The position numbers and the translations under genes are program-made. DNA of 64,000 nt from Serratia sp. FDAARGOS_506 (lineage in GTDB: Bacteria > Pseudomonadota > Gammaproteobacteria > Enterobacterales > Enterobacteriaceae): contig NZ_CP033831.1 in assembly GCF_003812745.1 (NCBI RefSeq), positions 4,216,001 to 4,280,000 on the forward strand, read 5' to 3'. Under the pieces are notes generated by a model that was not told the DNA's origin, did not search any database, and saw only the letters and a program-made list of their open reading frames with translations. Of the stretch, positions 1 through 64,000 are shown piece by piece. Numbering within the stretch: the first letter of the stretch is position 1; each line of letters starts with the position of its first letter.

Positions 1-520
1 CGTGAATCGCGATCGCGGTCACTTTTGCTATCTCCGGCGACAGCCAAACGTGCATATTGTACTCGCCATGATGATGCCCATGATCGTCATCCGCATGGTT
101 ATGCGCTTCGTCTGCATGATCATGATCGTCATCATCTTCGCCTTTCATCAGCAGCGGTTTCACCGCCGGCAGTTCGCTGATAGCCAGCTTTCGGTTTGCC
201 GAGATCGGCACCAGCGCCTTGTTCAGAAACGCTTCCATGTCCGGCCCGACCCACAGCACCAGGTCAGCGGAGCGCAAACGCTGAATATCGGAAGGACGCA
301 GCGCAAAATCATGCGGCGAAGCGCCATCCGGCAACAACACCTCGGTCGGCGTCACGCCGTCGGCGATCGCCGAAGCGATAAAGCCCAGCGGGCGAATCGA
401 AGTCACCACCGCAGCGGAAGCGCTGCTCAGCGGGCCGGCCATCAACAGTGCGCTGGCCAGCAGCGTGCGCTGCAGCCACTTATTTTTCTGTGCCATCATC
501 AGTAATCCCATCGTTTTCAT
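1..520 (-). CDS. znuA: ZnuA zinc-binding periplasmic protein (partial, 3' end outside window)
   Basis: Solute-binding component of the ZnuABC high-affinity zinc importer; it captures Zn(II) in the periplasm and hands it to ZnuB. Reading from the ATG at 518-520, an N-terminal signal sequence ends near SASA/A, followed by a family-typical start of the mature protein ([14 protein letters not shown]) with the metal-ligand region [12 protein letters not shown] histidine/aspartate-rich loop ([14 protein letters not shown] and on) is the hallmark that separates ZnuA from related manganese binders. The gene runs off the left edge. It diverges from znuCB across a short region holding a Zur site. Only about 173 codons are visible. 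Confidence 0.95.
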
Positions 521-526
521 CCACAA

Positions 527-548
527 GGCGTGATATTATAACATCCGC
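527..548. promoter_or_regulatory. Zur box in the znuA-znuC divergent promoter
   Basis: The core TGATATTATAACAT at 531-544 matches the E. coli znu operator (ATGTTATAATATCA on the other strand). It lies in the 54-base gap between the divergent znuA and znuC starts, so zinc-loaded Zur would shut both transcripts. The match is seen directly; the function is inferred from the E. coli site. Confidence 0.85.
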
Positions 549-574
549 TTCGTTCTGCAACCTGTAATCTCGAG

Positions 575-1333
575 ATGTCCACACTGATAACGCTAAAAAA
601 TATCTCCGTCGCCTTCGGCAGCCGCAAGGTGCTGTCGAACATTTCCCTTAGCCTGCAGCCCGGCCGTATTCTCACGCTGCTGGGCCCTAACGGCGCGGGT
701 AAGTCCACGCTGGTGCGCGTAGTGCTGGGATTGGTCAAACCGACCGCCGGCACGCTGGAGCGTGAGCCCGATCTGCGCATTGGCTACGTGCCGCAAAAGC
801 TGCACCTCGACGCCACCCTGCCGCTGACCGTCAGCCGCTTTATGCGTCTCAAACCCGGCGTAAAGAAAGCCGACATTCTGCCGGCCCTCAAGCGCGTGCA
901 CGCCGCTCACCTGCTCGACCAGCCGATGCAAAAACTCTCCGGCGGCGAAAACCAACGCGTGCTGCTGGCGCGAGCACTGCTGAACAAACCGCAGCTGCTG
1001 GTGCTGGACGAGCCCACGCAGGGGGTGGACGTCAACGGCCAGCTGGCGCTGTACGATCTGATCGATCAGCTGCGTAAAGAACTGGGCTGTGCCGTACTGA
1101 TGGTCTCGCACGATCTGCATCTGGTGATGGCGAAAACCGACGAGGTACTGTGCCTCAATCAGCACATTTGCTGCTCCGGGGCGCCGGAGGTGGTTTCGAT
1201 GCATCCCGAATTCATCGCCATGTTCGGCAACCGCGGCGCAGAACAACTGGCTGTGTATCGCCACCATCACAACCACCGTCACGACCTGCAGGGAAGAATT
1301 GTCTTGAAGAAAACCGGGAGCCGCGAAGCATGA
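575..1333 (+). CDS. znuC: ZnuC zinc ABC transporter ATPase
   Basis: Cytoplasmic ATPase that powers zinc import through ZnuB. The 252-residue protein has the Walker A motif GPNGAGKST near residue 40, the ABC signature LSGGENQRV, Walker [11 protein letters not shown] and the switch histidine in MVSHD. The C-terminal tail is histidine-rich ([10 protein letters not shown]), as in other enterobacterial ZnuC proteins. Its stop overlaps the znuB start by four bases (ATGA), which suggests translational coupling. Expected to be repressed by Zur through the upstream box. Confidence 0.96.
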
Positions 1334-2115
1334 TCGAACTGTTACTTCCCGGCTGGCTGGCCGGCGTGTTGTTGGCTAGCGCCGCCGGGCCGCTGGGCTC
1401 CTTCGTGGTCTGGCGCCGCATGTCCTACTTCGGCGACACCCTGGCGCACGCCTCGCTGCTCGGGGTCGCCTTTGGTCTACTGCTGGACATTAATCCCTTC
1501 TATGCGGTCATCGCCATTACGTTGCTGTTGGCTCTGGCCCTGGTGTGGCTGGAACGCCGCCCACAGCTTTCGGTGGATACCCTGCTCGGCATTCTGGCTC
1601 ACAGCGCCCTGTCATTGGGTCTGGTGGTGGTAGCGTTGATGTCCAACGTGCGGGTCGATCTGATGGCCTACCTGTTCGGTGATTTGCTGTCGGTCACGCT
1701 GAGCGACATCGTGATGATTGCCGGTGGCGTCGCCGTGGTGCTGTTGGTCCTGTGGTGGCAGTGGCGCGATTTGCTGTCGATGACCATCAGCCCGGAGCTG
1801 GCGCACGTCGACGGCGTCAACCTGGTTAGAGCGCGCACCGTGCTGATGCTGGTTACCGCGTTGACCATCGGCCTGGCGATGAAATTCGTCGGTGCGTTGA
1901 TCATCACCTCGCTGCTGATCATTCCGGCAGCCACCGCACGCCGTTTCGCACGCACGCCGGAACAAATGGCCGGCGTCGCGGTGCTGCTCGGCATGGTGGC
2001 CGTCACCGGCGGCCTGACCTTCTCGGCGTTTTACGATACGCCGGCCGGCCCTTCGGTGGTACTGAGCGCCGCCGTGCTGTTCACGCTGAGCCTGTTCAAA
2101 AAGCAGCAGGCCTGA
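1330..2115 (+). CDS. znuB: ZnuB zinc ABC transporter permease
   Basis: Integral membrane subunit of ZnuABC. The start is taken at ATG 1330, inside the znuC stop, giving 261 residues, the same length as E. coli ZnuB; a longer upstream reading would overlap znuC for 180 bases. Multiple hydrophobic helices are evident, beginning [20 protein letters not shown], and the family block [16 protein letters not shown] is present. Last gene of the znuCB unit; a hairpin follows. Confidence 0.95.
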
Positions 2116-2133
2116 TTAAAACCGGGATATGAC

Positions 2134-2161
2134 AAGGGCCGCTGATGCGGCCCTTCTTTAT
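2134..2161 (+). terminator. Terminator after znuCB
   Basis: Inverted repeat AAGGGCCGC (2134-2142) / GCGGCCCTT (2147-2155) with a TGAT loop, followed by CTTTAT. It lies between the convergent znuB and ruvB ends, so it may serve both, though the U-tract is better on the plus side. Confidence 0.7.
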
Positions 2162-2175
2162 GATGGGTGGAAAAC

Positions 2176-3180
2176 TTATGCTTCGCGCTCGAGTCCGAAG
2201 TGCCGGTAGGCATGCTGCGTCGCCAGACGGCCGCGCGGCGTGCGCTGGATAAAGCCCTGCTGGATCAGGAACGGCTCGATCACATCCTCGATGGTTTCGC
2301 GCTCTTCGCCGATCGCCGCCGCCAGGTTATCCAGCCCGACCGGGCCACCGGTAAACTTGTCGATAATCGCCAGCAGCAGTTTGCGATCCATATAGTCGAA
2401 ACCTTCGGCATCGACGTTGAGCATATCGAGGGCCTGCGCCGCCACCGAGCCGCTGATCACGCCATTGGCGCGCACTTCGGCAAAGTCGCGCACTCGACGT
2501 AACAGACGGTTGGCGATACGCGGCGTACCGCGCGCGCGGCGAGCCACTTCATGGGCGCCCTCGTCGGACAGCTCCAGCCCCAGGCAGCCGGCGCTGCGCG
2601 AGACGATGTGCTGCAAGTCCGCCACCTGATAAAACTCCAGCCGCTGGACAATACCGAAGCGATCCCGCAGCGGCGAAGTCAGCGAGCCGGCGCGGGTAGT
2701 CGCGCCCACCAACGTGAACGGCGGCAGATCGAGCTTAATCGAACGCGCCGCCGGCCCTTCACCGATCATGATATCCAGCTGATAGTCTTCCATCGCCGGA
2801 TACAACACTTCTTCCACCACCGGCGACAAACGGTGGATTTCGTCGATGAACAAGACGTCGTGCGGTTCGAGATTGGTCAACATCGCCGCCAGATCGCCCG
2901 CCTTCTCCAACACCGGGCCGGAGGTGGTGCGCAGATTCACGCCCATTTCGTTGGCTACGATGTTGGCCAGGGTGGTTTTCCCCAACCCCGGCGGGCCAAA
3001 GATCAGCAGATGGTCAAGCGCGTCACCGCGCTGCTTGGCCGCCTGAATGAAGATCTCCATCTGCTCGCGCACGTGCGGCTGGCCGACGTATTCGGTCAGC
3101 AGCTTGGGACGAATGGCGCGATCGAGGATCTCTTCTTCGTTGATCGGTTCGGCGGAAATCAGGCGATCGGCTTCAATCAT
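2176..3180 (-). CDS. ruvB: RuvB Holliday junction branch migration helicase
   Basis: AAA+ motor that, with RuvA, drives branch migration of Holliday junctions during recombinational repair. The 334 residues show Walker A ([13 protein letters not shown]), Walker B DEIHR, sensor region GATTRAGSL and the C-terminal winged-helix block ending [18 protein letters not shown]. Near-standard family length. It lies 19 bases behind ruvA in one transcript, controlled by the LexA site ahead of ruvA. Confidence 0.97.
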
Positions 3181-3199
3181 TATCTACCCCTTAGCGGCC

Positions 3200-3814
3200 T
3201 TACAGGGCGGCGCGCAGCGCGTCGCGGATCAGGGTCTCACAGTCGGCGCCCGGCTTGGCAATCTTGCTGACCATGCGACTGGCTTCCTGCGGCTTATAAC
3301 CCAACGCCACCAGCGCCGAAACGGCCTCAGCTTCCGCATCCGCTTCCGACGCTTTGTCGGCGGCTGACGGCAGGCTGATCTCGCTGCTGCTGTTGAACAG
3401 GTCGCCGTTGAGCCCTTTAAAGCGGTCTTTCATCTCTACCACCAGGCGTTCGGCGGTTTTCTTGCCCACGCCCGGCAGTTTGACCAGCGCGGTAATCTCT
3501 TCACGTTCCACCGCGCTGACGAACTGCTGCGCGGACATGCCAGACAGGATCGCCAGCGCCAGCTTCGGCCCGACGCCGTTCACCTTGATCAGCTCACGGA
3601 ACAGCGCGCGCTCTTGCTTATCGTTGAAACCGTACAGCAGCTGCGCATCTTCACGCACCACGAAGTGGGTAAACACGATGGCCTCTTGCCCCAGTTCCGG
3701 CAGCTCGTAAAAGCAGGTCATCGGCATGTGCACCTCATAGCCCACGCCATTCGCCTCCAGTAACACCAGCGGCGGCTGCTTTTCCAGAATATTTCCTCTG
3801 AGACGACCTATCAT
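3200..3814 (-). CDS. ruvA: RuvA Holliday junction DNA-binding subunit
   Basis: Tetrameric protein that binds the four-way junction and loads RuvB. The 204-residue product begins [15 protein letters not shown] (OB-fold), carries the two helix-hairpin-helix motifs ([13 protein letters not shown] and [19 protein letters not shown]) near residues 78-125, and a C-terminal domain III ([19 protein letters not shown]) that contacts RuvB. SOS-inducible in E. coli; here a LexA-type site is seen about 75 bases upstream. Confidence 0.97.
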
Positions 3815-3880
3815 TTACCCTCCTGCAGAATTACCGGGCATGGCGCCCTGCCATGCCGTTGCTGGTAAAGCTTATAACAT

Positions 3881-3906
3881 AAAAAAGGCTGGATGAATAT
3901 CCAGCC
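3881..3906 (-). terminator. ruvC terminator hairpin
   Basis: GGCTGGAT (3887-3894) / ATCCAGCC (3899-3906) with a GAAT loop, followed on the minus strand by six U residues (the A run 3881-3886). It begins 20 bases after the ruvC stop. The same bases form the LexA site listed separately. Confidence 0.85.
3889..3904 (-). promoter_or_regulatory. LexA (SOS) box for ruvAB
   Basis: CTGGATGAATATCCAG fits the LexA rule CTG-N10-CAG and differs by only a few central bases from the E. coli ruvAB operator CTGGATATCTATCCAG. A plausible minus-strand -10 (TATAAG, around 3869-3874) lies just downstream. The hairpin that ends ruvC transcription is thus also the ruvAB operator. Confidence 0.85.
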
Positions 3907-3926
3907 TGAGCAATCATCGCTTTACG

Positions 3927-4448
3927 TCAGCGCAAACGCCCGCGCGCCAGATTCAACCGCCCTTCGCTCATCCGCAGCACGTTCTGGCTGAGGTGGCAGT
4001 GGGTAATGGCGATGGCCAAGGCATCGGCGGCATCCGCCTGCGGGTTGGCCGAGAGTTTGAGCAGCGAACGCACCATGTGCTGTACCTGCGCCTTTTCGGC
4101 CGCACCGGTGCCGACCACGGTCTGTTTGACCTGCCGCGCCGCATACTCGAACACTTCCAGATTCTGATTCACCGCCGCGACGATCGCGACGCCGCGCGCC
4201 TGGCCGAGTTTGAGTGCCGAATCCGGGTTCTTGGCCATAAACACCTGTTCGATGGCGAAGAAGTCGGGCTGAAACTGGGTGATGATCTCGCTGACGCCGG
4301 CGTAAATCAGCTTCAGCCGCGTCGGCATGTCGTCCACCACCGTGCGGATGCAGCCGCTGGCGATATAGCTCAACTGACGCCCCTGCTGGCGGATAAGGCC
4401 ATAGCCGGTGACGCGTGAGCCGGGATCGATACCGAGTATGATCGCCAT
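3927..4448 (-). CDS. ruvC: RuvC Holliday junction resolvase
   Basis: Endonuclease that cuts Holliday junctions symmetrically. The start is set at ATG 4446-4448 because it has an AAGGTGG ribosome site a few bases upstream and gives 173 residues beginning [17 protein letters not shown], exactly as in E. coli; an upstream GTG would add four residues. The first catalytic aspartate is in GIDPG, the glutamate in [12 protein letters not shown], and the late acidic pair in [11 protein letters not shown]. It follows yebC and is separated from ruvAB by its own terminator. Confidence 0.97.
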
Positions 4449-4471
4449 ATCTACATCCACCTTGCATGCAC

Positions 4472-4493
4472 GGCGCCGCCGTACGGCGGCGCC
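4472..4493. repeat. Strong GC hairpin between yebC and ruvC
   Basis: Perfect nine-base inverted repeat GGCGCCGCC / GGCGGCGCC around GTAC, ending only about 10 bases before the ruvC ribosome site on the minus strand. It has no U-tract in the minus direction, so it is not an obvious terminator for yebC; it could stabilise the yebC message or limit ruvC translation. Confidence 0.6.
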
Positions 4494-4505
4494 CGTTTTA
4501 CCGGA

Positions 4506-5249
4506 TTACAGCGTCGCCGCTACTTCGTCGGAGATCTCACCGTTATGGTAAACTTCCTGCACGTCGTCGCAGTCTTCCAGCATATCGATCAGACGCAGCA
4601 GCTTAGGCGCGGTTTCAGCGTCCATGTCGGCCTTGGTCGATGGGATCATCGACACTTCCGCCGCTTCGGCTTCGAAGCCCGCCGCGGTCAGTGCGTCTTT
4701 CACCGCACCCAGACTTTCCCAGGCGGTGAACACGTCGATAGCGCCATCGTCATAGGTCACGATGTCTTCCGCACCGGCTTCCAGCGCCGCTTCCATCACG
4801 GTGTCTTCATCCAGGCCCGGTGCGTAAGTGATCACACCCTTCTTGGTGAACAGGTAAGCCACGGAACCGTCGGTGCCGAGGTTGCCGCCGCATTTGGTGA
4901 AGGCATGGCGCACTTCCGCCACGGTGCGGTTGCGGTTGTCGCTCAGGCATTCGATCATCACGGCGGTGCCGCCAGGGCCGTAACCTTCATAGATGATGGT
5001 TTCCATGTTGGTATCATCATCGCCGCCCACGCCACGCGCGATCGCACGGTTCATGGTGTCGCGCGTCATGTTGTTCGACAGCGCCTTGTCCATCGCCGCG
5101 CGCAGACGCGGGTTGGAATCCGGATCGCCGCCGCCCAGCTTGGCGGCCGTGACCAGCTCACGAATAATCTTGGTGAAAATTTTACCGCGCTTGGCGTCCT
5201 GCGCCGCTTTACGGTGCTTTGTGTTGGCCCACTTACTATGACCTGCCAT
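4506..5249 (-). CDS. yebC: YebC/PmpR-family protein
   Basis: A 247-residue member of the widespread YebC family, beginning [21 protein letters not shown] with the conserved [18 protein letters not shown] block and acidic C-terminal end. Members have been described as transcription regulators and, more recently, as factors that relieve ribosome stalling at difficult motifs; which applies here cannot be read from sequence. It lies between nudB and ruvC in the aspS-nudB-yebC-ruvC order shared with E. coli. Confidence 0.95.
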
Positions 5250-5268
5250 AAAAAATCTCCGAAAAAAA

Positions 5269-5715
5269 CTACTGGACTGAATTGATCACGAACTCTTCAA
5301 TCGCCTGCTGATTGCTCCACGACTTGGTCAACTTCACGGCCTCGGCCGCCTCAAGCCATTGGTAAGCGTGATGCTCGGTAATCACCGGATCGCGCTCCTC
5401 GGGCAACGCCAGACAGAACCAGTGCTCTTTATTGCGCGTGGTTCCCGGCGCATAGCGATGTCGCAAATGGACAAAGAGTTCAAACTCCACGCAGCGCTGG
5501 CAATCGAACAACGGCAGGTGCTCTGCTTCGATATCGATGCCGACTTCTTCCATGACTTCACGCCGCGCGGCATGCGGCGGCGACTCATCCTGTTCCAGGC
5601 TGCCGGTGACCGACTGCCAGAACTCGGTATCGTCGCGCCGCTGTAACATCAGCACCCGACCACTGGATTTCGCGTAAATCACTACCAGGATAGATTCAGG
5701 GCGCTTATAACTCAT
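5269..5715 (-). CDS. nudB: NudB dihydroneopterin triphosphate diphosphatase
   Basis: Nudix hydrolase that removes pyrophosphate from dihydroneopterin triphosphate early in folate synthesis. The Nudix box [24 protein letters not shown] is present around residues 36-59 and the protein ends in the family-typical [18 protein letters not shown]. The ATG at 5713-5715 overlaps the aspS stop (TGATG); a GTG one codon earlier is possible. About 148 residues, close to E. coli. Confidence 0.95.
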
Positions 5716-7499
5716 CACTCGCTCTCTTGTTCCGCACCGGCTTTCTTTACCACGCTGATTGCCAGCTCCTGCAGCGACGCCGGGTTGGCGAAGCTCGGTG
5801 CATCGGTCATCAGACAGGCCGCCGCGGTGGTTTTCGGGAAGGCGATGACGTCGCGGATGTTGTCGGTGCCGGTCAGCAGCATCACCAGACGATCCAGGCC
5901 GAAGGCCAGGCCCGCGTGCGGCGGCGTACCGTACTTCAACGCGTCCAGCAGGAAGCCGAACTTCTCGCGCTGTTCGTGTTCGTTAATACCCAGAATGCTG
6001 AACACCGTCTGCTGCATTTCGCTGCGGTGAATACGCACCGAACCGCCGCCCACTTCGTAACCGTTGATCACCATGTCATAGGCGTTGGCGATGGCGTTGA
6101 CCGGCGCTGCCGCCAGCTCTTCCGGGCTCATGTCACGCGGCGAGGTGAACGGGTGGTGCATGGCCGCCAGGCCGCCCTCTTCGTCTTCTTCGAACATCGG
6201 GAAATCAACCACCCACAGCGGTGCCCAGCTGTCGAGTTGCGTCAGCGCCAGATCGCGACCCAGCTTCAGACGCAGCGCGCCCATCGCATCGGTGACAATC
6301 TTGAAGCTGTCGGCGCCGAAGAACAGGATATCGCCGGTCTGCGCATCGGTGCGAGCCAGGACGGCTTCCAGCACGTCCGCGCTGAGGAATTTGGCGATCG
6401 GGCTCTGCACGCCTTCCATGCCGGCGGCGCGGTCGTTGACCTTCAGCCACGCCAGGCCTTTGGCGCCGTAGATGTTGACGAAAGCGCCGTACTCGTCGAT
6501 CTGCTTGCGGGTCAGCTGCGCGCCGCCCGGTACGCGGATCGCCGCCACGCGGCCTTTGGCGTCGTTGGCCGGGCCGGAGAAGACTTTAAACTCGACGTCT
6601 TTGACCAGGTCAGCCACGTCCACCAGCTCCAGCGGGTTACGCAGATCCGGCTTGTCGGAACCAAAGCGACGCATCGCTTCGGCGAAGGTCATGACCGGGA
6701 AATCGCCCAGATCCACACCCTTCACGTCCAGCCACAGTTCGCGCGCCAGTTTCTCCATCACTTCACGTACCTGCTCGGCGGTCATGAAGGAGGTTTCGAC
6801 GTCGATCTGAGTAAATTCAGGCTGACGATCCGCACGCAGGTCTTCGTCGCGGAAGCATTTGACGATCTGGTAGTAACGATCGAAGCCGGACATCATCAGC
6901 AGCTGTTTGAACAGCTGCGGAGACTGCGGCAACGCGTAGAATTTGCCCTTGTGCACGCGGCTCGGCACCAGGTAATCGCGCGCGCCTTCCGGCGTCGCCT
7001 TGGTCAGCATCGGCGTTTCGATGTCGAGGAAGCCGTGGCTGTCCATGAAGCGGCGTACGAAGCTGGTGATTTTGGCGCGGGTCTTCAGACGCTCGGCCAT
7101 TTCCGGGCGGCGCAGATCCAGGTAGCGGTATTTCAGGCGCGCTTCTTCGCTGTTCACCTGGTTGGAGTCCAGCGGCAGCGGCTCGGAGCGGTTGATAATC
7201 TCCAGCGCGTGGGCAAACACTTCCACTTCGCCGGTGGCCATATCTTTATTGATCTGGCTGTCCGGACGCGCACGCACGGTGCCGACGATCTGGATGCAGA
7301 ACTCATTGCGCAGGTCGTAGGCCTTGTCGAACGCCACTTTCTGGTCCGGATCGAAGAACACCTGCACGATGCCTTCGCGGTCGCGCATATCAATAAAGAT
7401 CAGGCCGCCGAGATCGCGACGACGATTGACCCAACCACACAGAGTGACTTCCTGGCCCACGTGGGACAGATTCAACTGCCCGCAATATTCAGTACGCAT
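5715..7499 (-). CDS. aspS: Aspartyl-tRNA synthetase
   Basis: Class II synthetase that charges tRNA-Asp in the cytoplasm. The 594-residue product starts [27 protein letters not shown] with an N-terminal OB anticodon-binding fold, has class II motif 2 ([18 protein letters not shown]), a bacterial GAD insertion in the middle, and motif 3 ([13 protein letters not shown]). Standard bacterial length. The nudB start overlaps its stop. Confidence 0.98.
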
Positions 7500-7573
7500 A
7501 CGCTATCCTTTTACACAGCCGATGCCGCGCCGGGCTACTGCGCCCCTGTCGCGCGGCTGTTATCTGATAAATT

Positions 7574-7765
7574 CTACTTGTTGCCCGGTTTAAAATCCGT
7601 CGCATACCAGCCGGTACCCTTGAGCTGGAAACCGGAGGATGAGATCAACTTGGTCAACGCGGGCTGCCCACACGCCGGGCAGTCTGCCAGCGGCGCATCG
7701 GAAAATTTTTGCAATTTCTCTAACCGATGGTTGCAAGCACCACATGCATATTCATAAATCGGCAT
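7574..7765 (-). CDS. FmdB-type zinc-ribbon protein
   Basis: Small regulator-like protein of about 63 residues, start set at ATG 7763-7765 ([13 protein letters not shown]) because this is where the family begins. Two CxxC pairs (CGAC and CPAC) form a putative zinc ribbon, the pattern of the FmdB_1 domain. Sits 74 bases upstream of aspS and probably shares its promoter region. Function unknown in this family beyond a suggested regulatory role. Confidence 0.85.
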
Positions 7766-8019
7766 AGGTCGTTGGATTAAAGAGTGTTGAAAAAAGGGAG
7801 TCATTATAAAGGAAATTCATGCGCCCGATAAGTGCGAACACAGCATTGTTACTGCACTAAATGACGCGTTTTTGTGCGAATCAACACATCGATTAACAAA
7901 TTTCCCATTAACCTGCGACAGTTTTTTCACGTAGCCTGATTCTCCCCCGGTTTTGCGCCAGAGGCTACTCGCCTGGCGCGCCGAACATCTTTTATCCACT
8001 TCGCAACGAGATGAAATCC

Positions 8020-8598
8020 ATGCTGAAACTTGACGCCCAAACCACCGCTCTGGTGCTGATCGATTTGCAAAACGGCATTCTGCCCTACGCCGGCGGCCCA
8101 CACAGCGCCGACCAGGTGGTAGCGAACGCCGCTCTGCTGGCCGCGCGTTTTCGTCTGCTGGACGCACCGGTGCTGCTGGTGCGCGTCGGCTGGTCCGACA
8201 CCTTCGCCGAAGCGCTGAAACAGCCGGTGGACAAACCGGCTCCCGCGCCCGCCGGTGGCTTGCCGGCCAACTGGTGGGAGTTCCCTGCGCCGCTGGCGGT
8301 CAATGACAGCGATATTTTGATCACCAAGCGCCAATGGGGTGCCTTCTACGGCACCGATCTCGATTTACAGCTGCGCCGCCGCGGCATCAAATCCGTGGTG
8401 CTGGGCGGCATCTCCACCAATATCGGCGTAGAGTCCACCGCCCGCGCCGCCTGGGAGCACGGCTATGAACTGGTGATCGCCGAAGACATCTGCAGCGCGC
8501 AGAATGCGGAAATGCACCGCTTTGCGTTCGAACACATCTTCCCGCGTCTGGCGCGGGTACGTGATACCGGCGAAATTCTTGCCGCGCTAGAGCGGTAA
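8020..8598 (+). CDS. yecD: YecD isochorismatase-family hydrolase
   Basis: Cysteine-hydrolase-fold protein of about 192 residues. The catalytic trio of the family is visible: Asp in VLIDLQNG, Lys in [14 protein letters not shown] and, in place of the cysteine, serine in the [13 protein letters not shown] loop. E. coli YecD is likewise changed at this point (CGISTN, with the cysteine shifted), so activity is uncertain. ATG at 8020 (MLKLD) matches the E. coli start and has a better ribosome-site spacing than the ATG at 8011. First gene of the yecD-yecE pair. Confidence 0.93.
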
Positions 8599-8642
8599 CG
8601 TTAAGTTGTAGCCTGATGATCTCAGTAAAGGAAGACAACGCC

Positions 8643-9461
8643 ATGATCTACATCGGACTGCCGCAGTGGCAACATGCGGCCTGGAACCGTATCGGGCTGC
8701 GTGATTTGGCGGATTACAGCCGCTACTTCAACTGCGTGGAAGGCAATACGACCTTCTACGCGCTGCCGAAGCTGGAAATCGTGCAGCGCTGGCGTGACAT
8801 GACCGGCGACGATTTCCGCTTCTGCTTCAAATTTCCGTCGGACATCAGCCACAAGGCAGCCCTGCGCAACTGCGCCGCCGAGCTGCAGGTGTTTTATCAC
8901 TGTCTGAGCCCGGTGCATCAGCGCATCGGCCAACTGTGGCTGCAGCTGCCCGCCGCTTTCGGCCCTGACGAGCTGCCGCGCATGTGGCAATTCTTCGAAA
9001 GCCTGCCGAAGGAATTCACCTACGGCGTTGAAGTGCGTCATCCGGCGTTTTTCGCCAAGGGCGAGGAAGAGCGTGCGCTGAATCAGGGATTGCACCAGCG
9101 CGGCATCAATCGGGTGATCCTCGACAGCCGCCCGGTGCATCACGCCGCTCCCCATACCGCCGCCGTGCGCGATGCGCAGCAAAAAAAGCCGAGGCTGCCG
9201 GTGCATGCCCTGGTCACCGCCGACCAGCCGCTGGTGCGCTTTATCGGCGGCGATCAGCTGGCCGACAACCTACGCTGGTTCGAAGCCTGGCAACAAAAGC
9301 TGCCGCTGTGGCAGCAACAGCATCAACCTTATCTGTTTATTCATACGCCGGACAACGGCGACTCGCCCCAGCAGGCGCAAAAAATTTGGCAACAGCTGCG
9401 CCTGGCGATCCCCGATTTGCCTGCGCCGCCAGACTGGCCGGAACAGGATGCGCTGTTTTGA
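8643..9461 (+). CDS. yecE: YecE, DUF72 family protein
   Basis: About 272 residues with a TIM-barrel-like DUF72 sequence (IGLPQWQHAAWNRIGL; NCVEGNTTFYALP; FCFKFPSDISH). The start at 8643 has an AAAGGAAG ribosome site upstream and gives the family N-terminus; an earlier in-frame ATG at 8616 lacks one. Biochemical role not established. It follows yecD as in E. coli. Confidence 0.92.
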   Translation: MIYIGLPQWQHAAWNRIGLRDLADYSRYFNCVEGNTTFYALPKLEIVQRWRDMTGDDFRFCFKFPSDISHKAALRNCAAELQVFYHCLSPVHQRIGQLWLQLPAAFGPDELPRMWQFFESLPKEFTYGVEVRHPAFFAKGEEERALNQGLHQRGINRVILDSRPVHHAAPHTAAVRDAQQKKPRLPVHALVTADQPLVRFIGGDQLADNLRWFEAWQQKLPLWQQQHQPYLFIHTPDNGDSPQQAQKIWQQLRLAIPDLPAPPDWPEQDALF

Positions 9462-9563
9462 CCTATTAATCTGACCAATAACATCAAATATTTCCCCGCG
9501 ACAGTGAATACAATGACGGCTATGATGCTGGCTGCCAGTTTTGGTTAGGGAACGGAGTTAAAA

Positions 9564-9959
9564 ATGGTAAGCGCGCTTTATGTAGTGCTCGGCGCATTGT
9601 TGTTGATCAAACTCTCTTATGACGTAGTCAGATTAAGGATGCAGTACCGCGTAGCCTATGGCGACGGTGGTTTCTACGAATTGCAGACCGCCATCCGCGT
9701 ACATGGCAACGCCGTTGAATACATTCCTATCGCTGCCGTATTGCTGGTGATCATGGAGATGAACGGCGCGGAGATCTGGATGATTCACCTCTGCGGCCTG
9801 ATGCTGATGGCCGGGCGGCTGGTGCATTACTACGGTTTGCGCAATCGTGAGGTTCGTTGGCGCCGTTCTGGCATGGCCGCGACCTATATCTCTTTGCTGT
9901 TGATGGTTCTGGCAAATATCTTCTATCTGCCTTGGGATCTGATTTTCAGTCTGCATTGA
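9564..9959 (+). CDS. yecN: YecN, MAPEG-family membrane protein
   Basis: A 131-residue inner-membrane protein with four hydrophobic helices and the MAPEG pattern (MQYRVAYGDGG...ELQTAIRVHGNAVEYIP). MAPEG proteins include microsomal glutathione transferases; substrate of the bacterial YecN members is unknown. Sits between yecE and cmoA as in E. coli. Confidence 0.93.
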   Translation: MVSALYVVLGALLLIKLSYDVVRLRMQYRVAYGDGGFYELQTAIRVHGNAVEYIPIAAVLLVIMEMNGAEIWMIHLCGLMLMAGRLVHYYGLRNREVRWRRSGMAATYISLLLMVLANIFYLPWDLIFSLH

Positions 9960-9973
9960 TCCCGTTTTATCAT

Positions 9974-9992
9974 CAGGCGGCCGCGCCGCCTG
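9974..9992 (+). terminator. Possible terminator after yecN
   Basis: Inverted repeat CAGGCGG / CCGCCTG around CCGCG. The following bases are pyrimidine-rich (CTTCCGCTCCGCTTTTTT) but the U run is 17 bases away, so it is a weak candidate. Confidence 0.4.
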
Positions 9993-10052
9993 CTTCCGCT
10001 CCGCTTTTTTACGCTTTTCTGTTAGACTACGCAGCTTCGAATTCTGAACTGA

Positions 10053-11773
<1,721 letters not shown>

Positions 11774-11784
11774 CGACGCTAATC

Positions 11785-11810
11785 GGGCCGGCCTGCGCCG
11801 GCCCGTGTTT
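11785..11810. terminator. Terminator between cmoB and the FKBP-like gene
   Basis: Eight-base stem GGGCCGGC / GCCGGCCC with a CTGC loop, followed by GTGTTT. It separates two convergent genes; the U-tract is short. Confidence 0.65.
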
Positions 11811-13659
11811 ACCCGTTGCTGACATCGACAATCCGCAGTTCATACACCATCGTCGCGTTCGGCGGGATCTGCGGCGCATAGCCTGTTTCACCGTAAGCCA
11901 ACTCCGGCGGCACCACCATCGTCAGCGAGCCATGATTTTTCAGATGGCCGATCGCCTCGCGGAACAACGGCGGATAGGCGGAGAGCGGCTGCGACATCAC
12001 CTTCCCGCTGCGATCCATATCCTGAATCACGCTGCCATCGGTTAAGCTCTCTTTCACCACGATGTCTACCCGCGCATTATCTTTAATGGTTTCATCACCC
12101 GCATAATCAATGCGATACCAGAAACCGGCAGGCGACTTCTGCGTGCCCTTCTTCTTTTTGAACTCGGCGACGAATGCCTCACCTTTGCTGGTCTGCGTCT
12201 TCGCCGCCTGATTTCTGGCGTCGTTCACCGCTTTTTCCGACTCCGCCAGCGCGTTGGTCAACTGTGCATCGCTTAGTTGGTAATGGCCGTTGAAGGTATC
12301 GATCACGCCCGCCAGCAGCACGGTTTTATCGGGATTGATGCCCCAATTTTTACGCTCCGCCAGCATCGTTTGAATATCGCGTCCCAAAGCGACACCGGCA
12401 GCATAGCTCTGCTGCTCCGGCTTTTTCTTGAGCGCCTGCGCATCCGGCAGCCATTTGGCCCGCGCTCTCAGCCCGCTCAGCTCGTCTTGCAAAGCTTGCT
12501 GCGCCTGATGGGCGGCCGCCAGCTCCGTTGCCGTTTTATCCGCCTGCAGTGTCGCTTTATCCCGCTGCTGTGCAGCCTGCGCGCTTTCGGCCGTTACCAC
12601 CGCCAAACGTTGTTCCAACGCCTTAGCCTGTTCGGTTTGCGTCTTGTGTTTTTCCTGCAGTTGCGTCAGCTGCTGTTGAAGTTCACCCGCCGCCTTGGCG
12701 GCTTCGGCCTTTTGCTGCGCCAGCGCCGTCTTCAGACTTTTCTCTTGCTGCTCGGCCTGTTGGCGTTGACCATCACGCTCTTTCTGCAGCTGCGCCAGCT
12801 GCTGCTGAAGTTCACCCGCCGCCTTGGCGGCTTCGGCCCTTTGCTGCGCCAGCGCCGCCTTCAGACTTTTCTCTTGCTGCTCGGCCTGTTGGCGTTGACC
12901 ATCACGCTCTTTCTGCAGCTGCGTCAGCTGCTGCTGAAGTTCACCCGTCAGCCTGGCAGCCTCCGCCTTCTGTTGTTCCAACTCAGCGGCGGCCGCTTTT
13001 TTATCCTGCTCATAACGCTGGCGCGCTTTATCGCTGGCGGCCTGCGCCGCCGCCAACTTCTCCTGCCAGGCTTGCTGCCGCGCGTTATCAGACTGTTTAG
13101 GCAATGCCGCCAGCCGTTGTTCCAGCAAGGCGATGCGCCGATCGCGCTCCTCGGTTTGTTGTTTTTCCCGCGCTAACGCTGCCTGCGCTTCGGCGATCTG
13201 CGCCCGAGCCTTCCGCTCCTGTGGCGTCAGGTTCAGCGCCTGTCGTACACCGCTGGCAAAGTCGCTCAACGCGCTCAGATCGGGAGCAGGCACCGGTTTA
13301 TCGGCAGACGTCAGGGATGACGCAACCCGCAACGCGGTCAGCTCTTGCTGCAGGGATTGAAGAGCGGCTTGCTGTTGCTCCAATTGAGCCTCTTTCACGC
13401 GCAGCGTTTTTTGCAACTGCGCCAGTTGCTTTCTCTGCGCGATCGTTTCACGAGTTTGAACCGGCCGGGACGCCGGCTTTTGAGTTTCCTTGGCGGGGGT
13501 GACGACGGTATCAGCATCCGCTGCCGGTGCCTCCTGCTGCTGGTAACGCTCGGCAAACTGCAATAATGCCGGCACATCGTCATCCGCTACGGCCACCGCT
13601 GGCGCAAATGCCAGCGGTATCATCAGGCTCAGCAACGCCTTTCTCGCACGAAGACTCAT
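11809..13659 (-). CDS. Exported coiled-coil protein with degenerate FKBP-type domain
   Basis: 616 residues. A signal peptide (LLSLMIPLAFAPAVAVA) is followed by a Gln/Ala/Lys-rich coiled coil over roughly residues 75-395 that contains near-identical 43-residue repeats (GELQQQLTQLQKERDGQRQQ...), then an FKBP N-terminal dimerisation-like segment (SYAAGVALGRDIQ) and a C-terminal FKBP fold from about 503 (VPPELAYGETGYAPQIPPNATMVYEL). In the FKBP part, PPELAYG is kept but the usual Tyr, Phe-Asp and Trp pocket residues are replaced, so prolyl isomerase activity is doubtful. Its start overlaps the stop of the upstream lipoprotein gene, so the pair is probably an envelope complex. Exact role unknown. 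Confidence 0.85.
   Translation of the reverse strand: MSLRARKALLSLMIPLAFAPAVAVADDDVPALLQFAERYQQQEAPAADADTVVTPAKETQKPASRPVQTRETIAQRKQLAQLQKTLRVKEAQLEQQQAALQSLQQELTALRVASSLTSADKPVPAPDLSALSDFASGVRQALNLTPQERKARAQIAEAQAALAREKQQTEERDRRIALLEQRLAALPKQSDNARQQAWQEKLAAAQAASDKARQRYEQDKKAAAAELEQQKAEAARLTGELQQQLTQLQKERDGQRQQAEQQEKSLKAALAQQRAEAAKAAGELQQQLAQLQKERDGQRQQAEQQEKSLKTALAQQKAEAAKAAGELQQQLTQLQEKHKTQTEQAKALEQRLAVVTAESAQAAQQRDKATLQADKTATELAAAHQAQQALQDELSGLRARAKWLPDAQALKKKPEQQSYAAGVALGRDIQTMLAERKNWGINPDKTVLLAGVIDTFNGHYQLSDAQLTNALAESEKAVNDARNQAAKTQTSKGEAFVAEFKKKKGTQKSPAGFWYRIDYAGDETIKDNARVDIVVKESLTDGSVIQDMDRSGKVMSQPLSAYPPLFREAIGHLKNHGSLTMVVPPELAYGETGYAPQIPPNATMVYELRIVDVSNG
12640..12960 (-). repeat. 129-bp in-frame tandem repeat within the coiled coil
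   Basis: Stretches around 12751 and 12880 are almost identical and offset by exactly 129 bases (43 codons), with a third, diverged copy at the low-coordinate end. Units encode GELQQQL-x-QLQKERDG and QRQQAEQQEKSLK blocks. The near identity at DNA level points to recent duplication, and copy number could vary between strains. Confidence 0.85.
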
Positions 13660-14060
13660 TGGGTGCGTTCTCCACGCTCAGCCAGGCCGGTCATCATGGC
13701 AGAACTGATATCTGCGCAGAGACGGCTGGTGCGATAACGATATAGGGCATCGACGGTTTCCTGCGTGCCCGTGTTGACCCGCTGGCGAACCCCGGCATAC
13801 TGCGCTGCGCCCCCCATCAAGGTATCGAATTCACGTTTGAATTTTTGGTATTTCTCGTTATCCATCCCTCGCATGGCATCCAACTCGCGCTGGCACTGTT
13901 GCATACGTTCGGCTTCACGCTGCCGCTTGTCTTGTTCTGCAATTTCCTCTGCGCTGGGCGGCTTACTTGATGTAGGAACAGGTCGCTTGGCGGTCTGGCA
14001 GCCGGTCAGGGTCAACGTCAGTAAAAGCGCCGCGGTCAAACAGTGTGCCGTTCGGGTCAT
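13656..14060 (-). CDS. Small outer-envelope lipoprotein, unknown function
   Basis: 134 residues from the ATG at 14058-14060, chosen for its AAGGAG ribosome site and because it begins a clear lipoprotein signal (MTRTAHCLTAALLLTLTLTGC); the lipobox cysteine is residue 20 in LTGC. The mature part is charged and probably helical (EEIAEQDKRQREAERMQQ), with cysteines near residues 60 and 120. Stop and the next start overlap (ATGA). No family recognised. Likely partner of the coiled-coil FKBP-like protein. Confidence 0.85.
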   Translation of the reverse strand: MTRTAHCLTAALLLTLTLTGCQTAKRPVPTSSKPPSAEEIAEQDKRQREAERMQQCQRELDAMRGMDNEKYQKFKREFDTLMGGAAQYAGVRQRVNTGTQETVDALYRYRTSRLCADISSAMMTGLAERGERTQ

Positions 14061-14363
14061 TATCGTTATCTCCTTGTTTAATCCGCCGGCGACGCGCTCT
14101 GTGGCTGTGCCGACGGTTCTCCTCAATGGATGCTGTGATGTTCCTGCCGCAAGGCAGGTTATAAAAAATGCAGACGTGGCGATAAGGGGCATGACGCAAG
14201 ACATTCACCATATCAATGCATACCGAAAAATCATTTAAATAAATGATAATTAAAGGATTTTAACTCACAAACTTATCAGCAGGACATGACGAGCGCAAGA
14301 AGAGATGGGGCGCAATTCGACCGAGAAACAGCCTTGAGGCGGGTTCCTCGTCTTTGCAAGGTA

Positions 14364-14392
14364 TAAAAAAAGCCCCGGCAAAACGCCGGGGC
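14364..14392 (-). terminator. Terminator after cutC
   Basis: GCCCCGGC (14372-14379) / GCCGGGGC (14385-14392), followed on the minus strand by a long U run (A run 14365-14371). It lies about 90 bases beyond the cutC stop. Confidence 0.88.
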
Positions 14393-14482
14393 CTGGTACT
14401 TGCGTGATCGCCGAGGGCTCAGTGACACGCAAAGGGGTCTTACGGCCCGGAAACCGGCTGTCAAACACGGTTAGCTGCGTGT

Positions 14483-15241
14483 TTATGCACTTTGCGCCAA
14501 GGGATCGACCAAGGCCAGTGCGTTTTTCATCGCCTCCACCATTTCGCCATCCACGCAATAATGGCTAAATTCGTCAAACTCGTTATCGGAACACATGGTG
14601 ACGCCCGCCTTGCGATAGCGCATGGTCGACGGCACCAGATGGCCGGAAGAGCTGTGCAATTCGTGCAGGCCAATGTCGACAAACTTATGCAGATTGCTGA
14701 GGCGCACGCCGGCGCCCGCCATGATCACCGGCCCCTGACTGGCCTGGCGCAAATCGCGCAGCAGTGGCAGGCCCAGTTCGGCGCTCTGCTGTTGGCCGGA
14801 GGTCAGAATGCGCGCTACGCCCAGCTCGGTCAGTTGTTCCAACGCCACCATCGGGTTCTGGCACATGTCGAACGCGCGATGGAACGTTACCGCCATACCT
14901 TCGCACAGCTTCATCACTTCGCGCATGCGCGGCAGATCGATATGCCCCTCTTCGTCCAGCATGCCGACCACTACGCCGGGGAACCCCATCTCGCGGATCT
15001 GACGGAGATCCTGTTTGATCACCTCGAAATCCACCGCGCCGTAGCAGAAATCACCGCCGCGAGGACGAACGATCGGATGCACCGGGATCGCAACCCGCTC
15101 GCGCGCCAGACGCAGCGTGCCATAGCTCGGCGTCAATCCCCCCTCGCTCTGGCTGGCGCACAACTCGATGCGATCGGCGCCTGCCCGTTCGGCCGTCAGC
15201 GCACAGTCGACGCTAAAGCAACAAACTTCCAGTTTTATCAT
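14483..15241 (-). CDS. cutC: CutC family protein
   Basis: TIM-barrel protein of 252 residues starting at ATG 15239-15241 ([15 protein letters not shown]). Family blocks seen: [37 protein letters not shown] and AGAGVRLSN. CutC was named for copper tolerance, but the direct link to copper is disputed. It diverges from the adjacent C-S lyase gene, whose start lies 101 bases away. Confidence 0.95.
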
Positions 15242-15342
15242 TGTCACCCCCAGATAACGGCCAACATACGGCGGCAATTGTTCATTTCTTCATTTCTCAC
15301 GTAGGCTCATGCTTAGGCATAAACCGGTTCAGGGTTGTAACT

Positions 15343-16491
15343 ATGGCATTCAATTTTGATCAATGGGTAGACCGCAGTCACAGTGACAGCGTTAAGTGGG
15401 ATAAATATCGAGATCGCGACATCATTCCGCTGTGGGTCGCCGACAGTGATTTCACCTCACCGCCGGCGGTGATCGAAGCCTTGCAGCGGCGCGTGGCGCA
15501 CGGCGTATTCGGCTACACTCACCCATCCCTTGATCTTGTTGAGGTTTTTACCCGCCGCATGGTAGAGCGCTACGACTGGCACATCAAGCCTGAATGGATC
15601 ATTTTCCTGCCTGGCCTGGTGTGCGGCTTGAACCTGTGCGCGCGCGCCTGCACCGAAGCGCATCAGAGTACGCTGGCCCCTTCCCCTATTTATCCGCCGT
15701 TTCGCAAAGCGGCCAAGTTCGCCGGGCGTAAACACCTCTCGGTGCCGCTGACGGCTGTCGACCAACGTTGGGTTCTGGATTTTTCCGCGATACAAGGAAC
15801 GCTCAGCGGCAACGAGCAGCTCCTGCTGCTGTGCAACCCGCAGAATCCCGGAGGCACTGTTTATCGCCGAGAGGAATTGTTGCAACATCATCAGTTCGCC
15901 CGCGAGCACGGTTTAATCGTCTGTTCGGATGAAATCCACTGCGAGCTGCTGCTTGAACCCGGCGTGCGGCATATCCCTTTCGCCACCTTGAATGACGATG
16001 CGGCCCAACGCAGCGTGACGCTGATGTCGCCATCAAAGACGTTTAATCTCGCCGGGCTGGGCGCTTCAATGGCGATCGTCCCCAACGAAGCGCTGCGACA
16101 AAAACTGAAACGCGCACGCAGCGGCATCGTGCCGGAGGTCAATCTGCTGGCGCTGGTGGCGGCGCAGGCGGCTTATCAATACGGGCAGCCCTGGCTGGAC
16201 GAGCAGCTGATTTATCTGCGCGCCAACCGCGATCGGCTGATCGAGCGCATCAACGCCATGCCGGGGTTGACGGTTTTGCCAATCGAGGCCACCTACCTGG
16301 CGTGGATCGATTGCAGCACTTTACCGGTGGACAACCCGCATCAGTTCTTTGAACGCGCGGGCGTAGGGTTAAGCGCCGGTTTGGATTTCGGCGACCGGCG
16401 CTTTGTGCGGCTTAACTTTGGTTGCCGTCGGGCCCTGCTCGATGAAGCGCTCGATCGTATGGCACAAGCCTGCGCGGCGCTGCATGCCTAG
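15343..16491 (+). CDS. PatB/MalY-type PLP-dependent C-S lyase
   Basis: Fold type I PLP enzyme of 382 residues from ATG 15343 (MAFNFDQWVDRS), the normal start of the PatB/MalY family. It has WVADSDFTSPPAV, the Asn/Asp active-site block CNPQNPGG, SDEIHCELL and the Schiff-base lysine in SPSKTFNLAGL. Members cleave cystathionine or other cysteine S-conjugates; some act as repressors. Substrate cannot be told from sequence. It stands between cutC and yecM, which are direct neighbours in E. coli, and its end overlaps yecM tail to tail. Confidence 0.9.
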   Translation: MAFNFDQWVDRSHSDSVKWDKYRDRDIIPLWVADSDFTSPPAVIEALQRRVAHGVFGYTHPSLDLVEVFTRRMVERYDWHIKPEWIIFLPGLVCGLNLCARACTEAHQSTLAPSPIYPPFRKAAKFAGRKHLSVPLTAVDQRWVLDFSAIQGTLSGNEQLLLLCNPQNPGGTVYRREELLQHHQFAREHGLIVCSDEIHCELLLEPGVRHIPFATLNDDAAQRSVTLMSPSKTFNLAGLGASMAIVPNEALRQKLKRARSGIVPEVNLLALVAAQAAYQYGQPWLDEQLIYLRANRDRLIERINAMPGLTVLPIEATYLAWIDCSTLPVDNPHQFFERAGVGLSAGLDFGDRRFVRLNFGCRRALLDEALDRMAQACAALHA

Positions 16492-17054
16492 CCTTGCTCG
16501 CTGGCGACGATGTCCCGAATGGAATAGGGATGAAACTTGATCGTCACCGTTCCATCGGTGATGGCCAGGGTTGGGTTTGGCAAACGCTCGCCCTCGCCTT
16601 TTGGCGAGCTTTGCTTCAGTTTGATCCCCGGGGCCAACAGCGCTTCATCGGCGAGGTGGCTCAACGCCCGGGCGTGCAGCGTCTGCGGATCGCCGCCGAG
16701 CACTAACTCAACGTGTTCCCAGCCTTCGTGCGGATAGCGTTTCTCCCCGGGATACGGCAGCTCGACGCAGTCTATCTGCCACGGCCCCACGGCCAGCGGC
16801 TGCGACAAATCGAACAGACAGATAGGTCGCCCGTTGATCATCGACTTGGACAGCAGTGTCCCACACTGCATCAGCCCCTGGCGCCAGCGTTCGGCAGTAG
16901 CGTTCTGATGACAGCGCAGAGAGATGTGATCGGCGGTAAACGCGGCCAGATCAAGCCGCAATTTGGCGGCAAATTGATGCAATGCCTGCTCGAAACGCGG
17001 CAGGTCGAGCACCAGGTCGTCCAGCTCGGCAATGGCCTGCAATGGGGTGGTCAT
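16488..17054 (-). CDS. yecM: YecM, VOC-fold protein
   Basis: 188 residues, metal-binding vicinal-oxygen-chelate-like fold of the YecM family: AFTADHISLRC, INGRPICLFDLSQPL, VELPYPGEKRYPHEGWEHVE. The structure of the E. coli protein suggests metal binding; no activity is established. Overlaps the convergent lyase gene by four bases. Confidence 0.93.
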   Translation of the reverse strand: MTTPLQAIAELDDLVLDLPRFEQALHQFAAKLRLDLAAFTADHISLRCHQNATAERWRQGLMQCGTLLSKSMINGRPICLFDLSQPLAVGPWQIDCVELPYPGEKRYPHEGWEHVELVLGGDPQTLHARALSHLADEALLAPGIKLKQSSPKGEGERLPNPTLAITDGTVTIKFHPYSIRDIVASEQG

Positions 17055-17519
17055 AGAAACCTCAAAACAACGGTACGCATGTGAAACGCCGTAATTTACA
17101 CGGTGGCGACAGCGCTCGCCAGCATTGCGAGGTTTTTCGGTTGCCGTTAAGAATGATTTTCGACTGTGTGCATGGGGAATAGAAACCTGAGAACTTATTA
17201 ATATGACAGCTTATAAAATCAACAAAAAATAAAAAATAAGATTTTTCGTAGTGCATTATACCCTTTTACCATGACGTTATGATTTAAGTTATTTTGCACA
17301 AAATCATACATTGCCAGCAGGTTAAACTGATTGAATGGTTGGGTTTGCCCAGCCCTTTCCCGCTCATCAAAGCCGCAGCAAACGTGATAATTAACTCATT
17401 GTATTAAAACGAAAGTAGAACAAATTAACTGATAAAAAACTAAGGATTATCTTAATTCATCCTCAGGTAATTGATTCGCCAAGACAACTCAGCTACTTTG
17501 GAGAAAATTTAAATTCGAG
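17055..17519. other. A+T-rich intergenic region yecM-argS
   Basis: About 465 bases with no convincing gene. The stretch 17190-17500 is markedly richer in A+T than its surroundings and should contain the yecM promoter and the promoter of the small gene that follows. No known operator was recognised. Confidence 0.6.
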
Positions 17520-17648
17520 ATGATCATTATGTTATTGCTGACGATATCCTTGGTGTTGATAATTATCGCCGTATACGCCATCTACCGTCATTTTAAATCG
17601 CGCAGCACCAATACGCTGGACGCCAGACGTCACAATAAAAAACGTTAG
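17520..17648 (+). CDS. Predicted 42-residue membrane micro-protein
   Basis: Reading from ATG 17520 (or in-frame ATG 17529) gives MIIMLLLTISLVLIIIAVYA then a basic tail RHFKSRSSNTL...NKKR and TAG. One hydrophobic helix followed by a positively charged cytoplasmic end is the usual layout of bacterial single-pass small proteins. The ribosome site is modest (CGAG before 17529). No family recognised. Could be a chance ORF, but its amphipathic organisation argues for a gene. Confidence 0.5.
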   Translation: MIIMLLLTISLVLIIIAVYAIYRHFKSRSTNTLDARRHNKKR

Positions 17649-17895
17649 CCTCCTAACTCTCTCCGCCCTACCTTCTCTTTCGGCCACTCGATATTTCACC
17701 TTACTGCATCCTGCGCGCCGCATCCGACAATGTTTCATCGCTGCGGCCGCGCCAACTGCTGACGGACTCCGTCAGATCGGTTACAATTGCAGGCTGTTTT
17801 GTGGTGGTCGCCGCGCCCATCGTGCGCCGGCGCCCGCCACCGTTAAATCCCACAGGGGTTGGCTTCAGCCCCTCGTTCGTCATTAAGGTAACCCG

Positions 17896-19626
17896 GTGAA
17901 TATTCAGGTTCTTCTTTCAGATAAAGTCAGTCAGGCGCTGATCGCCGCTGGCGCGCCAGCCGATTGCGAAGCGCAGGTACGCCCATCCGCCAAGGCGCAG
18001 TTTGGTGATTACCAGGCCAACGGCGTGATGTCCGTCGCCAAAAAACTGGGCATGCCGCCCCGTCAGCTGGCGGAAAAAGTGGTGCAGCTGCTGGATCTCG
18101 GCGACGTCGCCGGTAAAGTGGAAATCGCCGGCCCCGGCTTTATCAACATTTTCCTGAACAGCGACTGGGTCGCGCGCCAGGCCGACTTGGTGCTGAACGC
18201 ACCGAAACTGGGCATCGCGCCGGTTGAGCCGCAAACCATCGTTATCGATTACTCCGCGCCGAACGTGGCGAAAGAGATGCACGTCGGCCACCTGCGCTCC
18301 ACGATTATCGGCGACGCCGCGGCACGTACCCAGGAGTTTCTGGGCCATAAAGTGATCCGCGCCAACCACGTCGGCGACTGGGGCACCCAGTTCGGCATGC
18401 TGATTGCCTACCTGGAAAAAATGCAGAATGAAAACGCCAGTGACATGGGCCTGTCCGATCTGGAACAGTTCTACCGCGAAGCCAAGAAACATTACGACGA
18501 GGATGCCGAGTTCGCCGAGCGCGCACGCGCTTACGTCGTTAAGCTGCAGGGCGGCGATCAGTACTGCCTGAAAATGTGGCGCAAGCTGGTCGACATCACC
18601 ATGGCGCAAAACCAACTGACTTATAACCGTCTGAACGTCACGCTGACCGAAGACGACGTGATGGGCGAAAGCCTGTATAACGCAATGCTGCCGGGCATCG
18701 TCTCCGATCTGAAAGCCAAAGGGCTGGCGGTGGAAAGCGAAGGCGCCACCGTGGTGTTCCTCGACGAATACCAGAACAAGGACGGCGACCCGATGGGCGT
18801 CATCATCCAGAAAAAGGATGGCGGCTACCTCTATACCACTACCGACATTGCCTGCGCCAAGTATCGCTATGAAACCCTGGGCGCCAACCGCGTCCTGTAT
18901 TACATCGACTCCCGCCAGCATCAGCACCTGATGCAGGCCTGGACCATCGTGCGCAAGGCCGGTTACGTGCCGGAGTCCGTCTCGCTGGAACACCACATGT
19001 TCGGCATGATGCTGGGCAAAGACGGCAAGCCGTTCAAAACCCGCTCGGGCGGTACGGTGAAGCTCTCCGATCTGCTGGATGAGGCCATCGAACGCGCTGA
19101 ACAGCTGATCGCCGGCAAAAACCCGGACATGCCGGAAGACGAAATGAAAACCGTGGCCCGCGTGGTCGGCATCGGCGCGGTGAAATACGCCGATCTGTCG
19201 AAAAGCCGCACCACCGACTACGTCTTCGACTGGGATAACATGCTGGCCTTCGAAGGCAATACCGCGCCTTATATGCAATACGCCTATACCCGTGTGGCAT
19301 CGGTATTCAAACGCGCCGGCATCGACGAAACCAGCCTGACGCTGCCACTGACGCTGACCGAAGAGCGCGAAATTGCGCTGGCCACCCGTCTGCTGCAGTT
19401 CGAAGAGGTGCTCACCACCGTCGCGCGTGAAGGCACGCCTCACGTCATGTGCAGCTACCTGTACGATCTGGCCGGCCTGTTCTCCGGTTTCTACGAGCAC
19501 TGCCAGATCCTGAACGCCGACAGCGAAGAAGCGCGTCAGAGCCGCCTGAAACTGGCGCTGCTGACCTCGAAAACGCTGAAAACCGGTCTGGATACGCTGG
19601 GCATCGAAACCGTCGAACGCATGTAA
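17896..19626 (+). CDS. argS: Arginyl-tRNA synthetase
   Basis: Class I synthetase charging tRNA-Arg. Starts with GTG at 17896 (read as [15 protein letters not shown]), as E. coli argS also does. The HIGH-type motif appears as [17 protein letters not shown] near residues 121-137; the C-terminal DALR anticodon-binding region ends [13 protein letters not shown]. 576 residues, about the usual length. A strong bidirectional terminator follows. Confidence 0.98.
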
Positions 19627-19645
19627 ACTGCGCCACCCAGAAAGC

Positions 19646-19673
19646 AAAAAGGTCGCCCAGGCGACCTTTTTTT
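19646..19673. terminator. Bidirectional terminator argS / murJ
   Basis: AAAAAGGTCGC / GCGACCTTTTTTT around CCAG gives a U-tract in both directions, between the convergent argS and murJ ends. Confidence 0.9.
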
Positions 19674-19688
19674 ATGCTTTCATTCGGC

Positions 19689-21224
19689 TTAGGCGACGCG
19701 GCGCGCGAAATCACGCGGGCGGAAGCCCAACCCGGCCAGTACGCCGAAGTACGCCACCACGCCAGCCACCACCACCGCAGCCAAGCGCAGCAAACGCTCC
19801 AGCATATTGCCCTGATCCCAGGCCGGCATCAGCCACATCGCGCCAATCAACACCGCCGACATCACCAACACGGCGATCACCAGCTTAGTGAGGAACAGCG
19901 CCCACCCCGGCTGCGGCTGGAAAATCTTCTGCTTGCGCAACTGCCAATACAGCAGCGAGGCATTCAGACAAGCCGCCAAACCGATCGACAGCGCCAGGCC
20001 GGCATGTTTCAGTGGGCCAATAAACGCCAGGTTCATCACCTGCGTCATGATCAGCGTGATGATGGCGATCTTGACCGGCGTTTTGATGTCCTGCCGCGAA
20101 TAGAAGCCCGGCGCCAGCACTTTAACCACGATCAGCCCCATCAGCCCTACCGAGTAAGCCACCAACGCACGCTGCGTCATCGCCGCGTCAAAAGCGCTGA
20201 ACTTGCCATACTGGAACAGCGAAACGGTCAGCGGCTTGGCCAAAATGCCGAGCGCGATGGCACTCGGCAGCGCCAGCAGGAAGCACAGACGCAACCCCCA
20301 ATCCATCAGGCGCGAATACTCGTCGTGGTTGCCGCTCGAAAAGCTTTTGGCCAGCGACGGCAGCAGGATAGTGCCCAAGGCCACGCCCAGCACGCCGGAA
20401 GGAAACTCCATCAGGCGGTCGGCGTAGTACATCCAGGACACCGAGCCGGACACCAGGAACGAAGCGAAAATGGTGTTGATGATCAGCGAGATTTGGCTGA
20501 CCGACACCCCAAGGATCGCCGGCCCCATCTGGCGCATCACGCGCCAGACCCCGGCATCGCCCAGCTTGAGGCGCGGCAGCACCAGCATGCCGATCTTGCG
20601 CAGGTGCGGCAACTGATAACCCAGCTGCAACACGCCGCCCACCACGACCGCCCAGGCCAGCGCCAGCACCGGCGGGTTGAAATACGGGGCGGCGAACAGC
20701 GCGAAGCCGATCATGCTGACGTTAAGCAGCGTTGGCGCAAAGGCCGGGATCGAGAAGCGGTTCCAGGTATTGAGAATGGCCCCCACCAGCGACGCCAGTG
20801 AGATTAACAGAATATAGGGGAATGTAATGCGCAGCAGCGCCGACGTCAGGGCAAACTTGTCGGGCGTATCAGTAAAGCCCGGCGCAGTGAGATAGATAAC
20901 CCAGGGCGCGGCCAGCATCCCCAGCACCGTGACCACCGCCAGCACCAGCGTCAGCAACCCGGAGACATAGGCGATAAAGGTGCGTGTCGCCTCTTCACCC
21001 TGCTGGCTCTTGTATTCGGCCAAGATCGGCACGAAGGCTTGCGAAAATGCCCCTTCGGCAAAGATACGGCGTAACAGATTTGGAAGTTTGAACGCCACGA
21101 AGAAGGCGTCCGTTGCCATGCCGGCCCCGAACACGCGCGCGACGATCGCATCGCGGGCAAAGCCCAACACCCGCGAAAACATCGTCATCGAGCTGACGGC
21201 AGCCAAGGATTTGAGTAGGTTCAT
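19689..21224 (-). CDS. murJ: MurJ lipid II flippase
   Basis: Polytopic inner-membrane protein of 511 residues in the MOP superfamily, moving lipid II to the periplasmic side for peptidoglycan assembly. N-terminus [25 protein letters not shown] with the essential arginine region, [22 protein letters not shown] and [14 protein letters not shown] are characteristic. About 14 hydrophobic segments. Order murJ-mviM matches E. coli. Confidence 0.97.
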
Positions 21225-21330
21225 GTGGTTGTCTGATAGGTACCGTAAATATCAACGCCTGCAACAGCAGGCGTCAGTGAAACAATCGGCTCAGTTTACG
21301 CATCCGGAAAAGAATAGCTACCGCCATATG

Positions 21331-22251
21331 TTACATAGAGTTATCCCGCAGCAAACGCTCGACCACCCGCTGGGCGATCAGCGCCTGTTCTCCGCCGGTT
21401 TCCGGCGCGCTCTGGTTGGCAACGGCGCTGAGAAAATGCCGCACCGCTCCGTCGAAGCCGCGTTGCACCAGCGTGCTTTGCCAGCCCGGCACCGGCTGTT
21501 CCAACTCGCCCTGGGCATCTTCACGCCGCCAGTGGCGCATGTCGGTCAACTGATACAGCGCGCCGTCGGTCACCGCCTGCACGCTTTCACGCTGGCTGCC
21601 GCCCCGGCGATGCATGCTGGTCGTCACCTGCGTGTCGCCGCAGGCGAAGTGGTGCTCGGCATACAGCATTTCACCGGCGGCGTTGGCCTGCAAACGGCCG
21701 CTCAGCAACTGCTCACGTCCGCCCGCCAGCCACAGTGCGGTGTCCACCACGTGCAGGTAGTCATCCAACAGGGTAAAACGCAGATCGTGCGGGCCGACGC
21801 TGTCCTCCCGATGTTTGTCCATGCGAATGGAAGCCGGTTGGTTCATTTGCTGTTTGAGCTGCCGATAAAGCGGCGCGAAACGGCGGTTGAACCCCACCAT
21901 CAGCGTTTTGCCTCGCCGCTCGGCCAGTTCGAGCAACTGCTCGCCCTGCTCCAGCGTTTCCGCCAGCGGCTTATCGACGTAAACGTGCACGCCGCGGTTC
22001 AGCAGCTCGCCTATCACGGAAAAATGGCTGGCAGTGCTGCTGTGGACAAAGACCGCGTCGCACTGTTCGGCCAGGCTGTCCAGGCGGGAGAAACAGGCCA
22101 TGCGGTAGCTGTCACACAACGGCTGCGCTTTTTGCTGATTGGGCGAAAAACCGCCCACCAGCGTCCAGTCCGCCGCCTGGCCGAGGATTGGCAGGTAAGC
22201 CTTCTGCGCAATACTGCCCAATCCCACCACGCCCACACGCAATTTAGTCAT
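21331..22251 (-). CDS. yceM: MviM (YceM), Gfo/Idh/MocA-type oxidoreductase
   Basis: 306 residues. An N-terminal Rossmann fold ([19 protein letters not shown]) and the family block [10 protein letters not shown] around residue 90 place it with NAD(P)-dependent sugar oxidoreductases of the Gfo/Idh/MocA group. Substrate unknown. Its start lies inside the last codons of yceH (8-base overlap), so translation of the two is probably coupled. Confidence 0.94.
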
Positions 22252-22888
22252 TCGCTTCCCTCGTCAACAGATGTTGCACCAGCCGTTTCAATTCCGACAC
22301 TTCGTTTTCCAATGCGCTGACCCTGGCGCTCAGGTCGCCGTCGTCCTCAGACTCAAGCGCCGCCGGCGCCTCATCAATCTGGCCGCTGAACAGATGCATG
22401 AAGCGGCTTTCACGCTTGCCCGGCTCACGCGCCAGGCGCACCACGAACGGGCCGTCTTCGCGCGTGGCCAGCTGCTGCAGCACCTGCTCGACCTCGCTGA
22501 CATCGCTGAACTCGTGCATCCGATTGGTGCGGGTGCGCAGCTCGCCCGGCGTTTGCGCGCCGCGCAGCAATAAGGTGGCGATCACCGCCAGTTCGGCGGG
22601 CGAGAGTTTCAGTTGGCCGAACTCGGAGTTGCAAAACCGCTGTTCATACTTGACTACACGGTTGCCAAACCCGCTAAGGGTGCGCAGGAAATGTTTGCGC
22701 AGCAACAGATCGAGCAGTTGCTGCACTTCACTTTCGCTCAGATCCATGACCGGCTCGCGGTTGGTTTTTTGGTTGCACGCCAGGGTAATGGCGTTAAGCG
22801 AAAGCGGGTATTGGTCCGGGGTCGTGACCTGTTTTTCCAACAGGCAGCCGATAACACGGGCCTCTTTGGCGTTCAATTCATATTTCAT
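22244..22888 (-). CDS. yceH: YceH (UPF0502/DUF480) protein
   Basis: 214-residue protein of the DUF480 family, with tandem winged-helix-like halves: [31 protein letters not shown] at the N-terminus, then [24 protein letters not shown]. The C-terminus carries a leucine-zipper-like coiled coil ([18 protein letters not shown]). Function unknown. Lies between rimJ and yceM in one minus-strand unit. Confidence 0.93.
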
Positions 22889-22897
22889 CGTTTGGCC

Positions 22898-23482
22898 TCA
22901 ACGTGGGGGTAGCCACTCTTTATTGGTGTATGCCGTCAAAACGTGGTCTTGCCACTTGCCGTCGATCAGCAGGTAATCCTTGGCGTAACCTTCGCGTTCG
23001 AATCCCAGACGCGTCAGCAGTGCGCCGCTGCGCTGGTTGTGCGGCATATAGTTGGCCATGATGCGGTGCATGCGCTGTTGGCGCAGCATATAGCGGATAG
23101 CGGACTGCAGGGCTTCGAACATCAGCCCTTGCCCCTGCCATTTTTCCCCCAGCGAATAACCGAGGAAACAGGCGTGAAACGAACCGCGCAGCACGTTGCT
23201 GAAGTTCGCCACGCCGCGCACTTCCTGTTCTTCCGGATCGAGCAGGATAAAATAGTAGGCGCTGCCCTGCTTTTGCATTTCGGTGATCATGCCCAGGCGC
23301 GCCTGCCAGCCGGAAGGATAGCAGTGGCTTTCGTCGCGCACCGGCTCCCAGGGTTTGAGAAAGGTCCGGTTCTCGGCATAATAGTCCGCCAGGCGATAGG
23401 CATCCCGTTCATGCACTAAACGGACCACCATCCGGTCGGTTGTAAGACGTACTTTTGGCGATGCAGAGCGATAGCCGAACAT
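22898..23482 (-). CDS. rimJ: RimJ ribosomal protein S5 N-acetyltransferase
   Basis: GNAT acetyltransferase that acetylates the N-terminal alanine of S5. Start placed at the second of two adjacent ATGs (23480-23482, MFGYRS), which matches the E. coli N-terminus and gives 194 residues; the first ATG would add one residue. Motifs: [17 protein letters not shown], acetyl-CoA block [14 protein letters not shown], and [21 protein letters not shown]. First gene of the rimJ-yceH-yceM set. Confidence 0.96.
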
Positions 23483-25034
<1,552 letters not shown>

Positions 25035-25106
25035 CGCCATAGAAATCCGGCCGAATCGGCAGCAGCTGCTATCCTGTTAGTAAAAACCCCACAGGAGCCC
25101 GTCGGC

Positions 25107-25355
25107 ATGATTGAAGAAGCGAAGTTACCGCAACTGCTCGAACATATGATACTGAACCTGCGCATGATTTATGCGCGCTCTACCCTGGTGGAAAAAGCGC
25201 TGGCCCATATCATCGCCGGCGACAGCGCGCTGAAAAGCGACATCATCAAACAGCTGCAGGTCGTCTCCGCCGCCAACGAGCGCGATCAGGTCGATCTGGA
25301 ACAGGCCCGCATTCACCTGATCGACGTGCTCAACTCGGTTCCGGCCAAGAAATAA
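25107..25355 (+). CDS. Small helical protein of unknown function
   Basis: 82 residues, MIEEAKLPQLLEHMILNLRM, predicted to be mostly alpha-helical with no signal or membrane segment. ACAGGAG upstream is a good ribosome site. Stands between mdtH and grxB, a junction where E. coli has no such gene. The family was not recognised; it is not DinI or BssS, which occur nearby in E. coli. Confidence 0.75.
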   Translation: MIEEAKLPQLLEHMILNLRMIYARSTLVEKALAHIIAGDSALKSDIIKQLQVVSAANERDQVDLEQARIHLIDVLNSVPAKK

Positions 25356-25482
25356 CGCCCCTCGCCCGCGCCTGTTGCGCGGGCAATGTCGCAATAACGC
25401 ACCATCCAACACACGCGCTTCAAGACAGCCTCGGTAAGCTGTGGTAACTATTGCTGTTAAAACCTGACAACCCGGAGCAAGC

Positions 25483-26130
25483 ATGAAACTGTTCATTTAC
25501 GATCATTGCCCATTCTGCGTTAAAGCCCGCATGATTTTCGGCCTGAAGCACCTGCCGATTCGCCTGGTCACATTGCTCAACGACGATGAAACGACCCCGT
25601 TCAACCTGATCGGCAAAAAAATGGCGCCAATCCTGGTCAAAGACGACGGCGAAGCGATGCCGGAAAGCCTTGATATCGTGCGCTATGTCGATAACCTGGA
25701 CGGCAAACCGGTGCTGACCGGCAGCACCAACCCGGCCATCGCCGAGTGGCTGCAGCGGGTCGGCAGCTACAGCGCCAAATTGCTGCTGCCGCGTATTGCG
25801 CATGCCGATTTCGAAGAGTTCGCCACCGACAGCGCCCGCCGTTACTTTATCGATAAAAAGCAGGCGTCGATCGGTGATTTTGCCGAGCATCTCGCCAACA
25901 GTGCCGATCTGATCGCCGAGCTTGAAGCCGACCTGCAAGCGCTATCACCGCTGATCGTCTCCGCCGAAGCGGTAAACGGCGAGCTGTCCGAGGACGATAT
26001 TCACCTGTTCCCGATGTTACGCTCATTGTCGATCGTCGCTGGGGTTGCGCTGCCGGACAATGTGGAAGCCTACCGCAACCGCATGGCGCAGCGCAGCGAG
26101 GTACCGTTGCTGCTGGATATGGAACAATAA
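25483..26130 (+). CDS. grxB: Glutaredoxin 2
   Basis: GST-like glutaredoxin of 215 residues that reduces disulfides with glutathione. The redox motif is CPFC at residues 9-12 (CPYC in E. coli), then KARMIFGLKHLPI and the thioredoxin-fold cis-Pro region KKMAPILV. The all-helical C-terminal domain is complete. CGGAGC ribosome site upstream. Confidence 0.96.
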   Translation: MKLFIYDHCPFCVKARMIFGLKHLPIRLVTLLNDDETTPFNLIGKKMAPILVKDDGEAMPESLDIVRYVDNLDGKPVLTGSTNPAIAEWLQRVGSYSAKLLLPRIAHADFEEFATDSARRYFIDKKQASIGDFAEHLANSADLIAELEADLQALSPLIVSAEAVNGELSEDDIHLFPMLRSLSIVAGVALPDNVEAYRNRMAQRSEVPLLLDMEQ

Positions 26131-26166
26131 CTTCCAAGAAGTGACAAATAAGGATATGGCGTACTG

Positions 26167-27807
26167 ATGTTGAAAATGGTGATCGCCACCGCTCGCGATC
26201 GGGCGCGGCTGAAGGAAATAACCTCCGTTCTGATCCGTTACGGTCTGCAAGACGTTCTGCGCCTGCTGGGCCTGGGGGTCTTGCTACGCGGTGCCCGCGG
26301 CGAATCCGCCCCGCAGGATGCACAAACCCTGCCTGAGCGGCTGCGCGAAGCGCTCGAGGCGTTGGGCCCCACCTTCGTCAAATTCGGTCAGATCCTGGCC
26401 ACGCGTTCTGATCTCCTGGATCCGGCCTGGACCGACGAACTGGATCGTCTGCACAGCCAGGCGGCGGTGTTGCCATGGGAAACGCTGGCGTCGCAAATCA
26501 TTGCCGATCTGGGGGGCGAACCGGAACAGCGGTTTGCCGAATTCGATCGCACGCCGCTGGCTGCGGCGTCGATGGCGCAAATCTACCGCGCACGCTTGCA
26601 CAGCGGTGAGCAAGTGGTGGTAAAAGTGCTGCGGCCCGGTCTGGCGAAAACCATCCACGCCGATCTGCGGCTGCTGGCCTCGCTGGCGGAGACCGTGGAG
26701 CAGCAGAGCCCTGCGCTGGCACGCTATCGGCCACGGCAGATGGTCAGAGCGTTGGCGACGGCGCTCAATCACGAGCTGGATTTGACCCACGAAGGCCATA
26801 ACTGCGACCGCGTTGCCGGGATGTTCGCACGTCAACCCGACGTGGTGGTGCCGAAAATCTATTGGCAATACTCTTCTCCTCGCCTGTTAGTGCAGGAATA
26901 CTTGCCCGGCACCGCGCCGGAAAGCCCTGAACAGCTGGCGGCAGCGGGCTTTGATGGCCCACTGCTGGCGCAACGCGGCGCCCGCGCCTTTATGAGCATG
27001 GTGCTGGAACATCGGCTGTATCACGCCGATCCGCACCCCGGCAACGTCATGGCGCTGAGCGGTGACCGCGTCGGTTTTATCGACTTCGGCATGGTTGGCC
27101 AGCTGTCCGAGCGGCGGCGCAACCAGTTGCTCCTGCTGCTGCAGGCCATCGCCGATCGCCAGTCCGAAGGCATCGTCAACACGCTGATCGCCTGGTCGGA
27201 TAGCGAACCGTTGGACCTGATGGATCTGGAGTTGGCGGCACAAAACTTTCTCGACAAGCAGGCCGCCGCCACCCTGACGCTGGGTAAAGCCTTGACCGAC
27301 CTGCTGGTGATGGCGCGCGAACACCAGTTGGCGCTACCGCCCGATCTGGTGCTACTGTTCAAGGCATTAATCACCGCCGACGGCGTGCTGCATCGGTTGG
27401 ATCCGGCCTTCGACATCGTGGCCACGCTCAAACCGATGTTGCAACAAACGGTGCTGCAGCGCTACGCCCCCGACGCCGTGCGCCAGCGGCTGTTGGCCCT
27501 GGGCGGGGAGGCGCTCGATGCCGGAGAAGAACTGCCGCAAACCCTACGGCTGTTGGTGCGTCGCCTAAAACGCGGGCAGCTCAATGCCGATATCAACGTC
27601 AGTAATCTCGGCCAGTTGAGCAAAGCGCTGGAGCGCGCCGCTGTCACCCTGGCCATCGCCATCGTCACCGCCGCTTTTGCCTTGGGGCTGGCGCCTTATC
27701 TGATGCATTCGTCGCTGCAGCTGTGGGGCATTCCGCTGTTCCCGCTGTTGGGGGGCGCGGCCTGCCTGGCCGGCGTGATTCTCTTGGCGCTGCGATTGCG
27801 GCGCTGA
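26167..27807 (+). CDS. UbiB/ABC1 (AarF) family atypical kinase-like protein
   Basis: 546 residues. ABC1-family marks: KFGQ at 72-75, the Ala-rich loop AAASMAQIY at 132-140 in place of a P-loop, the VVKV lysine near 153, HADPHPGN at 286-293 and DFG at 306-308, then two C-terminal membrane helices. This is the layout of UbiB, an ATPase-like factor for ubiquinone synthesis, but the ubiE-ubiJ-ubiB context is absent, so it looks like a second copy or paralogue. Lies between grxB and yceB, which are adjacent in E. coli. Function inferred only to isoprenoid-quinone or lipid related work. Confidence 0.88.
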   Translation: MLKMVIATARDRARLKEITSVLIRYGLQDVLRLLGLGVLLRGARGESAPQDAQTLPERLREALEALGPTFVKFGQILATRSDLLDPAWTDELDRLHSQAAVLPWETLASQIIADLGGEPEQRFAEFDRTPLAAASMAQIYRARLHSGEQVVVKVLRPGLAKTIHADLRLLASLAETVEQQSPALARYRPRQMVRALATALNHELDLTHEGHNCDRVAGMFARQPDVVVPKIYWQYSSPRLLVQEYLPGTAPESPEQLAAAGFDGPLLAQRGARAFMSMVLEHRLYHADPHPGNVMALSGDRVGFIDFGMVGQLSERRRNQLLLLLQAIADRQSEGIVNTLIAWSDSEPLDLMDLELAAQNFLDKQAAATLTLGKALTDLLVMAREHQLALPPDLVLLFKALITADGVLHRLDPAFDIVATLKPMLQQTVLQRYAPDAVRQRLLALGGEALDAGEELPQTLRLLVRRLKRGQLNADINVSNLGQLSKALERAAVTLAIAIVTAAFALGLAPYLMHSSLQLWGIPLFPLLGGAACLAGVILLALRLRR

Positions 27808-27960
27808 CGCTTTCGGCGTTATCCGATAGGTCTTGCCCGCTTTTGCGCGCACTATCCTCTGCACATCGCCGCCTGCCGTTTTCACGCGTGGGCGGAGCGT
27901 TTATAATGATTAATCAATTATCTGCAGCACTTTTCGCCAGCAGTCGCAATGAGGCATTAA

Positions 27961-28523
27961 TGAAGAAGATCCTGATGGGCGCAGCCGCCCTGCTGTTCGC
28001 CGGCGTATTGGCCGGTTGCAATCAACTGACCCAATACACCCTGAGCGAGCAGGAAGTGAATGACTACCTGCAGAAACACAACGACTATCAGAAACAGATT
28101 GGCGTGCCTGGCCTGGTGGACGCCAACATCGTGCTGACTCAGCTGCAAAGCCAGATCGGCCGCAGTGAACCGGGTAAAGTCACCCTATCCGGCGACGCCA
28201 AGGTCAACATCACGTCGATTCTCGGCCCGCAGGCGGCGGATTTGAAGCTGACGCTGAAAGCGCAGCCGGTTTACGACCGTGCGCAGGGCGCCATTTATCT
28301 GAAGGATATGGAGTTGACCGATTACAGCGTACAACCGGAAAAAATGCAGACGGTCATGAAAGCGTTGACGCCATACCTGAACCAGTCGCTGAAGTCCTAC
28401 TTCGACCAAAAGCCGGCTTATGTGCTGAATCCTGACAACAGCAAAACCGAAGCGCTGGCGAAAAAACTGGCGAAGGGATTGGAAGTGAAGCCGGGTGAAT
28501 TGGTGATCCCGTTTAGCGACTGA
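27961..28523 (+). CDS. yceB: YceB lipoprotein (DUF1439)
   Basis: 187 residues from ATG 27961. Lipoprotein signal MKKILMGAAALLFAGVLAGC with the lipobox LAGC; the mature part (QYTLSEQEVNDYLQKHNDYQKQ) belongs to the DUF1439 family and may form a lipid-binding beta fold. Function unproven. A TATAAT-like element stands at about 27902-27907 upstream. Confidence 0.93.
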
Positions 28524-28540
28524 TCTCGCCTTGATGCATC

Positions 28541-28564
28541 AAGCCCGCCGACCGGCGGGCTTTT
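28541..28564. terminator. Terminator yceB / yebF
   Basis: AAGCCCGCCG / CGGCGGGCTTTT with a two-base centre lies between the convergent yceB and yebF ends; U-tract best on the plus strand. Confidence 0.85.
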
Positions 28565-28586
28565 CATTGTTATTGCCAGGAAAGTA

Positions 28587-28946
28587 TTACTGCGGCGCGC
28601 TGTAGGCGATCTCGCCAGTGTTGCAGTTGAGCGTCACGTTGTAGGTTTTATCCATCTTGGTACCCCGCACCGTCAGCGGCACTTGCCACACCTGATCCTT
28701 GCCGGTGATGGCATCCGGGCTGACCCAGGCGATCGGGGTTGCGGTGCCCAGCAGTTTTTTGTCCGCCTCCCAACGCGTAATGCGGTTTTGCAAGAAATCA
28801 CGCTTGACCTGGGCGGCAATATCCGCCGGCTGCAGGCCTGCACACAACCCCACCTTGGCGGTGCGTTGCTCTTGATCCTGTGCCGACACCGCAGTCGATG
28901 CTCCCATCATGGCCAACAAGGCGATAGCCAAACCCATTTTTTTCAT
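28587..28946 (-). CDS. yebF: YebF-like secreted protein
   Basis: 119 residues from ATG 28944-28946, with a signal peptide (MKKMGLAIALLAMMGASTAVSA). The mature part matches YebF: CAGL...DIAAQVKRDFLQNRITRW and VPLTVRG, with two cysteines that form the single disulfide. E. coli YebF reaches the medium through outer-membrane porins; the fold resembles the colicin M immunity protein. Neighbours yqfB and yebG lie upstream. Confidence 0.9.
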   Translation of the reverse strand: MKKMGLAIALLAMMGASTAVSAQDQEQRTAKVGLCAGLQPADIAAQVKRDFLQNRITRWEADKKLLGTATPIAWVSPDAITGKDQVWQVPLTVRGTKMDKTYNVTLNCNTGEIAYSAPQ

Positions 28947-29016
28947 ATGTCCTCCCGTTGTGATTAGCGCTATCCGGGCGCCCATCCCTGGCTCACAACA
29001 GGGTTTCGGCAAGGGG

Positions 29017-29325
29017 TTACCGTTTGACGAACTCGATGACAAACAGCGCATCCAAGCCCGGATAGATTTCCTTGATCACCTGCTTCAGTTCGCCGAGCGA
29101 CATGTTCTCCTGCTGTGCATGGCGTTCGGTCAGCGCATCCAGGCGCACCGGCGTTACCGACAGCACTTCGATAAAGCAGAAAAATACGCCGTCTTCATTG
29201 CGGCTTACGCGCAACACCTCACCCGGTTCGAAATGCGACTCGCTGGCATCCCGAATGGTGATGGTTTTGCGCCCAGCCAGAATGTCTTGCTCAAAGCGGC
29301 TGAAGAAAGTTATTTCACGGCTCAT
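29017..29325 (-). CDS. yqfB: YqfB, ASCH-domain N4-acetylcytidine amidohydrolase
   Basis: 102 residues from ATG 29323-29325. Conserved blocks [22 protein letters not shown] and [15 protein letters not shown] are those of E. coli YqfB, which hydrolyses N4-acetylcytidine. The lysine and glutamate that serve as catalytic residues are in GRKTITIRD and QEN. In E. coli yqfB lies elsewhere, so its place between yebF and yebG is specific to this lineage. Confidence 0.92.
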
Positions 29326-29364
29326 TTTAGATCCTTTTTCATCACAACACCGCAACATAAGCCA

Positions 29365-29688
29365 TTATGCCGCTTGCTTTTCTGACGCAGATCCCTCTTT
29401 TGAGTTAGAAGCTGCCTTTTTTGCTTTCGCTTCCGTCGGTTTCTGGCCGATTTCCGCCGGTGATGCGCCGCGCAGAATCAGACCCAGCGCGTCCTTATTC
29501 TCTGCCAGGAAGAAGCTCAGCCCTTCGCGCTGTTCGTCGTCCAGGTTCAGCGGCGCCTGTTGCAGCCACTCTCCGAGGTTATCCGCCAAATCCAGCATTT
29601 TGTCGTAGGCGTCGGCTTCTTTCTTGCTCGCGAAAGTCATTTTTTCCTCACCGTTTCTCACCACCACATATTTAACTTCAACCGCCAT
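29365..29688 (-). CDS. yebG: YebG, SOS-induced protein
   Basis: 107 residues starting MAVEVKYVVVRNGEEKMTFASKKEADAYDKML, the YebG signature; the tail is longer and Lys/Ala/Ser-rich. E. coli yebG is damage-inducible through LexA, and a perfect-form LexA box is seen 26 bases upstream. Molecular role unknown. Confidence 0.95.
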   Translation of the reverse strand: MAVEVKYVVVRNGEEKMTFASKKEADAYDKMLDLADNLGEWLQQAPLNLDDEQREGLSFFLAENKDALGLILRGASPAEIGQKPTEAKAKKAASNSKEGSASEKQAA

Positions 29689-29714
29689 GCGTGCGTCCTC
29701 AAATACTCAAATAA

Positions 29715-29730
29715 CTGTAATTATATACAG
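29715..29730 (-). promoter_or_regulatory. LexA box for yebG
   Basis: CTGTAATTATATACAG fits the CTGT-N8-ACAG LexA consensus and stands 27-42 bases ahead of the yebG start. Confidence 0.92.
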
Positions 29731-29776
29731 TATAAATAGATAGTAGCGGGAAGGCAAACCGCCGCCCGCCTTCGGC

Positions 29777-31159
29777 TTATTTCAGCAGCCGCACCTTGCA
29801 GTTCTTGCCTTTGATTTTGCCCTGTTGCAGCTGCTGCAGCGCCTTGCGCGCGCTGGCTTTACGGATCGCGACGTAGGCATGCACCGGGAACATGTCGATC
29901 TTGCCCACTTCCGCCGCCGTCAGCCCGGCATCGCCGGTCAGCGCGCCAAGGATATCGCCAGGGCGGATCTTCGCCTTACGGCCGCCGTCGATGCACAGCG
30001 TCACCATCTCCGCCTCCAGCGAGCCATTGGCGGCTCCGCTCAGTTCGGACACCGGCGCCCAGTCGATGGTCAGCTGCAGGTAGTCTTCAATCGCATGCGC
30101 CCGCGCCATTTCTTGCGGCGTACACAGGCTGATCGCCAGCCCGCTCATGCCGGCGCGGCCGGTGCGACCGATACGGTGCACATGCACTTCGGGATCGAAC
30201 GCCAGTTCGTAGTTAACCACCAGCTCCAGCTCTTTGATGTCCAGCCCACGAGCGGCGACGTCGGTTGCCACCAACACTCGGCAACTGCGGTTGGCGAAAC
30301 GCACCAACACCTGATCGCGGTCGCGCTGCTCGAGATCGCCATGCAGCGCCAGTGCGCTGATGCCGCGGGCCTCCAGGGCATCAAGCACCGTTTGGCAATC
30401 GCGTTTGGTATTGCAGAACACCACGCAGGACGCAGGTTGATGATAACGAATGGCCGATACCAACAGCGCCGGGCGCTGATCGCGCGTGGTTTCATAGAAG
30501 CGTTGTTCAATGGCGGTCTGCGCCTCGTCATCGTCCACTTCAACGCTCAGCGGCTGGCGCTGAACGCGATCGCTGATACGTTCGATGCCCGCCGGGTAGG
30601 TGGCAGAAAACAGCAGCGTCTGACGCTGCTGTGGCGTGTAGCTGATTACATCGTCGATGTCGTCGGCGAAGCCCATGTCCAGCATACGGTCGGCCTCATC
30701 CAGCACCAACACCTTCAGCTCGCCCAGCAGCAGCGTTTTCTTGCGCAGATGCTCCTGGATGCGGCCCGGCGTTCCCACCACGATATGCGGCGCGTGCACC
30801 AGCGAATCGAGCTGTGGCCCCATAGGTTGGCCGCCGCACAGCGTCAGGATTTTGATGTTTTGCGTGAAGCGCGCCAGACGGCGCAATTCTTTGCTCACCT
30901 GATCGGCCAGCTCACGGGTGGGACAGAGCACCAGCGCCTGTGTGGCAACCTGAGCAACGGCGATGCTATTCAACAAACCAATGCCGAACGCAGCCGTTTT
31001 ACCGCTACCGGTTTTCGCCTTGGCGCGCACGTCTCGCCCTTGCAGGATGGCGGGCAACGCGGCGGCCTGCACCGGTGTCATTTTGGCGTACCCCAATTCG
31101 TTGAGGTTGGCCAACTGTTCGGCTGGCAGAGGCAGGGAAGAAAAAGAAACTGTGCTCAC
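29777..31159 (-). CDS. dbpA: DbpA ATP-dependent RNA helicase
   Basis: DEAD-box helicase (460 residues) that is activated by hairpin 92 of 23S rRNA during large-subunit assembly. Q motif near the start (YAKMTPVQAAALPAIL), Walker A AKTGSGKTAAF, DEAD in LVLDEADRMLD, SAT motif, HRIGRTGRAG, and the C-terminal DbpA RNA-binding domain (RPGDILGALTGDAGLTAAEVGKI). Standard length. Confidence 0.96.
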   Translation of the reverse strand: MSTVSFSSLPLPAEQLANLNELGYAKMTPVQAAALPAILQGRDVRAKAKTGSGKTAAFGIGLLNSIAVAQVATQALVLCPTRELADQVSKELRRLARFTQNIKILTLCGGQPMGPQLDSLVHAPHIVVGTPGRIQEHLRKKTLLLGELKVLVLDEADRMLDMGFADDIDDVISYTPQQRQTLLFSATYPAGIERISDRVQRQPLSVEVDDDEAQTAIEQRFYETTRDQRPALLVSAIRYHQPASCVVFCNTKRDCQTVLDALEARGISALALHGDLEQRDRDQVLVRFANRSCRVLVATDVAARGLDIKELELVVNYELAFDPEVHVHRIGRTGRAGMSGLAISLCTPQEMARAHAIEDYLQLTIDWAPVSELSGAANGSLEAEMVTLCIDGGRKAKIRPGDILGALTGDAGLTAAEVGKIDMFPVHAYVAIRKASARKALQQLQQGKIKGKNCKVRLLK

Positions 31160-31265
31160 GGCGATAACTCTTATATGACGAATGGAATGGCGGCGCGCCC
31201 GCAGGCTGGCGCCGAATCAGCGGTAAATGATAACAGAGATGGGCAACGTTACGGGCAGCGGGCAT

Positions 31266-31290
31266 AAAAAAACCCGCCGGCGGCGGGTTT
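31266..31290 (-). terminator. Terminator of the cold-shock gene
   Basis: AAACCCGCC / GGCGGGTTT with a GGC loop and a minus-strand U-tract (A run 31266-31272), just after the csp stop at 31307. Confidence 0.88.
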
Positions 31291-31306
31291 CTTGGCGGCT
31301 CAGTCG

Positions 31307-31516
31307 TTAAATAGCAACGACGTTGGCCGCGGCTGGGCCACGTTGGCTGTCCTGGATGGAGAACTCAACCTGCTGACCTTCCGCCAGGGTCTTGAAACCA
31401 TCGCTAACGATAGCGGAAAAATGAACGAAAACGTCTTTAGAGCCGTCGGCAGGCGTGATGAAGCCGAAACCTTTGCTTTCGTTGAACCATTTAACGTGAC
31501 CAGTGATCTTGCTCAT
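31307..31516 (-). CDS. Cold-shock domain protein (CspE-like)
   Basis: 69-residue RNA chaperone, start at ATG 31514-31516 ([20 protein letters not shown]). RNP1 (KGFGFI) and RNP2 (VFVHF) are intact. It differs from the second Csp in this window (near 48.6 kb) mostly between residues 36 and 60. Which E. coli paralogue it answers to cannot be fixed by eye; location beside purT does not match the E. coli csp loci. A TATATA element at about 31574-31579 suggests a 5' leader of some 50 bases or more. Confidence 0.93.
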
Positions 31517-31690
31517 TTGTGTTTCCTTTACTTGATAAACCTGCCTTGACGGCACGAGACGCGAAAACCTTGCGATATATAGGCCTTCTTTCGCCGTCGG
31601 TTATTAACGCATAATCGCCCATGCAGGGCAAATATTTCTTCCTGTTATAAAAACAGTAAGTTAGCAACAAACTTTGCGCGGCGGCTGTGC

Positions 31691-31706
31691 GCGCAATCGT
31701 TTTCGT
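31691..31706 (+). promoter_or_regulatory. PurR box ahead of purT
   Basis: GCGCAATCGTTTTCGT resembles the PurR consensus ACGCAAACGTTTGCGT with few mismatches and overlaps the likely purT promoter (TATACT just after it). E. coli purT is a PurR target. Confidence 0.8.
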
Positions 31707-31762
31707 ATATACTGCCCGCCGATCATCAATCCGCTTATTTTCACCGATCCAGGTACGAAACT

Positions 31763-32941
31763 ATGTTAACGATTGGAACCGCCCTGCGCCCTTCCACCAC
31801 CCGCGTTATGTTGCTCGGCTCCGGGGAGCTGGGTAAAGAAGTCGCCATTGAATGCCAACGCCTCGGTTTGGAAGTGATCGCCGTCGATCGCTACGCCGAT
31901 GCCCCCGCCATGCATGTGGCGCACCGCAGCCACGTCATCAATATGCTGGACGGCGAGGCGCTGAAAGCCGTTATCGAACAAGAGCAGCCAGACTATATCG
32001 TTCCCGAAATCGAAGCGATCGCCACCGCCATGCTGGTTGAACTTGAACGTCTGGGCCACCGCGTGGTGCCCTGCGCCGAAGCCACACGCCTGACGATGAA
32101 CCGTGAAGGCATCCGCCGTCTGGCGGCGGAAGAACTCGGCCTGCCCACCTCCAGCTACCGCTTTGCCGACAGCGAGGCGACTTTCCGACAGGCAGTCGAG
32201 CACATCGGCTACCCGTGCATCGTCAAACCGGTTATGAGTTCTTCCGGTAAAGGTCAAAGTCTGATCCGCACGCCTGAGCAGTTGCAAAGCGCCTGGGACT
32301 ATGCCCAACAGGGTGGCCGAGCCGGCGGCGGCCGGGTGATTGTCGAAGGGCTGGTGAGATTTGATTTTGAAATCACACTGCTGACCATCAGCGCCGTGGA
32401 CGGCGTGCATTTTTGCGAGCCGATCGGCCATCGTCAGGAGGATGGGGACTATCGCGAATCCTGGCAGCCGCAACGCATGTCTGCCACGGCGCTGAGCCAG
32501 GCCCAGACTATCGCCGAGAAAGTGGTGAAGGCTTTGGGCGGTTTCGGCCTGTTCGGCGTGGAGCTGTTTGTCTGTGGCGACGAAGTGATCTTCAGCGAAG
32601 TGTCGCCACGCCCGCATGATACCGGCATGGTCACGTTGATTTCACAGGATCTGTCCGAGTTTGCCCTGCACGTTCGTGCGTTTCTCGGTTTGCCGATCGG
32701 CGCTATCCGCCAGTTCGGCCCTTCTGCTTCGGCAGTGATCCTGCCACAGCTCACCAGCACCGATGTACGCTTCAGCGGGCTGGAAAACGCGCTGCGCGGG
32801 CACAACCAGTTACGCCTGTTCGGCAAACCGGAGATCGCCGGGCAACGTCGTCTGGGCGTAGCACTGGCGACGGCGGACACGACGGAACAGGCGGTGGAGC
32901 TGGCGAAACAAGCCGCTGCCGCCGTGGCGATTAACGGCTGA
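31763..32941 (+). CDS. purT: PurT formate-dependent GAR transformylase
   Basis: ATP-grasp enzyme (392 residues) that makes formyl-GAR from formate and ATP in purine synthesis. N-terminal [33 protein letters not shown]-grasp core ([35 protein letters not shown]) and [14 protein letters not shown] are as in E. coli. Regulated by PurR if the upstream box is functional. Confidence 0.97.
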
Positions 32942-32975
32942 AACTGACGGGGCCGCTTGCGCGGCCCCGATAACA

Positions 32976-33215
32976 TCAATAGTCTTCGTCTTCTTCAGCA
33001 TCGTCATCCCGCGACGCCTCTGGTGCGGCATCATGCTGCTCGTCTTCGTCATCGAACAGTACCGCAACCTGAGCGCCCTGATGCTTCTCACGAATTTCCT
33101 GCGCAACGCGAGCAATGGCTTCCCCGCTGCTCATGCCTTGCTCCATCAGTTGATGGATGCGATCCGCCGCTTCCTGCTGCTCCGCGTGACTCAGTAATGG
33201 CATACCTGCATGCAT
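32976..33215 (-). CDS. yoaH: YoaH (UPF0181) small protein
   Basis: 79 residues with the YoaH block [37 protein letters not shown] and a very acidic tail ([25 protein letters not shown]) longer than in E. coli. Function unknown. ATG 33215 or the in-frame ATG four codons later could both serve. Confidence 0.9.
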
Positions 33216-33285
33216 GTGTCGTTCTCTCCTGCAAAAGGGAGAAGGAGTATACGCGCTAACGCGACGGATCCCAACGTCTTGTGCC

Positions 33286-34287
33286 TCAGGCCACTTGCGA
33301 ACAGCCGTTATCGCTCCGCCACTGCTTCAGGCGATGCCGCCACAACATGACATGCCACCCCTGCTTCACGCCGCGCGCGTTGGCGAACATCGCTCTGTCG
33401 ATGCCACGTTGATAGAACTCTTCAGTAATCTGACTCTGAGCGGCCGGATCCGGCTCACGGCGAATACTGTGGCAAATGCCCAACGCTTCACGGGTGATTT
33501 GCCAATGAAAAGCCGGACGAATCGCGATAGTGCCTGCATAGCGCAGATTGAGCCGCTCCAGCATTTCGACGATTTTCATATAGTGGCGTTGATAATCCAC
33601 GTTCGCTTTGCCGGTGCGGCGACGGTTGCTGATCGACTTGTCATGTACCCGTTGACGATACAGCGGCGTGCTTAAATATTTGACCCGTTGGGCATTAAAC
33701 ATGACCTCGGTCGTCCAGGGAATATCCTGATGATGCAACCCTGGTTCAAAATAGAGTCGATGCTGACGGATAAAATCGAGACGATATATCGCCAACCACA
33801 CAACGTGAATAAATTTTCGCGATTTCAGTGCACGTTCGAACCACTGTACGCCGGTGATAACGCCAGTGGTCTGTAAACGATCCTGGGGAAAAATCGGCTG
33901 TAATTCGTCTGCGCTGGCGAAATAGCGCTCGCCATTGCATTGCATCACATCTAATTGATATTGCTCCGCCTGCTCCAACAGCGTGGAATACATGTCCGGT
34001 GCCAACAGATCGTCGGCATCAGGAAACGCTACGTATTTACCCTGGGCAACGGCGAGGCCGGCATTACGCGCGTTGGAAACGCCGCCATTAACCTGATCGA
34101 TGACACGAATATGCGGATGCGCCGCTGCATAACGGTGTGCGATTTCTCCTGAACCGTCGGTAGAACCATCGTTGACGATGATCACTTCCAACCGTTGCTC
34201 GCGTTGGGCCAGCAACGAAGCCAGGAAAGGCTCTAATAGTTCTCCCGCATTGTGCATCGGGACGATGACGCTCAGCATTAACGACAT
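33286..34287 (-). CDS. Family 2 glycosyltransferase
   Basis: 333-residue GT-A fold enzyme. N-terminal [35 protein letters not shown], the DxD-type [13 protein letters not shown] and a later [13 protein letters not shown] region are typical of WaaE/LPS- or capsule-type GT2 transferases with an added C-terminal helical part. No membrane helix is evident. It is alone, not in a polysaccharide cluster, and its upstream flank is A+T-rich. Sugar and acceptor unknown. Placed between yoaH and pabB, which are adjacent in E. coli, so it looks inserted. Confidence 0.88.
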
Positions 34288-34816
34288 AGGCAGCTCTTCA
34301 ATGATAATGTAACAAAATAATAATTTTATTTTTTATAAAATAGTCAGTCTATTCAGTGTTCGACCGGAAGAATAAAACTTGGCGCTCAGATTTCCGCAGC
34401 AAGCTAAATAAGATTTATCTTGTTTTGTCTTTTCATGCTTTCAACAGGAAAACGGTGGCTAATATGGCACCAATTTCACCGAACAGTCAGCGTGAAAAAA
34501 CACAGACAAAACTATCCCGCGCCACCCGGGTAATAACGATGGGTAACAATAAATTTATGAAACTAACGAATCGTTTTTATATTTCTCGGGTCTTGCGCCC
34601 TCGATGAATGAGGCATCCAGTTCATTTTGACGTTAAATTTTTAACATATCGAAGTATAATGAATGGCGCAAAAAATGCCTTATTTCAGGTTTATTGAACT
34701 GCCGTTTATGTGAAGTGTGCTGCATGTCTCGCATGACGAAACATGCATGCCGTGGCCGTCTATGGCACACTAACGGCCAGACAACGCCGTCTTTACAGCC
34801 AGGTTTTTTGACGTTC
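34288..34816. other. A+T-rich region between glycosyltransferase and pabB
   Basis: About 530 bases, visibly A+T-rich compared with the neighbours. It holds a TATAAT hexamer at 34655-34660 that may belong to pabB. An 83-codon reading frame at 34356-34607 lacks a ribosome site and family features and is not called. No repeats or integrase remnants seen. Confidence 0.6.
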
Positions 34817-36190
34817 ATGAGCGTAACCGCCCCAAACATAAAGTTTTTGCCCTATAGCCGCCGTGCTCTGATGACGCTTTTCGCCCCGCTTTCAGCGCAT
34901 CCCTGGGCGATGTTGCTGCATTCTGGATTTGCCGAGCATTCGCATAATCGCTTCGACATTCTGGTCGCACAGCCGCGCACGACGCTCACCACCCGAGGTG
35001 CCGGTACGGAAATTGAAAGTGACGGCGTCACTACTTATTCGATGGAAGATCCGTTTTCCCTGCTGCAGCAACAGTTGGCGGCGCAAGACTGGCAACCGGC
35101 CTTTAACCCAGATCTGCCGTTTCAGGGCGGTGCCCTGGGGCTTTTCGGCTATGATCTTGGGCGTCGGGTGGAAACCTTACCGCAGTTGGCCGAAGCCGAC
35201 CTCGCTTTACCGGACATGGCAGTGGGCATTTATGACTGGGCATTGATCGCCGACCACCAGCGGCAAACCCTGACGTTGCTCAGCTATGGCGATGTGGAGC
35301 AGCGCTGGCGCTGGCTCAATAGCCAAACCGCACCGACAGAGCGCCCTTTCACCCTGCTGAGCGACTGGCGTGCCAATATGAGCCGAAAACAATACGGCGA
35401 AAAGTTCCAACGTATTCAGCACTACCTGCGCAGCGGCGACTGTTACCAGATTAATCTGGCACAGCGATTCTCCGCCGACTACCAGGGGGATGAATGGCAG
35501 GCGTTTTGCCGATTGAGCGCCTGCAACCGCGCGCCGTTCTCCGCCTTCCTGCGGCTGCCGCACAACAGCGTGCTGAGCGTCTCTCCCGAGCGCTTCTTGT
35601 GGCTGGAGCAACAGCGTATCCAAACCCGCCCCATCAAGGGCACGTTGCCGCGGCTGGCGAACGCAGAACAAGACGCAGCACAGGCTCGTCGTTTGGCCGA
35701 CTCGCCCAAAGATCGCGCTGAAAATCTGATGATCGTCGATCTTCTGCGCAACGATATTGGCCGCGTCGCCCAGCCCGGCAGCGTACGGGTGCCGGAACTG
35801 TTCGTCGTGGAGCCGTTCCCGGCGGTGCATCACCTGGTGAGCACCATTACCGCCACCCTGCCGGAACAGGCCTCGGCCACCGAGCTGCTGCGCGCCTGCT
35901 TCCCCGGTGGCTCGATCACCGGCGCACCCAAAGTGCGAGCGATGGAAATCATCGAAGAACTGGAGCCGCAGCGCCGTAACGCCTATTGCGGCAGCATCGG
36001 TTACCTGAGCGCCTGCGGCACCATGGACACCAACATCACCATCCGCACGCTCGTCACCGAAAACGGTCGCATCCACTGCTCCGCCGGCGGCGGCATCGTA
36101 GCGGACAGCCAGGAGCAGGCGGAATACCAGGAGACCTTCGACAAGGTTGGCCGTATTTTGCCGCAGCTGGGGGAGTGCGCCCTGTCGTGA
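34817..36190 (+). CDS. pabB: Aminodeoxychorismate synthase component I
   Basis: Chorismate-utilising enzyme that with PabA makes 4-amino-4-deoxychorismate for folate. Start set at ATG 34817, giving 457 residues, close to the 453 of E. coli; an upstream ATG at 34694 would add an unrelated Cys-rich piece. Tryptophan-site region [12 protein letters not shown], the catalytic-lysine block [26 protein letters not shown] and [18 protein letters not shown] are all present. Its TGA overlaps the nudL GTG. Confidence 0.96.
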
Positions 36191-36765
36191 TCCCATCGAA
36201 CTCACCGGCCTCACTGCACGCCTTTATCAGCCGTTTTCAACTGCAGCTGCCGCAGGCGGCGCAGATCTCGCACAATGTGCGCCCGGCGGCGGTGCTGATC
36301 CCTATCGTCTGCCGCGCCGAGCCGACGCTGCTGTTGACCCGCCGCGCCGATTCGCTGCGCAAACATGCCGGCCAAGTGGCCTTCCCCGGCGGTAAAACCG
36401 ACGCCGAAGACGGGTCTGCGATTGTTACGGCGCTACGTGAAGCGCAGGAAGAAGTAGCGATACCGCCGCAAGTGGTTAGCGTGCTCGGCCAAATGGCGCC
36501 GCTCGACAGCAGCACCGGGTTTCAGGTCACACCTGTTGTCGGCCTGATCCCGCCAGACGTGCAATTCCACGCCAATGAGGGCGAAGTGGCGGACGTGTTC
36601 GAGATGCCCCTGCGGGAAGCGTTGACCCTGTCACGTTACTACCCGCTGGATATTCATCGCGCCGGCCATACGCACCGCATTTACCTCTCCTGGTACCACG
36701 GCCAGTTTATCTGGGGGCTGACCGCGGCCATCATTCGACGCCTGGCTCAGCAGGTCAGTATTTAA
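36187..36765 (+). CDS. nudL: NudL, predicted CoA pyrophosphatase
   Basis: Nudix hydrolase of 192 residues, the E. coli length. A GTG start at 36187 overlaps the pabB stop (GTGA), giving translational coupling. The CoA-type signature is visible: [19 protein letters not shown] then the Nudix helix [12 protein letters not shown]. Expected to cleave CoA to 4'-phosphopantetheine and ADP. Confidence 0.93.
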
Positions 36766-36822
36766 TCCGCATTGCGTGATCTGACTCGCAATCTGGCATG
36801 GCCGTCGGCGTTCGCTGCAGGT

Positions 36823-36857
36823 AAAGCGATCGAAATCACTTCATTTGATCGCTTTTT
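36823..36857 (+). terminator. Terminator after nudL
   Basis: AAAGCGATCGAAAT pairs with ATTTGATCGCTTT around CACTTC with one bulged G, followed by TTTT. Well formed and 58 bases beyond the nudL stop. Confidence 0.85.
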
Positions 36858-36977
36858 CAACTACCGTTCCGATTGAATGGTTTTAAAAAAACTGTAAACC
36901 CTCTCTTAAACCTTACGAAATACCTGTAAAATACCACCGTCCGAGATAAACCACTGTAGAAACAGGGATTAAGCCGG

Positions 36978-37069
36978 CGGCGTTCAGCACGGAAAGCTGG
37001 CGCGATTACCACTCATGGAACTTGGGCGAAAGCGGATACCCCGCATAAGGGTTCGCCCCGGGTAATCAG
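36978..37069 (+). ncRNA. Candidate structured cis-regulatory RNA in the sdaA leader
   Basis: Two compact domains. First: GCG-TT-CAGC (36980-36988) pairs with GCTG-G-CGC (36996-37003) closing the loop ACGGAAA. Second: GATTACC (37004-37010) pairs with GGTAATC (37061-37067); inside it GGGCGAA (37024-37030) pairs with TTCGCCC (37052-37058), and inside that GCGG/CCGC (37032-37035, 37041-37044). The pairing is far better than expected in an untranslated spacer. It does not match any riboswitch class I can recall. Ligand and function unknown. Confidence 0.55.
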
Positions 37070-37211
37070 TAAAAAAAGCGACACCACGGATTATTTAATT
37101 TCATGCGAAAAAGGCAGCCGAACCCGCACGGCCCTTTTACAATATCGCTGTTCCCTGCGCGGTTTTTAACCGCTGCAGCCATAACAATACGTCTCTTTAA
37201 GGAGTTTTAGC

Positions 37212-38576
37212 GTGATTAGCGTTTTCGACATGTTTAAGATCGGCATCGGCCCGTCCAGCTCTCATACGGTTGGACCGATGAAAGCCGGCAAACAGTTTGT
37301 CGACGATCTGGTAAATAAAGGCCTGATGCCTTCTATCACGCGTGTTGCCGTAGACGTTTACGGCTCACTCTCATTGACCGGCAAAGGTCACCATACCGAT
37401 ATCGCTATCATTCTCGGCCTGGCCGGCAATATGCCGGATACCGTCGATATCGATAGCATTCCGGGTTTTATTCGCGATGTAGAACAACGTCAACGCCTGA
37501 TGCTGGCCAACGGCCTGCATGAAGTCGATTTCCCGCGCGACGGCGGCATGGTTTTCCGCAGCGACAACCTGCCGCTGCATGAGAACGGCATGCAGATCCA
37601 CGCCTTCTCCGGCGATAAAGAAGTGTACAGCAAGACCTATTACTCCATCGGCGGCGGTTTCATCGTCGACGAGGAGAACTTCGGCAAGGCCGGCGAGCAA
37701 GAGCTGCAAATGCCTTACCCGTTCAACTCCGCGCGTGAAATGCTCGACCACTGCCGCGAGACCGGTCTGTCACTGTCCGGCATGGTGATGCAGAACGAAC
37801 TGGCGCTGCACAGCAAGCAAGAGATCGACACCTATTTCGGGAACGTCTGGCAAACCATGCGTGCCTGTATCGATCGCGGTCTGAACACCGAGGGCGTGCT
37901 GCCGGGGCCGCTGCGCGTACCGCGCCGTGCCTCTGCGCTGCGCCGTATGCTGGTGGCGTCGGACAAACTCTCCAGCGATCCGATGAACGTGATCGATTGG
38001 GTCAACATGTTCGCGCTGGCGGTTAACGAAGAAAACGCCGCCGGCGGCCGCGTGGTTACCGCGCCGACCAACGGTGCCTGCGGCATCGTGCCTGCGGTGC
38101 TGGCTTACTACGATCACTTCATCGAGTCTGTCAGCCCGGATATCTACATCCGCTACTTTATGGCGGCAGGCGCCATCGGCGCGTTGTACAAGATGAACGC
38201 CTCCATTTCCGGCGCTGAAGTCGGCTGCCAGGGTGAAGTGGGCGTTGCCTGCTCCATGGCGGCGGCCGGTCTGGCCGAGCTGCTGGGCGGCAGCCCTGAG
38301 CAGGTGTGTGTGGCGGCGGAGATCGGCATGGAGCACAACTTGGGTCTGACCTGCGACCCAGTCGCCGGCCAGGTGCAGGTGCCGTGCATCGAACGCAACG
38401 CCATCGCATCGGTCAAGGCGATCAACGCAGCCCGCATGGCCCTGCGCCGCACCAGCGAGCCGCGCGTTTCGCTGGATAAGGTGATCGAGACCATGTACGA
38501 AACCGGCAAAGACATGAACGCCAAGTACCGCGAAACTTCGCGCGGCGGCCTGGCGATCAAGGTGCAATGCGACTGA
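37212..38576 (+). CDS. sdaA: L-serine ammonia-lyase (deaminase 1)
   Basis: Iron-sulfur enzyme (454 residues) converting L-serine to pyruvate and ammonia. GTG start at 37212 (read [26 protein letters not shown]). The catalytic domain has [20 protein letters not shown] and the cluster-ligand cysteines in [15 protein letters not shown]. In E. coli sdaA responds to leucine/Lrp and glycine; here a folded leader may add control. Strong terminator follows. Confidence 0.97.
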
Positions 38577-38583
38577 CAGACAA

Positions 38584-38607
38584 CCCCGCCGCCCGGCGGG
38601 GTTTTTT
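38584..38607 (+). terminator. Terminator after sdaA
   Basis: CCCCGCC / GGCGGGG around GCCC followed by six T residues, directly after the sdaA stop. Confidence 0.92.
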
Positions 38608-38843
38608 ATGGGTAATCAATTCATTGACCGCGCCTAGTGACAATGTCACCAGAAATATCCTGCTTTTTTCTCATCGATCCGGCGGTTAGCCTGCAAATTG
38701 GCCTTCTGTTTTACCAAACTGAAATAATTTACTGAGTTACCATCAATCTTGTATAACCTCAGGCTAGAATTAGCCGAGCGCAACTTAAGGATCTATAGCC
38801 TGACTGTGACTCGGAGCTGGATTACCGAACAAGGATTTACCGG

Positions 38844-40430
38844 ATGTTGATGACCCACCTCGCCGCGTCCCGATATCGTTACTACCGTTGGCTGCTGGCC
38901 GGAGCGGTGGGCGTGGCTATTCTGTTGGTATCGCTGTATACCCGTTACTATCAAGAGGTCAAAAGCATCGAGCAGAGCCAGCAGACGTTGGCCACCCGCA
39001 CCGTTGGCAAGCTCAACCAGTTGCTGACGCCGGCGCAGATGCAAGCGGAACGCAGTATGGACATGCTGGACCAACCCTGCGAAAACGTTTCGTCGACACT
39101 GCGCTTTCGCGCCGCGCAAAATCAGGCGCTGCGCGCCATGTTGCTGGTCAAAAACGGCATTATTTACTGTTCCAGCCTGTTTGGCGCCCGTCATTATCAA
39201 ATGGCCGCGGTGATGCCCACCCTCGTCAACAGCAACGCCAGACTGGCGCTGCGCCCCTCGCTGGCAGTGAGCAAAGGCCTGCCCACGCTGGTATTATGGA
39301 CACCATCTCCCAGCGATAAAACCAGCGGCGTGCTGCACGTATTCAATATCGAACTGCTGTCCAACTTCTTACTTGAGCCGCAGGAGCCTTACGTTCAACG
39401 AGTGGTGCTGAATGTGGCCGACAGCAGTCTGGAATACGGCCGCCGCGAAATCTTGAGCCGCGACACCCTGACCAACGATCTGCGCTGCACCGCCGGCTCT
39501 GCGCTGTATCCGTTCTCGATTTCACTGTTCGGTCCACAGATCGGCATGCTGGCGCTTTCCGCATTGCCGCGCCATATTCCGCTGGCGTTGCTGATCAGCC
39601 TGCTGGCGGCCTATGTGGTCTACCTGCTCACCGCCAACCGCATGAGCCTGTCTTATCACATCGGCCATGCCATCACCCACCGGGAGTTCCGCGTCTACTG
39701 TCAGCCGATCATCCACAGCGACACCGGGCGTTGCGCCGGCGTCGAGATGCTGCTGCGTTGGAAAAAGAAGCGCCAGGGGTGGATCTCGCCTGACGTGTTT
39801 ATTCCGCTGGCCGAGCAGCATGACCTGATCATTCCGCTCACTCGCTATCTGATGAACACCGTGACGGAAAATCTGCAGCTGTTCCCGCCGCGGCCATCGT
39901 TCTACATCAGCATCAACGTCGCCGCAGAGCATTTTAAAACGCTCAACATCATCGACGATATCCGCCAGATTTGGCTGCCGGCGCACCCGATGCCGTCACT
40001 GATGCTGGAGCTGACCGAGCGCACCGCGCTGTCGGCGATCCAGTATGACCAGATTCGCACGTTGAAAGACATGGGTATCATGTTGGCCATCGACGATTTC
40101 GGCACCGGCCACAGCTCGCTGAGCTACCTGAAAAATCTCAGCCCGGACGTGTTGAAGATCGACCGCGGGTTTACCGCTGCCATCGGCACCGACGCAGTCA
40201 ACGCCACCGTGACCGACACCATCATTACGCTGGCGCAGCGGTTGAAGCTGAAACTGGTGGCAGAGGGGGTAGAAACGGAGGAACAGGCCGACTATCTGCG
40301 CTCACGCGAGGTCAATGCCCTGCAGGGGTATTATTTCGCCAAGCCGATGCCGATCCATGTTTTCCCGCTGTGGCTGCAGCAGTACGAATCGCGCGTCAGG
40401 AAAGCGGAAGAGAATTCGCCGGAGGCCTGA
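38844..40430 (+). CDS. pdeD: CSS-motif c-di-GMP phosphodiesterase (PdeD/YoaD-like)
   Basis: 528 residues: membrane helix at about 14-33, periplasmic CSS sensor domain with the CSS motif at 109-111 (IYCSSLFG), second helix at about 240-262, then an EAL domain. The EAL triplet is EML at 301-303, a common active variant; ELTER (389-393), DDFGTG (417-422) and EGVET are kept, so c-di-GMP hydrolysis is likely. CSS proteins respond to periplasmic redox state through DsbA/DegP. Position between sdaA and yoaE equals E. coli yoaD. Confidence 0.92.
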   Translation: MLMTHLAASRYRYYRWLLAGAVGVAILLVSLYTRYYQEVKSIEQSQQTLATRTVGKLNQLLTPAQMQAERSMDMLDQPCENVSSTLRFRAAQNQALRAMLLVKNGIIYCSSLFGARHYQMAAVMPTLVNSNARLALRPSLAVSKGLPTLVLWTPSPSDKTSGVLHVFNIELLSNFLLEPQEPYVQRVVLNVADSSLEYGRREILSRDTLTNDLRCTAGSALYPFSISLFGPQIGMLALSALPRHIPLALLISLLAAYVVYLLTANRMSLSYHIGHAITHREFRVYCQPIIHSDTGRCAGVEMLLRWKKKRQGWISPDVFIPLAEQHDLIIPLTRYLMNTVTENLQLFPPRPSFYISINVAAEHFKTLNIIDDIRQIWLPAHPMPSLMLELTERTALSAIQYDQIRTLKDMGIMLAIDDFGTGHSSLSYLKNLSPDVLKIDRGFTAAIGTDAVNATVTDTIITLAQRLKLKLVAEGVETEEQADYLRSREVNALQGYYFAKPMPIHVFPLWLQQYESRVRKAEENSPEA

Positions 40431-40446
40431 GCCCCCGGCGGGAAGG

Positions 40447-41991
40447 TTACGCGTGCGCCGTTTCGTCCAGGGCGACGCGGGTAACGCGCACCAGTTCGAT
40501 ACGGTATTCGGACACCTCAACGATATCGAAACGCAGATGGTTCAGCTCGATGGAGTCTCCCACCACCGGCATCTGGCCGTAGTGGGCCAACAACAGCCCC
40601 GCCAGGGTGGCATAGTCGGCTGTAGGGCTGACCAGATCATCACAGGCCAGCGCCTGTTCCAACGAGTGTAAATCGGTTCCGCCCTTCACCAGCCAGCCGT
40701 CGCCTTCCGCCACAATGTCCGGCGTTTCGTCCTCGTCCGGGAATTCACCGGCAATCGCTTCCAGCACGTCCAGCGGCGTCACCAGCCCCTGCACGACGCC
40801 GAATTCATTGGTGACCACCACCAGACGCCCTTTGGCGCGGCGCAGCACCGCCAGCAGCTTGATGACGTCCATGGTTTCAGGAACCACGATCGGCGGCGTG
40901 CGGGCGGCGAATTCGGCGATGTCTTCACCCTGCTCCAGCGCCACCAGCAGATCCTTGGCGCGTACTACGCCGACGATCTCATCCACCGAATCACGACACA
41001 CCGGGAACAGGCTGTGCGGCGTGTCCAGCAGCTGCGCGCGCACCTCTTCCCGGGAGCGCTCGCAGTCGACCCAGGAGATCTCGGTACGTGGCGTCATCAC
41101 GCTGCGCAATGAACGCGAGGCCAGCGTCAGCACGCCGCTGATCATATAACGCTCTTCCGCCGCAAAGGTTTCATCCCTCGGCAGGGCAATCGCATCGTCC
41201 GTCTGCTGCGCACGCTGTTGCCCCATCAGACGCATAATCGCTTCTGCGGTGCGCTCGCGCATAGGGCGACGCGCCTGATGCTTGATGAAGTTGCGGCGCG
41301 CGATTTGGTTGAACAATTCAATCAGGATAGAGAAGCCGATCGCGGCGTACAGATAGCCTTTAGGAATATGCAAACCGAAGCCTTCGGCGATCAGGCTCAG
41401 ACCGATCATCAACAGGAAGCTCAGGCACAGCACCACGATGGTCGGGTGTGCGTTCACGAAGTTAGTCAACGGCTTGGACGCCAACAGCATTACCGCCATC
41501 GCGATCACCACCGCAGCCATCATCACCGGCAGATCGTTCACCATGCCCACGGCGGTAATCACCGCATCGAGCGAGAACACCGCGTCAAGGATGACGATCT
41601 GCACCACCACCGCCCAGAACTTGGCATAACCGCGGTTGGCGCCGTCCTGGTGTGTCTGCCCTTCCAGCCGTTCATGCAGCTCCATTGTAGCTTTGAACAG
41701 CAGGAATACCCCGCCGAACAACAGGATCAGATCGCGGCCGGAGAAGCTGAAATCGCCGACGCGGAACAACGGCGTGGTCAGGGTTACCATCCAGGAGATC
41801 ACCGACAGCAGGCCCAAACGCATCAGCAATGCCAGCGACAGGCCTATGATGCGCGCTTTATCGCGCTGCTTCGGCGGCAGCTTGTCGGCCAAAATAGCGA
41901 TGAACACCAGGTTGTCGATGCCGAGCACAATTTCCAGCACCACCAGCGTAAGCAACCCCGCCCAAATAGAGGGGTCCATTAAAAATTCCAT
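40447..41991 (-). CDS. yoaE: YoaE, TerC-type membrane protein with CBS and CorC domains
   Basis: 514 residues: seven-helix TerC domain (residues 1-240; [16 protein letters not shown] and [16 protein letters not shown] with conserved Asp residues), then a CBS pair (about 300-430) and a C-terminal CorC/HlyC domain ([25 protein letters not shown]). TerC proteins are implicated in manganese or other metal export; YoaE itself is uncharacterised. Long 5' leader with hairpins lies upstream. Confidence 0.93.
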
Positions 41992-42553
41992 ATCAGACTC
42001 CAGAGAAAAGTGGGAATGCGCGCACGCCGCTCAGACGTGACGATGCCGCCGCTGCATGGGCGCAGTCGACAATAGCAAGGTGACGGGATGGGGTTACCGG
42101 GTGATGGCCGAAGGGCCGAACAGCATATGCGACGCCAGCAGGTGGCGGGTGAAACCTGGAAAAACAGTAACTTCGGTGACAGTCCATAGGGAGGGCTGAG
42201 GCCCTTCACTCCTTAGTGATGAAAGAGGAAATTACTGTATCAGGATTTTTCTGGGGGACAAAGCGGCTTTTTCAACGGCGGTTTAGGATGGCGCCACGTC
42301 ATATCGTCTGCGACAGCTAAGATTTCTCCGAGCATTCAATAGCTGAGCAGCGTCACAAAAAATATTTTTTCACTCACTAAAATAAATGACGCGTTCGTGA
42401 AGTATCGCGCACAGGCATTTGAAACTGCGTGAGAAATGTTAGGCGTGCGTTTCTTTTTTTCTACCATAATGTATCTGAACCGCGGAAGTGACTGCCAAGA
42501 CGGTGCGGAAGAACGACACAAACCGCGCCAGGAGTTCAACGAGGAGGTAGCGA
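41992..42553. other. Divergent regulatory region yoaE / manX
   Basis: About 560 bases. The yoaE-proximal 240 bases contain several short hairpins (two adjacent ones at 42192-42219; GGCC-GAAG-GGCC at 42106-42117). The manX-proximal part is A+T-rich with a perfect 14-base palindrome AAAAAATATTTTTT at 42357-42370 and a CATAAT -10-like hexamer near 42466. No gene supported. Confidence 0.6.
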
Positions 42554-43513
42554 GTGGCAATAGCTATTATCATCGGCACACACGGGGCTGCAGCGGAACA
42601 ACTGCTGAAAACGGCGGAGATGCTATTGGGCGAGCAGGACAACGTCGCCTTTATAGACTTCGTTCCCGGTGAAAATGCCGAAACGTTAATCGTCAAGTAC
42701 AACGAAAAAATCAGTGGGTTGGATACCAGTGGCGGCGTGCTATTCCTGGTTGATACCTGGGGCGGCAGCCCGTTCAACGCCGCCAGCCGCATTGCGGTCG
42801 ACAAAGAAAACTATGAGGTCGTCACCGGAGTTAACATTCCGATGCTGGTGGAAACCTTCATGGCGCGGGACGACAATCCCGCTTTCGATGAACTGGTGGC
42901 GCTGGCGTTGGAAACCGGCCGCGAAGGCGTGAAAGCGCTGAAAAAACCGCAGGAAGAACCCGCCAAACCCGCTGCACCCGTCGCCAAAGCCGTTGCCCCT
43001 GAGGCGCCGCTGGGGCCGAACGACCACATGAAAATCGGTCTGGCGCGCATCGATGACCGCTTGATTCACGGTCAGGTCGCCACCCGATGGACCAAAGAAA
43101 CCAACGTCAGCCGCATTATCGTCGTCAGCGATGAAGTCGCCGCCGACCATGTGCGTAAAACCCTGCTGACCCAGGTCGCCCCGCCGGGCGTCACCGCTCA
43201 CGTGGTGGACGTCGCGAAGGCGATCCGCGTCTGGAACAACCCAAAATACGCCAACGACCGCGTAATGCTGCTGTTTACCAACCCGACCGACGTCCTGCGC
43301 CTGGTGGAAGGCGGCGTGGATATTCAATCCGTCAATATCGGCGGCATGGCGTTCCGTCAGGGGAAAACCCAGGTGAACAACGCCGTTTCCGTCGATGAAA
43401 AAGATATCGAAGCGTTTAAGAAACTGAACGATCGCGGTATCGAGCTGGAGGTGCGTAAGGTCTCGTCCGACAGCCGGCTAAAAATGATGGACCTGATTAA
43501 CAAACTCAATTAG
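42554..43513 (+). CDS. manX: Mannose PTS EIIAB component
   Basis: Cytoplasmic phosphoryl-transfer subunit of the mannose/glucosamine PTS (319 residues). GTG start at 42554 behind GAGGAGG. IIA phospho-histidine is His10 (GTHGAAAEQLL), an Ala/Pro linker spans about 131-153, and the IIB phospho-histidine is His172 (IDDRLIHGQVATRW). First gene of manXYZ-yobD, as in E. coli. Confidence 0.97.
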   Translation: MAIAIIIGTHGAAAEQLLKTAEMLLGEQDNVAFIDFVPGENAETLIVKYNEKISGLDTSGGVLFLVDTWGGSPFNAASRIAVDKENYEVVTGVNIPMLVETFMARDDNPAFDELVALALETGREGVKALKKPQEEPAKPAAPVAKAVAPEAPLGPNDHMKIGLARIDDRLIHGQVATRWTKETNVSRIIVVSDEVAADHVRKTLLTQVAPPGVTAHVVDVAKAIRVWNNPKYANDRVMLLFTNPTDVLRLVEGGVDIQSVNIGGMAFRQGKTQVNNAVSVDEKDIEAFKKLNDRGIELEVRKVSSDSRLKMMDLINKLN

Positions 43514-43569
43514 TGGCACCAGCCGCTGATTATTTTACTCAGAGCTTTTTTGGTCATAGGAGAAGTGCA

Positions 43570-44370
43570 ATGGAGATCACCACTCTTCAGATTGTGCTGA
43601 TATTTATCGTTGCCTGTATCGCCGGGATGGGTTCCGTCCTCGACGAGTTCCAATTTCACCGTCCGCTGGTCGCCTGTACTCTGATCGGCTTCATTCTCGG
43701 CGATATGAAAACCGGCATCATCATCGGCGGTACGCTGGAAATGATCGCCCTGGGCTGGATGAACATCGGTGCGGCAGTCGCGCCCGATGCCGCCCTGGCG
43801 TCCATCATTTCGACCATTCTGGTCATAGCCGGCGGGCAAAGCGTCGGTGCCGGTATCGCCCTGGCCATTCCGCTGGCGGCGGCCGGCCAGGTGCTGACCA
43901 TCATCGTGCGTACCCTCACCGTGGCCTTCCAGCACGCGGCTGACAGCGCTGCGGAGCGCGGAAGCCTGCGCGCCATCACCTGGATCCACATCGGCGCCCT
44001 GCTGCTGCAGGCGATGCGTATCGCCATTCCGGCGGTCATCGTCGCCATCTCGGTCGGCACCGCCGGGGTACACGCCCTGCTTAACTCAATCCCGGAAGTG
44101 GTCACCAGCGGCCTGAACATCGCCGGCGGCATGATCGTGGTGGTCGGTTACGCGATGGTGATTAACATGATGCGCGCCGGCTACCTGATGCCGTTTTTCT
44201 ATCTCGGTTTCGTTACCGCCGCCTTCACCAACTTCAACCTGGTGGCGCTCGGCGTCATCGGCGTGGTGATGGCCGTGCTGTATATCCAGCTCAGCCCGAA
44301 ATACAACAAGTCTCAGGTTGTCCAGGCCGGTCCGGCTAACGCGAACGATCTCGATAACGAACTCGACTAG
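43570..44370 (+). CDS. manY: Mannose PTS EIIC component
   Basis: Membrane subunit of the sugar channel, 266 residues from ATG 43570 (MEITTLQIVLIFIVACIAGMGSVLDEFQF); family block IIGGTLEMIALGWMNIGAAVAPD present. AGGAGAAG ribosome site. An in-frame upstream start at 43513 would overlap manX and lacks a ribosome site. Also the channel used by phage lambda DNA and microcin/bacteriocins in E. coli. Confidence 0.97.
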   Translation: MEITTLQIVLIFIVACIAGMGSVLDEFQFHRPLVACTLIGFILGDMKTGIIIGGTLEMIALGWMNIGAAVAPDAALASIISTILVIAGGQSVGAGIALAIPLAAAGQVLTIIVRTLTVAFQHAADSAAERGSLRAITWIHIGALLLQAMRIAIPAVIVAISVGTAGVHALLNSIPEVVTSGLNIAGGMIVVVGYAMVINMMRAGYLMPFFYLGFVTAAFTNFNLVALGVIGVVMAVLYIQLSPKYNKSQVVQAGPANANDLDNELD

Positions 44371-44385
44371 GAATAGGTGAGAGAA

Positions 44386-45228
44386 ATGGTTGATACAACT
44401 GCTCAAAAGAAACTCACGCCGGCCGATATTCGCGGCGTATTCCTGCGCTCGAACCTGTTCCAGGGTTCGTGGAACTTCGAACGCATGCAGGCGTTGGGTT
44501 TTTGCTTCTCGATGGTGCCGGTGATCCGTCGCCTGTATCCGGAAAACAATGACGCTCGCAAACAGGCGATCAAGCGCCACCTTGAGTTCTTCAACACGCA
44601 TCCTTACGTGGCGGCACCGGTGCTGGGCGTCACCATGGCGATGGAAGAGCAACGCGCCAACGGCGCGCCGATCGACGACGGCGCGATCAACGGCATCAAG
44701 GTCGGTCTGATGGGGCCATTGGCAGGCGTCGGTGACCCGATTTTCTGGGGCACCGTGCGGCCGGTATTCGCCGCGCTCGGCGCCGGCATCGCCATGAGCG
44801 GCAGCCTGCTCGGGCCGATCCTGTTCTTCGTGCTGTTCAACCTGGTGCGCCTGCTGACCCGCTACTACGGCGTGGCCTACGGTTACCGCAAAGGGGTGGA
44901 TATCGTTAACGACATGGGCGGCGGCTTCCTGCAGAAACTGACGGAAGGGGCGTCTATTCTCGGCCTGTTTGTCATGGGCGCGTTGGTCAACAAGTGGACG
45001 CACGTGAATATCCCGCTGGTGGTGTCCAAGATCACCGACCAGACCGGGCATACCAACGTCACCACGGTGCAGACCATCCTCGACCAGCTGATGCCGGGCC
45101 TGGTGCCGTTGCTGCTGACCTTCGCCTGTATGTGGCTGCTGCGCAAGAAAGTCAACGCGCTGTGGATCATCATCGGTTTCTTCGTCATCGGTATCTTTGG
45201 CTATTGGATTGGCCTGCTGGGCCTGTAA
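44386..45228 (+). CDS. manZ: Mannose PTS EIID component
   Basis: Second membrane subunit, 280 residues from ATG 44386 (MVDTTAQKKLTPADIRGVFLRS). The IID family blocks NFERMQALGFCFSMVPVIRRLY, NTHPYVAAPVLGVTMAMEE and GLMGPLAGVGDPIFW are present, with C-terminal helices. Followed by a terminator and then yobD. Confidence 0.97.
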   Translation: MVDTTAQKKLTPADIRGVFLRSNLFQGSWNFERMQALGFCFSMVPVIRRLYPENNDARKQAIKRHLEFFNTHPYVAAPVLGVTMAMEEQRANGAPIDDGAINGIKVGLMGPLAGVGDPIFWGTVRPVFAALGAGIAMSGSLLGPILFFVLFNLVRLLTRYYGVAYGYRKGVDIVNDMGGGFLQKLTEGASILGLFVMGALVNKWTHVNIPLVVSKITDQTGHTNVTTVQTILDQLMPGLVPLLLTFACMWLLRKKVNALWIIIGFFVIGIFGYWIGLLGL

Positions 45229-45240
45229 TCGTTCGAAACG

Positions 45241-45267
45241 GCCGGGGGGCAACCCCCGGCTTTTTTA
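45241..45267 (+). terminator. Terminator after manZ
   Basis: CCGGGGG / CCCCCGG around GCAA with a T run, between manZ and yobD; partial read-through into yobD would be needed unless yobD has its own promoter. Confidence 0.85.
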
Positions 45268-45282
45268 TGTGTGGAGCAAGAG

Positions 45283-45741
45283 ATGTCACTGACCGACGCC
45301 GTACTGATGCTGTTTATCGCCCTGCTGTTGCTGTACTCGCTGTATGACGAATTCGGCATGGATCTGCTGAAAGGCAAAACGCGGCTCAAGGTGCCGCTCA
45401 AACGCCGTCATCGCCTCGACAGCCTGATTTTCGTCGGCCTGATCGCCATTCTGATTTACCGCAACGTCACCACCCACGGTGCGGTATTAACCACTTATCT
45501 GCTTATTTCTTTGGCACTGCTCGCGATCTATATCTCTTATATTCGCGCTCCCAAGATGGTGTTTAAAGCGCAGGGTTTTTTCTTCGCCAATGTGTTTGTC
45601 GAATATAACCGCATTAAAGCCATGAATTTATCGGAGGACGGAATTCTGGCCATCGACCTGGAGCAGCGCAGACTGTTGGTTCAGGTAACACACCTGGACG
45701 ACCTGGAGAAGATTTACCACTTTTTCGTTGATAATCAATAA
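45283..45741 (+). CDS. yobD: YobD (DUF986) inner-membrane protein
   Basis: 152 residues from ATG 45283. Three to four hydrophobic helices ([52 protein letters not shown]), then a soluble C-terminal part ending [16 protein letters not shown]. Regularly found behind manXYZ; role unknown. Confidence 0.92.
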
Positions 45742-46153
45742 ATAAAAAGAAAACCATTTTGTTTTCGTTCAAACCTCGCGCTGTTTGTGGACAATTAACC
45801 AGCAGCGCAATTTCTTTCTGACTATTATTTCCGCAACATTGTTACCCACGTCTACATTATATTCCCGCATGAAATTAGATTAATGAAAACAAGTCTCAAT
45901 TAAGAACTAACCTTGCCTTAGAATAAAGTTGTCGGTGGCGGAAATAATATGGTATGGTTGCGCCGTCATTGGGGAGTAGCCGGTTTCTGGAGAATAAAAC
46001 GCCAGAAACGCCCGTATCAACATACTCGTTTCGCCGTATGAAACGTGGTGCGGGCAGCCAGGTAAGGTTGGCGAGACCATAGGCACGTAACTCCGTCGTT
46101 TGGTTGGGGGTGGGTTGCGTGTATATGGAGCCACCCGGCCGAGGCTATTTCAC
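45742..46153. other. yobD-mntP intergenic region
   Basis: About 410 bases. The first 200 are A+T-rich and should contain the mntP promoter; the rest is the manganese riboswitch and its expression platform. Confidence 0.65.
45965..46100 (+). ncRNA. yybP-ykoY manganese riboswitch upstream of mntP
   Basis: The leader has the class hallmark GGGGAGTAG near 45971-45979, paired at its base with TAACTCC near 46088-46094, two arms between them (GTTTCTGG/CCAGAAAC, 45983-46007, and CATACTCGTTTCGCCGTATG, 46021-46040) and the GGCGAGACC segment near 46070. E. coli mntP has the same riboswitch, which raises expression when Mn(II) is bound. About 54 bases separate it from the mntP start. Confidence 0.88.
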
Positions 46154-46723
46154 ATGAACCTTTCAGCAACACTCATTCTCGCTTTTGGCATGTCCATGGA
46201 TGCTTTCGCCGCTTCGATCGGCAAAGGTGCCAGCCTGCATCAACCCCGTTTCCGCGAAGCGATCCGCACCGGCCTGATCTTCGGCGTGGTCGAAGCGATC
46301 ACCCCGCTCATCGGTTGGGCCATCGGCCTGTTCGCAAGCCAATACATCATGGAATGGGACCACTGGGTCGCCTTCTCGCTGCTGTTCATTCTCGGCATGC
46401 GCATGATTGTCGAAGGGGTGCGCAACAAGCCCGATGAAGAAGAGAAGGTCAAACGCCACGGCTTCTGGATCCTGGTGGCCACCGCTATCGCGACCAGCCT
46501 CGACGCGATGGCTATCGGCGTCGGCCTGGCCTTCCTGCAGGTGAATATCGTGCATACCGCCATGGCCATCGGCTGCGCCACCATGATCATGGCGACGCTG
46601 GGCATGATGATCGGTCGCTTTATCGGCCCGCTGCTGGGCAAACGCGCCGAGATCCTCGGCGGCGTGGTGCTGATCGGTATCGGCGTCAACATTCTTCTGG
46701 AGCACCTCGGCTACCTGGCCTGA
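46154..46723 (+). CDS. mntP: MntP manganese efflux pump
   Basis: 189-residue, six-helix exporter from ATG 46154 ([26 protein letters not shown]). The two repeated halves carry the conserved acidic motifs SMDAFAAS and [14 protein letters not shown]. Protects against manganese overload; induced by Mn through the riboswitch upstream. Confidence 0.96.
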
Positions 46724-46737
46724 GGCGCTCGCTCTGC

Positions 46738-46767
46738 AAAAAAACCTGCCGCGGCAGGTTTTTTTGT
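46738..46767. terminator. Bidirectional terminator mntP / rlmA
   Basis: A-rich run, CCTGCCGCGGCAGG palindrome and T run, symmetrical, between the convergent mntP and rlmA ends. Confidence 0.92.
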
Positions 46768-46787
46768 TTCTGGGCTCACTGCGCCTG

Positions 46788-47606
46788 TTAAGCGCGGCGT
46801 CGATACAACGACAACACGAAATCCGTCTCGCACACGAACTCACCGCCGTTAGCCAGACGCTGCTGCACCTCCGGCGTAGCGCGCCAGGCAAACGGCGTCA
46901 TCTGCAGCAAATTGGCGGCCTGCTCACCTGGCAGGGCCATCGTATAGGCCAACGCCTCTTTGCGCTCGCACTCGAAACCGTCGAACTGTTCGTCCTGTTC
47001 GGCATGCAACTGCACCTGCTGATACACCTGCTCTTTCAGCTGATACAGATGACGGGGGCCCGGCGAGACCGTCACAATCACACCGCCAGGCTTCACCACC
47101 CGCGCCAGCTCCTGCGCCTTGCAAGGCGCGTAAATGCGCAAGACCGCATCCAGCGCCCCATCGGCGAACGGCAGACGGTGGCTGGAGGCCACGCAGAACG
47201 AGACCGCGGGATAACGTTTGGCGGCGTAGCGGATCGCCACCTTGGCGACGTCCAGCCCATAAACCGCCATATTGCGCTTCTGTGCCAGCCGTGCGGCTAC
47301 GGCGGCGGTGTAATACCCTTCCCCACAGCCTATGTCCAACAACACCCTTGCATCGGCCACCAGCGCCAAATCCAGCCACTCGGCCACCTGCTGTTGCAGC
47401 GGCTGATAATAACCGCCGTCGAGAAATGCACGCCGTGCCTGCATCATTTCCGCACTGTCTCCCGGCTGCTTCGAACGTTTATGCTGTACCGGTAGCAGAT
47501 TGACATAGCCTTCTTTGGCTTGGTCGAACTGATGATTGCCGTCGCAACGCCATTGTTGTGATGAAAAATGCAGCGGTTGATGACACAGGGGGCAGTGATA
47601 AGACAT
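46788..47606 (-). CDS. rlmA: RlmA 23S rRNA (guanine-745-N1)-methyltransferase
   Basis: 272 residues from ATG 47604-47606 ([14 protein letters not shown]). N-terminal zinc site Cys5, Cys8, Cys21, His25, then the SAM fold with [16 protein letters not shown] and [20 protein letters not shown]. Methylates G745 in helix 35. An upstream in-frame start would add 20 residues absent from the family. Confidence 0.96.
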
Positions 47607-47767
47607 GAATGGGCTTCCAGAAAGACAGGGCGCGGCTAGTCTAAAGAAGGCGTCGGCTCGATGCAAGGCGCATCCCCGCTCGCTTCCACCACCAACAACA
47701 CCTGGTCAAGCGGGGAAAAAGCTGGCTACACTGAGAGTCTGTTTTCTCACGCAGGTGAAAATGACTT

Positions 47768-48484
47768 ATGAGCGATCGTTCCACGCTGCTCGATGCGGTA
47801 CCTCACATACAGCACGGCTTCGGCAGCAAACTCGCGCTGCTGCCCGGGCATCTGCTGCCCTACAGCGCCACGCTGCCGGAAAAGAAGCAGGTGCACGGCA
47901 CCCGCATCGTCGACGTAGTGCAACCGGCGCAGGCGTGCGGTGAAGCCGACGGCTTCTACACCCGCCAGCCCGGCATTCTGCTCGGCGTGCTGACGGCGGA
48001 CTGTCTGCCGGTGCTGTTCAGTCGCCGTGATGGGGGTGCCATTGCCGCGGTTCATGCCGGCTGGCGCGGGTTGCTGGACGGCATTCTGGAACAGATGGCA
48101 GCGCGCATTCGCCAAGACGACGACACCGCCGATTGGGTGGCCTCTATCGGCCCCGCCGCCGGCCCATGCTGCTACGAAGTCGATGAAGCGCTGGTGGAGA
48201 ATTTTAAACAGCGTCTGCCGCTGCCCGCCACGCTGATCAGCCCGCATTATCGGCATCTGGATTTGGCCGCGATCGCCGAATACAAGCTGGCGGCGCTCGG
48301 TTTCGCCGCCATTGATCGCGCCGGCAGTTGCACCATCTGTACACCGGACGTTGATCCTCAGCGGCCACAGCGCTTCAAATACACCAGCTATCGCCGCAAC
48401 AGCCACCGGCGCGCGCAGGACCCGACGCATCCGGGGATCAAAGGCCGCAACCAGTACGCCGGCATCATCATCGCTGCCGGATGA
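47768..48484 (+). CDS. Laccase-domain (PgeF/YfiH-type) protein
   Basis: 238 residues with the multicopper-oxidase-like PgeF fold: KKQVHGTRIVDV, LTADCLPVLFSRRDGGAIAAVHAGWRG, GPCCYEVDEALVE and SYRRNSHR. His, Cys and His metal ligands are all kept. Family members act as purine nucleoside phosphorylase/adenosine deaminase or peptidoglycan-editing factors. E. coli has its yfiH near clpB, so this copy beside cspC is probably a second paralogue. Confidence 0.88.
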   Translation: MSDRSTLLDAVPHIQHGFGSKLALLPGHLLPYSATLPEKKQVHGTRIVDVVQPAQACGEADGFYTRQPGILLGVLTADCLPVLFSRRDGGAIAAVHAGWRGLLDGILEQMAARIRQDDDTADWVASIGPAAGPCCYEVDEALVENFKQRLPLPATLISPHYRHLDLAAIAEYKLAALGFAAIDRAGSCTICTPDVDPQRPQRFKYTSYRRNSHRRAQDPTHPGIKGRNQYAGIIIAAG

Positions 48485-48492
48485 CGGAAACG

Positions 48493-48520
48493 AAAAAGCC
48501 CGCTCGAAGGCGGGCTTTTT
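48493..48520. terminator. Bidirectional terminator before cspC
   Basis: AAAAAGCCCGC / GCGGGCTTTTT around TCGAAG, between the convergent laccase-domain gene and cspC. Confidence 0.92.
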
Positions 48521-48536
48521 GTACAGCTGACGCTGA

Positions 48537-48746
48537 TTAGATAGCAGTAACGTTTACTGCAGATGGGCCTTTCTGGCCATCTTGGATTTCGAACTCAACG
48601 TTCTGGCCTTCAGCCAGGGTTTTGAAGCCGTTACCCTGGATTGCAGAGAAGTGTACGAACACGTCTTTGCTGCCGTCAGCCGGGGTGATGAAACCGAAAC
48701 CTTTAGACTCGTTGAACCACTTAACTTGACCTTTGATCTTTGCCAT
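48537..48746 (-). CDS. cspC: Cold-shock protein CspC
   Basis: 69-residue RNA chaperone, [20 protein letters not shown], which agrees with E. coli CspC at nearly every position. RNP1 KGFGFI and RNP2 VFVHF intact. CspC is constitutive and stabilises stress mRNAs. The small gene yobF lies 41 bases upstream, giving the yobF-cspC operon known in E. coli. Confidence 0.96.
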
Positions 48747-48787
48747 CTTGAGTATTTCCTTTGGATTGTTTAAACCGCCCGAGGGCG

Positions 48788-48904
48788 TTACATAGACAAA
48801 CTAGAGTCGTTACTGCTTGAGGCACTAAGATAAGGATCGGCAGAGAAGCGGTATTCAACGCTAACGTCTTTACTCAGAACTTCTTTACTGAAAATGCCAC
48901 ACAT
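48788..48904 (-). CDS. yobF: YobF micro-protein
   Basis: 38 codons from ATG 48902-48904: [20 protein letters not shown] followed by [18 protein letters not shown]. The first ten residues are those of E. coli YobF ([10 protein letters not shown]) and the SVEYRFSA block aligns too. E. coli YobF is a small heat-shock-induced stress protein co-transcribed with cspC. Shorter than the E. coli form at the C-terminus. Confidence 0.88.
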
Positions 48905-49573
48905 ATACAGAACTGTACCTCGTTTTACCCAGATGCGTTATCACATACTCTGTATGCGATGGCAAGCCATTTTTAATCACTGAACGACATGTCGCACATA
49001 TTTGAAACGGTCGAGAGCCACATTAGCTTAAATAGCCCAAAAGATGTTGAAGCATCGGCTATTTTCTGCTTGCCAAAATCATCGCGCCAAACCCCGCATT
49101 CTGGTGGCCTTTTAACAAAACTTTCATCGTTTTGACGCATCCCTGTTGCGACTTTTCCGCTTTTTGGCCGCTTATAGCGTTAAAAAATTTGAATCTTTAT
49201 GGAATGTAATATGCAACATTTGAATATCGATGAACGGGGGCCGATTTATTCAATGCTCCTCCGACCATTTACCGCTGGAAAGCACATTCATCGGCGTCTA
49301 TCAGACCTGCAAGCCTACGGCGCGCGCCGGAGCGTAGTGAAGACACGGGTGCCGTTGACGCAGCAGGCAACGGTTGCATAAGCATGCAAAGCTACCGCTC
49401 ACCTGGGCAGCATCATAAATAATCCGAAAGCCATTAGTCTGAATAGCCGGAATAATCCTGTGAATAGCGAAAGTACGGCGTTGAATTAAATCCTGAAAAT
49501 CGGGTGGTTAATTGAATCACCACCCGCACTTATCAATTTTGCTAATTACTGCCACGCTTTCATACCGTTGCTC
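48905..49573. other. yobF upstream region and unexplained spacer
   Basis: About 670 bases. The first 100 hold the yobF-cspC promoter and leader. A hairpin at 49031-49063 followed by T residues looks like a plus-strand terminator with no gene before it. A 60-codon frame at 49199-49381 has only a weak ribosome site and is not called. A second inverted repeat CGGGTGGT/ACCACCCG stands at 49501-49526. Confidence 0.55.
49501..49526 (-). terminator. Possible terminator of the MBL-fold gene
   Basis: CGGGTGGT / ACCACCCG with a ten-base loop, followed on the minus strand by ATTTTCAGG; 48 bases beyond the stop at 49574. The U-tract is short. Confidence 0.5.
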
Positions 49574-50608
49574 TTATTCTTTCCCCTGCACCGCAGGGCG
49601 GATAGACAACGTTGGCAGTAAGTCCTGCAACGCGATGCGCTCGCCAATCTTCAGCGGGCGGAATTGATGCTGCCCCAGCCCCGCCTCGCTCAACGCCAGG
49701 CTCAACTGCTGCGGCGGCTCATCCAACGATTCATCCGCCAATTCGAATACCCCCCAATGGATGGGAATGGCTCGCGGCTGATTCAGCTCGCGATACAGCG
49801 TCACCGACTGCTGCGGATCCATATGTTGTTCCTGCATGAACCAGCGCGGCGCATAGGCGCCAATGGGCAACGCCGCCACGTCGAACGGGCCCAGCCGTTG
49901 ACCGATTTCCGCCAGCCGCGCCGAATAGCCGCTGTCGCCGGAAAAATAGAACCGCAGTGCCGGATGATGGATCACCCAACCGCACCATAGCGAGCGATTG
50001 CGATCCCACAACGTGCGCATGCTCCAGTGCCGCGCCGGCGTGGCGTAGACCGTCAATTCGCCCAGCGACAGGCTTTGCCACCAGTCCAGTTCATGCACCT
50101 TCAGCCGATAACGGCGGAACCAACGCTTCAATCCGAGCGGCACGATAAACTCGGCCTGCGGGAAGCGCCGCGCGAGCTGCCGCACCGTGCGCCTGTCGAG
50201 ATGGTCATAATGATTATGGGAGATCAGCACCGCATCCACCGCCGGCAGTTGCCCCACCGTCAGCGGCGTAGGCGTTTTGCGCTTCGGGCCGTAGAAACTC
50301 AGCGGCGATGCGCGTTCGGACAGCACCGGATCGATCAGGATATAACGGCCGCCCAGCCGCAGCAGCATTGACGCATGCCCCAGCCACCAGATGCCGTCAT
50401 CGCTGCCGCTGAGATCGGCGGGTTGCCACCAGCGTTCGGTAAATTGCGCATATCCCTGCTGCGGCGGCTTGGGCAACCCCTGCCGTTTGCGTTCATCCTG
50501 CCAACGCTGCAGGTCCCCCTCCTGGCGCTGTGAAGGTTCCGGGTTGCGAAATCCCTCCGGCGTGTGATGCGCCTTGGCCGCGTCGTAATAACGATTGACT
50601 CTCTTCAT
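49574..50608 (-). CDS. Metallo-beta-lactamase-fold hydrolase (RomA/NAPE-PLD-like)
   Basis: 344 residues. The metal motif is SHNHYDHLD (His131, His133, Asp135, His136), with GHASMLLRLGGRYILIDPVLSERASP before it, ARHWSMRT, FSGDSGYS and a later IPIHWGVFEL. This arrangement is typical of the NAPE-phospholipase-D/RomA group rather than beta-lactamases. Substrate unknown, perhaps a phospholipid or lactone. No signal peptide seen, so cytoplasmic. Confidence 0.85.
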   Translation of the reverse strand: MKRVNRYYDAAKAHHTPEGFRNPEPSQRQEGDLQRWQDERKRQGLPKPPQQGYAQFTERWWQPADLSGSDDGIWWLGHASMLLRLGGRYILIDPVLSERASPLSFYGPKRKTPTPLTVGQLPAVDAVLISHNHYDHLDRRTVRQLARRFPQAEFIVPLGLKRWFRRYRLKVHELDWWQSLSLGELTVYATPARHWSMRTLWDRNRSLWCGWVIHHPALRFYFSGDSGYSARLAEIGQRLGPFDVAALPIGAYAPRWFMQEQHMDPQQSVTLYRELNQPRAIPIHWGVFELADESLDEPPQQLSLALSEAGLGQHQFRPLKIGERIALQDLLPTLSIRPAVQGKE

Positions 50609-50830
50609 CCAGCCCCTTCTCCTGACCGCTGCGCCCTCTGCTCGGGCGTGATTTTCAGTGTAACAAACCAGACGAAACTCGCACTTCGTCAGTCGTGCGC
50701 TGCATTGCGGGACCTTTTGCCGTATGCTGTTGTCTCACTTCGGTGAGACAGCCAGGGCCGCCAAGAGCCCGTTAAGACTCTCTTAAGATCTTTGTGATTG
50801 ACTTGTAGGGCATACAGAAAAGGAGAAGTT

Positions 50831-51121
50831 ATGAGTCGTTCTACATCCCGCAAATCAGGCATCGGCCTGGGGCGCCGTATTCGCAGCGCGCTGCTGGCGC
50901 AAAAGCAATACTGGAAAATGTATTTCGCCATGAAGCTGCGCCGTCTGCGCGTACCGGCGCCGTTGGTTCTGCTGGGCGGTTCGCTGCTTGGGTTCTTCAT
51001 GCTGACCCTGCTGATGCTCAGCGTGGTAGCCATCGACGTGATTAGCACCCTGCTGCTGCTGTGCCGGAAACTGCTGGGACGGGGCCAGAGTGAGGGGCGC
51101 GCTTTTATGCCACGCGGCTGA
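50831..51121 (+). CDS. Small basic membrane protein, unknown function
   Basis: 96 residues from ATG 50831, preceded by an AAAAGGAGAAG ribosome site. A very basic N-terminus (MSRSTSRKSGIGLGRRIRSALL) precedes one long hydrophobic segment (LVLLGGSLLGFFMLTLLMLSVVAI... about residues 45-76). No family recognised. Converges on pheP. Confidence 0.75.
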   Translation: MSRSTSRKSGIGLGRRIRSALLAQKQYWKMYFAMKLRRLRVPAPLVLLGGSLLGFFMLTLLMLSVVAIDVISTLLLLCRKLLGRGQSEGRAFMPRG

Positions 51122-51167
51122 CGAGAAGAGAAACGGAGGCGCGCAATACGCCTCCGCAGCACACAGA

Positions 51168-52529
51168 TTAACGCTTGGCACCTTTACGGCGCGTCAGCAT
51201 AAACCCGCCCCACAGCACCGCAATCCACACCGGCATCAGCAACACCGAAATGCGGATCCCTTCGCTGAAATACATAATCACCAGAATCAGGCCGAGGAAC
51301 GCCAGGCACAGGTAGTTGCCGAACGGATACCACAGCGCCTTAAAGCTGGGAATGACACCCTGACGATTCTTTGCCGCACGGAATTTCAGATGCGCCAGGC
51401 AGATCATCACCCAGTTGATTACCAACGTTGAAACCACCAGCGCCATCAGCAACTCGAAAGCTTTGCCGGGCATCAGGTAGTTGATCAACACGCCGATCGA
51501 GGTAATCAACGCCGACAGCGCGATCGACAGCACCGGCACACCGCGCTTGTTAACGCGCGTCAGCGCCTGCGGCGCATTGCCCTGGCTGGCCAGCCCGAAC
51601 AGCATGCGGCTGTTGGCATAAACGCCGCTGTTGTAAACCGACAGTGCGGCGGTCAACACCACCACGTTGAGCACGGTCGCCACCAGATTGCTGTTCAGCG
51701 CATGGAAGATCAGCACGAACGGGCTGCCGCCTTCCACCACTTGCCCCCACGGATAAAGCGACAGCAGCACGGTCAGCGAACCGATATAGAAGATCAAAAT
51801 GCGGTACACCACCTGGTTGGTGGCTTTAGGAATGCTGCGACGCGGATCGGCAGCTTCCGCCGCAGTGATGCCGACCATTTCCAGCCCGCCGAACGAGAAC
51901 ATGATCACCGCCATCGCCATCACTAACCCAGAGAAGCCGTGCGGCATAAAACCGCCCTGCTGCCACAGATTGGTGATGCTGGCCTGCGGCCCGCCGCTGC
52001 CGCTGACCAACAGCCAGGCGCCGAACACGATCATGCCGACAATCGCCACCACTTTGATGATGGCGAACCAAAACTCGGTTTCGCCGTACAGGCGCACGTT
52101 CACCAGATTAATCAGGTTGATCAGCACAAAGAACAGCGCGGCGGAGGCCCAGGTGGGGATCTCAGGCCACCAGTATTGAATGTAAATGCCGACAGCGGTC
52201 AACTCCGCCATGCCGACCAAAATAAACATCGCCCAGTAGTTCCAGCCGGAAAGGAAGCCGGCGAAGTCGCCCCAATATTTATAGGCAAAGTGGCTGAAAG
52301 ATCCGGCGACCGGCTCTTCCACCACCATTTCGCCCAGCTGGCGCATGATTAAAAACGCGATAAAACCGCCGATGGCGTAGCCCAACAGCACGGCGGGGCC
52401 GGCCATTTTAATGGTTTGCGCAATGCCGAGAAATAGACCGGTACCGATGGCGCCACCGAGGGCAATAAGCTGTATATGTCTGTTTTTTAAGCCGCGTTTT
52501 AGCGGAGTATCCTGATGCTGACCGCCCAT
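51168..52529 (-). CDS. pheP: PheP-like aromatic amino acid permease
   Basis: 453-residue APC-family transporter with 12 helices. RGLKNRHIQLIALGGAIGTGLFLG is shared by AroP and PheP; NLVNVRLYGETEFWFA, VYNSGVYANSRMLFGL and YPFGNYLCLAFLG favour PheP over AroP. Expected to import phenylalanine, perhaps tyrosine, by proton symport. Tail to tail with the small membrane gene. Confidence 0.87.
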   Translation of the reverse strand: MGGQHQDTPLKRGLKNRHIQLIALGGAIGTGLFLGIAQTIKMAGPAVLLGYAIGGFIAFLIMRQLGEMVVEEPVAGSFSHFAYKYWGDFAGFLSGWNYWAMFILVGMAELTAVGIYIQYWWPEIPTWASAALFFVLINLINLVNVRLYGETEFWFAIIKVVAIVGMIVFGAWLLVSGSGGPQASITNLWQQGGFMPHGFSGLVMAMAVIMFSFGGLEMVGITAAEAADPRRSIPKATNQVVYRILIFYIGSLTVLLSLYPWGQVVEGGSPFVLIFHALNSNLVATVLNVVVLTAALSVYNSGVYANSRMLFGLASQGNAPQALTRVNKRGVPVLSIALSALITSIGVLINYLMPGKAFELLMALVVSTLVINWVMICLAHLKFRAAKNRQGVIPSFKALWYPFGNYLCLAFLGLILVIMYFSEGIRISVLLMPVWIAVLWGGFMLTRRKGAKR

Positions 52530-52703
52530 CTTATCCTCATATGGCGTCCATCCTTGCCGTTATTGGCCAAGATTTCACCAATCAATAAATGTATCTGCGG
52601 GCGGCTTTTTAACACTTAACCCCGTGAGCATCAAGGAGTAGCGCCCCGAGACGGCAGGCCGGAGCGCGATTTTTTACCGTGAGAAAGCGGGTATCGGCAA
52701 CGT

Positions 52704-52940
52704 TTAGCCAGGCATACCGCACAGTTTGGTCAGGTTGCGCGCGCCGATCATCAACGTGGCGACATAAGATTGGCTACGCGTGACCACTTCCACCGCCACG
52801 CGATCGTTTTGATATTTTATCAGGTAGGTCGAGGGCCAGCCCTGACGGCGCTGACCGAAGCTTTCGGCATGACGATCGATCGCCGCATGGGCAATCACCA
52901 GATGAGACAAGTTTTTATCACCTTTGATAATGCGCTTCAT
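52704..52940 (-). CDS. DUF4060-like small protein
   Basis: 78 residues, MKRIIKGDKNLSHLVIAHAA, with PSTYLIKYQNDRVAVEVVTRSQSYVATLM. The pattern resembles the DUF4060 family common in enterobacterial phages and chromosomes. GGAGG ribosome site seven bases upstream. Family assignment by eye only; function unknown. Confidence 0.65.
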   Translation of the reverse strand: MKRIIKGDKNLSHLVIAHAAIDRHAESFGQRRQGWPSTYLIKYQNDRVAVEVVTRSQSYVATLMIGARNLTKLCGMPG

Positions 52941-53014
52941 AAACAGCCTCCGCCAACGACAGCTCTGTTATTAGAAAAAGGAGAAACTCTTACCAATCAC
53001 CGGCATTGTTCGAA

Positions 53015-53317
53015 TCAGTTTGCCTGTTGACTCATCAGGAAGCAGATCATCGCCGCGCGCAACGGGCTGGCGCTGTCCGCTTGCCATTCACCGCACTGGG
53101 TGCTCATGCGCGCCTGCCATTGCGTGCTATCGCTTTGGTTATCGGGGTTCAGACTGATTTTGTTGGCGCAAATGATCGGCCAGGCATCGGAGGGATTCTT
53201 GCAGTAATCTTTACCTTTCACACCACCGTAGGGATACCACTTGTCCGGGTTCTCCCCGGTCAGCAGCGCAATGCTGCGGTTCACTTCGGCATCGCTTTCT
53301 TCGTACCATTTAATCAT
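53015..53317 (-). CDS. NinX-like (DUF2591) phage-type protein
   Basis: 100 residues. DYCKNPSDAWPIICANKISL is the recognisable core of the phage NinX/DUF2591 family (usually CNNPSDAWPII). Function unknown. It lies on the same strand as the DUF4060-like gene, so the two could be remnants of a small phage-derived insertion, though no integrase or attachment site is seen. Confidence 0.75.
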   Translation of the reverse strand: MIKWYEESDAEVNRSIALLTGENPDKWYPYGGVKGKDYCKNPSDAWPIICANKISLNPDNQSDSTQWQARMSTQCGEWQADSASPLRAAMICFLMSQQAN

Positions 53318-53488
53318 CGGCTTTATCCATCTTTCGTAAGGTTCGCGCTACATTACGATGTCTGTACGACAGTTTTATGACAGCGCCGCCGGTTTTCACA
53401 TTATCTCTACTAATGCTTTGTCCCCCTTTATCTTTCCTTAGCGCCTGCGTACACTTTTCTCCTTCTTCAGCGCCCAGGAAATGCATGC

Positions 53489-53896
53489 ATGTTGACCGGC
53501 CTCAACCACCTGACGCTTGCCGTCAGCGATCTCGATCGCAGCTTCGATTTTTATCGTCATCTGTTGGGATTTACCCCGCACGCCCGCTGGCAAGGCGGCG
53601 CCTATCTCTCGTTGGGAGCATTATGGCTATGCCTGTCGCGGGATGAGGCGCGGACGCAACAAAGCGCGCGCGATTACACCCACTATGCCTTCAGCGTAGC
53701 GCCGGATCACATTGAGCAGGTCAGCGAGCGGTTGCGCCAGAGCGGCGTCAAGGAGTGGAAAAGCAATCGCAGCGAAGGCGAATCGCTCTATTTTCTCGAT
53801 CCTGATGGGCATCAGTTGGAGATCCATGCCGGCGATCTAGCCAGCCGCCTGGCGGCATGCCGGGAAAAACCGTATCAGGGCATGGTGTTTTACTGA
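53489..53896 (+). CDS. fosA: FosA-family glutathione transferase
   Basis: 135-residue VOC enzyme, [34 protein letters not shown]. Metal ligands are visible: His7 (GLNHLTLAV), the middle His in DYTHYAFSV, and Glu in [10 protein letters not shown]; also the SRSEGES-type loop ([19 protein letters not shown]). Conjugates glutathione to fosfomycin in characterised members. Chromosomal copies are usual in Serratia and Klebsiella. AGGAAA ribosome site. Confidence 0.92.
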
Positions 53897-53935
53897 ATTA
53901 CCCCGGCGGCGCGACCGCCGACCGGAGCATCATGC

Positions 53936-54211
53936 TCAACGTTCGGGGATGAAACCTTTGAAGTCCAGCGCAGGGTTGAGCTCATCGTCGTCAGCATCGC
54001 CGCCGTCAGCGCGAGCGCTGTGTGCCAGGCGCTTCAACAGCGCCGTTTGTTGGCGTTGCTGTTCGGCAATTTCCTGCAGCAGGCGAATCTGCTCGTTGGC
54101 GCGCACGCTGGCGCGGTTCACCAGAAACCAGACCCACAGCCCGACCAACAGCGCCACCGTGGCGACCGCCAGTGACAACAGGCCGTTCTGGCCAAAACCT
54201 AAATCGTACAT
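53936..54211 (-). CDS. yebO: YebO-family small membrane protein
   Basis: 91 residues from ATG 54209-54211 (MYDLGFGQNGLLSLAVATVALL), AGGG ribosome site six bases upstream. One membrane helix, then RASVRANEQIRLLQEIAEQQRQQTALLKRL, which aligns with E. coli YebO (NRASSRTNEQIELLEALLDQQKRQ). The acidic tail ends GFIPER. Lies just behind mgrB, as in E. coli. Confidence 0.88.
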   Translation of the reverse strand: MYDLGFGQNGLLSLAVATVALLVGLWVWFLVNRASVRANEQIRLLQEIAEQQRQQTALLKRLAHSARADGGDADDDELNPALDFKGFIPER

Positions 54212-54292
54212 GGACAACCCTATTTACCGCAAAATTCAGGCCGCTATCTTAACACTCGCGACGGCCGTGCGAACATCCCTGCCAAAAATTGC

Positions 54293-54451
54293 TTACCAGG
54301 GCACGAAGCGCGTCACCGAGCAGATGCCCAGCGCAAAATTCCCGCCATCGTCGCAATAACTGTCCAGCGCCAACAGGTAGAAAAACAGGCAGGCAGCGAC
54401 GGCCGTCATTATCACGAGGACTTTTTTTCGCAACAAATTTAGCAGCCTCAT
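54293..54451 (-). CDS. mgrB: MgrB, PhoQ-inhibiting small membrane protein
   Basis: 52 codons from ATG 54449-54451: basic start MRLLNLLRKK, one hydrophobic helix (VLVIMTAVAACLFFYLLAL), then a periplasmic end with YCDDGG...ALGICSVTRFVPW. This matches the E. coli MgrB end (CDQDV...SGICAINQFIPW), including the two essential cysteines and the final PW. MgrB binds PhoQ and lowers PhoPQ activity. Expected to be PhoP-activated as negative feedback. Confidence 0.92.
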   Translation of the reverse strand: MRLLNLLRKKVLVIMTAVAACLFFYLLALDSYCDDGGNFALGICSVTRFVPW

Positions 54452-54490
54452 TGTTATCTTGGTAACCTATCGCGCATGTTATCACAGCGA

Positions 54491-54518
54491 AGTTAAACGA
54501 AGTTTAACTTGTCGTTTA
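54491..54518. promoter_or_regulatory. GTTTA-type repeats upstream of mgrB (possible PhoP site)
   Basis: AGTTAAAC-GAA-GTTTAACT is a perfect eight-base inverted repeat, with a further GTTTA at 54514-54518. PhoP boxes are direct GTTTA repeats with about 11-base period; spacing here is off by one, so the call is tentative. It lies 40-67 bases before mgrB and about 100 before yobH on the other strand. Confidence 0.45.
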
Positions 54519-54612
54519 GATTTCTGGCTATCGTCCGGTTTTCAGACTGTTACCCTTGTCGTCGCCCGGCAGTCATGGCTAGATAAACCCTCAGGGATAA
54601 TGAGGAAGCGCA

Positions 54613-54846
54613 ATGAGCAGATTGATTAAGTGGGTAGTGGTGTTGGCGGTCATTTACGGCGGCTTTTTGATTTCGGGTTACGGCGTGCTGATAGGCAGCA
54701 ACAAAAACGTTGGCGGGTTGGGTTTGCAGTGCAAATACTTGACGGCGCGCAACGTGGCGATCGCCCAGTACGTCAATGGCGACAACGGTTTCATCGGCGT
54801 AGCCGACTGTCCGCTGTTCAAGAAAATCGAAACGGTGGTGGATTAA
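54613..54846 (+). CDS. yobH: YobH small exported or membrane protein
   Basis: 77 residues with an N-terminal hydrophobic helix (LIKWVVVLAVIYGGFLISGYG). The block SGYGVLIGSNKNVGGLGLQCKYLTAR and the ending DCPLFKK match E. coli YobH. Two cysteines in the mature part may pair in the periplasm. GAGGAAG ribosome site. Diverges from mgrB; function unknown. Confidence 0.9.
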   Translation: MSRLIKWVVVLAVIYGGFLISGYGVLIGSNKNVGGLGLQCKYLTARNVAIAQYVNGDNGFIGVADCPLFKKIETVVD

Positions 54847-54887
54847 CCCCCCACCGCCCGACGCCGCCGCTTTGCGGCGGCCCCGCC

Positions 54888-55127
54888 TCAGTTGCGGGTA
54901 AACTTCATCTCGATCAGCGCAATCGCCTTGTCAATCGCTCGCCGGGTCACCGGATCGGCGCCTGCAGGATGCGTAGAGAAATCGATGCTTTTGAGCTGTC
55001 CCGCCATCTTGTCGCGCACTTCGGTCGGTGCAATCACGTCGATAACGTCCAGAATCTGTTTGATGACCAGTTGGCAAGCGACCAGATCGGAAGCCAGTTC
55101 CTGTTCGTTGCTCAGCATGTCAGACAT
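54888..55127 (-). CDS. yecJ: YecJ-like (DUF2766) small protein
   Basis: 79 residues from ATG 55125-55127. [20 protein letters not shown] and [26 protein letters not shown] are the DUF2766 pattern seen in E. coli YecJ. Soluble, helical; function unknown. The upstream in-frame codons lack a ribosome site, and AGGAAAAGTT stands just ahead of the chosen ATG. Confidence 0.78.
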
Positions 55128-55311
55128 AATAACTTTTCCTCTTGATTCAAACGCCGCACAGAATAGCATGCCGCCCACTCCATTGCCTGCTCTCCCCGCC
55201 TTTTTCCCCATTCTGCGCACCGCCGAGCAAAAGCCCGCGGCAGATTAGCCTATACTTGCAGCATGATGGTGGCAAAAACCACCCGTAAGCCACAACCAAC
55301 AGGAGAAAGTT

Positions 55312-55524
55312 ATGGCGAATCACAATGTGAAATCCTGGGCGACAGTGCGTGAAACTTCGGTGGAAATCGCCGAAGCTATTTTTGAACTGGCAGGGAATGA
55401 CGAAGTGTTGGCGCAGAAGATCTGGGAAGAAGGCAGCGACGAAGCGCTGGAAAAGGCCTTTGCCAAAACCACCGCCGACCAGCTTTATTGGGGAGAGGAA
55501 ACCGTCGAGCGGAAAAACGTTTAG
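55312..55524 (+). CDS. yccJ: YccJ-like small protein
   Basis: 70 residues: [20 protein letters not shown] and [20 protein letters not shown], ending ETVERKNV, align closely with E. coli YccJ, which is encoded with wrbA and induced in stationary phase. Here wrbA is not next to it. AGGAGAAAG ribosome site. Function unknown. Confidence 0.88.
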
Positions 55525-55537
55525 CGGCAATACAACA

Positions 55538-55565
55538 AAAAGCCCGGGTTTCTGACCCAGGCTTT
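55538..55565 (+). terminator. Terminator after yccJ
   Basis: AAGCC-GGGT / ACCC-GGCTT stem with one mismatch and a TTCTG loop, followed by T residues; 13 bases after the stop. Confidence 0.8.
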
Positions 55566-55612
55566 CCCGATTAGCGATCGCCCCGCTCAGCGGCGTGCAA
55601 TGCCTCTTGCTC

Positions 55613-55726
55613 TCACGGTTCTTCACCTCCCACACCTCCCGCATTTTTCATGCTCATCACCGGCATCGCCATAAAAGCGCCGACGCCCACGATTACAACC
55701 AGAGTAATAATCACTGTCATTAACAT
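55613..55726 (-). CDS. Predicted 37-residue membrane micro-protein
   Basis: ATG 55724-55726 with GGGGTGA upstream opens MLMTVIITLVVIVGVGAFMA, then MPVMSMKNAGGVGGEEP and TGA. One N-terminal hydrophobic helix followed by a short polar end. No family recognised. The good ribosome site and clear helix support a real gene, but its size makes chance occurrence possible. Confidence 0.6.
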   Translation of the reverse strand: MLMTVIITLVVIVGVGAFMAMPVMSMKNAGGVGGEEP

Positions 55727-55970
55727 GCGATCACCCCATCAACGTTGAGTTGTTACGGCTGACTCTGTTTTGGCGGTTACTTGCTGCGGCCTTCCCCGCG
55801 TCCCCCATTTCGGCGGAGACAGTCTCAGATTAGCCGTTTTTCCTTTCGACTGACAAGCGGCGGTTGAACGGTTTTTCCGAATAATTGCTCCCCGTCACCG
55901 GCGGCGTTTTTGTCCGCGGCGGCAAGTTGTGTATACTTCACCGCTATGTAGATCTCACACTGACGCACTG

Positions 55971-56357
55971 ATGATACAAGAACACCATCTCTCATTGGTC
56001 TGCGCCCTCAGCAAATGGGTCGAAACTCACCTTGGACGAGTGATCCATCTCGAAGAGCTGGCCGAGTATTCCGGCTACTCGCTGTGGCATATGCAGAAGC
56101 TGTTCAAAGAAGCGACAGGGATTTCGCTGGGCAAATACATTCGCGAACGCCGTCTGGCCGGCGCGGTCTACCAACTGCGCAGCAGTGAAGCGTCGATCTT
56201 CGATATCGCCCTGGACTTTGGCTTCGGCTCACAGTCCCACTTCACCTACATGTTCAGAAAGCGTTTTAATATCACGCCTTATGATTTCCGCCAGGATTTG
56301 AGCGTCGATCTGCACATCGATCCGCCGTTGCACGTCATTCATCAAAAATCCGCCTGA
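55971..56357 (+). CDS. MarA/SoxS-type AraC-family regulator
   Basis: 128 residues from ATG 55971, consisting almost only of the two helix-turn-helix motifs of the AraC DNA-binding domain: IHLEELAEYSGYSLWHMQKLFKE and ASIFDIALDFGFGSQSHFTYMFRKRF, with GISLGKYIRERRL between. Single-domain layout is that of MarA, SoxS, RamA and Rob-like activators, but it does not match any of these closely enough for a name. Target genes unknown; an efflux or stress regulon is plausible. Confidence 0.88.
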   Translation: MIQEHHLSLVCALSKWVETHLGRVIHLEELAEYSGYSLWHMQKLFKEATGISLGKYIRERRLAGAVYQLRSSEASIFDIALDFGFGSQSHFTYMFRKRFNITPYDFRQDLSVDLHIDPPLHVIHQKSA

Positions 56358-56378
56358 CGCCCGCCGTAAACCGGTGGG

Positions 56379-56732
56379 TTAACGCCCTCCCCATACCGCC
56401 AGCATCGCGATCAAGGCCGGCAGCGCCTGCACCCACAGGATCTTACGGCTGGCGGTCAGGCCGCCAAACACTCCAGCCGCCAACACGCACCCGAGAAAGA
56501 ACAGTTGCAGCGCCGTGTCCTCACGCCAATAGCCCCATGCCAGCCCCAGCGCCAGAAAACCGTTGTACAGCCCCTGATTGGCGGCCAATACCCGCGTGGC
56601 CGCGGCAAATTCCACCGTCGTACCGAATGCCCGTCTGCCAAGCGGCGCACGCCACAGGAACATTTCCAGCACCAGGATATAAAGATGGAGCACTGCGATA
56701 AACAACAGCAAAATATCGGCAAACAGCTTCAT
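56379..56732 (-). CDS. DUF1304 membrane protein
   Basis: 117 residues from ATG 56730-56732 (MKLFADILLLFIAVLHLYILVLEM). Four hydrophobic segments and the family block LAANQGLYNGFLALGLAWG identify DUF1304. Function unknown. Converges on the AraC-type gene. Confidence 0.88.
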   Translation of the reverse strand: MKLFADILLLFIAVLHLYILVLEMFLWRAPLGRRAFGTTVEFAAATRVLAANQGLYNGFLALGLAWGYWREDTALQLFFLGCVLAAGVFGGLTASRKILWVQALPALIAMLAVWGGR

Positions 56733-56804
56733 AATTGTCCTATCGCTTATTGAAGATGTCATTAAGTATAAGCGTGTAGCCTATATTGCCAGACAATGGC
56801 GATA

Positions 56805-56828
56805 AAAAAACCCGCCGAAGCGGGTTTA
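56805..56828. terminator. Terminator after the 33-residue micro-gene
   Basis: AAACCCGC / GCGGGTTT around CGAA with a long A run at 56804-56810, giving a U-tract on the minus strand; it follows the micro-gene ending at 56850. Confidence 0.82.
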
Positions 56829-56849
56829 TGCAGGAGTCATTTTTTGAAG

Positions 56850-56951
56850 TTAGCTTAAGACGGCGACCAACAATGCCGCGACAGAAACCCAAAACAGCGC
56901 CGTGGCGATCACGACATGGGACAGTCTTGCACGATAGAGTACCTGACTCAT
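56850..56951 (-). CDS. Predicted 33-residue membrane micro-protein
   Basis: ATG 56949-56951 with GAGG five bases upstream reads MSQVLYRARLSHVVIATALF, WVSVAALLVAVLS and TAA. Basic N-terminus plus one helix with an ALFWVSVALL-like core, similar in style to E. coli YmiA (ALFWVVVALL). It is followed by a proper terminator, which supports a real monocistronic gene. Confidence 0.65.
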   Translation of the reverse strand: MSQVLYRARLSHVVIATALFWVSVAALLVAVLS

Positions 56952-57158
56952 AATGACCTCACTGACATCTAACTAACGGGAGACAACCTGACTTCCTGAG
57001 GATTATCCTAAACTTCTTCTCGTTATCATTATATGCGCCAGATCACTGTTCTGCCGAGAAACCTTATTCTGTCGTAAAGCTGGAGCCGCGATCACAGTAA
57101 TTTTGCCTTATTAGAGCGAAATAAGCCGAATATTCGCGGCGATTATATCCTAACGCTA

Positions 57159-58100
57159 TCAAACATCGCTCCAGGGCAGGCGTGGCGCGGTCATACGCTC
57201 GCCAGAATAACCGTTCACCGCAGGAAAACGCGGCGCCCCTTGTTCCCAATCACGCTGAGCCTGAGTAATTTCTGCCTTGGTATGGCCAACGAAATTCCAC
57301 CAGATAAGGATTTCTTCGTTTAACGGCATGCCGCCAATTAATAATCCCCGGCTGCCCTTCTGAGCATTTAACTCAATGGAGTTATTCTTCATACCCAAAT
57401 AGGCAAACTCGTCAGGTGAAAAGGTTTCACCATTAAGTTCGAATTCCCCCATCAGGGGCAAGAAGCCGATTTCATAGTCATCGCGCAGCGGCAATTGCAC
57501 CGTTGCCGCCTCCTGCCATTCCATATCAATGGCGATTAATGGCGAAAGGGTAAACACTGGCGAACGATAAGCGCCAAATTCCCCGACCAGCAAACGGTGG
57601 TTCACACCGTTATTCTGCCACTGCGGCAGGTCAGGATAATGATCGAATCGCGGCGCCATGTCGGCATGTTCGGCCGGCAGCGCAATCCACAGCTGGGCGG
57701 CATGCAATCGCCGCTGCTCGCCCACCGACTGTTCCGTGTGTGCAATGCCGTGCCCCGCGGTCATCAAATTGACCTGGCCCGGACGGATCACCTGCTCGCT
57801 GCCGAGGCTGTCGCGGTGCAGTACTTCGCCCTCGATCATCCAGGTGAATGTTTGCAGACCGATATGCGGATGCGGCCCCACATCCATGCCGGGCGAAGTA
57901 CCGTTGAATACCGTCGGCCCGGCGTGATCGAGAAAGCACCAGGCGCCGACAGTGCGCCGCTCCCGGGTCGGTAGCGCACGGTTGATCGGAATACCCCCCA
58001 CTTCGGCGTTACGCACGGCAATACGTTGGATCTGGCGCACGCCGTCGACGACGGGGCACTCGCGTGAAGGTGAAGAGAGCATAGGACGGGGCTGACTCAT
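57159..58100 (-). CDS. Pirin
   Basis: Cupin-fold protein, 313 residues, with the pirin metal ligands His77, His79 (GPHPHIGLQTFTW), His121 and Glu123 (AGHGIAHTEQS). Pirin of Serratia marcescens has been reported to bind the pyruvate dehydrogenase E1 subunit and restrain pyruvate flow to acetyl-CoA. Other bacterial pirins have quercetinase activity. No operon partner is evident. Confidence 0.93.
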   Translation of the reverse strand: MSQPRPMLSSPSRECPVVDGVRQIQRIAVRNAEVGGIPINRALPTRERRTVGAWCFLDHAGPTVFNGTSPGMDVGPHPHIGLQTFTWMIEGEVLHRDSLGSEQVIRPGQVNLMTAGHGIAHTEQSVGEQRRLHAAQLWIALPAEHADMAPRFDHYPDLPQWQNNGVNHRLLVGEFGAYRSPVFTLSPLIAIDMEWQEAATVQLPLRDDYEIGFLPLMGEFELNGETFSPDEFAYLGMKNNSIELNAQKGSRGLLIGGMPLNEEILIWWNFVGHTKAEITQAQRDWEQGAPRFPAVNGYSGERMTAPRLPWSDV

Positions 58101-58207
58101 CGCAAAGACCTCCTGAATGGCGTCGATTCGCCAAAGGTAACTCGCCCCAGCTTAACACAGGACGGTTCACCTCACAGAGCAGCGACGCTCAGGCGCGTTC
58201 GCGCGGA

Positions 58208-58372
58208 TTAGGACGCTTTGATGTAGCAGCTTTTAATGTCGATATCATCGTGCGCGTGCCTGAGATCGGAGAAATAGGTCACGCCAAAGAGAATTGATAC
58301 CACCAGCAGCACGGAAACCAACAGGCCGATAATCGCCAGCAGTTTGGTTTCGTCATGGAGATTCGGCTCCAT
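58208..58372 (-). CDS. Small membrane protein (54 residues)
   Basis: Start at ATG 58370-58372 (MEPNLHDETKLLAIIGLLVS), chosen because AGGGGAG stands six bases upstream; longer readings run into the upstream gene. One strongly hydrophobic helix (LAIIGLLVSVLLVVSILFGV), then DLRHAHDDIDIKSCYIKAS. No family recognised. Twenty-three bases behind the next gene, so co-transcribed with it. Confidence 0.72.
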   Translation of the reverse strand: MEPNLHDETKLLAIIGLLVSVLLVVSILFGVTYFSDLRHAHDDIDIKSCYIKAS

Positions 58373-58395
58373 TTCATCTCCCCTAGTTAATCGCA

Positions 58396-58599
58396 TCAGG
58401 TCACCCACAGCGTGACCGCCAGCGTAAAGATAATCAGTGAGCAGGACGCCACCGCCAACACGACGATCGCAAATTGCGCATCACCCAAGGTTTCTCGATA
58501 ATTTTTATCCGTTGAGGCGTCACGCTGTTGTTTCACTAAATCGGTTTTCACTCGTTCAACTGCTGCATTGCTGTTTAACGGGGCAAAAGGTCCCCTCAT
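58396..58599 (-). CDS. Small C-tail-anchored membrane protein (67 residues)
   Basis: MRGPFAPLNSNAAVERVKTD, polar and charged over the first 40 residues, then a C-terminal membrane helix (FAIVVLAVASCSLIIFTLAV). No family recognised. It forms a two-gene unit with the 54-residue gene downstream. Confidence 0.7.
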   Translation of the reverse strand: MRGPFAPLNSNAAVERVKTDLVKQQRDASTDKNYRETLGDAQFAIVVLAVASCSLIIFTLAVTLWVT

Positions 58600-58772
58600 A
58601 ATAAGACGTTAACGTTGCCGCCTTGGTCGTTCCGGCTTCAACCGGGGCATGACGCTATCAACTTTCCCCATCAGGGTCAACACTCCCCCTGCCGGCAAGC
58701 GAGCAGGGGCACAGGGTAGATGTAACCGGCATTGGGATCGCAAGAAAATAAGAGATGCGTATTACAGAGGGC

Positions 58773-58800
58773 AAAAAAAAAGCCCGGTACGCACCGGGCT
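58773..58800 (-). terminator. Terminator after kbp
   Basis: AGCCCGGT / ACCGGGCT around ACGC with a nine-base minus-strand U-tract, directly beyond the kbp stop. Confidence 0.92.
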
Positions 58801-58816
58801 ATGGCAGACCGACACG

Positions 58817-59263
58817 TTATTGCGGGATACGCAACACCTGCCCCGGATAGATCTTGTCCGGGCTCGACAGCATCGGCTTGTTGGCTTCGAAAATCTTGTT
58901 ATACAGATTGGCGTTGCCGTACATCTCTTTGGAAATCGCGCTCAGCGTATCGCCCTTCTTCACGGTGTAGAAGCGGCTCTCAGCGTCGGATTGCGCCACC
59001 GCCACCTTGTCTTCCACGCCGCTGATGCCGGCCACGTTGCCAATTGCCACCAGGATCTTCTCTTTCAGCTCCTGACTGACGGCATCGCCGGTCACTACGG
59101 CTTTACCATCGACCACCTGCACATCGACTTTGTCGGTGCCTGGCAGGCCGCTCTTATCGAGATGCTCCTTGAGTTTGGCGCTTTGATCTTCGGTGGAGGC
59201 ATTGCCGGTGACTGTGTCCCACAGTTTTTCGCCCGCTTCTTTGACGAAGTTAAACAAGCCCAT
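58817..59263 (-). CDS. kbp: Kbp (YgaU) potassium-binding protein
   Basis: 148 residues from ATG 59261-59263 ([16 protein letters not shown]), AAGGAG upstream. BON domain at about 23-90 ([20 protein letters not shown]) and LysM domain at about 97-146 ([24 protein letters not shown]). E. coli Kbp binds K+ specifically and is needed for growth in high potassium. Length equals the E. coli protein within one residue. Confidence 0.95.
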
Positions 59264-59491
59264 ATTCACTCCTTTTGATGGTTGCAATAATGCGTTTAAG
59301 TAAGGCTTGTTAAGCTTAGCATCGTCAAAAGGATATGCCATCCGCTCCCGGCATCAGAAACGGTTAGAGAATTCCGAAAGTGCCGTCCGCGGCGTCTCGA
59401 TGGCGATATATAACGCAATGGTGCTGAAAAATCGCGCTTTTTTACCTACACTGTTGCAGACAGGGCGGTTCGACGAAGGAGGCATGCAACG

Positions 59492-59683
59492 ATGTACGCA
59501 TTGGTGATGTTTGTCTGTTATCTGGATGGCGGCTGCAGTGAAATGGTGGTCGATATATTGCGCGACGAACCGCAATGCCTGGTCGTGATGAAGGAACAGA
59601 ACCTGCGCCACGCCGGCTGTTACCCCATGGAAGAGTTTATCGACGGTTTTTGGTTGCCGGCTAGCGAATACTCGGATTTTTAA
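59492..59683 (+). CDS. yebW: YebW small protein (DUF1482)
   Basis: 63 residues: MYALVMFVCYLDGGCSEMVV and EEFIDGFWLPASEYSDF align with E. coli YebW over the whole length. Four cysteines. Function unknown. GGAGG ribosome site about 10 bases upstream. Confidence 0.9.
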   Translation: MYALVMFVCYLDGGCSEMVVDILRDEPQCLVVMKEQNLRHAGCYPMEEFIDGFWLPASEYSDF

Positions 59684-59802
59684 CGCCCCCCATCCGATAC
59701 TGAGGAATTTCTGATTTCATCGGAAACTTCGTCTGCCTCCGAGGCTTTAGGCCGCTGTTTTGCTAAATTGCGGCTTCCGAAGAAGAGAGACAGAGAAAGG
59801 TC

Positions 59803-60027
59803 ATGTCAGTAACAGCTCATTCCAACGAGCATTATGAAATACTGCTCCGCAACGTCAGCCTGGCGTTAGGCGACGCGGTGTTGCAGTTAATCAAAAACCA
59901 TAAAAAAGTATCCGGCAGCAATATTCTTTCACAGCTGGTAACGGAAATAGAACGCGAGCAGGATCAGCAACGTTTCGCCGCGCTGCGCTCTGCTATTGAG
60001 TTGGTGGGGCTGGCGCCCAAAAGTTGA
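59803..60027 (+). CDS. YmgB/AriR-like small regulator
   Basis: 74 residues, all helical: ILLRNVSLALGDAVLQLIKN then SGSNILSQLVTEIEREQDQQRFAALRSAIELVGL. The spacing of GxAVxxL, NIxxxLxxxIE and the C-terminal helix resembles the YmgB/AriR family of biofilm and acid-resistance regulators (Hha-like fold); the YdhZ/FumD family is a weaker alternative. Assignment by eye. Confidence 0.65.
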   Translation: MSVTAHSNEHYEILLRNVSLALGDAVLQLIKNHKKVSGSNILSQLVTEIEREQDQQRFAALRSAIELVGLAPKS

Positions 60028-60106
60028 GCGGCCGATAAAACGAAGGCAGGGCTTGCGCCCTGCCTGATTACCGATCCCGACACAGGATGAAGGTAATGAT
60101 GGAAAC

Positions 60107-61186
60107 TTAGAAGCGGTAGGTCAGGTTGACGGCAACAATGTCGTCGGTGTTCAGCTTCAGTTTGTTGTCGTCGTTCAACTGGTTAATTTTGTAGTCGACG
60201 TAGGTGTACATGTTTTTGTTGAAGTAGTAAGTCGCACCAACTTCCACATATTTCACCAAGTCAGCATCGCCAATCCCTTCGATATCCTTGCCTTTGGACT
60301 GTACGTAGGCCACGGACGGACGCAAACCGTTCTCAAACTGATACTGAGCCACAACTTCGAAGTTTTGCGTTTTGTTGGCGAAGCCCGACGTGCCGTTGAC
60401 GCTGATCGGCGTCATGTTGCGGGTATCGGCATACATTGCCGCCAGGTACACCTGATTGGCGTCGTATTTGACAGCGGTGGTCCAAGCGGTGGCCTTGTCG
60501 CCTTTACCGTACTGCAGCGCCTTCTGATCGCTGGTGCGGTTGGAGTCAGAGAACGCCGCCGCTACGCCGATGCCGCTGCCGCCGATGTCCTGATAGTCCA
60601 GAGACATGCCGTAGCCGTCGCCGTTTTGTTTGGTTACGCTGCGCTTGTCGCCGTCGTTTTTACCCTGGTACTGCAACGCCAGGTTCAGCCCTTCCACCAA
60701 ACCGAAGAAGTCACGGTTGCGGTAGGTCGCCAGACCGTTGGAACGGGCGGTCATGTAGTTGTCGGTGTAGCTGTAGGAGTCGCCGCCGAATTCTGGCAGC
60801 ATGTCGGTGTAAGCTTCGGCATCGTACACCACGCCGTAGTTACGGCCGTAGTCGAATGAGCCATAGTCGGCGAACTTCAGGCCGGCGAAGCCCAGACGCG
60901 TTTTGGTGCCGGTGGTGCCCTGCGCTTCGTCGTGGTTGGAAGCAACCTGGTATTCCCACTGGCCGTAACCGGTCAACTGATCGTTGATTTGGGTTTCGCC
61001 TTTAAAGCCGAGACGAACGTACGTTTTATCCCCGTCTTCATCCTTGTCTTTACTGAAAACGTGTTTGGCAGCAACGCGGCCGTACAGGTCGAGTTTATTG
61101 CCATCCTTATTATAGATTTCAGCCGCGTTGGCGAAGGAGGTGACCGCCCCGAGGGCGACAGCTAAGGCTAATACACTGCGTTTCAT
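60107..61186 (-). CDS. General porin of the OmpC/OmpF family
   Basis: Trimeric outer-membrane beta-barrel of about 359 residues from the second of two adjacent ATGs (61184-61186). Signal peptide [21 protein letters not shown], mature start [17 protein letters not shown], loop-3 constriction PEFGGDSY, C-terminal strand ending LTYRF with the terminal Phe needed by BAM. Which of OmpC, OmpF or OmpN it corresponds to cannot be decided by eye. Confidence 0.94.
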
Positions 61187-61756
61187 CATTTATTTTCCTA
61201 GATATTATAATTAGAACCCTGCCCGTCACGCCCAATTTATAATTTGGGCTGTGATTTTATCTTTTGGTATTTTTTGAGTTCCCCTAATACGGGGTGATGT
61301 GACATTAGCATCATGAATCAAAACTTAAAATCAAAAAATTCATGAAACAACGAGGAGAAAGCATGTTTATTTGTAAGAAAATATTACAACAAAGAAATCG
61401 CGCAAATCGTTGAATATAAGAATATTTTATCACATAAGTTATAACTAAAATGGTGCAATGCATCAAAATAGTGCACACCAGTTTCGTTTTGTGTGCTTTC
61501 TGAGCGATTCAAAAGTAACAACAAAATTAGCATGGTTATTAAAAACGTTACTTATTTCACATTTTTATCTTAACAAACTCGCCAGGCAATTAAGGCTTTC
61601 AGATAACCCTCTGACACAACCTTTTATTCATTCGCGTAAAGGAAGATCTCCGGAGCGAATAAAATTCACCTTACGGCAATTTAAATAGGGAGAAATAGCA
61701 GATAAAAATAATGAAAGGAATAACGGCGGCGCGCTGCCGGCGCCGCCGTGGATAAA
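61187..61756. other. Long A+T-rich region upstream of the porin gene
   Basis: About 570 bases, strongly A+T-rich in 61250-61600. It includes a six-base hairpin GCCCAA/TTGGGC (61230-61249) in the likely porin 5' leader and AAAATATTACAAC-type stretches that could be OmpR sites. No MicF-like RNA could be recognised on the opposite strand. A 76-codon frame at 61458-61688 is not supported. Confidence 0.6.
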
Positions 61757-62740
61757 TCAATACAGCGTAGAGCGGGAAACTTCTTTCAACAACATACCGG
61801 CGCGCAGGCCCAATGCCACGCTGGGGTTCGGGAACAGTATCCAGGCCCCCTCTTGGCCAACGCGATAGTCCTCCTGCGGCTGCTCGCACAGCAACATGCC
61901 CGGTTTCAGTTCGGTGAAATTGGCCGTGTCATCGTCCAGATGCAGCTTGAAGTCTTCGCTGTGTTTAATCAACGAGTGCATCACACGGAAAACCCGAATC
62001 TCATCGCCCGCACGCACCGGCAAAGCACCTTCACTGACCGCAGCCCGCAACGCGCGATCGATAGCGGCGAACTGCTGAAGATCGTTGCTGCCGAACGGCC
62101 GTGCCTTGCCCAACTCAAGCGTACAGCTCGCCGCATTGAGATGTTCGCTGGAATAGTGGCTAAAAGTACCACCCGGCGCGCTGTGTACCACCAACGCATC
62201 CAGATCGGCCGCATCCAGCAGCTTCAACATCGGCTCACTGTACGGGCGTTTCTGGAAAGGCAAAATGCCGAAGCGCGGCAAACGCGACTCACGAATGGCT
62301 GTGTGCAAATCATAATGGAAACGCGCCGCCTGTTCCCCATCGAAAAAGGCAGCGAGCGCACGCTCCAACTGCTGCGCACGCACGGTTTCGCCGCTGGCGG
62401 CGAAGTTGCGGTAACGGCCGCCGAACATGCGGTTCATATCGCTGTGCAGATAACGCTTGCCGGCCCGTATCGCCGCCGGATTACCCAGCACCACCAACAG
62501 CCGCACCGTCAGCGGCAACCGGCCGGTCAACAGGTCGCCGACCAGCTGATTGAGCAGTTCAATCGGCGCTGTTTCGTTGCCGTGCACGCCCGCCGACATC
62601 ACCATCGCCTGGCGGTAAGGCTGACGCGGCGTGAGCTCCAGCACCCCTTCCCCCTGCCAGCGCCAGCGCAGCTGCGGTGTTTCACCTTGCCATTCGACGG
62701 GCTCGTTCCCTTCCAGCGTCAGAGGCAGTAGATCGATCAT
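61757..62740 (-). CDS. astE: Succinylglutamate desuccinylase
   Basis: Zinc carboxypeptidase-like enzyme (327 residues) releasing succinate and glutamate in the last step of the AST arginine catabolic pathway. Start at ATG 62738-62740 (MIDLLPLTLEGNEPVEW). Zinc ligands His and Glu in SAGVHGNETAPIE, later FHYDLHTAIR and the AspoA-type TLELGKARPFG. Begins 10 bases after astB. Confidence 0.95.
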   Translation of the reverse strand: MIDLLPLTLEGNEPVEWQGETPQLRWRWQGEGVLELTPRQPYRQAMVMSAGVHGNETAPIELLNQLVGDLLTGRLPLTVRLLVVLGNPAAIRAGKRYLHSDMNRMFGGRYRNFAASGETVRAQQLERALAAFFDGEQAARFHYDLHTAIRESRLPRFGILPFQKRPYSEPMLKLLDAADLDALVVHSAPGGTFSHYSSEHLNAASCTLELGKARPFGSNDLQQFAAIDRALRAAVSEGALPVRAGDEIRVFRVMHSLIKHSEDFKLHLDDDTANFTELKPGMLLCEQPQEDYRVGQEGAWILFPNPSVALGLRAGMLLKEVSRSTLY

Positions 62741-62750
62741 GCCGCCTCCC

Positions 62751-64000
62751 TTAGCGTTGGAATGGATAGATGGAACCAAGACCGAGGATCGACGTCAGCG
62801 AATCCAGCGCTTCGCGCCCTTCGCGCAGCAGCAGCGGATCGGCCAGGTCATCCTGCGTCAGACGATCGCGGTAATGGCGATCCACCCACTCATTCAGCGT
62901 CGCAAACAGCCGTTCGTTCATCATCACGCGCGGGTTCACCGCCCGCAACTCCTGTTCATTGAGCGCCACCCGCAGCCGCAGGCAGGCAGGGCCGCCGCCG
63001 TTGCGCATGCTTTCGCGCAGATCGAACACGCGGATTTCATCGATCGGGCCGCCGCTGCCGATCATGTCGTTGAGATAACGCCACACGCCGGCATGCTGAC
63101 GCGACTCCTCCGGCACGACGATCATCATCTTGCCGTTCGGTTTGGTAAGAATTTGGCTGTTGAACAGGTAGGTCGCCACGGCGTCCGCTACCGAGACGCG
63201 TTCTGTCGGCACCTCGATCGCCACCAGCTCGCTGTCCAACGTCGCCATCTTGCGGCGCACTTCATCCAGCGCCTGTTGCTGGCGATAAAACGCCTGCTGG
63301 TGGTGGAACAGCACGTTCTGGTTACTGACTGCAATCACATCGTTATGGAACACGCCCTGATCGATCACCGCCGGGTTTTGCTGCACGAAGACCGTATGCT
63401 GCTCGTCCAACTGGTGCAGGCGAGCGATCGCCTCGCCGGCTTCGCGCGTCTGGCGCGCAGGATAGCGCGCCGGCGCCGTTTCGCCGCCGAACTCCTGACG
63501 ACCGTAGACGAACACCTGTACACTGCGCTTGGCGTAGTCGCCGCCCAAGCGGTTGTGGTTGGCCGCCCCTTCGTCGCCGAACAACGCCACCTGCGGCAAC
63601 GCTTCGTGATGGGCGAAATGCCGATCGTCGCTGAACATCGCCCGCAATACGGCGGTGGTGGTTTCCGCTTCGATGGCGCGGTGGAACTTGTTGTTCAGAT
63701 TGGCGGCGGTGAAATGCACCTTACCGTCGGCGCTGTCCGCCGAAGGCGACACCGTGGCCGCATTGGCGGTCCACATGCATGACGCCGAGCTAAGCGCCGA
63801 CAGCAGTCGCGGCGACTGACGCATCGCCTGCGCCAGCACCGCCTCATCACTGCCGCTGAAGCCCAGGCGACGCAACATCGGCAAATGCGGCCGCTCCTGC
63901 GGCGGCAACACCCCTTGCTGGAAACCGAGATCGGCCAAGGCCTTCATTTTCAGCAAGCCTTGTTTCGCCGCCAGCTTCGGGTTCGATACGCTGTTCTGAT
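62751..64000 (-). CDS. astB: N-succinylarginine dihydrolase (partial, 5' end outside window)
   Basis: Second step of the AST pathway: hydrolyses N2-succinylarginine to succinylornithine, ammonia and CO2. Visible blocks: [75 protein letters not shown] and the end [11 protein letters not shown], with catalytic Cys in [12 protein letters not shown]. The N-terminal 30 or so residues run off the right edge. Precedes astE in the usual astCADBE order. Confidence 0.96.

Follow-up and report, generated by a model that had tools for sequence, protein, structure and literature searches.

The window analysed here is a stretch of 64,000 nt from the genome of Serratia sp. FDAARGOS_506, and the segment under study (36978-37069) sits between nudL and sdaA, about 140 nt upstream of the sdaA GTG start at 37212, just where the sequence-only reading had placed it. 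The gene order pabB-nudL-sdaA is annotated in E. coli. All helices named in that reading are found in place, both in the sequence and in the fold. GATTACC (37004-37010) pairs with GGTAATC (37061-37067), and this outer stem encloses the pairing of GGGCGAA (37024-37030) with TTCGCCC (37052-37058) as well as that of GCGG (37032-37035) with CCGC (37041-37044). A small hairpin formed by GCG..CAGC and GCTG..CGC adjoins the outer stem at 36980-37003. The features discussed below are collected in Table 1.

Table 1 Features of the sdaA upstream region (window positions; T, H1, H2 and H3 are labels used in the text).
Feature	Coordinates	Strand	Remark
P1, distal promoter-like block, ACTGTAAAC ...	36891..36933	+	Conserved in homologues
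H1, hairpin where the P1 transcript is predicted to begin	36937..36980	+	z -2.69
H2, small hairpin GCG.CAGC/GCTG.CGC	36980..37003	+	92.1% of cells paired; weakly supported
H3, main hairpin with a variable apical part	37004..37067	+	Compensatory changes in stems
H3 outer stem	37004-37010/37061-37067	+	98.4% of cells paired
H3 inner stem	37024-37028/37054-37058	+	Compensatory changes jointly with outer stem
Operator-like dyad TTTCATGCGAAA of P2	37099..37110	+	Pattern conserved in Enterobacterales
T, weak terminator-like dyad AAAAGG.GCCG/CGGC.CCTTTT	37109..37138	+	-10.5 kcal/mol, z -2.19
-10-like hexamer TACAAT of P2	37138..37143	+	38 nt downstream of TTCATG; start expected at ~37150
sdaA, L-serine deaminase, 454 aa, GTG start	37212..38576	+	From the ORF list

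An inspection of the sequences flanking the segment indicated two possible promoters. The hexamers of P1, assigned by eye, are TCTTAA (36904-36909) and TAAAAT (36927-36932) with a 17-nt spacer, and the predicted start lies near 36939. P1 is conserved in all 26 same-genus loci that carry the element, and 12 of 80 named loci share its pattern (Yersinia ruckeri, Y. massiliensis, six Photorhabdus and four Xenorhabdus). It ends 49-52 nt before sdaA in nine of ten Photorhabdus and Xenorhabdus loci and 176 nt before it in the remaining one, L113. A consensus promoter scan of 36700-37300 called no promoter, P1 included.

The second block lies closer to the gene. We found the pattern around TTTCATGCGAAA in 57 of the 80 named Enterobacterales sdaA loci, and a looser dyad pattern in 80 of 114 loci (the 80 named and 34 others, a set which leaves out most same-genus loci and the Yersinia set and holds a few species twice). 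A -10-like hexamer, sought 32-44 nt downstream with a list of hexamers written after examples had been seen, follows TTCATG at exactly 38 nt in 72 of these 80 dyad loci and at 39 nt in one; it was not found in seven. The sequence between TTCATG and the -10 is variable despite the fixed spacing. As a fixed spacing with variable sequence is the pattern of an activator-dependent promoter, we call this block P2 and expect its start at about 37150. That P1 and P2 are active promoters is what we infer from these sequence patterns. The broadly conserved control of sdaA probably sits at TTTCATGCGAAA and TTCATG, at a fixed 38 nt from the -10, in many Enterobacterales, and the protein which binds the P2 dyad could be identified. 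Since the element lies upstream of P2, the short transcript that P2 should give would not include it, and it would be part of the leader only in transcripts from P1 or from upstream genes.

Some further observations were made around these blocks. The dyad TTTCATGCGAAA together with TTCATG (37091-37143) has one other site in the genome at up to two mismatches. Two sequences 3' of nudL, 36776-36791 and 36823-36844, are conserved in homologues and resemble what we take to be the CRP motif. A possible upstream ORF at 37103-37210 was rejected by eye because homologues carry indels of 1-2 nt and a stop.

Published data for E. coli touch on the same region. There, sdaA appears among the sigma-S-bound promoters also recognised by sigma-H, with position 1894833 given for it, which is taken here as the start site (PMC4447067). 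If the older MG1655 numbering applies, with an offset of ~1976 derived from the lpp entry of that paper and the lpp CDS at 1757421, the E. coli start would lie ~123 nt before the gene and upstream of the P2 dyad. A 38-nt lpp leader, which we presume, enters this offset. The start so placed would give E. coli a long sdaA leader, and P2 itself is therefore not confirmed by these data. Another report mentions that Lrp acts on E. coli sdaA in a leucine-contingent way (PMC11774035).

The helices were tested as the sequence-only reading had named them, before any alignment existed. Two sets were used, 25 homologous leaders for the tree tests and 27 distinct sequences in an alignment of the element. 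Both alignments leave out L056, whose start is not recognised by the pattern, and the duplicates L035 and L047; the element alignment also leaves out L004, L006, L007 and L179-L183, where the element is missing. Over the 27 sequences, the outer stem of H3 is paired in 98.4% of cells and three of its seven pairs show double changes; for the inner stem, with 79.7% of cells paired over seven pairs, the number is also three. The apical GCGG/CCGC stem, paired in 52.5% of cells, is not general. In the outer stem, 13 of the 27 sequences have A-U and 14 have G-C at pair 37008/37063, pair 37007/37064 is U-A in 25 and G-C in two, and pair 37009/37062 is C-G in 24, U-A in two and U-G in one, while pair 37028/37054 of the inner stem is G-C in 12, A-U in 10 and G-U in one. 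Sliding the partner strand lowers the pairing from 84.7% to 30-39%, and the covariation score is 0.175 vs 0.05-0.07 with the partner slid. Three of five pairing measures beat all 500 column shuffles of the 27 sequences. Neither the pairs with a double change (9 vs 6.7 in column shuffles, 50/500) nor the further pair types (19 vs 20.5, 430/500) are in excess.

A null model which keeps the tree and the changes per column was then applied to the 25 leaders with 1000 simulations. All named helices together hold 8 double-change pairs vs 3.79 expected (p 0.009), and H3a+H3b, a grouping chosen in the follow-up analysis, hold 6 vs 2.02 (p 0.002). Dropping the divergent L005 changes these to 6 vs 2.82 (p 0.022) and 5 vs 1.64 (p 0.006). 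H3a alone is significant with the same null (p 0.001, and p 0.032 without L005), and double changes in H3b alone do not exceed expectation (3 vs 1.70, p 0.22; p 0.062 without L005). An unguided covariation test of all pairs with the tree null yielded none significant, the best having an E of 0.78 and the best H3 pair one of 4.6. No pair of H2 changed on both sides, 8 of the 27 sequences are mismatched at one of its pairs, and its tree tests gave p 0.11 and 0.18. H2 was rejected as a conserved small hairpin for its lack of double changes. The covariation check that had been proposed for homologous leaders thus came out in favour of the main hairpin H3, whose stems taken together show compensatory changes; it came out against H2, and the unguided test of all pairs was negative. 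H3 as a maintained base-paired hairpin in this lineage has moderate support from these comparisons.

The segment had also been described as strongly folded. Its folding energy turned out to be ordinary: 36978-37069 has a z of -1.68 and is equalled or surpassed in stability by 13 of 200 dinucleotide shuffles, longer stretches around the element have z -0.50 and -0.59, and the mean z in homologues is -1.39 (12 of 25 distinct leaders). The minimum-energy fold of 36955-37145, read by eye, does not include H3. Of the leader parts tested the best folded is H1, for which none of 200 shuffles was as stable (z -2.69) and which keeps a mean z of -2.67 in homologues (12 of 25). The inner pairs of H1 are kept above the tree null (p 0.008); its double changes are not in excess (p 0.37). 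H1 and H2 compete for base 36980. When the 25 leaders are folded without the P2 region, the outer stem of H3 has a mean pair probability of 0.85 and the inner stem one of 0.79; folded without the P2 segment, the means are 0.70-0.85 across H2, H3a and H3b, and they drop to 0.43 (H2), 0.58 (H3a) and 0.68 (H3b) with the P2 segment to 37143 included. In the full context from P1 to T, the outer stem of the Serratia window itself has a pair probability of 0.41. H3 is predicted not to form in L043 and L044 (near-zero probability), and in five further leaders the outer stem falls below 0.1 in this context.

Four loops, ACTCATGGAACTT, ATACC, ATAAGG and ACGGAAA, had been put forward as candidate conserved loops. 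The changes per base, summed over the 25 aligned leaders, speak against this: ~2.5 for ACTCATGGAACTT, ~1.6 for ATACC, ~3.5 for ATAAGG and ~2.9 for ACGGAAA vs ~1.2 for the whole aligned leader, with 0.6 in the outer and 1.9 in the inner stem. None of the four shows the strongly conserved loop or junction bases that would be expected of a ligand-binding riboswitch. The segment and the A-rich stretch after it are the most variable part of the aligned leaders. With gaps treated as a state, 36974-37067 has 10-38 changes per 12 columns, 37068-37079 has 33 and 37080-37163 has 2-10.

The range of the element is narrow. When 30 genomes of the same genus were searched at the DNA level, the sdaA region was matched in 27 and had no match in the other three; 26 of the 30 carry the element, as 24 distinct sequences. 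The remaining genome with a matched region, the reduced 2.5-Mb G175 (L056), has a degenerate segment which gives no match to the covariance model. In that genome, the pabB-sdaA region is eroded, no nudL occurs in the stretch read and the P2 dyad is altered. Near neighbours were drawn from a sample of 149 family genomes. Both genomes of the neighbouring genus that holds G016 have the element. Only one of seven genomes of the genus of G078 (locus L178) keeps it; the segment is missing in three (L006, L179, L180), and three further genomes have other sequence there. It is missing from G032 (L004) as well. Relatives that keep the surrounding sdaA leader are among those without the element, and its absence from G032 and three genomes of the G078 genus means that it is dispensable.

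A covariance model of H2-H3 found one strong place in the window's own genome (94 bits), the next reaching 20 bits with an E of ~1, where 150 of 3475 first-look candidates were scored. DNA and covariance-model searches of the genome gave a single strong place, and a repeat or mobile element was rejected on that account. Among the 149 family genomes, with strict filters, strong matches came only from G000 and G025, both of the window's genus, and from G016, and the next-best match has an E of 0.0135. None of the 80 named sdaA loci matched, in a collection that may leave out records near the window's genome. Neither several copies at metabolically related genes nor a wide range was found. In Yersinia, the P1 block and the AACC/GGTT stem of the H1 region recur in the leaders. 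A matching structure was sought there in 25 genomes (18-20 distinct leaders folded) and rejected, as the folds differ with little covariation. None of the three gathering-level matches of Rfam 15 in the window is near the element, and up to E 10 only a chance match to DdR7 at 36820-36918, outside the element, appears in 36760-37300. The claim of a structured element upstream of sdaA with no Rfam assignment was borne out. Literature searches returned no paper with "sdaA motif", none with sdaA and Term-seq, and, among the papers listed, none naming the element.

On balance, we lean slightly towards reading the element as a structured part of the P1 leader that is specific to this lineage, a spacer RNA with no ligand pocket. 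The sdaA gene would have two promoter-like blocks, the distal P1 (start ~36939) and the proximal P2 (~37150), conserved through much of Enterobacterales, and transcription of what lies between them would depend entirely on P1 or on read-through from nudL. In such transcripts, H1, H2 and H3 could fold consecutively. As the stems of H3 are kept and the loops are not, H3 probably has a structural role rather than being a ligand-binding aptamer, and it may keep the 5' region folded, stabilising or insulating it. Both the making of this RNA and a function of the hairpin are presumed here. Structured 5' leaders are known as a general class in genes with tandem promoters; the present case is like them in that hairpins would occur only in the distal-promoter transcript and that the loops evolve fast, and unlike them in that we found no paper on this sdaA element and that its function is proposed here from inference. 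H3 thus looks like a real but fast-changing local hairpin of one bacterial group, not a new metabolite sensor, which would tell a real but local RNA hairpin apart from a tempting riboswitch call.

A DNA-level or neutral origin is less probable, yet it deserves a minority share of belief. In that case the inverted repeats would lie in an untranscribed P1-P2 spacer, and the apparent compensation would come from conversion between repeat arms or from chance in one clade. The fast sequence change, the absence in relatives, the ordinary folding energy and the lack of any significant pair in the all-pairs test would all agree with it. It is harder to reconcile with the outer stem, where pairing reaches 98.4% and three pairs carry double changes, and with double changes that exceed the tree null in both sequence sets, with and without L005.

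The dyad T suggested a cis-regulatory attenuator, in which the hairpins of the P1 leader and T would decide whether P1 transcripts reach sdaA. Like intrinsic terminators and attenuators, T combines a GC stem with tracts of A and U. Of 12 sequences tried, 11 are predicted to form a stem here (L178 in another register), and the pairing of T is above the tree null (p 0.004), with double changes at p 0.22. Read by eye, the fold of 36955-37145 offers an alternative to H2, H3 and T in which 36973-36985 is paired with 37120-37132, in line with the lowered pair probabilities. However, T differs from intrinsic terminators in having only four U, in overlapping the P2 spacer and in having no supported antiterminator. 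The alternative pairing 36973-36985/37120-37132 was rejected as an antiterminator because it is compensated in one sequence only. The terminator scan asks for a GC-rich stem and, after it, five or more T within a window of eight; it did not call T on the + strand, giving only a - strand version at 37133-37116. The overlap of T with the P2 spacer, between the operator-like dyad and the -10, might be another explanation for it. T also occurs in relatives that have no H2-H3 (L004, L006, L179, L180); as it is found in close relatives with and without H2-H3, it is independent of the element. We consider the attenuator doubtful. The fuller form, in which H1-H3 and T make up an undescribed group-specific attenuation element that renders distal-promoter transcription of sdaA conditional beside a conserved activator-type P2, seems to us rather improbable.

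Least of all do we expect a riboswitch for serine, glycine or one-carbon compounds, as had been suggested for this segment, and we regard it as very improbable: the position upstream of sdaA, the conserved pairing and the glycine riboswitches that control sdaA in some other bacteria (PMC3766115) would favour it, but unlike those leaders, with which it shares only a structured stretch upstream of sdaA, the element has no Rfam match at gathering and none up to E 10 beyond the chance match outside it, its would-be ligand loops change fast, one strong copy exists in its own genome, its range among those searched is two genera and one further genome, and it sits upstream of P2 and is absent in close relatives whose sdaA regulatory sequences are kept. 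The structural spacer remains our preferred reading.

Apart from the element, the three Rfam matches elsewhere in the window are a yybP-ykoY manganese riboswitch at 45959-46142 (+) and two cspA thermoregulator leaders at 31264-31676 (-) and 48490-48921 (-). Insertions of ~95-130 nt were seen in the sdaA leaders L113, L087 and L107 (Photorhabdus luminescens, Hafnia alvei and Salmonella enterica subsp. diarizonae), and these presumably resemble ERIC-type repeats.
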